Positions 1 to 32,895 of a stretch of DNA of 32,895 nucleotides are shown here, one piece after another; position 1 is the first letter of the stretch; every line of letters begins with the position of its first letter. The position numbers were made by a program, and so were the translations under genes. The stretch lies in the NCBI GenBank assembly GCA_030680955.1, contig JAUXUB010000031.1:1-32895 (forward strand), read 5' to 3'. This DNA is from a bacterium (GTDB taxonomy: Bacteria; Patescibacteriota; Minisyncoccia; UBA6257; JACOXY01). Under the pieces are notes generated by a model, which was not told the DNA's origin, made no database searches, and saw only the letters and a program-made list of their open reading frames with translations.

Positions 1-30
1 AATATAATAAAAACTAATTAATATCTCCGC

Positions 31-128
31 TTGTCGAAGACTTACCTAGATTTTAAGTCAAAATTTTACCCTTCGACAGGCTCAGGGAATAAAATTTTGA
101 CTAATATTCTAATTTTGCAAAAGGTCTA
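31..128. repeat. Intergenic palindromic repeat with hairpin and MITE-like end
   Basis: Perfect 12-bp arms GTCAAAATTTTA (57-68) and TAAAATTTTGAC (90-101) enclose CCTTCGACAGGCTCAGGG, a motif I recognise as a very common dispersed repeat core in CPR genomes. A second TTGTCGAAG at 31-39 can pair with CTTCGACA in the loop. The stretch ends in TTGCAAAAGGTCTA (115-128), which matches the terminal inverted repeat of the MITE-like element at 19267-19426. No gene is visible in 1-145. Confidence 0.6.
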
Positions 129-145
129 ATGTAAATTTCAGCCTT

Positions 146-535
146 TTAACTATTTTTAAGAATATCTATTAACTTACTACCAAGATTTTCAAGATCTTTA
201 TCTTTTCGTAAATACGCAACCGCCCCAAGTTCGTGAGCAAGATTTTCTTCATTTATGGTTCCTGGCCAAGGCGCTGATAAACTAGTTAGAAATGCAACTT
301 TAATTTTTTTAAGTTCCGGGTGGCTTTTTAGATCTATTATGGCCTCTGTGCCACTGATCCTCGGCATGTTTATATCCAATAAAATCAAATCTGGCTTAAG
401 AGCCATTGCCTTTTCTAGCATGTGCTCCGCTTCATTTGTTATCTCTACTCTAAAACCAGCTTTTTCAAGCTTGTCAGTAATAATTTCTAGTATATCAGCT
501 TCATCATCGACAACTAGAATGAGGGGCTTATACAT
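146..535 (-). CDS. Stand-alone response regulator receiver (REC) protein
   Basis: A 129-residue protein made of a single CheY-like receiver domain with no output domain. Visible landmarks are the acidic pair D10-D11, the phospho-acceptor D54 in LILLDINMP, the switch threonine T84 and the conserved lysine K111. By family knowledge it is phosphorylated on D54 by a histidine kinase and acts by protein-protein contact. No kinase is present in the window, so its partner is unknown. It lies 3 nt downstream of the REC gene at 539-934 in the same direction, so the two are very probably co-transcribed. The pair shares length and motif positions, suggesting an old tandem duplication. Confidence 0.9.
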   Translation of the reverse strand: MYKPLILVVDDEADILEIITDKLEKAGFRVEITNEAEHMLEKAMALKPDLILLDINMPRISGTEAIIDLKSHPELKKIKVAFLTSLSAPWPGTINEENLAHELGAVAYLRKDKDLENLGSKLIDILKNS

Positions 536-538
536 TGT

Positions 539-934
539 TTACTGATTAATTCCACAAAGTTCTTTAAGGTGTGCAACTGCAAGATTAAGATCATCCGTCT
601 TTCTAATAAAATCCATAGCACCAATTTCTTGTGCATACTTCTTGTCTGAATCACCTAACTCAAGAAGTGGCTCACCATGATTTGTCATAAATACAACCTT
701 AAGTTTTTTAAGTTCTGCATCTTCTTTCATTTTCATAAAGGTTTCTAGCCCATTCATCTTCGGCATCATAAAATCTAGAATAACTAAATCTGGCTTTATT
801 GTTTTAAGTTTCTCTAATCCTTCTACACCGTCTCCCGCTGATTGCACATCAAATCCACCTGCGGTTAACTTTGCAGTCAATATTTCTCTAAAATCTGCCT
901 CATCCTCTACTAATAAGATTAATGGTTTATTCAT
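539..934 (-). CDS. Stand-alone response regulator receiver (REC) protein
   Basis: A 131-residue single-domain receiver. The acidic pair is E10-D11, the phospho-acceptor is D54 in VILDFMMP, the switch residue is T84 and the lysine is K112. It is the first gene of a two-gene REC operon (3-nt gap to the next). An extended -10 motif (TGGTATAAT on the minus strand) lies 25 nt before the ATG, so the operon probably starts here. Like its neighbour it lacks a DNA-binding or enzymatic output domain, so it would act as a diffusible phosphorylation-dependent adaptor, for example in motility, pilus control or a phosphorelay. That role is inference. Confidence 0.9.
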   Translation of the reverse strand: MNKPLILLVEDEADFREILTAKLTAGGFDVQSAGDGVEGLEKLKTIKPDLVILDFMMPKMNGLETFMKMKEDAELKKLKVVFMTNHGEPLLELGDSDKKYAQEIGAMDFIRKTDDLNLAVAHLKELCGINQ

Positions 935-959
935 AATTAGTTGATTAATTAATATCTAA

Positions 960-968
960 ATTATACCA
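960..968 (-). promoter_or_regulatory. Extended -10 promoter element for REC operon
   Basis: Minus-strand TGGTATAAT is a TGn extended -10 box placed 25 nt upstream of the ATG of the 539-934 gene. No convincing -35 is visible. The same TGTGGTATAAT string recurs before the transketolase N gene, which supports it as a promoter motif of this organism. Confidence 0.5.
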
Positions 969-997
969 CAATACAAAAATAAACGCGCAAGTAAGCG

Positions 998-1870
998 TCA
1001 ATGAGCTATTTTATTAAAAAGTTTTAACCTATTGATTACTATTTTTTTAACTTCTTGTCTTGCAGAAGCTAATATTTTATATGGAGTTACCTCATTTGCG
1101 TCAGCTTTAAACGCTTCCTCAATACCCTTACGCCAAGCCACACGTATTTCAGTATTTATATGAATTATTCTTATTCCAGCCTCTATTGCTTCATTAAAAT
1201 CTGAATCAACAATCCCAGATCCACCATGCAAAACAAGGGGAACTCCACATGCTTCTGCGATTTCTCTAATACGATTTATCTTAAGCCTTGGATTTGGCAT
1301 ATTTTTCAACATTCCATGGATATTGCCAACGGCAGGCGCAATCAAGTCTATCCCAGTTTCGGTAACAAATTTTTTTGCCATCTCCGCGGAAGGAAGCGCA
1401 CTTTCATCAGTAAGGGCACCCTCGGGAAGAGAATCTAAAAGTTTTGACGAACTGCCAATATAACCAATTTCGGCTTCAACTAATATATTAGGATTTATAC
1501 TACGTGCAATTTCTGCCGCCGCTTTTGTTTGTTTTATATTTTCTTCAAATGAAAGTTTTGCGCCATCAAAGATCACCATATCAAATCCCGCTTCTGCCGC
1601 TTTTTTGATTCCATCTAATGTATATGTGTGATCAGCATTTATAAATATAGGATAGTCGTATTCTTCTCGTAAACTCTTGACAAGCGCCGCGGCTTGCCGA
1701 ACTCCAACAAACCCCCGCTCGCCTTCTGAAAGCCCAATTATTACTGGCAGATTAAGCTCTCGTGCCGCATCAAAAATTGCTAGTAGTGCAGCTATGTCTG
1801 AAATATTAAAATGACCAATAGCGATTTTTTGTTGTTGCGCATCTTTCAAACATTCACGTAAGTTTTTCAT
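998..1870 (-). CDS. fba: Class II fructose-bisphosphate aldolase
   Basis: A 290-residue zinc-dependent aldolase that interconverts fructose 1,6-bisphosphate with dihydroxyacetone phosphate and glyceraldehyde 3-phosphate in the cytoplasm. Visible motifs are INADHT with the catalytic Asp80 and zinc ligand His81, EAEIGYIG with Glu134, GNIHG with His185, LHGGSG with His215 and the phosphate-binding HINTEIR. Length matches the short class II (GatY/FbaA-like) family. The usual GT.HG motif reads VGNIHG, so a tagatose- or related ketose-bisphosphate specificity cannot be excluded. The gene ends in TGA. It is one of several sugar-phosphate genes in this minus-strand block, along with the kinase, transketolase, epimerase, isomerase and GAPDH. 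Confidence 0.88.
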   Translation of the reverse strand: MKNLRECLKDAQQQKIAIGHFNISDIAALLAIFDAARELNLPVIIGLSEGERGFVGVRQAAALVKSLREEYDYPIFINADHTYTLDGIKKAAEAGFDMVIFDGAKLSFEENIKQTKAAAEIARSINPNILVEAEIGYIGSSSKLLDSLPEGALTDESALPSAEMAKKFVTETGIDLIAPAVGNIHGMLKNMPNPRLKINRIREIAEACGVPLVLHGGSGIVDSDFNEAIEAGIRIIHINTEIRVAWRKGIEEAFKADANEVTPYKILASARQEVKKIVINRLKLFNKIAH

Positions 1871-2035
1871 AATGTATCTATAAAAATAATAATATATCTT
1901 AAATGTAAAATCTTTTATCTCAAATATAAATCTAATAATCTGTTAATATTTTCAGAAAGATTTTAATTTTGATATGTACTTTTGAGATTTAATTTTTTAG
2001 ATTTGATTTTGTTTAGTAATTAGAAATTAGAAATT

Positions 2036-2052
2036 CTCTTGCTACGCAAGAG
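2036..2052. repeat. Small hairpin spanning a stop codon
   Basis: CTCTTGC TAC GCAAGAG forms a perfect 7-bp stem whose loop holds part of the TAG stop codon of the 2042-3310 gene (minus strand). There is no U-tract on the minus strand after it, so a classic intrinsic terminator is not supported. The adjacent AATTAGAAATTAGAAATT is simple-repeat-like. Confidence 0.5.
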
Positions 2053-3310
2053 AGATATATCCTTTATCAAAATTATCTACAATTAATCTTTCTGTTTCTT
2101 CGTAACCAAAATATTCCATAAAAATCTGATTCCAAAGTGCTTCTTGATGATGATACAAATATTTAACCATATCTTTTTGTTTCACAAGAGACATGACTGC
2201 GTCTATTAAATTGAACGAAACTAAGTCTTCAATGCCAGAGTCATCTGTAAAATAATCACCAACAAAATCCAAATCTTTCCAAAAATCTAATCCCAATTCG
2301 TTGTGGTCGCCCCCAAGATGGGCAATATCCTGCGCTGCCTTTGTCCAATGAATTGCCTCCGGATTTACATGCGGTTCGAACAACCGCCAATCAAAAAGAT
2401 CGTCTTTTGCTAAATATCTTTGCACTATCATCCATTTTTTGCCTCTATCCTCTTCTTTAAAGCGCTCATCTAGGACATCGCCGCGTAAGGCCGAAGCAAG
2501 CTTAGCGGAATAATCTGCTGGATTTTCTTTGGCATATTTCCGGAATAGATTAGAATAGAAATTAACTTCATGTAAATAATGAAGCACTAAACTAAAAAGT
2601 CGCATAGTCTCGCCTGATGAATCAATTGGAATTGGAATTATAAAAATAACACCGAGCTCTTTAAGATGGCTCACATTGTGGTGCTTCTTTTTTAAAAATT
2701 TCGATGCAACGTTTAGCCACTCGCCATGCAAAACTTTTACTTCAATATCTCGCTCTTCAAAGTCAGCGGGGGTAACATTTTTAAGTTGTTTAAAGAATAT
2801 ATTGTTTAACCAATCTTTATCTTCTACAAAACGAAGTGCGCTATAAATTTCAAACAAGTCATATTTTTTAAGAAGCTCTTCTGGTTTTTGGACTTTAAAA
2901 TAGGCCATCATATTTGGCGGAGGCTCATTTATAAAAAACTCATGAGCAACTTCTCTCTTTAAGAAAAAACCTTTGGGAATCTTTGCGAGGCTAATAGCTG
3001 ATGCAATCAAAACACTTGCACCTGTTTCCCTTTCAAAATTGGTAAACCAAAAATGTTCAGAGAGCTTCTCATCATCTAACTTGGCTTTCTTTATAAGAGC
3101 GCTATAAATATCTTTGGAATTGAGTTCCTTCACGCGAAGCTGCTTCATGCGATCAGCCATTAGAGCTTCATTCTTTTCTATAATTTTCTCTAAACAATTA
3201 TTTTTGCCAATAACTGCAGAAAGGCGCTCGTCTACAATACGCACAACATCTTTATCTGTTCGCAGTATTTTTGCTATTTTTTCATATGGCGTATTAGTTT
3301 CAACTTTCAT
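2042..3310 (-). CDS. Uncharacterised 422-residue soluble protein
   Basis: I do not recognise a family. The protein is soluble, has no signal peptide or membrane span, and is mostly helical in character, with a charged N-terminal third rich in Lys and Glu. Distinctive patches are FFINEPPPNMMAYF, VIFIIPIPIDSSGETMRLF and an Asp/His-rich C-terminal half (HWTKAAQDIAHLGGDHNELG) that could bind metal, although no known metal motif is evident. The ATG at 3310 directly abuts an inverted repeat. It sits between the aldolase and a receiver protein with all genes in the same orientation. The reading frame is long, uninterrupted and in the same compositional style as its neighbours, so it is a real gene of unknown role. 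Confidence 0.75.
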   Translation of the reverse strand: MKVETNTPYEKIAKILRTDKDVVRIVDERLSAVIGKNNCLEKIIEKNEALMADRMKQLRVKELNSKDIYSALIKKAKLDDEKLSEHFWFTNFERETGASVLIASAISLAKIPKGFFLKREVAHEFFINEPPPNMMAYFKVQKPEELLKKYDLFEIYSALRFVEDKDWLNNIFFKQLKNVTPADFEERDIEVKVLHGEWLNVASKFLKKKHHNVSHLKELGVIFIIPIPIDSSGETMRLFSLVLHYLHEVNFYSNLFRKYAKENPADYSAKLASALRGDVLDERFKEEDRGKKWMIVQRYLAKDDLFDWRLFEPHVNPEAIHWTKAAQDIAHLGGDHNELGLDFWKDLDFVGDYFTDDSGIEDLVSFNLIDAVMSLVKQKDMVKYLYHHQEALWNQIFMEYFGYEETERLIVDNFDKGYISLA

Positions 3311-3429
3311 CCCGTTAGAGATAGGACATCAAAGATGACCGTAACTCGTTTAATTTGTTTGCAATCGACGTTTTATTTTTGGCAGACATTAAGTTTCTCA
3401 TAAATATTATTTGGTTATCTCTAATGGGA
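3310..3429. repeat. Interspersed inverted repeat (TCCCGTTAGA family), copy 1
   Basis: Arms TCCCGTTAGAGATA (3310-3323) and TATCTCTAATGGGA (3416-3429) pair with one G-T mismatch and enclose about 92 nt. The same arm sequence family recurs at 30335-30383. A 28-codon ORF (minus, 3315-3401, starting MRNLMSAKNK) fits between the arms and ends inside the left arm. I could not decide whether it is translated. Confidence 0.6.
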
Positions 3430-3430
3430 C

Positions 3431-3817
3431 TCATAATCCGTTTTGTGCTTTTATATCATTAATTATATCTCCAATACTAAACTCATGTTTTGGATAATGT
3501 TTATTTGCACCCAATCGCATATATTCATCTACGGTTTCCTGGTCCGCAGTAACTGAAACAATATATACCGGAATTTTCTTAAATTTTTCGTCTTTTTTAA
3601 TTATTTTTAAAAAATCGAGGCCCGTTTCATCCTCTAAAAGTAAGTGGTCAAGCCAAATTAAGTCTACCCAACCAATATCTTTAAGGGCATTCAATGCTTG
3701 CTTGGCACTTCTTGCAGTAACCACATCAAAACCACTTAAAACTAATTTTTTCTGAAGCGCCATCAAAAGAGGCGTTTCGTCTTCTACCACTAAAATTGAT
3801 TTTTTATTATCTGTCAT
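3431..3817 (-). CDS. Stand-alone response regulator receiver (REC) protein
   Basis: A third single-domain receiver, 128 residues long. The acidic pair is E12-D13, the phospho-acceptor is D57 in LIWLDHLL, S88 sits at the switch position and K110 is the conserved lysine. It is diverged from the two RECs at the left edge: the phospho-acceptor loop is LDHLLLEDETG rather than the usual LD.(N/M)MP. The gene starts with a clear ATG and ends in TGA. No histidine kinase, HPt or output protein is linked. Its downstream neighbour is the uncharacterised 2042-3310 gene, separated by an inverted repeat, so co-transcription is possible but not demonstrated. Confidence 0.88.
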   Translation of the reverse strand: MTDNKKSILVVEDETPLLMALQKKLVLSGFDVVTARSAKQALNALKDIGWVDLIWLDHLLLEDETGLDFLKIIKKDEKFKKIPVYIVSVTADQETVDEYMRLGANKHYPKHEFSIGDIINDIKAQNGL

Positions 3818-3833
3818 AATAACATAATCTGAA

Positions 3834-3912
3834 TTTACGAATTTTTAACGAATAATACAAATCTAGTAATTTTATTCGTTATATTCGTCGATTACATTCG
3901 TTGTATTCGCAT
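3834..3912. repeat. Low-complexity ATTCG-rich tandem stretch
   Basis: The gap between the REC gene and the PfkB gene is filled with repeated ATTCG words (TTATTCGTTATATTCGTCG, ATTCGTTGTATTCGC) and their complement CGAAT near 3838 and 3851. It looks like a decayed short tandem or palindromic repeat. I see no gene or promoter in it. Confidence 0.4.
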
Positions 3913-3919
3913 TACTAAT

Positions 3920-4960
3920 TTATAATTTTTTCCTTTCTATAGATAATTTTCCCCAACGATTAGAATTAAACTGTTTCTTCGTGAGGATTCCTTCCTTTGC
4001 GCCAACATATTCTACCACAGAAGTAGCATTCGCAGAACCTAACCGAATTGCGTATTCTATATCCGCTGGTGCCCAGCTTGCAGCTTTTAGCTTGTAGCTT
4101 TTAGCATTCCTCATAAGTCCCGCCACAAACCCTGAACCAAAGGCATCTCCTGCGCCAGTTCTGTCTGCAACTTGCTTCTCCTTATAAGTACCAGCTTTAT
4201 ATAAATAAACTCCATCTGAAACCAGAACGCCTCGAGGACCATCGCTCATAACTGCAATTCCTCCAATGGATCGATTAAATTCATAAAAAAGTTTTTGCTC
4301 GTCTATTGAATCCATTCCCATTAAAAGTCCAATCTCTTCACGATTACCTTTTACTAGAGTTAATTTTTTCAAAATAGGTTCTAATTTTTTTCTTCCCATA
4401 CTTAAATAATGGCTAGAAAGATCAATGGCAATTCGTGCGCCATTTTTGTGTAGCGCACTAACCATGTTTTCCATTACTTTAAAATCAATATTTCCGGGCA
4501 CAATATATGCCCACCTACAATTTAGCTTTCCCTTAGGAATTTCTTTTAATTCCAAATTATTTGCAGCGCCCCGATAAACCAAAACTGTGCGCTCTCCTGT
4601 GTCAGCTAGTAGTAGTGTGGAATATCCGGTTCCAAATTTTTTATCTTTCATTGCGAGAGTCGTTACGCCTTCCTTTTTTAAATCTTGAACAATTCCTTCG
4701 CCCGGTCTATCATCTCCAATTTTAAAAATAGAGGCGGTCTTATATCCTTGACGCGCAAACGTTACAGCGGCATTTGTGGCGCCTCCACCTGAAGTCAAAA
4801 CTGGTTTCTCTACTTCAATTTTTCCTCCCCAGACAAAACATTCAGCCACTCCACCAAAAATACCAATATCTTTCAAGTTTTCATTTCGAAACTCCTTAAA
4901 GTAACGGCTCTTTAAAAAAACATCGCGCGTTGCTGTTCCAATTGTAATAACGTCATACAT
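3920..4960 (-). CDS. PfkB-family carbohydrate kinase
   Basis: A 346-residue ribokinase-fold sugar kinase. The first PfkB signature is present as TSGGGATNAAVTFARQG (about residues 57-73). The second is DRTGAGDAFGSGFVAGL (about 267-283), with the GAGD anion hole and catalytic base D272. It phosphorylates a sugar or nucleoside from ATP; the substrate cannot be read from sequence. In a CPR cell without an obvious PfkA nearby, and beside aldolase, transketolase and GAPDH, ribose or fructose-6-phosphate are reasonable candidates (inference). An in-frame AKSYKLKAAS segment after the second signature looks like repeat-derived DNA. The ATG lies 6 nt after a TATAAT box, suggesting a leaderless mRNA. 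Confidence 0.87.
   Translation of the reverse strand: MYDVITIGTATRDVFLKSRYFKEFRNENLKDIGIFGGVAECFVWGGKIEVEKPVLTSGGGATNAAVTFARQGYKTASIFKIGDDRPGEGIVQDLKKEGVTTLAMKDKKFGTGYSTLLLADTGERTVLVYRGAANNLELKEIPKGKLNCRWAYIVPGNIDFKVMENMVSALHKNGARIAIDLSSHYLSMGRKKLEPILKKLTLVKGNREEIGLLMGMDSIDEQKLFYEFNRSIGGIAVMSDGPRGVLVSDGVYLYKAGTYKEKQVADRTGAGDAFGSGFVAGLMRNAKSYKLKAASWAPADIEYAIRLGSANATSVVEYVGAKEGILTKKQFNSNRWGKLSIERKKL
4074..4105. repeat. In-frame AGCTT-type tandem repeat inside pfkB
   Basis: CAGCTTGCAGCTTTTAGC followed by TTGTAGCTTTTAGC is a degenerate tandem of TAGCTT words. On the coding strand it reads AKSYKLKAAS, a peptide that interrupts the region just after the GAGD helix. Nearly the same peptide (LKAKSYKLD) occurs in the unrelated SpoU methyltransferase at 18932-18960. 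Confidence 0.5.
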
Positions 4961-4966
4961 GGTTAC

Positions 4967-4972
4967 ATTATA
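4967..4972 (-). promoter_or_regulatory. -10 box giving a probable leaderless pfkB mRNA
   Basis: On the minus strand TATAAT is followed by GTAACC and then the ATG of the kinase. Transcription normally starts about 7 nt after the -10 box, which would put the first nucleotide at or next to the start codon. No ribosome binding site is possible in that arrangement. Confidence 0.5.
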
Positions 4973-5042
4973 ACATTTATATATCTTAATTTGTAAATAT
5001 TATAAAAAAAGCCTGTCGAAGCAATAGGATAATGTCCTATTA

Positions 5043-5061
5043 TAAAAAGCCTAAAATAGGC
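5043..5061 (-). terminator. Putative intrinsic terminator
   Basis: On the minus strand GCCTA-TTT-TAGGC is followed by TTTTTAT, a short stem with a U-tract, placed about 75 nt after the stop of the DUF4870-like gene. A second hairpin, AATAGGA/TCCTATT, follows at 5023-5041. The 5-bp stem is weak, so confidence is limited. Confidence 0.4.
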
Positions 5062-5093
5062 ACTTTTATGATTAGCTTAAGAATACCTCATTG

Positions 5094-5126
5094 CCAATAT
5101 ATCGTAACCCGGTTACGATATATTGG
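5094..5126. repeat. Near-perfect 33-bp palindrome, GTAACC family copy 1
   Basis: CCAATATATCGTAACC, a single central C, and GGTTACGATATATTGG form 16-bp perfect arms around one base. The core ATATATCGTAACC-N-GGTTACGATATAT recurs at 17174-17200. Both copies sit between two minus-strand genes. With no loop to speak of, this resembles a dimer-binding operator more than an RNA hairpin, although a cruciform or REP role is possible. Confidence 0.7.
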
Positions 5127-5134
5127 ATGTTAGA

Positions 5135-5539
5135 TTATAAACCCATTGTCTTTTTTTCAAAATATTTTCCAAATAAGTTAACGGGTTTCATATCACCTTT
5201 GTAAGCATTAATGATACCACTTATCCCTAGACTTAAAACAACTATCAAAACTAGACCGAAAATCATATTAAGAAACATAAACGCATATTGAAGATCTGCC
5301 GGTACATATAAATTAGCGCTTACCCAAAGGATAAAACAAAATATGCTTATTATAAAAAGACCCATGCCTTGTCTTGCATGATAAATCGCAAAAATACTTT
5401 GACGTTTTATCATCATTACAAGCAAAAAAAGTGGACCAAAATATGAAAGTACAGCCCAAAGCCAGTTTTCTTCAATGTCTTCCGGAGTGGCTATAATTGA
5501 TAATTCTTTATTCTGAAAATTGTAAGAGTGCTCGGCCAT
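5135..5539 (-). CDS. DUF4870/Tic20-like small membrane protein
   Basis: The protein has about 134 residues if it starts at MAEHSYNFQNKE. It has a short hydrophilic N-terminus (EDIEENWLWAVLSYFGPLFLLVMM) and three or four hydrophobic spans, ending in GISGIINAYKGDMKPV, a pattern typical of the DUF4870 family (YFGPL...; ...H.rQG...; ...i..A..G....P). Here HARQGMGLFII matches the conserved H-x-RQG element. It is an integral membrane protein of unknown role. The ORF track extends the frame 31 residues upstream as MNYELRITNNELE..., but that segment reads like translated intergenic repeat, so I prefer the internal ATG at 5539. No clear ribosome binding site is seen. Confidence 0.7.
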   Translation of the reverse strand: MAEHSYNFQNKELSIIATPEDIEENWLWAVLSYFGPLFLLVMMIKRQSIFAIYHARQGMGLFIISIFCFILWVSANLYVPADLQYAFMFLNMIFGLVLIVVLSLGISGIINAYKGDMKPVNLFGKYFEKKTMGL

Positions 5540-5635
5540 ATTGGGGTAGAAGCATGAATTAAGATTAAAATCGTCATGTATCACAAGGGCTCTTTCCAAT
5601 TCATTATTCGTTATTCTTAATTCATAATTCACTTA

Positions 5636-5696
5636 CGCCTAATTATCTTTATTAACTGCTCCTATTATATCTTTAACTCCCATTCCATATTTTTTC
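5636..5696 (-). pseudogene. Second relic of a transketolase C-subunit 3' end
   Basis: The minus strand reads KKYGMGVKDIIGAVNKDN followed by TAG. It aligns with the last residues of the intact subunit at 5888-6880 (EKYGMGAKDIIRAVRK). Nothing upstream continues the homology, because a GATTTTGT...ACAAAATC hairpin (5699-5731) interrupts it. It is a fragment with no start and is unlikely to be expressed as protein. Confidence 0.6.
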
Positions 5697-5698
5697 CC

Positions 5699-5731
5699 GA
5701 TTTTGTTTTCGCAAAGCGAAATTACAAAATC
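5699..5731. repeat. Hairpin within transketolase relics
   Basis: GATTTTGTTTTCGC and GCGAAATTACAAAATC pair around AAA with a 2-nt bulge. The TTTCGC-TTT-GCGAAA core is a frequent CPR-style intergenic hairpin. It separates the two relic tails of the transketolase C subunit. Confidence 0.5.
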
Positions 5732-5781
5732 GAGGACCCCGTTAAATTTTGCTGACAAAATTTTTTACGGAGCTATTTCTT

Positions 5782-5870
5782 CCTTCTTATAACCTTTTAA
5801 ACTGCGGATTTTATCGACTGAACATCCATGCCATATTTATTTATAAGCATATTCGGCGGTTCACCCTCCT
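5782..5870 (-). pseudogene. First relic of a transketolase C-subunit 3' end
   Basis: The minus strand reads GEPPNMLINKYGMDVQSIKSAV, a stop, then KVIRR. It matches the intact tail GESGLPSQLLEKYGMGAKDI followed by IRAVRKVIRRK, with the same KYGM...AV.KVIRR spacing. It lies about 20 nt after the intact gene's stop. Divergence from the intact copy is large enough that it looks like the end of a different transketolase gene rather than a recent duplication. Confidence 0.65.
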
Positions 5871-5887
5871 AACATTTTAAAATATAA

Positions 5888-6880
5888 TCACTTTCTGCGG
5901 ATAACTTTTCTAACAGCCCGTATTATGTCCTTCGCCCCCATCCCGTATTTTTCTAAAAGTTGAGAGGGCAATCCAGATTCTCCAAAAGTATTTTGCATAC
6001 CAATAAATTCTATCGGTGTGGGCGCATGTTTTGCTAAAGCTTCGGCAACTGCTCCTCCTAAACCACCAATTACTTGATGTTCCTCTACTGTAACAACCGC
6101 GCCGCATTTCTTTGCCCATTTTGAAATTTCTTTTTCATCAAGTGGTTTAATGGTGTGGCAGTTTAAAACAACTGTACCAATCTTTTCTTTCTCAAGTTCA
6201 CGAGCAGCAAGCATAGCGTTATATAAAAGTGAACCGCAACCTATGATTACACACACTGGTTTTTTTGACATCCAAAATACTTCCGCTTTTCCAGGCACAT
6301 AAGGAGTCTCATCAGTTGTAAAAACTGGAGTTTTTTCTCTTCCAAGTCGAATATATATCGGACCCCAAATTTTTGCCGCCATTATCGTAACTTTTTTTGC
6401 CTCTATCATATCAGCCGGTACAAAAACTTTCATATTGGCAATAACACGCATGGTAGCAATATCCTCAATTGCCTGATGAGTGGCGCCATCAGGTCCAACA
6501 GAAATCCCTGCATGAGATCCTATAATTTTTACATTAGAATTATTGTAAGCAATAGTAGTTCTAATTTGCTCCCAATTTCTTCCCGGAGAAAAAGTCGCAT
6601 ACGATGAAATAAATGTAACTTTGCCAGACACTCCAAAACCAGAACCAACAGTTGCCAAATTTTGTTCAGCCACGCCAATTTCAAAAAATCGTTCTGGGTA
6701 TTTTTTAGCAAAAGCTTCAATGCGAGTGGACTCGGTTAGATCAGCACAGAGTGCAACAACGTTGGGATTTTCATCTCCAGCTAAAACCAAACCATCACCA
6801 AAACCATTGCGAGTTGGCTTTTGTTCTAGGTCATTTTCGAATATTTTTGGTGAAAGATTTGCGCTAGGATAAATTGGCAT
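5888..6880 (-). CDS. Transketolase, C-terminal subunit
   Basis: A 330-residue protein holding the pyrimidine-binding and C-terminal domains of a split transketolase. Visible marks are the Glu-containing EIGVAEQNLATVGSGFG (TPP-activating glutamate region), the SHAGISVGPDGATHQAIEDI motif of the Pyr domain and the C-terminal-domain motif VTVEEHQVIGGLGGAVAE. With the N subunit encoded 27 nt upstream it transfers two-carbon ketol units between pentose, tetrose and triose phosphates in the non-oxidative pentose phosphate pathway. A DXS-like enzyme is less likely given the two-gene form and overall motif pattern. Two degraded copies of its C-terminal tail lie immediately downstream. The gene ends in TGA. 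Confidence 0.9.
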   Translation of the reverse strand: MPIYPSANLSPKIFENDLEQKPTRNGFGDGLVLAGDENPNVVALCADLTESTRIEAFAKKYPERFFEIGVAEQNLATVGSGFGVSGKVTFISSYATFSPGRNWEQIRTTIAYNNSNVKIIGSHAGISVGPDGATHQAIEDIATMRVIANMKVFVPADMIEAKKVTIMAAKIWGPIYIRLGREKTPVFTTDETPYVPGKAEVFWMSKKPVCVIIGCGSLLYNAMLAARELEKEKIGTVVLNCHTIKPLDEKEISKWAKKCGAVVTVEEHQVIGGLGGAVAEALAKHAPTPIEFIGMQNTFGESGLPSQLLEKYGMGAKDIIRAVRKVIRRK

Positions 6881-6907
6881 AAAAATAAATTTAACTGCAA
6901 ATATAAA

Positions 6908-7792
6908 TTAATGCTCACTTTGAATTTTTCTCCCAAGTGCCTGAAGTTCTTCAAGTGCTCTCCCTGCCTGTTCTGATTTAGGTACAATATTTTCTGGTCC
7001 TTCGCCAGGCGGCGTTCCATGCCATCTATAATCTCCTTCCATAAAAGAAACCCCTTTGCCTGGAATGGTGTGCGCAATAATTACAGTAGGTTTTTCATAA
7101 ATTGCCTGTGCCTCGTATACAGCGTCCACAAATTGCTCTATGTTATGGCCATTAACTTCAATGGTATGCCAGCCAAACGCTTCCCATTTATCTCTAAAAG
7201 GTTCGAGTGGCATTATGTTTTCTGTATTCCCATCTATTTGAATATTATTTCTATCTATTATTGCGGTAATATTGCTTAATTTATATTTTCCAGCAAGCAT
7301 TGCTCCTTCCCATGTGTTTCCGGAGTCGCATTCACCATCAGACATCATGCAATAAAAATGATTCTTCTTTTTATCAAGACGAGAAGCTAGAGCCATTCCA
7401 CAAGTCTGCGAAAGCCCAGAACCGAGTGGACCAGAAGTAGATTCAATCCCCGGAAGAACCTGACGATGTGGATGCCCCTGAAGGCGTGTATTTATTTTTC
7501 GGAGAGTCTTAAGTTCTGCTTTCGGAAAGTATCCGGCGAAGGCCATTGTAACATATAGCACTGGACAAATGTGTCCATTAGAAAGTAACAATCTATCTCG
7601 TTCCGGCCAATCTGGATTATTTGGATCATGTTTCAAAACATGAAAATACATGGCAGTAAAAATATCCGCCATACCAAGTGGTCCAGCAGTGTGACCAGAT
7701 TTAGCCTCCGCGAGAGTCAAAATTATAGTCTGCCGAATTTCATTCGCCAGCACTTCTAACTTTTTTAATTTTTCTTCATGAAGTATTTCCAT
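6908..7792 (-). CDS. Transketolase, N-terminal subunit
   Basis: A 294-residue thiamine-diphosphate-binding (PP) domain subunit. Visible motifs are AKSGHTAGPLGMADIFTAMY, the nucleotide-binding LLLSNGH, and the TPP/Mg motif MSDGECDSGNTWEGAMLA, with IIDRNNIQIDGN completing the GDG...N signature (here SDG). The active-site region GKGVSFMEG...WHG is present near the C-terminus. It pairs with the C subunit encoded 27 nt downstream in one operon. A TGGTATAAT extended -10 sits 8 nt before the ATG, predicting an almost leaderless transcript. Length is normal for archaeal-style or CPR split transketolases. Confidence 0.92.
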   Translation of the reverse strand: MEILHEEKLKKLEVLANEIRQTIILTLAEAKSGHTAGPLGMADIFTAMYFHVLKHDPNNPDWPERDRLLLSNGHICPVLYVTMAFAGYFPKAELKTLRKINTRLQGHPHRQVLPGIESTSGPLGSGLSQTCGMALASRLDKKKNHFYCMMSDGECDSGNTWEGAMLAGKYKLSNITAIIDRNNIQIDGNTENIMPLEPFRDKWEAFGWHTIEVNGHNIEQFVDAVYEAQAIYEKPTVIIAHTIPGKGVSFMEGDYRWHGTPPGEGPENIVPKSEQAGRALEELQALGRKIQSEH

Positions 7793-7800
7793 TTATGTTT

Positions 7801-7809
7801 ATTATACCA
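7801..7809 (-). promoter_or_regulatory. Extended -10 promoter of transketolase operon
   Basis: Minus-strand TGTGGTATAAT ends 8 nt before the ATG at 7792. A start site about 7 nt downstream would leave a leader of only one or two nucleotides. The same string precedes the REC operon at 960-968. Confidence 0.5.
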
Positions 7810-7889
7810 CAGCCAGCTTTAATTCTTATACCCTTCGTTAGATCTTATTAGATTGTCGTTTAAATAGTAAATAAATGACCATGCTTGGA

Positions 7890-8183
7890 CTACGCTCTTC
7901 TCCTAAGACGCTTGTAGATCTTATCACGGTTATCTACAGCCAAAAGTTTAATCGTATGAGTAGAAAGAAATTTAAAACCAACTCGATAATCGCGCGTAAT
8001 GCGAAAAGAAAACATCCCCTGAAGTGGTGCGCTAAGAGGCTTTGTGTGAAGCCTAGAATCAAAGACATCTTCCTCAAGAATTTCTATAAGTTCTGCTAGT
8101 TTACTCTGTGATTCTTCGGGGAGCTTGCGTACGTCCTTAAGGAAGTCCTTGTCATATACAATCTCATTTCTTTGATCTGACAT
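7890..8183 (-). CDS. RelE/ParE-family toxin
   Basis: A 97-residue protein with the RelE fold pattern: an N-terminal strand and helix (YDKDFLKDVRKLPEESQSKL), a central FRITRDYRVGFKF strand pair and a C-terminal IKLLAVDNRDKIYKR ending. Known members are ribosome-dependent mRNA endonucleases or gyrase inhibitors. The FRI..DYRVGF segment and the basic C-terminus favour the mRNA interferase branch. The start overlaps the end of the antitoxin gene by 20 nt, the standard antitoxin-first toxin-antitoxin arrangement. Translational coupling and autorepression by the antitoxin-toxin complex are likely by analogy. Confidence 0.85.
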   Translation of the reverse strand: MSDQRNEIVYDKDFLKDVRKLPEESQSKLAELIEILEEDVFDSRLHTKPLSAPLQGMFSFRITRDYRVGFKFLSTHTIKLLAVDNRDKIYKRLRRRA

Positions 8184-8388
8184 GCTTTAGAAAAGATTCT
8201 TTACCTGCAAATTTATAAAGCGATTTTTTGCCTTGAGCTCGCAAAAGCATCTGTTTTACAAAAGATTCCTCATATTCACCTTCTGGATCATTAAGGGGCG
8301 TGAATAAAAATTCTCTCATTTCTCGAATGTCATTTTTTAGATCTCCAACTTCTCTATTGAGTTTTTTTATAATAACTTGCGTACTCAT
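8164..8388 (-). CDS. Putative antitoxin of RelE-type toxin
   Basis: The protein has about 74 residues from MSTQVIIKKLNREV; the ORF track's 12-residue upstream extension (MVHIINWYSFYV) looks like untranslated sequence. The N-terminal half is a coiled-coil-like amphipathic helix (IKKLNREVGDLKNDIREMRE) and the C-terminal half is basic. It is acidic overall in the middle, which suits a toxin-wrapping antitoxin. It overlaps the downstream toxin start by 20 nt. No recognised DNA-binding family (RelB, Phd, Xre) is obvious, so the assignment rests mostly on position. Confidence 0.65.
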   Translation of the reverse strand: MSTQVIIKKLNREVGDLKNDIREMREFLFTPLNDPEGEYEESFVKQMLLRAQGKKSLYKFAGKESFLKHVRSKK

Positions 8389-8481
8389 AACATAAAAACT
8401 ATACCAATTTATAATATGAACCACAAGGATTATTTGAAATATGTTTTAGCACTTATTTTACATAGTTATCTTTAACGGAAT

Positions 8482-8856
8482 CTATCGAAAAAACCCGAAG
8501 TAAATCCATAAACAAAATAATATTACAAGAATTAAAACGATGTATTTACCCCACCAAGAAAGACTTTTATTACCCGAAAAATCTAAAATTAATCCCGCCA
8601 TTGTAAAAGCTAGAATATCCAAAAACAAAGTCAAATAAATTCCACCCCAAACGCCAGAAGACAAATAACCATTTGTTATCAACGATAGGACTGTAACCGG
8701 TGCAGATAAAATTATTCTCACTGAATCTCCAATTGCAAGGCAAGAACCTGAAACACCGGCAAAATACGAACCACTGCAATATCACGTTATAAAAAATAAG
8801 ACTACAATAACCACCAACCCCAAGAAAAAACCCCGATATACGTATTTAAATGTCAT
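8482..8856 (-). pseudogene. Small membrane protein gene with in-frame TGA
   Basis: From the ATG at 8856 the frame reads MTFKYVYRGFFLGLVVIVVL, then FFIT and a TGA at 8784-8782. It continues in the same frame as YCSGSYFAGVSGSCLAIGDS and on to the stop before 8482, with at least three further hydrophobic spans (VRIILSAPVTVLSLI, GIYLTLFLDILAFTMAGLIL, YIVLILVILFCLWIYFGFF). The whole would be a 124-residue, four-span membrane protein of unknown family. TGA is a true stop elsewhere in the window, so this is most simply a nonsense mutation. The downstream part could still be translated from the GTG at 8721. Confidence 0.55.
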
Positions 8857-9009
8857 AAAAATTTATAAAATTAATAATAATTTCTTATCCTCAATCTTAT
8901 GAGTTTCGCTTTCTAAAAATATAATTTCTCACTTTCAAAATACCTATTTACATCTATATCTATTATACCACAGCACGCTACTATATTTCTTACATTTCTT
9001 ACATCTCCT

Positions 9010-9221
9010 CTAAAGCAAACTCTTAAATTCTTCGTCAGTAAGTCCAGCGTCACGAATAATACCTTTCAGCGTGTAAGGGTTTAGTCTTTTATGACGAGGA
9101 ATAATAATCTTCATTCTGCCATTCTTTAGTCCATAATGCTTTCCGCCGCTTTTTGAAATCAAAAACCGACCTTAGTAAAAGCCTTGATAGCGCGCTCAGA
9201 AGAAACGTCTGTAAAAAGCAT
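9010..9221 (-). pseudogene. hicA: HicA-type toxin, frameshifted
   Basis: The first frame gives MLFTDVSSERAIKAFTKVGF then TGA. The -1 frame continues as LISKSGGKHYGLKNGRMKII followed by PRHKRLNPYTLKGII...DAGLTDEEFKSLL and TAG. Joined, this is a normal 70-residue HicA with the catalytic-His region (GGKHYG, usually GSH) and the C-terminal GLTDEEF. The break sits in a run of five A at 9161-9165 (plus strand), where six would restore the frame, so one base is missing from a homopolymer. It lies 11 nt downstream of its hicB. Either the toxin is inactivated or the run is a sequencing error. Confidence 0.75.
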
Positions 9222-9232
9222 GTGATAAGAAG

Positions 9233-9433
9233 TTAAGTAACCGAGACCTCTACTTCCCGCATTATTGATCCCTTAAGCTCTTCTTTTCCCATTTCAAGAT
9301 ATGTAAGAATAGCATCCTTGATATTTTCTAAAGCTCCTTTTTCTGTTGATCCTTCACTATGACAACCCGGAAGTGCTGGGACGTGAGCGTCATACCCATA
9401 TTTGCTCTTATGAACAATAACAGTGTATTTCAT
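9233..9433 (-). CDS. hicB: HicB-family antitoxin
   Basis: A 66-residue protein with the HicB partial RNase H-like fold: YTVIVHKSKYGYDAHVPALP, then GCHSEGSTEKGALENIKDAI, ending after LTYLEMGKEE with a short basic-acidic tail. It has no C-terminal ribbon-helix-helix or HTH domain, so DNA binding would need another protein or is lost. It precedes the frameshifted hicA by 11 nt. If the toxin is really broken, this antitoxin would be an orphan. Confidence 0.85.
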   Translation of the reverse strand: MKYTVIVHKSKYGYDAHVPALPGCHSEGSTEKGALENIKDAILTYLEMGKEELKGSIMREVEVSVT

Positions 9434-9467
9434 ATATTTAGAAATACTAGCATATTTTGATTAAATT

Positions 9468-10334
9468 TCAAGCTACAATTTTACTTAATTCTTCGTAAGC
9501 TCCTTTTGGATTTTTACTATTAAATATATATGCACCCGCTACAAAGAGATTAGCACCCGCTTCCTTAGCCAGTTTTGCAGTTTCTAAATTTATTCCACCA
9601 TCAACCTCAATAATCGAATCTTGAAACCGATTGCGTAATTTTTTTATTTTCTCAAAAATTCTCTGATCCATCTTTTGTCCAGATGGACCAGGTGTCACTC
9701 CTAAAATTAAAAAACCATCAAAATGAAGTGCCTCGCTGTCAGCAGACAGTAATTTTTCTTTTCGAGGCACGGAACCCCGCACCAAAGCCCCACCAGACGC
9801 CATGTTCATATCCATAAAATCTTTTTTTTCTAATACCACTCCATCACTAAATTGATTCAAGGGACTTTTAGTGCGCGGGTCAGTATATGCAAACAACCTA
9901 TCAACTTCTGTTTCAGGTTTGATAGCCAAAAAACATTCTGCATTATATTTTTTGCATTTTTCTAAAATTAAAACTGAATCCTGCATTACTTCTAAATGAA
10001 CAATTATCCTTTTTGCGCCAGCTCTTAGCCACGCGTCAATATATACTTCGGGATTTTCTATCATCAAATGAACCTCAATCTTGATTCTTGATTCATTATT
10101 CATGATACTTGTGAGTTCGTCTGGATTATTCCAAGAAATGTGGGGTGTGAATTTGCCGTCAGAGACATCAATATGAACCCATTTATCCGCCGTAGCTTTA
10201 GCGAAGGAGGACGCGCCCGTCCCGCCTTCATCGGGATTAGGGTTTTCCTGCTTAAAAGCTGATGCGAAAGCGATGCGTTTTTTAATACAAGAAAAATCTT
10301 CACAGTTAATTGAGGGAATAACAATATTTTGCAT
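9468..10334 (-). CDS. rpe: Ribulose-phosphate 3-epimerase with repeat-derived insertions
   Basis: A TIM-barrel enzyme interconverting ribulose 5-phosphate and xylulose 5-phosphate. Core motifs are IVIPSINCEDF, WVHIDVSDGKFTPHI (metal and catalytic Asp), VEVHLMIENPEVYID in the form KIEVHLMIENPE, LGVTPGPSGQKM and IIEVDGGI (second catalytic Asp). Normal family length is about 215-225 residues; this one is about 288 because of two in-frame insertions, roughly NPNPDEGGTGASSFAKATADK before beta-strand 2 and about 50 residues between FAYTD and FDGFLIL. Both contain palindromic repeat DNA. I use the ATG at 10334 (MQNIVIPS) because the track's upstream extension is encoded by a terminator hairpin. The catalytic core appears intact. 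Confidence 0.9.
   Translation of the reverse strand: MQNIVIPSINCEDFSCIKKRIAFASAFKQENPNPDEGGTGASSFAKATADKWVHIDVSDGKFTPHISWNNPDELTSIMNNESRIKIEVHLMIENPEVYIDAWLRAGAKRIIVHLEVMQDSVLILEKCKKYNAECFLAIKPETEVDRLFAYTDPRTKSPLNQFSDGVVLEKKDFMDMNMASGGALVRGSVPRKEKLLSADSEALHFDGFLILGVTPGPSGQKMDQRIFEKIKKLRNRFQDSIIEVDGGINLETAKLAKEAGANLFVAGAYIFNSKNPKGAYEELSKIVA
9728..9770. repeat. Hairpin repeat inside rpe (insertion 2)
   Basis: GTGCCTCG (9728-9735) pairs with CGAGGCAC (9763-9770) and encloses a smaller CTGTC-AGCA-GACAG hairpin. It falls in the coding frame, yielding VPRKEKLLSADSEALHFD, within the roughly 50-residue segment absent from ordinary epimerases. The surrounding GGTTCCGTGCCTCG context also looks repeat-like. 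Confidence 0.6.
10183..10235. repeat. TCCGCCGTAGCTTTAGCGAAGGA repeat inside rpe (insertion 1)
   Basis: The string TCCGCCGTAGCTTTAGCGAA, which I recognise as a frequent dispersed repeat of CPR genomes, lies in frame in rpe and yields SSFAKATADK. The adjoining GGACGCGCCCGTCCCGCC is GC-rich compared with flanking gene sequence. It sits exactly before the conserved WVHIDVSDG strand. Confidence 0.65.
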
Positions 10335-10351
10335 AATATTAATCTTATCAC

Positions 10352-10380
10352 AAAAACTCCCACATAAAAGCGGGAGTTTC
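10352..10380 (-). terminator. Intrinsic terminator after the FN3 protein gene
   Basis: On the minus strand AAACTCCC, a 10-nt loop and GGGAGTTT are followed by a run of T (GGGAGTTTTTG). The stem begins about 20 nt after the stop of the 10401 gene and separates it from rpe. Confidence 0.75.
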
Positions 10381-10400
10381 AAGATGCGATTTTTTGCGAA

Positions 10401-11621
10401 TTAATACCCAAAATCACTCACAAACGAATAAACGTTCCTTGCGGTGCTATCCATCACTTTTAAGACAAGCGCATAAGTGGTCGATGCATAATTAGGTATA
10501 AATGTTGGGCCAGGAACCGTTGTAGAGGAAGTGCCTCCAATCAAAGTACCAGAAGCATTACTTAATTGTGGACAAGGTACGGTGCTGGATGGATTTGAAA
10601 TATAACAACTATTCCACGACCAATTAAATGAGCTCAAATCACCATCCACGTCTTTCGCCCAAGCGCCACCATGAGTATGTACAACACCAATAGGAATATA
10701 ATGCTGCGAACCGGCGTTAGCAGTCGGGGAACTCTTAACTATTGGGGAAGGCGTAGGATATGGAGTTGGGGTTGGGGTAGCCACAGTATAAGTAAATTCT
10801 ACTTTTGTGGCGTAGCCTGCTGTAACAGAAAAAACCTTACTACAACTACCATTCACACAAGTTACGGCAGTCGAGCTTCCAACTGTGCAATCCGACTGCG
10901 CTCCGCTTAAAAACTGACAAGACCCTGCTTTTTTAGTATAACCGCTTAAATCAGTAACATAAGCAGTATGAGTGCCTGGAGTTTTACTCTGAAACCATGC
11001 TGGATTATATGAATTGCTACCAGCTTGGTTAGCTAGCGCATCAACGTTTGCTGAAGTTGTGACTGTTCCCGAAAGTCCAGACCTTAAAATTTCTACTTCA
11101 CCAAAAGTTGGTGTTGGAGTTGGAGATACAATTGGTGTTGAAGAAGGTGTCGGCGTTACACACGAAAGTATTCCGCAAGAAAGACAGGAACCACCAACAT
11201 AACTACAATTAACAGGTGGGGTGGCACAAGAAACACAAGATGCTGGTGTCGTCGCATTTGCAATATTAGAAAAGACTGAGAGTTTGTTTCCGCTAACAGT
11301 TTTTGCCTTATAATAATATGTTGTGGAAATACTTAGGCCTTGATCCGAATAACTTGTGCTATTTGCTGGGGTAGTCGCTATCAATTTAAATCCAATACTT
11401 TTATCTAGGCTCCGATAAATGTTATATCCAGTTTCGTTAGAATTAGTATCATACCAAGTAAGATTAATTTGCGTTGTAGAGATCGGAGTAGCACTTAAGA
11501 CTGTAGGCTCATAAAGTTTTGCTATTGTAGTAAGCACGCTATTTCCCCCTTGTCCCATTAATAATACACTTCCCAAACCAATCAATACTACCACACCTAC
11601 AAGTAAATATATTTTTGACAT
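10401..11621 (-). CDS. Secreted or anchored fibronectin III / PKD-like surface protein
   Basis: The protein has about 406 residues from MSKIYLLVGVVVLIG. A hydrophobic N-terminal signal or anchor (LLVGVVVLIGLGSVLLM) is followed by one FN3 domain (about residues 40-130: PTVLSATPISTTQINLTWYD to TTYYYKAKT...SNIANATTP). A Cys-rich Pro/Thr linker comes next (TPTPSSTPIVSPTPTPT), then a beta-rich middle domain with paired cysteines. A second TPTPTPYPTPSP linker and a PKD/cadherin-like C-terminal domain (VDGDLSSFNWSWNSC) complete the protein. It should act outside the membrane, probably in surface binding or envelope structure. An intrinsic terminator follows it. Confidence 0.75.
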   Translation of the reverse strand: MSKIYLLVGVVVLIGLGSVLLMGQGGNSVLTTIAKLYEPTVLSATPISTTQINLTWYDTNSNETGYNIYRSLDKSIGFKLIATTPANSTSYSDQGLSISTTYYYKAKTVSGNKLSVFSNIANATTPASCVSCATPPVNCSYVGGSCLSCGILSCVTPTPSSTPIVSPTPTPTFGEVEILRSGLSGTVTTSANVDALANQAGSNSYNPAWFQSKTPGTHTAYVTDLSGYTKKAGSCQFLSGAQSDCTVGSSTAVTCVNGSCSKVFSVTAGYATKVEFTYTVATPTPTPYPTPSPIVKSSPTANAGSQHYIPIGVVHTHGGAWAKDVDGDLSSFNWSWNSCYISNPSSTVPCPQLSNASGTLIGGTSSTTVPGPTFIPNYASTTYALVLKVMDSTARNVYSFVSDFGY

Positions 11622-11852
11622 AGGCATAAAATAAATTTTAGTTAATAATAGAAGCGACAAATATAGATTACACTATACAGACAGGGGGGCAATGTGGATA
11701 ACCCTGCACCAAGCATCAAATATAATTTAGTCTGGTTTGTATGTTTGCAACACGGAACTCGCCTCAATTCGTACAATAGAACTTATTGAATTTCGGCTTT
11801 AGTTTAAATATTGCTATTACCTGTACTTAATGCTGATGCGGGGCAGGCTATC

Positions 11853-12308
11853 CTATTTAAAATTCTCTCCCTCAATTACATCAATTTTGCCAAGACGTCT
11901 TTGGTTACGTTCGGCGTTATCAAAGTTAGTGCGAAGCCAAACATCAAGTATCTCGCTGGCTTCTTCTGGTTTTAGCCAATCGGCAGGAAGAGTTAAAACA
12001 TTGGCATTCTCATGTGCGCGAGATTGAATAGCAACTTCCTTCTTAAAAGCAAGCGCGGAGCGAACTCCTTTATATTTGTTTGCAACCATATCTACGCCAT
12101 GCCCCGAACCACATACCAAGATACCTTTATGCTCCTCTGGGGAACTTGCCACGCTTTTTGCCACCATTGCCGCAAAATCTGGATAATCGTCAACTTCTAC
12201 TTCCTCAATTGCACCCACATCAAAAAACTGGACTTTATTTTCAATAAGCCATTTTTTTAAAATCTCTTTTAGTTCAAAGCCGCGATGATCGGCGCCAATA
12301 TATATCAT
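11853..12308 (-). CDS. rpiB: Ribose-5-phosphate isomerase B
   Basis: About 151 residues of the RpiB/LacAB family, converting ribose 5-phosphate to ribulose 5-phosphate, the substrate for the epimerase in this window. Visible motifs are IGADHRGFELKEIL, VDDYPDFAAMVA, GILVCGSGHGVDMVANK with the catalytic Cys, and SRAHENANVLTLPADWL with the catalytic His region. RpiB usually reads CGTGIGMSIAANK; the GHGVDM variant resembles a subset of bacterial members. The ATG at 12308 gives a family-like N-terminus. A GTG at 12317 is an alternative and would overlap the upstream stop as GTGA, implying coupling with the pseudopilin-like gene. Confidence 0.9.
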   Translation of the reverse strand: MIYIGADHRGFELKEILKKWLIENKVQFFDVGAIEEVEVDDYPDFAAMVAKSVASSPEEHKGILVCGSGHGVDMVANKYKGVRSALAFKKEVAIQSRAHENANVLTLPADWLKPEEASEILDVWLRTNFDNAERNQRRLGKIDVIEGENFK

Positions 12309-12313
12309 AAGTA

Positions 12314-12778
12314 TCACTTATTTATAACATAAGGAGCAGAGGTTAAACAACTTGGCCCCTCTGGTGATTTTGATTCGTACTTAGCACAAATTTTAAAATC
12401 AGTACCGGTAGAAATCAATTCGTAATAATATTGTTGATTAGTCGCTGGATCAGTCGGTAGATATTTTATACCTATACTAACTGGGCCGCCCACACAATTT
12501 AAATCGCTATTTGGCTTAATTAAACTTCCAAGTTTTTCTGGATATTTTTTACAAACATCAAAAAATAATTCTAATCCATTATGAATTTTCTTTAAATCGG
12601 AAATCCGCCGACCATCTTGACTCTGCAACCAACTTGCTTTGCTTGGTATGAAATTTAAGATAAAAAAGAAAATAAATAAAAAAGAAACTATACCCAAAAT
12701 AATTTTTGCATTTATAACTCTCCTATATTTTAAAATGCGTAACTTAATTGCCGATTTGTTTAGAACACGAGTAGTCAT
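12314..12778 (-). CDS. Pseudopilin-like single-span membrane protein
   Basis: A 154-residue protein with a basic cytoplasmic N-terminus, one membrane span (IILGIVSFLFIFFFILNFIP) and an outside domain. The pattern RRISDLKKIHNGLELFFDVC, followed by a KYP motif and YLPTDPATNQQYYYELI, then DFKICAKYE, is what the globular part of PulG/PilE-like pseudopilins looks like in CPR genomes. The classical prepilin peptidase site (G-FTLLE) is missing, so it would remain membrane anchored. Its stop overlaps the rpiB GTG codon. Function is unknown; a scaffold-like role in pilus assembly is a guess. Confidence 0.6.
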   Translation of the reverse strand: MTTRVLNKSAIKLRILKYRRVINAKIILGIVSFLFIFFFILNFIPSKASWLQSQDGRRISDLKKIHNGLELFFDVCKKYPEKLGSLIKPNSDLNCVGGPVSIGIKYLPTDPATNQQYYYELISTGTDFKICAKYESKSPEGPSCLTSAPYVINK

Positions 12779-12786
12779 TTTTTAAA

Positions 12787-13659
12787 TTATGATTTTTTTA
12801 CTATTGCTAACAAAACTAATAAAATAACCACCGCAACCGCCACAATTATTCCAAAAATAAAAAATCCAATAATGTATCCTTTCTTTTCTGCGGGCTGAAG
12901 AGAAAGTAAAGACGATTTTTTAAGTGCAATATCGCGATACATAAGATACGTATAAATAAGTACATATGGCATAAACAAAGCGATGAAAATTTGAGACGTA
13001 ATTTGCGACATTAGGTTATAATTCACAATATTTGAGCCGAAAAATACTTTCCCCAATGCAACAATTAAACCCAATGCAAAAGAGATACTAAGAAAAGCCA
13101 AACCCAACACAAAAAATCTTCCGAAAACTGGCCAAAAATAACCCCTTAGGTATGCCTTGCTCTTCTTAAGCGCGTTTATTCCTCGCAATTCTTCATGAAC
13201 AAATACATAACTGGCCAATGAAAACCAGACCATAAAAACCAGACCAGGAATATATAATAAAGTGGCACCGCCAATAAATACAAATAATGTTAATATTCCA
13301 ACCCAAATAAATGGAAATATTTTAGAAAACGCGAAACGATAAGCATTATAAATAGAAATGGGTTGTGAAATCGCATAAATTAATGCAATTTGATAAGTAA
13401 TGCTCAACACAAAAGAAACAATGGTGATTATCAAGCTCAAAATTAATAACACTATTGTAGTAACAGTTCCATAATTTGGAATAAATCCAATAACCGTATG
13501 AACAAGGCCGACAATAACTGGTATTCCCGCAATGGCGAAAAATGTATCAAAACGCGCACGGTAAATTTCAAACGCTTGATCAAAAAGATCGCCGATTGAA
13601 ATTAACTTCGGCAAAACCAAAGGTGGTTTAGTGGATTCCAATGTTTGTGCTTCATCCAT
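12787..13659 (-). CDS. Multi-span membrane protein, GdpD-type membrane-domain-like
   Basis: About 290 residues from MDEAQTLESTKPPLVLPKLI. After a short soluble N-terminus the ISIGDLFDQAFEIYRARFDT amphipathic segment introduces six or seven membrane spans. The pattern 'gdlldeaf.lyr.nf..ff...' followed by paired spans resembles the integral membrane domain fused to glycerophosphodiester phosphodiesterases and free-standing DUF975/YciC-like proteins. No catalytic domain is present. The upstream ORF extension (KFKCKLSRLYRHKLSIVNFL) looks like translated intergenic repeat, so I prefer the internal ATG. It ends 8 nt before the pseudopilin-like gene, probably in one operon. Confidence 0.6.
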   Translation of the reverse strand: MDEAQTLESTKPPLVLPKLISIGDLFDQAFEIYRARFDTFFAIAGIPVIVGLVHTVIGFIPNYGTVTTIVLLILSLIITIVSFVLSITYQIALIYAISQPISIYNAYRFAFSKIFPFIWVGILTLFVFIGGATLLYIPGLVFMVWFSLASYVFVHEELRGINALKKSKAYLRGYFWPVFGRFFVLGLAFLSISFALGLIVALGKVFFGSNIVNYNLMSQITSQIFIALFMPYVLIYTYLMYRDIALKKSSLLSLQPAEKKGYIIGFFIFGIIVAVAVVILLVLLAIVKKS

Positions 13660-13768
13660 AGATATTAAGAAATTTACAATACTCAATTTATGCCGATAAA
13701 GTCGGGACAATTTACATTTAAATTTCAATGTTTCACTTCAAGATATTTAAAATTGAGAAATTGGATTA

Positions 13769-14005
13769 TCAAGCTTTTCTAAATTCTTCATCACTTACTT
13801 GGGCAAGTTCCAATACGCCCAAAAGTGTGCCACGCGTTAACTCTCTATGGAGTGGCACAATTGTAGTAATAATTTTTTCTCCGTCTTTTCTTCTTAATTT
13901 TACATGACTACCTTTTTGAGACACAACAAAAAAACCAAACTCACGTATTAAAATTTTTATAACTTCTTTCCCAGAATAGGTTTTAGCCACGAGTTGAAAC
14001 TTCAA
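13769..14005 (-). CDS. hicA: HicA-family toxin
   Basis: A 78-residue double-stranded-RNA-binding-fold mRNA interferase. The family motif SGKEVIKILIREFGFFVVSQ, then KGSHVKLRRKDGEKI with the catalytic His, TTIVPLHRELTRGTLLGVLE and the C-terminal VSDEEFRKA are all intact, unlike the frameshifted hicA at 9010. It overlaps the upstream hicB by 23 nt. By family knowledge it cleaves mRNA independently of the ribosome and is neutralised by HicB. Confidence 0.9.
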   Translation of the reverse strand: MKFQLVAKTYSGKEVIKILIREFGFFVVSQKGSHVKLRRKDGEKIITTIVPLHRELTRGTLLGVLELAQVSDEEFRKA

Positions 14006-14207
14006 TAGAAGTGATAAGTGGAATTTCTTTTGAAAGAGTATTTTTATTCGCTGGCATATCTTCTAGGTAGAGTTCTACAGCTTCCCGAAGATTCTCTTTG
14101 GCTTTCTCAATGGTTCTCCCTTGTGTAGTTACTCCAAGTTCAAGAGAGCGAGCAACAAACCATTTTCCTTCTTTTTGAATAATTGCCGTTGATTTATAAT
14201 GTATCAT
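13983..14207 (-). CDS. hicB: HicB-family antitoxin
   Basis: A 74-residue HicB with YKSTAIIQKEGKWFVARSLE, LGVTTQGRTIEKAKENLREA and VELYLEDMP, the standard partial RNase H-like fold. No DNA-binding domain follows. It precedes and overlaps hicA by 23 nt, the antitoxin-first order seen for the other HicAB pair here. The two hicB genes are clearly different sequences, so they are not a recent duplication. Confidence 0.9.
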   Translation of the reverse strand: MIHYKSTAIIQKEGKWFVARSLELGVTTQGRTIEKAKENLREAVELYLEDMPANKNTLSKEIPLITSIEVSTRG

Positions 14208-14265
14208 ATAAAAATAATAGCAAATGAGAGTAAGAAAATCAAACTCATTTATAATATTTTACATC

Positions 14266-15270
14266 TTATAAATTTGCCGCGACTCTCCTCACATGCTCTA
14301 CTAAAGTTGCGGTGTAACCCGCTTCGTTATCGTACCAAGAAAGTACCTGAGCAAAATCTCCATCCATCAATTTAGTCATCCCAAGATCTATAACTGCACC
14401 GTATAGCTCTCCTATAATATCAGTTGAAACAAGCGGCTCATGCGATGCTTTTACGGTTTTGGAAAATCGAGGGGAGTTCGCTCCGATTTCTAATGCTTTA
14501 TTAAGTTCTTCAAGAGTTGTTTTCTTTTTTAAAAGCACGGTGATAACGCTAATTGAACCTGCGATAACTGGCACACGAAGAGAGACTGCATCAAACTTAT
14601 CTTTCAACTGTGGCATCGCTTGAACCACGGCTTCAGCCGCTCCTGTTGTTGAAGGCACGATATTTACCGCGGCAGCGCGCCCTCGTCGCAAATCTTTGGA
14701 ATCCGGCGCATCAACTAATTTTTGCGTAGCAGTATAGCCATGTGTTGTGCTCATTCCCGCTTTAACAATTCCAAACGCTTCGTCCAAGATTGCAAGTACT
14801 GGCGCAACAGAATTTGTCGTGCAAGATGCGTTACAAGTTATCGGACCAGTCTTTCCAAAAAGGTCGTCATTCACTCCAACTAGTAACGTTGCGACTTCCC
14901 CTTTGGCTGGAGCCGAAATTACAACACGCTTTGCTCCGGCCGTAAGATGAGCTTTAGCTTTTTCACCTTCTGTAAAAAAGCCAGTGGACTCTACAACGAC
15001 ATCCACGCTAAGCTTGCCCCAAGGAAGTGCGCTAGGATCTTTTTCGGAAAACACTTGAACCTTTGTTCCGTCTACGGAAAAAAATCCATCTCCTGATTCA
15101 ACTTTTTTGCCATAACGACCGTAAACTGAATCGTACTTTAATAAATAACTAAGAGTTGCTGTATCGGTTAAATCGTTTACAGCTACTATATCGAAATCAG
15201 GCGACCCAAACGCATCTCTAAAAAATAATCTGCCAATTCGGCCAAAGCCGTTAATCGCAATTTTTGCCAT
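14266..15270 (-). CDS. gap: Glyceraldehyde-3-phosphate dehydrogenase, type I
   Basis: A 334-residue cytoplasmic enzyme oxidising glyceraldehyde 3-phosphate to 1,3-bisphosphoglycerate. The Rossmann start is AKIAINGFGRIGRLFFRDAF. D33 in VNDLTD favours NAD over NADP. The active site SCTTNSVAPV has Cys150, with His177 in THGYTATQ, and the C-terminal SWYDNEAGY is present. Length and all family motifs are normal. It supplies the lower glycolytic step linking the aldolase and transketolase products in this window. No neighbouring pgk is visible. Confidence 0.96.
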   Translation of the reverse strand: MAKIAINGFGRIGRLFFRDAFGSPDFDIVAVNDLTDTATLSYLLKYDSVYGRYGKKVESGDGFFSVDGTKVQVFSEKDPSALPWGKLSVDVVVESTGFFTEGEKAKAHLTAGAKRVVISAPAKGEVATLLVGVNDDLFGKTGPITCNASCTTNSVAPVLAILDEAFGIVKAGMSTTHGYTATQKLVDAPDSKDLRRGRAAAVNIVPSTTGAAEAVVQAMPQLKDKFDAVSLRVPVIAGSISVITVLLKKKTTLEELNKALEIGANSPRFSKTVKASHEPLVSTDIIGELYGAVIDLGMTKLMDGDFAQVLSWYDNEAGYTATLVEHVRRVAANL

Positions 15271-15425
15271 AAAGAATAACCGCTAATATAACTAATACTA
15301 GACAAAATACACTAATTTTCTAATTATATATTGTCAGCATTCGTATATTTAGTTTTAAATTTATATATTCGTGATTACTCTCATTATAACCTGTGAGTAG
15401 CTAACCAAGCAAGCTAAGTTATTAT

Positions 15426-16562
15426 TTAGAAAGCCCACGAGCCACTTGTAAATATTACAGTAAAATACAATAACATTACGAGAAAAATTCCCATTACACC
15501 ACCTTGTAGAAGCTTATTTTTGAAAGAGCCTAAAATCATAAAAATCGGAAATATGGCGAATGCATACCTAGCATTACTTATCCCCCACGATAATGATGCG
15601 AAAAGAAATAATGAGGCTATAGAAAATAAGGCATATTCCCATCGCATTCTTTTTATACCAAGAATAATTATTAGAAGAGTAGAAAAGGTAAATATAGCAT
15701 TCCAGCCACGCGTCATCATAAATTCTTGATTTTTATAATTATTAAATTTAAACGTAGCAATTAAATCATCATAAGATTCTTTAAAGGGGACTATCAGATG
15801 TTTTGTAGTATTAAAAGATATTTTTTCATTCAGAAAAAATAGATAATCATCATAATAGAATTTATTAATTCCCATGTAAATCACTACTGCTAAAATTGGC
15901 AACAAACATAAATAAAATAACTGAAAATTAAACTTTCTGTTTTGATAATAATTATAAATAAAATATAAAAAATAAATTGGTACTAAGACCACCCCAACAA
16001 TTCTTGTCAAAATTGATCCGAAAGCAAAAAGTCCTGCTGTAAAATAATTTTCTTTTCTCAAATAATAAAAACTTGAAATTGTTAAAAAAAGAAACAGAGA
16101 TTCAGAATAAACACTTACGGCAAAGTAACTTGTAGGATATAGATTTAGAAAAAGAACAGAAGAAAAAGCGATCTGCTTATCTTTAAATTCATAAAACGCT
16201 AATTTATAAAGCATTAAAGAAGCCAGAATATTTGAAATAAAGGAAACTAAAACTCCAGAAAATGGAATAGTAAATCCAAATAGAGAGACTAAATAGATTA
16301 GTGCGGGGTAAAGAGGAGGAAAATGACTATGGAAAGCCCAATCCTCTAGCTTTGTATTAGTTAACAAATAAGCAGAGGTGGCTATGGCTTTATACGAACC
16401 AGAATCCCATCTATCCCAAATACTTATCCAATCTTCGTTTGGGTTACTTGCAAAATTAAAACTAAATACAGCCCAAGTAAATATTAGCAATTTTATTAAT
16501 AGAACTACCGCGATTATTCGTGCTTCAGTACTATATTTTAGTGGTAATGTTATGCGAAACAT
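15426..16562 (-). CDS. PIG-V/GT-C-like mannosyltransferase, integral membrane
   Basis: A 378-residue protein with about eight to ten hydrophobic spans. The first outside loop has DWISIWDRWDSGSYKAIATS, matching the WD..W(Y)..IA motif of bacterial Gpi18/PIG-V-like glycosyltransferases, and HFPPLYPALIYL follows as in that family. Members transfer sugar from a polyprenyl-phosphate donor on the outer face of the membrane; donor and acceptor are unknown here. It ends 5 nt from the start of nothing coding downstream and begins 4 nt after the stop of the DUF192 gene, so the two are probably co-transcribed. Likely role: cell-surface glycan or protein glycosylation. Confidence 0.75.
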   Translation of the reverse strand: MFRITLPLKYSTEARIIAVVLLIKLLIFTWAVFSFNFASNPNEDWISIWDRWDSGSYKAIATSAYLLTNTKLEDWAFHSHFPPLYPALIYLVSLFGFTIPFSGVLVSFISNILASLMLYKLAFYEFKDKQIAFSSVLFLNLYPTSYFAVSVYSESLFLFLTISSFYYLRKENYFTAGLFAFGSILTRIVGVVLVPIYFLYFIYNYYQNRKFNFQLFYLCLLPILAVVIYMGINKFYYDDYLFFLNEKISFNTTKHLIVPFKESYDDLIATFKFNNYKNQEFMMTRGWNAIFTFSTLLIIILGIKRMRWEYALFSIASLFLFASLSWGISNARYAFAIFPIFMILGSFKNKLLQGGVMGIFLVMLLYFTVIFTSGSWAF

Positions 16563-16566
16563 TAAA

Positions 16567-17166
16567 TTATAATTTGAATTCTACAATTGAACCAATATGA
16601 ATTCCGTTACGAAGTGCGGTTCCCGCGGGAATTTCCAATACATACTGGACCGGAGTTGGCGAAAAAACTGTCAGTGGTCCACCGCCAATTGAACGAAGCG
16701 AAGAGATACCCTTAACCTTATTATTTAAAATCCAAATAATATCCAATGATATTAAAGTATTTTCATTCCAAAAACTAACTTCAGAAATATCCTGAAAAAC
16801 AAAAATCATGCCTGTATTCGAATCAAGATGATCTCGATTCATAAGACCAATCTCTCTCTCCTCTGGTGTCGATGCTACCTCAACATTATATACTCGCTTA
16901 TCAATTATAACTTGAGAAAATTTAGATTTATTTGAATTTAGCGATAATTGTTCCAAAGAAGTTATGGGAACATTCTCTTTTTGCTCACTTATACCACTCA
17001 CGCTGCTTGTTGCTTCCGCATAATTATTATTTTCCTGAAATACATCCGGAGAAATACTGGGGTTAGAAACAGACGGTTGATTTGAAATAATTATTGAGTA
17101 AAAAAATAAAAAACTACCCAAAACAAGAGCAACAACGACTATTGATAAATATGCAAGTTTCCGCAT
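16567..17166 (-). CDS. DUF192 family exported or anchored protein
   Basis: A 199-residue protein with an N-terminal hydrophobic segment (LAYLSIVVVALVLGSFLFFY) acting as signal or anchor, then a low-complexity Ser/Asn-rich linker of about 70 residues. The DUF192 domain covers about 85-199: VEVASTPEEREIGLMNRDHL, MIFVFQDISEVSFWNENTLI, SLDIIWILNN and VLEIPAGTALRNGI. The usual family motif is 'GLM.R..L....GMLFvf....v..FWM.nt.ipLDiifld', with FWM here FWN. Its molecular function is unknown. Start is only 4 bp before a tandem-repeat palindrome region, and the gene leads into the PIG-V-like gene. Confidence 0.85.
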   Translation of the reverse strand: MRKLAYLSIVVVALVLGSFLFFYSIIISNQPSVSNPSISPDVFQENNNYAEATSSVSGISEQKENVPITSLEQLSLNSNKSKFSQVIIDKRVYNVEVASTPEEREIGLMNRDHLDSNTGMIFVFQDISEVSFWNENTLISLDIIWILNNKVKGISSLRSIGGGPLTVFSPTPVQYVLEIPAGTALRNGIHIGSIVEFKL

Positions 17167-17173
17167 AAGTTAA

Positions 17174-17200
17174 ATATATCGTAACCGGGTTACGATATAT
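17174..17200. repeat. 27-bp palindrome, GTAACC family copy 2
   Basis: ATATATCGTAACC, a central G, and GGTTACGATATAT form 13-bp perfect arms. The core is identical to the palindrome at 5094-5126 except for the central base. It lies in the 39-nt gap between the glgA stop and the DUF192 start, close to the ATG of the latter. Confidence 0.7.
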
Positions 17201-17205
17201 GATAT

Positions 17206-18666
17206 TTAAGCATCCTGTCGTGTCATCAGCTCACGATACAATTTTGCGTATTGAATAATCGGTTTCTCCCAGCTAAAATCTTTTTCTAGCGCCAATTCTC
17301 TCATTCGTCCTAGACTCTCCTCATCTACAAAAACTGCAAGTGCGCGCTGCATAGTTTTAAGTAATGCTTTCTCATTTTTTTCCTCAAAAAGAAACCCAGT
17401 TTTGCCGTCTTCTATAGAATCACGTAATCCCCCTGTCGCCCTTGCTATAGGCAATGAGCCATAGCTCATCGCAATCATCTGCTTCGATCCAAATGGCTCG
17501 TGACTAGATGGCATTAAAATAAAATCAGAAGCGGCATATATTGCGCCGTCAAGTTTCTCGTCAGATCCTATTTGAACGAAAATATTTTGAGGATATCTCT
17601 TCGTGAGACTTAGAAGCGCTTCTTCAAAATGCTTTTCGCCAGTTCCAGAAAAAACGAATTGCGCGTCATACATTTCCACCATATAAGAAACAACCGGAAG
17701 CACCCATTGAATTCCCTTGTGTTCGTGCAGTGCTGATACCATTGCAAATATGGGATGCGAATTCCCCTGTTTTAAATTATGCTCCTCTTGGAATTTAAGT
17801 TTGTGTTCGTCTTTATCTTCAAACGAATCTAGATTTTCATAATTAAAGCCATGCAAAATCCCACGAGGCTGTTTTCTTCGCAAAAGAGCGTGAAGCCCAA
17901 AACCATGCTCCTTGCTTTGAATTTCTTGCGCATATGTAGACGAAGAGGTAGTAATTAAATCTGTATTTTCAATGCCTTCCCTTAAATAATTTTTACCATT
18001 ACCCATCCCCTGATCTGCAAGATTATGGACGGTAAACATAACCTTTGGTGGCATAATTTCACTTTTTGCCTGCATCACATTTACACCTTTTAATCCATTA
18101 GTTTTTTTTCTTTTCCTGTCTTTCTTTATTTGTTTTGCAACTTGCAATTTATAATTTGCTAGTTGAGCAACCAATGAACCAGTTTGCCAATCGTGAGCGT
18201 GAACTATGTCTGGTTCAAATGGAAGTAATTTTTCTTTTAAAAGCGTAAAAACAACGTCGGAGAAAAAAGCATATCGTTCAATTTCTTTTTTATGATTTGT
18301 TTTTACTCCAGAATTTTTAATCGTAAGACCTGCAATAGCTTTTTTTGTTAAATAAGAATCACCCGAACCAAGATATTTTTTATTTTCCACTAAATATATT
18401 GGCGTGGAACTTTCTGGCAAAATTCCACTCCAAAGCCCAACGCTAAAGGTATTTTTTTTAACTTTTAATCTCTTTTCTCGCCAAATTGGCTTTAAATTAT
18501 GTTTTTTTACTTCAATCGCCTTGTACAATGGAAGAATAACGCGCGCATCAATACCAAGCTCTTGAAGTTCCTTGGAAATACCACTAACGGCATCTCCGAG
18601 TTCGCCAGACTTTATAACAGGCGCGCATTCGGAAGCAACTAATAATACTTTTAGGTTCTTATTCAT
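17206..18666 (-). CDS. glgA: Glycogen/starch synthase (GT5), GlgA-like
   Basis: A 486-residue GT-B glycosyltransferase. The N-terminal domain starts KVLLVASECAPVIKSGELGD, where the usual ADP-glucose-binding KTGGLGD has Glu in place of the first Gly. Further motifs are VHAHDWQTG and FTVHNLADQG. The C-terminal domain shows SALHEHKGIQ, FVFSGTGE and MPSSHEPFGSKQMIAMSYGS with the catalytic Glu390, then LPIARATGGLRDSI. The expected role is alpha-1,4-glucan elongation. A stretch of about 30 residues (ANYKLQVAKQIKKDRKRK and following) between HDWQT and the VHNL strand is longer than in typical GlgA. The motif changes mean a related glucosyl donor or acceptor is possible. Confidence 0.85.
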   Translation of the reverse strand: MNKNLKVLLVASECAPVIKSGELGDAVSGISKELQELGIDARVILPLYKAIEVKKHNLKPIWREKRLKVKKNTFSVGLWSGILPESSTPIYLVENKKYLGSGDSYLTKKAIAGLTIKNSGVKTNHKKEIERYAFFSDVVFTLLKEKLLPFEPDIVHAHDWQTGSLVAQLANYKLQVAKQIKKDRKRKKTNGLKGVNVMQAKSEIMPPKVMFTVHNLADQGMGNGKNYLREGIENTDLITTSSSTYAQEIQSKEHGFGLHALLRRKQPRGILHGFNYENLDSFEDKDEHKLKFQEEHNLKQGNSHPIFAMVSALHEHKGIQWVLPVVSYMVEMYDAQFVFSGTGEKHFEEALLSLTKRYPQNIFVQIGSDEKLDGAIYAASDFILMPSSHEPFGSKQMIAMSYGSLPIARATGGLRDSIEDGKTGFLFEEKNEKALLKTMQRALAVFVDEESLGRMRELALEKDFSWEKPIIQYAKLYRELMTRQDA

Positions 18667-18751
18667 AGTGCAATTTCAATAAATCAATAGATTTTTAATA
18701 ATTCCTAGAGCTCAACCTTATATTTATCCACGGGCCATAATCTTAAGTTAC

Positions 18752-18780
18752 ATTATAACCGACATTATTTATTTCTCCAA
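18752..18780 (-). promoter_or_regulatory. Putative promoter for glgA
   Basis: On the minus strand TTGGAG, 17 nt, then TATAAT (18757-18752) lies about 85 nt upstream of the glgA ATG. The -35 half falls inside the end of the SpoU methyltransferase gene, and spacing is ideal. Confidence 0.45.
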
Positions 18781-19244
18781 ATCAAACCAAAAGCTACAAT
18801 ACCAAAAGCTACAGCAACATTTAAAGATTCCTTTTTACCAGCCATCGGTATTTCTAAAATATTATCACATCTCTTCAAGATACTAGAAGACAATCCTTTT
18901 ATCTCATTTCCCAAAACCAAAGCTACTTTATCTAGCTTATAGCTTTTGGCTTTCAGATTATAGTAAAAAATTGATTGTTGATGTTGCTCAATTGCTAAAA
19001 TTTTATATTTTTCACATTTTAATTTTTTTAAAAGCGTACTCGACGATTTAACGTACTCCCATTCTACAGTTTTCTCCGCGCCTAATGAAACTTTTGTTAA
19101 TTGTGCACGTGGTCTACCTAACCTATCGTATGGTGTTGAAGTAATACCAGTTAAATATATTTTTTTAATTCCAGCGGCATCCGCCGTTCGGAAGATTGAG
19201 CCAACATTATGAAGACTTCTTATGTTATGTAATATTATAATCAT
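18765..19244 (-). CDS. SpoU/TrmH-family RNA 2'-O-methyltransferase
   Basis: A 159-residue SPOUT methyltransferase using S-adenosylmethionine. Motif 1 is NIRSLHNVGSIFRTADAAG with the catalytic Arg, motif 2 is VALVLGNEIKGLS and motif 3 is EIPMAGKKESLNVAVAFGIV, giving the knotted cofactor site. It consists of the catalytic domain alone, without an N-terminal RNA-binding extension, as in TrmL-like tRNA methylases. The rRNA or tRNA target is not evident. Between motifs 1 and 2 the segment YYNLKAKSYKLDKV carries a tandem TAGCTT-type repeat that also occurs in the PfkB-family gene. Confidence 0.88.
   Translation of the reverse strand: MIIILHNIRSLHNVGSIFRTADAAGIKKIYLTGITSTPYDRLGRPRAQLTKVSLGAEKTVEWEYVKSSSTLLKKLKCEKYKILAIEQHQQSIFYYNLKAKSYKLDKVALVLGNEIKGLSSSILKRCDNILEIPMAGKKESLNVAVAFGIVAFGLIWRNK
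18932..18960. repeat. In-frame AGCTT-type tandem repeat inside the SpoU gene
   Basis: TAGCTTATAGCTTTTGGCTT is a degenerate tandem of TAGCTT. On the coding strand it gives NLKAKSYKLD just ahead of motif 2. It matches the in-frame repeat at 4074-4105 in word content and in peptide (AKSYKL). Confidence 0.5.
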
Positions 19245-19266
19245 AAATAAATTCTTAATTTTTAAT

Positions 19267-19426
19267 TAGACCTTTTGCATAATTAAATTCGTTACGAGAT
19301 TTTCAAATTTGAGGCGAGACGAAGTGAAAATTTTGAAGCATATACAAAGTATACGTTGATAAATTTTCACAAAGTCGTAGTCCAAATTTGGAAATTGCAG
19401 TAGAATATAATTATGCAAAAGGTCTA
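19267..19426. mobile_element. MITE-like element with 19-bp terminal inverted repeats
   Basis: Perfect terminal repeats TAGACCTTTTGCATAATTA (19267-19285) and TAATTATGCAAAAGGTCTA (19408-19426) enclose about 120 bp. The interior is itself an imperfect palindrome (GTGAAAATTTT...AAATTTTCAC around CATATACAAAGTATACG). There is no coding capacity. The right end overlaps the stop codon of the cobalamin adenosyltransferase gene, and a related end occurs at 115-128. A TA flank would suit a Tc1/mariner- or IS630-like target, but no duplication can be proved. Confidence 0.75.
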
Positions 19427-20034
19427 TCATACCGAGGAAATTTTTCACTTTTACCACTGCGCTTAACTTCTGCGCGTGCCATGGCAAATAATAAACTAGA
19501 AAGTCGATTCATATAAGAGAGAATTTCTGGGGCTAGTTCATATTTTTTAGAAAATGTAACAACGCTTCTCTCAGCACGACGGCAAATCGCACGTGCAAAA
19601 TCTAGCCAACCAGCGGACGGCACTCCACCAGGGACAACAAAACTTCGAGCCGGGTTTACCTCCGCTTCTAACTTATCAATCAGATTCTCAATTGTCGTAA
19701 CTTTACCACTTCCTAAACTAGGAGCTTTATTTTTTTCATCTTCTAAAGATTTCGCTTCACCTGGTATGCAAAAAAGCGCATTCGCAACATTAGCTTGCAC
19801 AATAAATAATGCCTCTTGAACATCCTGAAGCGCCATAACAAAATCAGATGAAACGCCTTGGTGTCTAATAAGACCAATTAAACTATTTAATTCATCTAAA
19901 TTGCCAAGTGCTTCAGAAATTACCGAATCCTTAACAAGAATTTTTTTCTTGGCTGGCTCTAGAGGATCATTCGGATTTAGTGAATTTATTATGCTTTCTC
20001 CTTTGTCCCCTTTTCCTGTATAAAATAATCCCAT
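19411..20034 (-). CDS. PduO-type ATP:cob(I)alamin adenosyltransferase
   Basis: A 207-residue protein making adenosylcobalamin from ATP and cob(I)alamin. The ATP-binding N-terminal motif appears as FYTGKGDKGES (family TKTGD.G.T), followed by LGNLDELNSLIGLI, RAICRRAERSVVTF (the family's R...CR.AER core) and SYMNRLSSLLFAMARAE. These are the hallmark positions of the trimeric PduO/MMAB fold. No cobalamin biosynthesis or B12-dependent enzyme is in the window, so it would serve salvage, for example for a B12-dependent ribonucleotide reductase elsewhere. Its last residues (RPFA) and TAA stop are supplied by the MITE-like element at 19267-19426, and a second repeat element lies 30 nt upstream. Confidence 0.88.
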   Translation of the reverse strand: MGLFYTGKGDKGESIINSLNPNDPLEPAKKKILVKDSVISEALGNLDELNSLIGLIRHQGVSSDFVMALQDVQEALFIVQANVANALFCIPGEAKSLEDEKNKAPSLGSGKVTTIENLIDKLEAEVNPARSFVVPGGVPSAGWLDFARAICRRAERSVVTFSKKYELAPEILSYMNRLSSLLFAMARAEVKRSGKSEKFPRYDRPFA

Positions 20035-20063
20035 AATAAAACCTTAATATAAAAGGTCTTTTA

Positions 20064-20219
20064 ATACCATCCTAAATTAACCACTTCCTATAAGACTTTT
20101 GTCATTGCGAGGGCGAAGCCCACGGCAATCCAAGAAATAACGGGATAAACATGGATTGCTTCGTCGTTCCTCCTCGCAAAGACGAGGTTAAAAGAGTAGT
20201 GGTTAATTGGGGATGGTAT
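20064..20219. mobile_element. MITE-like element with GTCATTGCGAGG-type core
   Basis: Outer inverted repeats ATACCATCCTAAATTAACCA (20064 on) and TGGTTAATTGGGGATGGTAT (to 20219) pair with few mismatches. The inside carries GTCATTGCGAGGGCGAAGCC (20101 on) and GGATTGCTTCGTCG...CTCGCAAAGACGAGG, the well-known dispersed palindromic repeat with the GTCATTGCGAG start. It occupies the upstream region of the cobalamin adenosyltransferase gene. No ORF is present. Confidence 0.7.
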
Positions 20220-20268
20220 AACTATATCAAAAAATTAGGATCACAACATTAGACCCCTCACTAATACG

Positions 20269-20312
20269 ATTTTACTTGTCAGTCAGACGATCGTCCAACT
20301 AACAAGTAAAAT
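20269..20312. repeat. 44-bp nested palindrome
   Basis: Arms ATTTTACTTGT and ACAAGTAAAAT enclose AGT/ACT and a perfect central GACGATCGTC. The whole is a near-symmetrical 44-bp palindrome with only the C/A and CA/CA positions unpaired. It sits in the 330-nt gene-free gap 20046-20376, which otherwise holds the MITE-like element and a terminator. Confidence 0.6.
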
Positions 20313-20363
20313 GAAATATTAAAACAAATTTTAAAGATTCTATTATATTAAAAAGGGTTGGTA

Positions 20364-20388
20364 ATAAAAAACCGCGTTAGTCACGCGG
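20364..20388 (-). terminator. Intrinsic terminator overlapping a stop codon
   Basis: On the minus strand CCGCG-TGACTAA-CGCGG is followed by TTTTTTATT. The TAA stop of the 20377-20745 gene lies in the loop, and the left stem codes for the last residues (PRD). Confidence 0.8.
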
Positions 20389-20745
20389 ATTAGGATGCAA
20401 TGCATTCATTAGTTTACAATGACTTTCTGTTGGCTTTTTATCAGCTCCACATCTTTCGCATGTGTAAAGACTACTGTCATAAAAAGCCCTTAAAATTGAA
20501 TCAATATTTTGATCACTCCAATTATCATCATGATATTCTACGTCAATTACTAGTCCACCAAACTTTTCCCTAATTCCTATCACTTTAAGTTCATTAACTT
20601 TTACAGTCAGAGTAAGCCGACGACCCAAACCTTCAACAATATTAAACCATCCATCTTCGCAATCGAAACCAGTACTAAATCGCTCGTGATTTCTATCAAA
20701 AATCGGGTATGTTTTAAAGAGGTATTCTTCCTTTTCTGGCGTCAT
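20377..20745 (-). CDS. Hypothetical protein with C-terminal zinc-ribbon-like motif
   Basis: A 122-residue protein. The N-terminal part YLFKTYPIFDRNHERFSTGF followed by DCEDGWFNIV, and the later EKFGGLVIDVEYHDD, resemble a phage- and bacteria-borne hypothetical family whose members read 'KYP.IF......ECGDGWF.li' and 'eKFG.LRfY'. The C-terminus has TCERCGADKKPTESHC, a probable zinc site (C-x2-C and H-C). Molecular role is unknown. Unlike most genes here it has a recognisable ribosome binding site (GGGAG 6 nt before ATG) and a compact terminator over its stop, suggesting an independently acquired cassette. Confidence 0.65.
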   Translation of the reverse strand: MTPEKEEYLFKTYPIFDRNHERFSTGFDCEDGWFNIVEGLGRRLTLTVKVNELKVIGIREKFGGLVIDVEYHDDNWSDQNIDSILRAFYDSSLYTCERCGADKKPTESHCKLMNALHPNPRD

Positions 20746-20769
20746 TTTTTCTCCCTTGGTTCGCCATAG

Positions 20770-20850
20770 CTTTCTTAACCTTCGAAGCCTTGGCCTCCTT
20801 CGTCGAAGTGACTACGAAGGCCGAGCGCGAAGGAGGTAGCGAGGGCAACC
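20770..20850. repeat. GC-rich CCTTCG/CGAAGG palindromic repeat
   Basis: CCTTCGTCGAAGTGACTACG followed by AAGG, plus flanking GCCTTGGCCTCCTTCG and CGAAGGAGG, form overlapping inverted repeats (CCTTCG/CGAAGG, CCTCC/GGAGG). The sequence is of the type dispersed widely in CPR genomes. It lies just upstream of the 20377-20745 gene and is read as an ORF (20714-20902) only by chance. Confidence 0.65.
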
Positions 20851-20887
20851 TATATAGTACAAAAACTATTGACATAATAGCATGAGA

Positions 20888-20920
20888 TTTAACCAAAGTC
20901 AATAAATAAATTTGGTTAAA
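20888..20920. promoter_or_regulatory. Inverted repeat upstream of rlpA promoter, possible operator
   Basis: TTTAACCAAA (20888-20897) and TTTGGTTAAA (20911-20920) are perfect 10-bp arms separated by 13 nt. The right arm ends 18 nt before the -35 box of the rlpA promoter. The site could bind a dimeric regulator; it lacks the GC stem expected for a terminator. Confidence 0.45.
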
Positions 20921-20938
20921 TAAATGACTTTATTTTAT

Positions 20939-20966
20939 TTGACATTTGCTGGTTTTAGTATATAAT
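20939..20966 (+). promoter_or_regulatory. Consensus sigma-70 promoter for rlpA-like gene
   Basis: TTGACA (20939-20944), a 16-nt spacer and TATAAT (20961-20966) match both boxes exactly. The expected start is near 20973, leaving a 40-nt leader before the ATG. This is the strongest promoter in the window. Confidence 0.85.
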
Positions 20967-21000
20967 GTACCCAGTTTCAATTAGTAAAATAAGGAGAATA

Positions 21001-21007
21001 AAGGAGG
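21001..21007 (+). promoter_or_regulatory. Strong ribosome binding site for rlpA-like gene
   Basis: AAGGAGG sits 6 nt before the ATG at 21014. It is a full Shine-Dalgarno sequence, in contrast to the weak or absent sites of most neighbours, and it fixes the start. Confidence 0.85.
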
Positions 21008-21013
21008 CACGCC

Positions 21014-21631
21014 ATGTGGTGGATGGTAATTTGCCTAATTGCAGCATTCTTCATGATGAATGCTGGATCAGACCCATCTCAATCTTCAAGACTCGGCACT
21101 GCGCCAAAATCAATTGTCGCAGAAGACACCTTTCCCACGGATGGGAAAAGGTACAAGCCAGATCAAGGAAGATCGACCACACGGCCGCCGCTACGAAATA
21201 ACAACCCCCCCGACCGCAAAACCAGAGTTGCAGACTGGTATGATGTAAATCCAGAATATGCTCCGAGGAATTTTCGCAGGCAAAGACAAAAACTAATTCC
21301 TCAACGTGTAGTAATAGACAAAGCCAAGCCCTTTAAAGTGGAGGGTTGGGCACTTGCTAGCTGGTATGGTCCAGGTTTTGAAGGCAAGCCTACTGCTTGG
21401 GGCAAGCCATTCAAAAAATGGGACGAAACAATCGTAGCTCATAAGTCACTACCACGAGGAACAAAACTACGATTGACATATCCGAAAACTGGAAAAACTA
21501 TCGATGTGACGGTTGCAGACCGTGGGCCATACTGGGAAGATCGCGAAATAGATCTCTCACAAGGTGCCGCTTTTGCTCTCGGCATGCTTGATAGTGGTGT
21601 CGCTTGGCTTCGCGTTGAGCGACTATCATGA
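21014..21631 (+). CDS. RlpA-like secreted double-psi beta-barrel protein
   Basis: A 205-residue protein with an N-terminal signal (MWWMVICLIAAFFMMNAGS; no lipobox Cys), a basic Pro-rich linker of about 90 residues, and a C-terminal RlpA/3D-type barrel. Landmarks are LASWYGPGFEGKPTAWGKPF, TIVAHKSLPRGTKLRLTY and VTVADRGPYWEDREIDLSQG, with the acidic Asp of ADRGPY and the conserved DLS, then AAFALGM. Family members are peptidoglycan-binding proteins or lytic transglycosylases acting on denuded glycan strands. No SPOR domain is present. It stands alone on the plus strand with its own promoter, ribosome binding site and terminator, so it may be a recent acquisition or a tightly dosed envelope enzyme. 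Confidence 0.87.
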   Translation: MWWMVICLIAAFFMMNAGSDPSQSSRLGTAPKSIVAEDTFPTDGKRYKPDQGRSTTRPPLRNNNPPDRKTRVADWYDVNPEYAPRNFRRQRQKLIPQRVVIDKAKPFKVEGWALASWYGPGFEGKPTAWGKPFKKWDETIVAHKSLPRGTKLRLTYPKTGKTIDVTVADRGPYWEDREIDLSQGAAFALGMLDSGVAWLRVERLS

Positions 21632-21663
21632 CACACAAATTCTCCCGCCTATTTTTACGAATC

Positions 21664-21696
21664 CCCCAGCGTGCAATGCGCTGGGGTAATTTTTTA
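21664..21696 (+). terminator. Intrinsic terminator of rlpA-like gene
   Basis: CCCCAGCG, loop TGCAATG, CGCTGGGG, then TAATTTTTTAT. It is a strong 8-bp stem with U-tract, 32 nt after the stop codon. Confidence 0.9.
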
Positions 21697-21781
21697 TCTT
21701 ACCAAATTTAATTAAAATTATTATCGCTGCGGTCTTCGAATTCCTCACGCAAGCATAGCAGTATGCTTGCTCTCGTACGTG

Positions 21782-21960
21782 GTGCGCTCGGAGGGATTGA
21801 ACGCGCTCTTTGCCGACTGGCAAATCGCTTCACGAAACCCACGGTTTCGTGAACTTCCTACTCGGGAGACCAAATGTTCTCCCGACCCCTCTCCAGTTCG
21901 AACCCCTTCTCGACGCCATACAAAACTAAAACGCCAATAAAGATTGTCTAGTTTTGTATG
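21782..21960 (-). other. Structured insertion-like segment duplicating the tRNA-Arg 3' end
   Basis: The segment lies directly downstream of tRNA-Arg (minus strand). It begins with the arm of a 12-bp inverted repeat, CATACAAAACTA/TAGTTTTGTATG (21917-21960), then has perfect stems TCGGGAGA/TCTCCCGA (21862-21885), TTCACGAAACC/GGTTTCGTGAA (21829-21853) and TTTGCC/GGCAAA (21809-21824). It ends in a second copy of the tRNA 3' end (GTGCGCTCGGAGGGATT, 21782-21798, identical for 17 nt to 21960-21976). The distal copy is followed by an encoded CCA; the functional tRNA is not. A further 9-bp hairpin follows outside at 21749-21770. It is either a small tRNA-targeting element, the relic of another tRNA, or a structured RNA. 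Confidence 0.55.
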
Positions 21961-22032
21961 TGCGCTCGGAGGGATTCGAACCCCCAAATTCAGCTTCGAA
22001 GGCTGACGTGATATCCATTTCACCACGAGCGC
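21961..22032 (-). tRNA. tRNA-Arg(TCG)
   Basis: The cloverleaf is visible on the minus strand: acceptor GCGCTCG/CGAGCGC, anticodon stem TCAGC/GCTGA around loop CTTCGAA giving anticodon TCG, T-arm GGGGGTTCGAATCCCTCC, discriminator A. CCA is not encoded. It reads CGA (and by wobble other CGN) arginine codons. Confidence 0.9.
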
Positions 22033-22087
22033 TTATAACCCTACCAACATAATAAAACCAAAATAACTGGACTAGGTCAATGGTTTT

Positions 22088-22096
22088 TGATATAAT
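22088..22096 (+). promoter_or_regulatory. Extended -10 promoter of tRNA-Lys
   Basis: TGATATAAT, a TGn extended -10, ends 19 nt before the mature 5' end of tRNA-Lys. No clear -35 is seen. Confidence 0.5.
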
Positions 22097-22115
22097 AACC
22101 GCACAAAATAATATT

Positions 22116-22186
22116 GCCCTCATAGCTTAATGGTAAAGCACCCGCCTCTTAAGCGGAGTATCTAAGTCCGATTCTTAGTGGGGGCA
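22116..22186 (+). tRNA. tRNA-Lys(CTT)
   Basis: Acceptor GCCCTCA/TGGGGGC (one G-T pair), D-arm GCTTAATGGTAAAGC, anticodon loop CTCTTAA giving CTT, T-arm CTAAG-TCCGATT-CTTAG, discriminator A. CCA is not encoded. The T-loop TCCGATT departs from the usual TTC start. A 27-43 C/A mismatch in the anticodon stem is also unusual, so decay or atypical folding is possible. Confidence 0.85.
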
Positions 22187-22276
22187 CAATATTTCTAGTT
22201 CAATGAGTAAGCATTAAAAATCGTAAATCCTTTAATGATTTAATAGATCAGCCCTCAATAAGCCTTGGATAAATTT

Positions 22277-24448
22277 ATGCTTAAACTTACAACACCTCTT
22301 TCGGAAATAAGCGGTATTCCCGATAAGTTTTTGAAACGTCTAGCTAAACTCGGTATAAAAACAGCCAAGGATCTTTTGTGGCACTTCCCAACTAGATACG
22401 AAGATTTTTCAAAAATATATTCAATAGACGAACTTATTCCAGGCCAACAAGCAACTATTCAAGGTCAAATAGAAAAAGTTAGTATAAGACGAACGTGGAA
22501 GCGTCAAATGTTAATTGCAGAGGCACATATTGCAGACCAAACCGGAGTTATTCGTGCTGTCTGGTTTAATCAACCATATATTGCTAACACTTTGCGACGA
22601 GGAATGCTTGCAAACTTTGCCGGTAAAGTTCAAGAAGATGATGGCGAACTATATCTTTCAAGTCCAGCATACGAGCGCGTTCGCAATGCCGAACCAAATC
22701 ACACAGCTCGGTTAGTCCCGATTTATCCCGAGACAAAAGGATTAACATCAAAAGGTCTTAGATTTTTAATTAAACCTCTATTAAAACAAGCAGAGCAAAT
22801 AGCTGAATGGATTCCCGATTATATATTAGAATCGCAAAATATTCCCAAAATAAACGAAGCAATCGCCAATATTCATTTTCCTAACGAAATTGAAGATGCG
22901 CTTAGCGCCAAAAAAAGATTTGCATTTGAAGAACTTTTTTTAATGCAGCTTTTTAATTTAAAGGAAAGAGAAGCTCTTGCTAAAGAAAAAGCTCCAGTTT
23001 TTCAATTGACCATTGAAGAACTTAATTTAATAACAGAAAAATTACCTTTTGCATTAACGGGAGCTCAAAACAATGCGCTCACAGAAATATTAGCAGATCT
23101 TACAAAAGGCGCTCCGATGAATAGGCTCCTGCAAGGCGACGTGGGCTCTGGGAAAACAGTAATCGCGGCTATTGCCTCTCTTGCTGCGGCGAAGAACGGA
23201 TATCAAGCAGTATTTATGGCACCAACTGAAGTTTTAGCAGGACAACACTTCACTACACTGCAAAAACTTTTTGCTCCCCTTTCCCAAAAAGTTAGCCTAG
23301 CATTAATAACCGGAAGTGGCGCAAAAATGTTTTTTGAAAATAATTTATCTACTGACACAACAAAGAAAAATGCAAAACTGGCAGTTGAGCGAGGAGAAAT
23401 TAATATTGTAGTTGGCACACACACACTGATTCAAAAAGATATAAAATTTACAAATTTAGGCTTGGTGGTAATAGATGAACAACATAGATTTGGCGTAAGG
23501 CAACGAGCTGAACTTTTAACTCAAAGTAAAGAGGTGGGTTTTATCCCGCATCTGCTTTCAATGAGCGCGACACCAATACCAAGAACTTTAACCCTAACAA
23601 TCTTTGGAGATTTAGATCTCTCTATCATTAACGAAATGCCAACTGGCAGAAAACCAATTCTCACAAAAATCGTCTCCCCTTCAAATCGCGACAAAGCATA
23701 TGCATTTATAAGAGGTCAAGTAAAAAACGGAAAACAAGTATTTGTAATCTGCCCTCGTATTGAGACAACCGATGACTCACAACAAACAACTGACAACAAA
23801 AACGATGGAACACCAGAGTCGTCGGTTGTTGGTCGTAGGTTATTAGTTAACTCTTGGGCTGACGTTAAAAACGTAACCGAAGAATACGAAAAACTTTCTA
23901 AAAAAGTGTTTCCTGATCTTAGAGTAGAAATGCTCCATGGCAAGCTACCAGCAAAAGATAAAATTGAAGTTATGAGAAAATTTCAAAATCGCGAATTTGA
24001 TATTTTGGTTTCAACTTCCGTTATAGAAGTAGGCGTAGATGTACCCAACGCAACAATTATGATGATTGAGTCGGCCGACAGATTTGGACTTGCTCAACTT
24101 TATCAATTTAGAGGCCGGGTTGGTAGGGGCGAGCATCAATCTTTTTGTTTTCTTTTTACCGATTCATCATCTAAATCTACCGAAAATAGATTAAAAGCTT
24201 TAATTGAGGCAAAAAATGGATTTGAACTTGCAGAGATGGATCTAAAACTTCGTGGTCCAGGAGAATTTTTAGGTTCAAGCCAAACTGGAATGCCAGATAT
24301 AGCAATGCGTGCGCTTCAAAATATGGAATTAATAAAGGAAGGTAGAGCGGCAGCAGAAGCAGTACTTGCAAAAAGTTCAGACTTAAAAAAATATCCCTCA
24401 CTTGCCGCAAAAGTATCGGAATTCAAAGCACTAATCCATTTCGAGTAA
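22277..24448 (+). CDS. recG: ATP-dependent DNA helicase RecG
   Basis: About 723 residues from the ATG at 22277 (MLKLTTPLSEISGIPDKFLK); the track's TTG start four codons earlier is less family-like. The N-terminal wedge/OB domain (LLWHFPTRYEDFSK, ATIQGQIEKVSIRRTW) is followed by the SF2 helicase core: Walker A LLQGDVGSGKTVIA, APTEVLAGQH, VIDEQHRFGVRQR, SATPIPRTL, VIEVGVDVPNATIMMIE and QLYQFRGRVGRGEH, then the RecG C-terminal DLKLRGPGEFLG. It remodels stalled replication forks and Holliday junctions. An in-frame insertion of about 30 residues after FVICPRIE contains palindromic repeat sequence. A REP palindrome starts 2 nt after the stop. Confidence 0.95.
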   Translation: MLKLTTPLSEISGIPDKFLKRLAKLGIKTAKDLLWHFPTRYEDFSKIYSIDELIPGQQATIQGQIEKVSIRRTWKRQMLIAEAHIADQTGVIRAVWFNQPYIANTLRRGMLANFAGKVQEDDGELYLSSPAYERVRNAEPNHTARLVPIYPETKGLTSKGLRFLIKPLLKQAEQIAEWIPDYILESQNIPKINEAIANIHFPNEIEDALSAKKRFAFEELFLMQLFNLKEREALAKEKAPVFQLTIEELNLITEKLPFALTGAQNNALTEILADLTKGAPMNRLLQGDVGSGKTVIAAIASLAAAKNGYQAVFMAPTEVLAGQHFTTLQKLFAPLSQKVSLALITGSGAKMFFENNLSTDTTKKNAKLAVERGEINIVVGTHTLIQKDIKFTNLGLVVIDEQHRFGVRQRAELLTQSKEVGFIPHLLSMSATPIPRTLTLTIFGDLDLSIINEMPTGRKPILTKIVSPSNRDKAYAFIRGQVKNGKQVFVICPRIETTDDSQQTTDNKNDGTPESSVVGRRLLVNSWADVKNVTEEYEKLSKKVFPDLRVEMLHGKLPAKDKIEVMRKFQNREFDILVSTSVIEVGVDVPNATIMMIESADRFGLAQLYQFRGRVGRGEHQSFCFLFTDSSSKSTENRLKALIEAKNGFELAEMDLKLRGPGEFLGSSQTGMPDIAMRALQNMELIKEGRAAAEAVLAKSSDLKKYPSLAAKVSEFKALIHFE
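23766..23852. repeat. In-frame imperfect inverted repeat inside recG
   Basis: Left half CAACAAACAACTGACAAC and right half GTCGGTTGTTGGTCGTAG pair imperfectly across a short centre, giving the peptides DDSQQTTDNK and SSVVGRRLLVN. GGTTGTTGG-type words are typical intergenic repeats in CPR genomes. The segment sits in a loop between helicase motifs where ordinary RecG (for example the E. coli enzyme) has only a short connector. Confidence 0.6.
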
Positions 24449-24449
24449 T

Positions 24450-24480
24450 CAATATTCGGACTTGCGAAGTCCGAATATTG
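24450..24480. repeat. REP palindrome copy 1 (RAYT-associated)
   Basis: CAATATTCGGACTT-GCG-AAGTCCGAATATTG has perfect 14-bp arms and a 3-nt loop. It lies 2 nt after the recG stop and 18 nt before the RAYT ATG. Copies 2 and 3 are identical over at least 29 bases. Confidence 0.9.
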
Positions 24481-24498
24481 TGATAACTTATTTATATT

Positions 24499-25212
24499 AT
24501 GAGACCACAAATTGTACCAGGAAATATTTATCATATTTTAAATAGGGGTGTGGATAAACGTAAAATATTTCTAGATGATATGGATTATCTTAGATTTATT
24601 CACGATCTTTTTGAGTTTAATGATGAAAATCCCTCGCTAAGTAATAGCCACCTTTTCAAAGCAATAAAAACATTCGAACCCCAATATTCGGACTTGCGAA
24701 GTCCGAATATTAGTAGGGAACCAAGAAAACTATTAGTGGAAATTTTAGTTTTTTGTTTAATGCCTAATCATTATCATCTTATGGTCAGACCTTTAACTGA
24801 GAAGGGATTGGTAAAATTCATTAAAAAACTAAATATTGGTTACGCCAATTACTTTAATCAAAAATATGAAAGGAGTGGAGCATTATTCCAAGGACGATAT
24901 AAATCAATTGCAATTACAAACGATGCGCATTTTATACATCTTCCATACTATATCCATATGAATCCATTAGATCTATATATGCCAGAGTGGCGCAAGAGGG
25001 AACTTAAAGACTACAATAATGCATTTGCTTTTTTAGAAAAATATAGGTGGAGTAGTTTTCAGGATTATATTGGAAAAAAGAATTTCCCATCAATTACACA
25101 GAGAGATTTCTTATTAAAATTCTTTAATGGACCAGAAGAACATAAAAAATCAATACTTAAGTGGTTAAAAGATTTTGATCCTGAAGAAACAAGGGCCTTG
25201 ACACTCGAATAG
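24499..25212 (+). CDS. REP-associated tyrosine transposase (RAYT, Y1/HUH family)
   Basis: A 237-residue single-strand transposase of the IS200/IS605-related Y1 family. The N-terminus IYHILNRGVDKRKIFLDDMD is typical, the HUH metal motif is MPNHYHLMV, and the catalytic Tyr lies in IGYANYFNQKYERSGALFQG, followed by IHMNPLDL. It nicks and joins DNA at REP hairpins. Three near-identical REP palindromes accompany it: upstream, immediately after the stop, and inside the gene (24682-24711, giving QYSDLRSPNI). The internal copy adds ten codons in a variable loop between the N-terminal region and the HUH motif, so activity could survive. The gene converges on the giant prepilin-like gene. Confidence 0.93.
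   Translation: MRPQIVPGNIYHILNRGVDKRKIFLDDMDYLRFIHDLFEFNDENPSLSNSHLFKAIKTFEPQYSDLRSPNISREPRKLLVEILVFCLMPNHYHLMVRPLTEKGLVKFIKKLNIGYANYFNQKYERSGALFQGRYKSIAITNDAHFIHLPYYIHMNPLDLYMPEWRKRELKDYNNAFAFLEKYRWSSFQDYIGKKNFPSITQRDFLLKFFNGPEEHKKSILKWLKDFDPEETRALTLE
24682..24711. repeat. REP palindrome copy 2, inside the RAYT coding frame
   Basis: CAATATTCGGACTTGCGAAG then TCCGAATATT, identical to copy 1 apart from the last base. Thirty bases equal ten codons, so the frame is kept (QYSDLRSPNI). Confidence 0.9.
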
Positions 25213-25213
25213 G

Positions 25214-25244
25214 CAATATTCGGACTTGCGAAGTCCGAATATTG
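25214..25244. repeat. REP palindrome copy 3
   Basis: Identical 31 bp to copy 1, starting 2 nt after the RAYT stop. All three good copies have CGA 4-5 nt 5' of the hairpin (CGAGTAAT, CGAACCC, CGAATAGG), a possible guide-recognition tract. Confidence 0.9.
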
Positions 25245-25305
25245 AAATAAGATAGAAAAGAGAATTGTGTAGATAAAAGCAAAAAGGAATTTTGCTTTAT
25301 GCTTT

Positions 25306-25332
25306 ATATTCTGGTTTCGCAAACCCGAATAT
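25306..25332. repeat. Variant REP palindrome copy 4
   Basis: TATATTCTGGTTT-CGC-AAACCCGAATATA has 13-bp arms with one mismatch. The outer TATTC..GAATA and 3-nt CGC loop match the REP design, while the inner stem differs on both sides (GGTTT/AAACC instead of GACTT/AAGTC), preserving pairing. Confidence 0.65.
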
Positions 25333-25359
25333 AAAAAGGAAGGAGAGAGACTAGGAAAA

Positions 25360-28300
25360 TTAACGGGGGCGGGGTTGTTTGAGTTGCTCAAGGATATTCA
25401 AGCGGTCTTTTAGGAAATTATTTTTTATTTTAAGTTCGCGCAATGATTCAATTGCGTGCATCAAGAAAGCGGTGCCATAATCAACTCGCTTGAAACCTTT
25501 ATCGTCAGTTGAAACCAGTTCTGGGAATACTTTTTCTACGTCTTGCGCAATTAAACCAAGATTTTGAGATTCACCTTTTAAATGTAATTGAGGATATTCA
25601 TTAGCGCGCCAATTGAAATATGTCGGCTTTAATTGAATGAGTTTATCTAAAGAGCCAGTAAGCGGAATAAGATTTTTCTTGAGGCGTAAATCAGAATTGC
25701 AAGTTCCAACTGGAGAGCCAGGCGTCATAGGAGTTGAGGTGGCACGAACACCATCAAATCTTTTAACGCAACCGAACGACCCAGAAGTACCAATGCGCAT
25801 ATCACCACTTATCATAAGTGCTTGACTAGGTTCAACATTTCCAATTCCAACGAAACCAGAGGCACTTAATGTCATTAGATTTGTGAAAGACGAAGACATA
25901 ACCCTAAGGTAATTGTTATTTGCTGGCCCACTACCGTAAAAATCAGCCACGGCAACAAAAGTGTTATCGCCATAAGCAACACCGCGCCAATCGTTATCAG
26001 CTGGATTAAGCCGGGATGTCCACGTAATTCCATCAGGCGAGGTCATAATACGATTACCTGAACCACCAGTACTTACGGCTACAAATAAACCACTGCCATA
26101 AGCGATTGCTTGCCAATTATTATCAGCCGCAGCGATTCGCATAGTCCATGTTCCAGTTCTTCCTGTAGGCGAAGTCATAACTGCATTTAAATCACCTACA
26201 GCAGTGTTCGCCACAGCCACAAAAGTGGTGGTGGCGACACCATTTATAATTGGAGTGCCGTAAGTTACGGCTTTCCACAATTTATCTAATGTAGGCGAGG
26301 CAGTTGCTTGCAATGCCCAAGTTATGCCATTGGGCGAAGTCATAACTCGTTGACCCAATCCATCTTTTGAAACGGCCACAAAAGTGGTGGTGGCGACACC
26401 ATTTATAATTGGAGTGCCGTAAGTGACAGATTGCCATGAATTGTCTGGGGTGGCGGCACCAACAAAAGACCAATCTTGACCATTATTAGTTGAATACATA
26501 GCATGTTTTGTGCCTCCAGTACTTGCTACAGCAACAAAAGTTGGAGTTTTAATAGTATTTATAATTGGTTCGCCATAAGTAACAGATTGCCAATTTGCGT
26601 CTCCATCAATCTCTATATCTGGGGATAGTGCCCAAATAATACCATCAAGCGAAGTCATAACACGGTCACCACGACCAAGCGTGCCATCATTTGCCACAGC
26701 CACAAAGACTCCATTGCCATATGTAACAGATTGCCATGGATGACTAGGGGGGGTGTCATTTGACTTGCGGGTGGTCCAAGCTATGCCATCGGGAGAGGTC
26801 ATAACTCTACTATTTGTTCCATCACTTGCAACGGCTACAAAAAGACCCTCACCATAAGTGACAGATTGCCATTTGTCATTATCCGGAGTAACTTGTTCTG
26901 CCCAGCTTCCATTAAAAACCGTCGCAGTCATTGCTTGATAACCAGAAGTATCACCAACAGCCACAAAAGTATTATTGGCATAAGTAACGCTATTCCAAGT
27001 ATTAATTGGAGACGTAGCCCTTGTTGTCCAAGTGATACCATCAGATGAGTACATAACACGCGTGGTAGGCAAATTAGAAGCTACCGCTACAAAACCACCA
27101 TTGCCGTAAACAACAGACTTCCAACTATGTGCAGTAGTCGTATTCCCGGGAAACCAACTATTACCATCAGTCGAATACATCGCCTGCCCACCAGTTTCCA
27201 CGGCTACAAAACGATTAAGAACACTACTAAAAGCGATAGAAGACCAAGCTTTTGATTTGGTATCAGCGTCAGTGCTAAGAGTCCAATTAGTTTTGCCATT
27301 AAGAGACCACATAGCGCGTCCATTAGCACCGCTAGATGACACAGCGACAAAGCGATCAGTGCCATAAGTAACAGACTCCCAATTGTAGTTTTCGGGAGAA
27401 ACTCTATTTGTCCATGGATCAGTTATTCCCCCATCCGATGAAGTCATTATGTTATTATTAGAAGTCGCACCAACAGCCACGAAGAGATCATTGCCATACG
27501 TTACGCTTTGCCAAGTGCCAGCGGTAGTAGTCGCGCGAGTTGTCCAAATTATGCCATCAGGAGAAGTCATAACACGATTATCAACACCGTTTGAAGATAC
27601 CGCTACAAAAAGACCATTTGGTGTTGCACCGCTTGAACCACTTTTACCAAAAGCTACAGATTTCCAATTATTATTAGCTGGAGTAACGCGATTTGTCCAG
27701 TTAACACCATCAGGAGAAGTCATAACATGATTAAAATTACCTGCGGAACTGCCATTTGCCACTGCTACGAAAAGACCATTACCATATGTTACAGAATTCC
27801 AAGAGCCATTATTGGGTGTAGTACGAGAAGTCCAATCATTGCCTATCGCATTATTGCCACCAAGTTGAAGATGTAGAGTGTTATCATTTTTAGCACTCAA
27901 AATCCAAAAAGGATTAGACTGACTCAAGGGCACCCCACTATAAAAGAGAGTCATCGCTGGAGTAGAACCATAAATTTGCAAACTGGTCTGCGGAGTTGTT
28001 GTACCAATTCCTACATTGCCACTGGCACTAATACTTAACCCTCCACTGCCTTTGGTAGACATAGAAATATAGCCATTGCTCCCCGCACCACCAGCAAGCA
28101 ACCGAATGCCTTTTATAATTGAAGTTGTACTAGACCCAATTTCAATTTGGTCTAATGCATTGACATTTAAAATTGGCTGGTTGCTGCCAGTAAAAAATCT
28201 TCCAAAAATCGGCTGGTTATTACTGTCTATAAATAATGAACCAGATTGAGGATCCCCACGAGTTACGGTACCAGAACCCCCAAAAATAGTTGCCCCTTGC

Positions 28301-30312
28301 GTAACGTGGAGCGCGGCTCCAGGAGTCGTTGTTCCAATTCCCAAAATTCCAGTGCTACTGCCCATTATACTCATACCACCTTGGAAGATATTATTGTGCG
28401 GAGTTATTTGGTAGTCAGCTTTGCCGGAAATCATAACACATCTACTCGGCCCACCACTTTTACAAGACGTAGCATTATTATATGAAGTCACAGCTACAAA
28501 AATACCATTGCCGTAGGTGACGGAATCCCAAGCATTGTCAGCAGCAGAATTGCGAAGAGTCCAATTGATACCATCTGACGAAGTCATAACACGATTCCCA
28601 GTGCCAGTAGGCGCTACAGCAACAAAAAGACCATTGCCGTAGGTGACGGAATTCCAAGCATTGTTGACTGGGGTAATACTAGAAATCCATGGGATAGTTC
28701 TGCCACCATCAGGTGAAGTCATTGCTTGATTAGGGCTACCATTTCCAGCAACAGCCACAAATAAACCATTGCCGTAGGTGACGGAATTCCATAAGATTTG
28801 AGGAGGGTTAGTTATTGGGAATGACCAATTAATACCATCCAAGGAATACATAACTCTTTGGGCGCCAGAAGAAGCCACAGCTACAAAGAGACCATTGCCG
28901 TAGATGATAGAAAACCATTGATTATTTGCGGGTGTATCACGAAGAGTCCAATTAATACCATCTGGTGAAGTCATAACACATTTATCTTGGCCAGCCATGC
29001 AAGTACCATAATCACTTTCCATTACAACCACAAACAAGCCATTGCCATAGGTTATATACCGCAAATAATTTAGGGCGGAATTGCGACGAGTCCAATTGAT
29101 ACCATCTGGTGAAGTCATAACTCCATTACTAACACCAATCCCAGCCACTGCAACAAATAAACCATTGCCATAGGTAACAGATCGCCATCCAAGATCTGCG
29201 GCAGAATCACGAGCAGTCCAATTTATGCCATCTGGTGAAGTCATGACGCGTTGCCCAGCAACAGCACCATTATCTGCCACAGCAACAAATAAACCATTGC
29301 CATAGGTAATCCCAATCCAATTTTTATCAGTTGAGGTTGAAAGAGTCCACTCCGTTCCCTTCGAAATAATATTTCCAACTACTTCTAATTTTTCACCAGG
29401 AATCCATGTAGTATTTGTCCCGATTAAAACGTTACCGCTTGTGCTTGCTATAGTTAAAATATCTTTTTCCAATCCCGTAGTACTCGCGAGTATCCGAAAA
29501 TTATTCTGAAAATTATCTAGAACGAAATACTTATTGCTAGAAGTTCCCAAAAGCTTTAGCTGGCCGCCTTCATCGGCAGAATTTATATTACCCAGGACCA
29601 AACGATCAGAAGAATCATCTACATCTGGCTGTACATCTCTTGCAGTACTTACTCCAATTCCCACAACACCAGAAAATCTTGCATTCCTCCATCTTAGAAG
29701 TGTAGTGGTAGAGCCAATGTTTTGCGTGTCGGAAACCAAAGGAACTAAATTATCATCAAAAACTGCCGCGGTAATTCTGTCTAGTGTCGTAACAAATTGT
29801 TTTGTTGATGAGCTTACGCCCGTAGCAGTAGGATTATAATAAAGCGTAAAACTTACTTGAACTGCATCTTTGGAAGGCGGATTAAAAATTCTTATAAATG
29901 AAACGGTACTGGAGACAACAGAAACTTTATCTGTTGTAAGGAGAGAAGTGGAAGCTGTACCTATTCCATATAAAGTTGAGGATCCTGTATCCATATACAT
30001 ATTTGTTCCAGAGGCATAGTAAACAACATAATCACGACTACTTGACGCGAACCTTAAAACTAATTTTGGAGATGGGGTGGAAGTGGAAATATCTATAATA
30101 CTTGAATCTCTAACATCGCGACTTATTCTCTCTAAAATAAATCTAGCTTGTTCAGAAACTTCTCGCGCTGAAGTACTTTCATTTTGAATTCTAAGAGTAG
30201 TAAGAAGTGTGCCAACTGCAAGGCCTGCCACAATTACAACAATGCCAGTATATAAAATAGCCTCTAATAATGTGAAACCGTTATTTATTTTGTTTAATTT
30301 TATGTAATTCAT
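25360..30312 (-). CDS. Giant prepilin-like protein with beta-propeller repeats and peptidase S74 chaperone
   Basis: About 1650 residues from the ATG at 30312. Residues 1-40 are a class III-type prepilin signal (NNGFTLLEAILYTGIVVIVA, with G/F cleavage site and Glu+5); to about 190 follows a PulJ/GspJ-like minor pseudopilin body. Then come GIGTTTP-type tail-fibre segments and two arrays of 40-55-residue repeats (consensus W.SVTYGNGLFVAVA....RVMTSPDGINWT.R): 7 copies at about 328-628 and 14 at about 828-1480, suggesting one plus two seven-bladed propellers. The C-terminal 111 residues (from Ser1540) are a peptidase S74 domain with the SDLRLK Ser-Lys pair and a terminal coiled coil. It is presumably exported by the type IV pilus machinery, with the S74 domain aiding trimer folding and self-cleavage. 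Confidence 0.85.
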   Translation of the reverse strand: MNYIKLNKINNGFTLLEAILYTGIVVIVAGLAVGTLLTTLRIQNESTSAREVSEQARFILERISRDVRDSSIIDISTSTPSPKLVLRFASSSRDYVVYYASGTNMYMDTGSSTLYGIGTASTSLLTTDKVSVVSSTVSFIRIFNPPSKDAVQVSFTLYYNPTATGVSSSTKQFVTTLDRITAAVFDDNLVPLVSDTQNIGSTTTLLRWRNARFSGVVGIGVSTARDVQPDVDDSSDRLVLGNINSADEGGQLKLLGTSSNKYFVLDNFQNNFRILASTTGLEKDILTIASTSGNVLIGTNTTWIPGEKLEVVGNIISKGTEWTLSTSTDKNWIGITYGNGLFVAVADNGAVAGQRVMTSPDGINWTARDSAADLGWRSVTYGNGLFVAVAGIGVSNGVMTSPDGINWTRRNSALNYLRYITYGNGLFVVVMESDYGTCMAGQDKCVMTSPDGINWTLRDTPANNQWFSIIYGNGLFVAVASSGAQRVMYSLDGINWSFPITNPPQILWNSVTYGNGLFVAVAGNGSPNQAMTSPDGGRTIPWISSITPVNNAWNSVTYGNGLFVAVAPTGTGNRVMTSSDGINWTLRNSAADNAWDSVTYGNGIFVAVTSYNNATSCKSGGPSRCVMISGKADYQITPHNNIFQGGMSIMGSSTGILGIGTTTPGAALHVTQGATIFGGSGTVTRGDPQSGSLFIDSNNQPIFGRFFTGSNQPILNVNALDQIEIGSSTTSIIKGIRLLAGGAGSNGYISMSTKGSGGLSISASGNVGIGTTTPQTSLQIYGSTPAMTLFYSGVPLSQSNPFWILSAKNDNTLHLQLGGNNAIGNDWTSRTTPNNGSWNSVTYGNGLFVAVANGSSAGNFNHVMTSPDGVNWTNRVTPANNNWKSVAFGKSGSSGATPNGLFVAVSSNGVDNRVMTSPDGIIWTTRATTTAGTWQSVTYGNDLFVAVGATSNNNIMTSSDGGITDPWTNRVSPENYNWESVTYGTDRFVAVSSSGANGRAMWSLNGKTNWTLSTDADTKSKAWSSIAFSSVLNRFVAVETGGQAMYSTDGNSWFPGNTTTAHSWKSVVYGNGGFVAVASNLPTTRVMYSSDGITWTTRATSPINTWNSVTYANNTFVAVGDTSGYQAMTATVFNGSWAEQVTPDNDKWQSVTYGEGLFVAVASDGTNSRVMTSPDGIAWTTRKSNDTPPSHPWQSVTYGNGVFVAVANDGTLGRGDRVMTSLDGIIWALSPDIEIDGDANWQSVTYGEPIINTIKTPTFVAVASTGGTKHAMYSTNNGQDWSFVGAATPDNSWQSVTYGTPIINGVATTTFVAVSKDGLGQRVMTSPNGITWALQATASPTLDKLWKAVTYGTPIINGVATTTFVAVANTAVGDLNAVMTSPTGRTGTWTMRIAAADNNWQAIAYGSGLFVAVSTGGSGNRIMTSPDGITWTSRLNPADNDWRGVAYGDNTFVAVADFYGSGPANNNYLRVMSSSFTNLMTLSASGFVGIGNVEPSQALMISGDMRIGTSGSFGCVKRFDGVRATSTPMTPGSPVGTCNSDLRLKKNLIPLTGSLDKLIQLKPTYFNWRANEYPQLHLKGESQNLGLIAQDVEKVFPELVSTDDKGFKRVDYGTAFLMHAIESLRELKIKNNFLKDRLNILEQLKQPRPR

Positions 30313-30334
30313 ACTTGTTGCCACTAATTAATTT

Positions 30335-30383
30335 ATCCCGTTAGAAGTAGGACTCGAAACGAGTCCGCAACTTCTAATGGGAT
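30335..30383. repeat. Interspersed inverted repeat (TCCCGTTAGA family), copy 2
   Basis: ATCCCGTTAGAAGT pairs with ACTTCTAATGGGAT, with an inner perfect GGACTCG-AAA-CGAGTCC. It lies between the two giant genes and overlaps the stop codon of the right-hand one, encoding its last residues (SH). The arms match the repeat at 3310-3429. Confidence 0.7.
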
Positions 30384-32895
30384 TCCAACGCCTTTATTCG
30401 CGCTTGGATAGAATCATTTTCTGCGTTTAGTTCTGTAACCGATTGGATTACACGCATTAAAAGATCCGAGCTGTAGTTAACTCTCTTAAATCCGTCTTCG
30501 CCAGTTGAAACCAGTTCTGGGAATACTTTTTCTACGTCTTGCGCTATTAAGCCAAGATTTGTTATATCACCGCTTAGATATAACTGTGGAAATTCATCAG
30601 CACGCCAATTAAAATATGTTGGTTTTAATTCCACAAGTTTATCTAGCGAGCCAACTAGTGGTACAAGATTTTTCTTAATGCGGAGGTCGGAAGGGCAAGC
30701 CCCCCACCAAGAAGTATAGTTAAAGTTTTTAACACAACCTGATGCCGCAGAAGTGCCAATGCGCACATCGCCAAAAACTTGAAGTTTATCAGCTGGGGTC
30801 GAAGTTCCAATCCCAACATTGCCATTTTTATCAATTACTAAATTAGCTTTATAAAAAGAATAGTCTTTAGTGGTTTCAATATAAAAATAACCGCTGCTGC
30901 TGGCGCGAAATACCCAAGCTGGATTGCCATCACCTAAAGGTGCATCGCTATCAAAAAAAGATAGGCGCGGATTAGAACTTACAATTTGTAAAATACTCTG
31001 TGGTGATGTTGTTCCAATTCCCACCCTACCACTTGAGTCAATTGTCATTCTTGGAGCGACGTTGCCATTAGTCCAAAAAGAAATAGTACTTGATGGTGTA
31101 GCGCCAGAACCATTGCCGGCAAGCAACCGAATTCCTTTTATAACCGAATCATTTGTGCTAGTTCCAATATCAATTTGATCGGCTGAATTAACATTCAAAA
31201 TAGGGCGATGGTAGCCTAATCCACCCCCACCAATAAACTTCCCCATAATTGGCTGATTATTAGTATTCAAAAATAGTGAACCTGTTTGAGAATCAGTTCG
31301 AGTTACAGTAGATGTCCCACCAATAATAACACCGCCAACAATATGGAGTGCTCCTTCAGGAGTTGTTGTGCCAATACCTAAAATTCCATTGCTCGGCCCC
31401 ATAATGCTCATCCCTCCTTGGTAGATGTTATTAGTTGGAGTTATTTGATAGTCTAGTTTGCCGGAGACAATTACCTTTTCATTCACATCCATATAAGACA
31501 CGGCTATGAAGAGTCCATTACCATAAGTAACGTCATTCCAATGTCCCGAAAAAGGCGTGGTGCGAAGCGTCCAATTGAAACCATCAGGTGAAGTCAAAAT
31601 ACATTTAGGTGCGCCTCCAGCGCAAGGTGCATAACCATACATCCCAGCCACAAAGAGACCGTTGCCGTACGTAGGTGGACCTAAGGTTGAAGCGGGTGTG
31701 TTTCTAGGTAACCAATCGATACCATTTGATGAAGTCATTACACAATTATATGGGCTTGCTCCACAATCCCACGCCGTCGACACAAATTTTCCATTGCCAA
31801 AAGTAACCCCATTCCATTCACCTGTTGGAGTAACATTACTTAAATTCCAAATAGCGCCATCCATAGAATACATAGCACGTTTAGTAGCATTAAAACCACC
31901 GCCATTTGCCACAGCTACAAAGCGCCCATTTCCATAAATAATATCACTCCAAATATTAGTTGGCGTAGTTATAGGCGTCCAATTGATACCATCAGGACTA
32001 GTCATGACACAATTACTCTGAGCTACCGATGGTAAACATGAGGTACTTGCTTCCTGACCAGCTACGGCTACAAATAAGCCATTACCATAAGTTACTGAAT
32101 ACCAAGCAGATGCGGCGGCAGCTGCACGAAGCGTCCAATTTTTACCGTCAGGCGAAGTCATGATACATCTATTATCAACGCCTTTCTTACAAGTACCAAA
32201 AGTAGAAGTTGCGACAGCCATAGCTACATAAAGTCCATTGCCGTAAGTGACAGTATTCCATAAATTACTAGCAGGAATAGTACTTGTTGCCCAATTCATA
32301 CCATCAGAGCTTGTCATAACACAATATTGTGTACCAGCAGCTTTCGTGCAAGGCGCTGTACCAGAGTTTGCACTAGCAACAGCAACAAAAATTCCATTAC
32401 CATAAATAACAGATTTCCAATCTTGTCTAACTGGTATGTTATTACTTGCTTTCCACTCCGTCCCTTTGGAAATAATATTTCCAACTACTTCTAGTTTTTC
32501 GCTTGGTGCCATAGTAGATGAAGTTCCAATTAAAACATTTCCGTAATCTGTTACGCTTAATCTTGTTGATAATTGCCCTGTGCTTGTGGTCATTATTCGC
32601 AAAGTATTACTTGAGTTATCAATTACTGTATATTGGCCAGCAAGTGGTCCCAAGAGTTTTAATTGTCCACCCTCGGACGAAGTTAAAGGATTTATTGGGC
32701 CTAAAACCATTCTATCAGAATAATTTATCCCTTCCTCAAACGAAAATAGTGTGGCACCATCAAAATCTTTCCCAACCCCAATATTTCCAGTAAAACGGCC
32801 ATTCTTCCACTGTTTTAAATTCGTGCCAACATTTTTTTGATTCCCACTTTGCTGTGGAATTAAATCAGAATCAAAAACAGATGCGAAAACATTAC
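30374..32895 (-). CDS. Second giant propeller/S74 protein, 5' end beyond the window
   Basis: The reading frame is open to the right edge; upstream of the track's Met it reads FASVFDSDLIPQQSGNQKNV and onward, homologous to AAVFDDNLVPLVSDTQNIGS in the neighbouring protein, so the true start lies outside. Visible parts are the DRMVLGPINP connector, one array of 7 'YGNGLFVAVA...MTSPDG.NWT' repeats, two or three VGIGTT(T/S)P tail-fibre-like segments, and a C-terminal S74 chaperone with SDLRIK (Ser-Lys pair) and a coiled-coil end. Five of seven repeats carry a Cys pair in the same loop. A prepilin N-terminus is expected by analogy but cannot be seen. It is a tandem paralogue, 60 nt upstream of the other giant gene. 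Confidence 0.85.
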   Translation of the reverse strand, partial: NVFASVFDSDLIPQQSGNQKNVGTNLKQWKNGRFTGNIGVGKDFDGATLFSFEEGINYSDRMVLGPINPLTSSEGGQLKLLGPLAGQYTVIDNSSNTLRIMTTSTGQLSTRLSVTDYGNVLIGTSSTMAPSEKLEVVGNIISKGTEWKASNNIPVRQDWKSVIYGNGIFVAVASANSGTAPCTKAAGTQYCVMTSSDGMNWATSTIPASNLWNTVTYGNGLYVAMAVATSTFGTCKKGVDNRCIMTSPDGKNWTLRAAAAASAWYSVTYGNGLFVAVAGQEASTSCLPSVAQSNCVMTSPDGINWTPITTPTNIWSDIIYGNGRFVAVANGGGFNATKRAMYSMDGAIWNLSNVTPTGEWNGVTFGNGKFVSTAWDCGASPYNCVMTSSNGIDWLPRNTPASTLGPPTYGNGLFVAGMYGYAPCAGGAPKCILTSPDGFNWTLRTTPFSGHWNDVTYGNGLFIAVSYMDVNEKVIVSGKLDYQITPTNNIYQGGMSIMGPSNGILGIGTTTPEGALHIVGGVIIGGTSTVTRTDSQTGSLFLNTNNQPIMGKFIGGGGLGYHRPILNVNSADQIDIGTSTNDSVIKGIRLLAGNGSGATPSSTISFWTNGNVAPRMTIDSSGRVGIGTTSPQSILQIVSSNPRLSFFDSDAPLGDGNPAWVFRASSSGYFYIETTKDYSFYKANLVIDKNGNVGIGTSTPADKLQVFGDVRIGTSAASGCVKNFNYTSWWGACPSDLRIKKNLVPLVGSLDKLVELKPTYFNWRADEFPQLYLSGDITNLGLIAQDVEKVFPELVSTGEDGFKRVNYSSDLLMRVIQSVTELNAENDSIQARIKALESH

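Follow-up and report, generated by a model that had tools for sequence, protein, structure and literature searches.

A candidate three-gene adhesin locus in a patescibacterial genome: a prepilin-fused propeller-S74 fibre and two probably secreted paralogues

Little is known of the way in which Patescibacteria recognise and hold on to their hosts. In Nanosynbacter lyticus TM7x, the minor pilin PilX2 bears a hepta-bladed propeller and is required for normal host binding: deleting it lowered the share of hosts bound from about 10.6% to 4.6%, roughly a halving (PMC12206443). By that description PilX2 resembles A1, one of the three genes presented here, in being a patescibacterial minor pilin with a seven-bladed propeller; unlike A1, it has an RCC1-type propeller and no predicted PilD signal, and it is not reported there with S74 or tandem paralogues. 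The S74 fibres (MATs) of Bdellovibrio cut themselves at the Ser of SDxxxK, are displayed on the predator surface and serve prey handling. They resemble A1-A3 in their phage-like stalk, their S74 domain, for which self-cleavage is predicted in A1-A3, and their multi-copy repertoire; they carry a signal peptide, have an N-terminal domain of their own (~130 aa), and are reported there with neither a pilin nor a propeller array (PMC10769870). Two known recognition devices, a propeller-bearing minor pilin and an S74 phage-like fibre, are united in the single gene A1, which suggests that phage-type receptor-binding modules have been placed on the pilus of an epibiont. A further described combination involves IPR030392, which we take to be the S74-type domain. 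IPR030392 is among the 15 commonest extra modules or architectures of modular type IV pilins, which, like A1 and like PilB and PilC of Streptococcus sanguinis, consist of a small pilin with a grafted functional module (PMC8179133). The combination of prepilin and S74 is thus already catalogued; A1, which combines modular pilin, propeller pilin and S74 fibre, differs from the catalogued forms in its three propellers and stalk, its length of 1654 aa and its two pilin-less, probably secreted paralogues.

The window, i.e., the whole stretch of DNA analysed, comprises 32,895 nt and ends with contig C45 of genome G000. The genome contains three S74 genes, A1 and A2 in the window and A3 on contig C17 (locus L005). 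Their features are as follows.

22265..24448 (+): RecG, which bounds the syntenic interval on the left
25360..30324 (-): A1, 1654 aa, prepilin-connector-propeller-stalk-(14 blades)-S74 (open reading frame and module parse)
30262..30279 (-): prepilin cleavage motif GFTLLE of A1, class III signal peptide (N-terminal sequence)
28408..29361 (-): first seven-bladed propeller of A1, in one group with the A2 and A3 propellers (blade parse, AlphaFold2, tree)
25879..27852 (-): 14-blade block of A1, two propellers within a stalk loop (blade parse, tree, alignment)
25363..25695 (-): S74 domain of A1, predicted cleavage at Ser1544, SDLRLK (Pfam/motif)
30336..30382 (no strand): palindrome TCCCGTTAGA...TCTAATGGGA, 47 nt, holding or overlapping the TAG stop of A2, member of a dispersed family
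30374..32895 (-): A2, connector-propeller-S74 fibre, probably of the secreted type, N-terminus probably at C17 positions 60..1
31436..32458 (-): seven-bladed beta-propeller of A2 (blade parse, AlphaFold2/Foldseek)
30377..30691 (-): S74 chaperone/autoprotease domain of A2, from the predicted cleavage site Ser735, SDLRIK
L005 467-3112, C17 (-): A3, complete, 881 aa, one propeller and S74 (open reading frame)

A2 was read as an open reading frame at 30374-32893 (-) with 839 readable residues; its 5' end is missing because the contig stops at base 32895. The module parse confirmed the original prediction of a same-strand tandem paralogue directly upstream of A1 with a matching order of connector, propeller, VGIGTxxP stalk and S74. 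The two proteins are about 49-59% identical over the common modules (49% in the connector, VFDSDLIP... in A2), which excludes chance likeness. The short gap with a palindrome was also found: the spacer measures 49 nt to the GTG of A1 or 61 nt to its ATG, and the palindrome 47 nt. PF13884 was detected in A2 (E=1.5e-11, motif SDLRIK), and the C-terminal Ser-Lys motif SDxxxK is intact as SDLRxK in A1, A2 and A3. Blades were counted as exactly 7 in A2 (one of them degenerate, around residue 404), 7+14 in A1 and 7 in A3, 35 in total (5x7); as 7+14 is a multiple of 7, the predicted contrast of three propellers in A1 against one in A2 is right. AlphaFold2 models of A2 and of the N-terminal part of A1 show seven four-stranded blades, with block pLDDT of about 70-92 over the propeller and low confidence outside it in the monomer model. 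Foldseek matched seven-bladed YCF48 (TM 0.71 by target) and kelch propellers.

We read A1-A3 as an adhesin locus that arose by old tandem duplication, with A1 on the pilus tip, A2 and A3 secreted, and propellers that bind other cells, at a probability of about 0.68. A1 would be processed by prepilin peptidase and become a minor (tip) pilin of a type IV pilus, and A2 and A3 would be exported by the Sec pathway. The stalks would trimerise with the assistance of S74, which would then detach by self-cleavage just ahead of the conserved Ser (SDLRxK), and the ligands of the propellers may be glycans or proteins of other cells. In the predicted ancestry, ((A2,A3),A1), A2/A3 would have lost or replaced the prepilin, A1 would have acquired its 14-blade block, and short tracts would later have passed from copy to copy. 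The set likely serves host-cell recognition, and it provides concrete proteins with testable ligands.

The fibres might instead be secreted for adhesion to self, biofilm or inert surfaces. Adhesins of such build can bind many things and no ligand is known, but the cultivated relatives are obligate episymbionts in which a pilus propeller protein acts in host binding (PMC12206443), so that we consider this unlikely. Also unlikely is an arrangement of A1, A2 and A3 in one mixed trimer, with a single pilin-bearing chain carrying the S74-folded fibre at the pilus tip; its three chains, alike in connector, propeller, stalk and S74, would come from the three co-linear genes. A trimer tethered to a pilin would need three pilin anchors or mixed chains; the mixed trimer, if true, would explain how a trimeric fibre is held on a pilus that takes up its subunits singly.

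The modules of A1-A3 are phage-tail-like in sequence, a likeness that gives no direction of transfer. The part comprising stalk and S74 matches many PHROGs tail-fibre families and, weakly, the phage long tail fibre 6f45 and the solved chain 8ojn ('cell wall surface anchor family protein'). The latter presumably belongs to the Bdellovibrio fibre work. Relatives of the propellers were confirmed in IMG/VR contigs at least 557 times (best listed E=3e-104). Those listed (L205-L276) share the seven-fold propeller with A1-A3, their best segments being about 50-65% identical; they usually have 7 blades, also 14, 21, 28 or 35, sometimes occur as tandem ORFs and, in the viral contigs sampled, have genes for baseplate wedge, tail or tape-measure proteins as neighbours. 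Unlike A1-A3, none of the 85 viral propeller ORFs examined contained a detectable S74 domain or prepilin. Three viral contigs (L218, L221, L227) encode single open frames of more than 3200 aa with more than 40 propeller blades. That the locus is a remnant or domesticated phage tail, its genes being prophage receptor-binding genes and not cell-surface adhesins, accords with the matches of propeller, stalk and S74 to phage tail families, but is quite unlikely: neither the 33-kb window nor C17 showed any recognisable structural phage gene, the prepilin part of A1 belongs to a cellular family that is order-wide, and the genes lie not among phage morphogenesis genes but among housekeeping, syntenic neighbours kept in G001, the sole other genome of the family.

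The adhesin reading separates A1 from its paralogues by their N-termini. A1 begins with NNGFTLLEAILYTGIVVIVAGL, which has the GFTLxE motif and the hydrophobic helix of a class III signal peptide. Pfam N_methyl is weak in A1 (15.9 bits, under the cut-off of 21.2) and above the cut-off in a relative, L015. The prepilin-connector part of A1 is homologous to prepilins in 97 of the 244 genomes of the order (E<=1e-20, a count that includes a few matches to other parts of A1), usually present singly and with highly variable C-termini. Type IV pilus operons are found in the same genome on contigs C32 and C58. The main one, on C32, contains a short protein of prepilin, connector and a single VGIGTxxP (L015 4521-5528), possibly a minimal form of the fibre fusions.

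A3, a complete reading frame, starts with the signal-peptide-like MKRSPLFYIVLIFVLSLISF, and neither a class III signal peptide nor GFTLxE was found in it. At the left edge of C17, positions 60 to 1 (-) encode MKKNSSFYIVIFFMLFAVIF and run in frame off the contig. This edge is identical to the A3 start at 35 of 60 nt and scores 42 against the first 19 residues of A3, the next of 766 Met-initiated alternatives reaching 27; its ATG overlaps the stop of a GIY-YIG gene (ATGA). On the C45 side, A2 reads on with NVFASVFDSDLIP. The edge of C17 is therefore very probably the start of A2, with an ordinary signal peptide and a gap of 1+3k nt between the contigs. The probable start codon and signal-peptide-like N-terminus of A2 were thus located in the flanking sequence, and, given the contig join so derived, A2 has no class III signal peptide. 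In aligned junctions the prepilin family mostly shows R[VIA][SNTGQ]A ahead of A.FD(S), whereas the junctions of A3 (KVIA|A) and A2 (NVFA|S) are hydrophobic where the prepilin forms are polar. Such starts and junctions leave only A1 pilus-linked by its own sequence. The original prediction had called all copies pilus-linked, which fails for two of the three, the prepilin motif occurring in A1 only; the locus, which repeats the A1 build in probably secreted copies, corrects that idea. A2 could still have a prepilin past the contig edge and all three fibres be alternative pilus tips, as might be suggested by the clear prepilin fusion in A1 and by at least seven further genomes of the order in which a single ORF contains both prepilin and S74. 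This is very unlikely, given that A3 has no prepilin, that a start homologous to that of A3 stands on C17 exactly where A2 should begin, that NVFA|S departs from the R-x-[SNTGQ]-A pattern, and that no matching orphan prepilin was found elsewhere in the genome.

The position of C17 was judged from gene order. In G001, RecG is followed by one prepilin fusion, an ORF, MutM, TsaD and ValS. In G000, the end of C45 carries RecG, a transposase, A1 and A2, and C17 carries GIY-YIG, A3, uppS, a recombinase, MutM, GIY-YIG and TsaD, in orientations that match the order of C45 and G001. Because of this match and the probable A2 start at its edge, C17 most likely adjoins C45, which would give the order A3, GIY-YIG, A2, A1 between RecG and MutM-TsaD. 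No exact k-mer overlap was found between the ends of C45 and C17, and the terminal 120 nt of C45 gave a single significant match to other contigs, 25 nt within A3. The expectation that copies continue past the right edge is borne out by A3, as placed by synteny and by the probable N-terminus of A2. A large serine recombinase (L005 4519-6042) lies between A3 and MutM and was not seen in that interval of G001.

In the one genome of the genus on which the copy comparison rests, pairwise identity among A1, A2 and A3 is 49-67% for the proteins and 56-71% for the DNA, and identity at fourfold sites is 0.29-0.50 (chance about 0.3), but 0.54-0.57 in S74; the duplication is therefore old. That a single gene was duplicated or made chimeric in assembly, as a contig breaking off inside A2 might suggest, is practically excluded by the nucleotide divergence, by fourfold sites near saturation outside S74 and by a complete A3 on a separate contig with different flanks. 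In S74, A1 and A2 have an exact tract of 43 nt in common, and two blades of A1 have one of 50 nt; each was reached in 0 of 2000 synonymous reshuffles, so that local exchange and blade duplication have occurred and the predicted recombination is upheld; 29-nt tracts between A1 and A3 and between A2 and A3 were reached in 36 and 40 of 2000.

The 14-blade block of A1 (residues 825-1482, 658 aa) is a clean insertion, its flanks aligning across it with A2 and A3. In the propeller tree, the first propeller of A1 forms a clade with those of A2 and A3 (99/90), within which A2 and A3 are nested together (100/92). The two inserted propellers fall outside this clade on long branches, a placement that is suggestive. 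Descent of the block from the first A1 propeller was considered and is not supported by the tree, long as its branches are. Insertion into a stalk loop and separate placement in the tree together indicate that the difference in propeller number probably did not arise by simple duplication. Of the suggested diversification by duplication and recombination, old gene duplication with local exchange thus stands, and gain of propellers by simple duplication probably does not.

S74 occurs in 41 of the 244 genomes of the order. Tandem fibre genes recur in two of them: in G063 the interval from RecG to TsaD holds two S74 genes together with one for a prepilin-connector protein, and G142 has a pair identical in the first 40 residues, with S74 in the first. 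Copy number among relatives differs accordingly, from the one gene of G001 to these tandem S74 fibres, as had been proposed for comparison. G142 (L101; L099 and L100) also contains a pair of near-identical loci of 1007 aa, separated by 19 kb and flanked by the same genes. Among 80 RecG loci of named genomes, a prepilin-connector was found near RecG in four and S74 in none; an order-wide RecG-fibre locus was accordingly rejected in favour of one limited to some families. The search for cellular propellers covered Patescibacteria and yielded few relatives within the order (G082, with a prepilin, and G195) and only G264, G506 and G561 in the class-wide sample, G506 having a PilX-like start ahead of its propeller. 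No relatives of A2 were found in the scan of named genomes.

The palindrome between A2 and A1 is unique in its exact form, but its outer arms are also those of a dispersed family of palindromic elements with fixed arms (TCCCRTTAGAR...YTCTAAYGGGA), variable interior and a length of 47-118 nt. Sites are at 30336-30382 and 3310-3429 of the window, at L005 60-337 and 358-475, and on C10, C20, C48 (two) and C53 of G000; a reversed control pattern of the arms gave 0 matches. The arm pair at L005 60-337 encloses most of a GIY-YIG nuclease gene, which suggests a full form carrying GIY-YIG and short derivatives. The stops of A2 and A3 lie inside palindrome arms, and the start codon of A2 abuts one arm. 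Another type of repeat accompanies a mobile element.

24499..25212 (+): gene resembling REP-associated tyrosine transposases (Y1_Tnp), a short way downstream of A1
24450-24480 and 25214-25244: identical 31-nt palindromes flanking the transposase-like gene

The A2-A1 palindrome is not a copy of this flanking repeat, from which it differs in sequence. Two further copies of the 31-nt palindrome exist, a near-identical one at 24682-24712, inside the transposase-like reading frame, and a more diverged one on C17 next to MutM.
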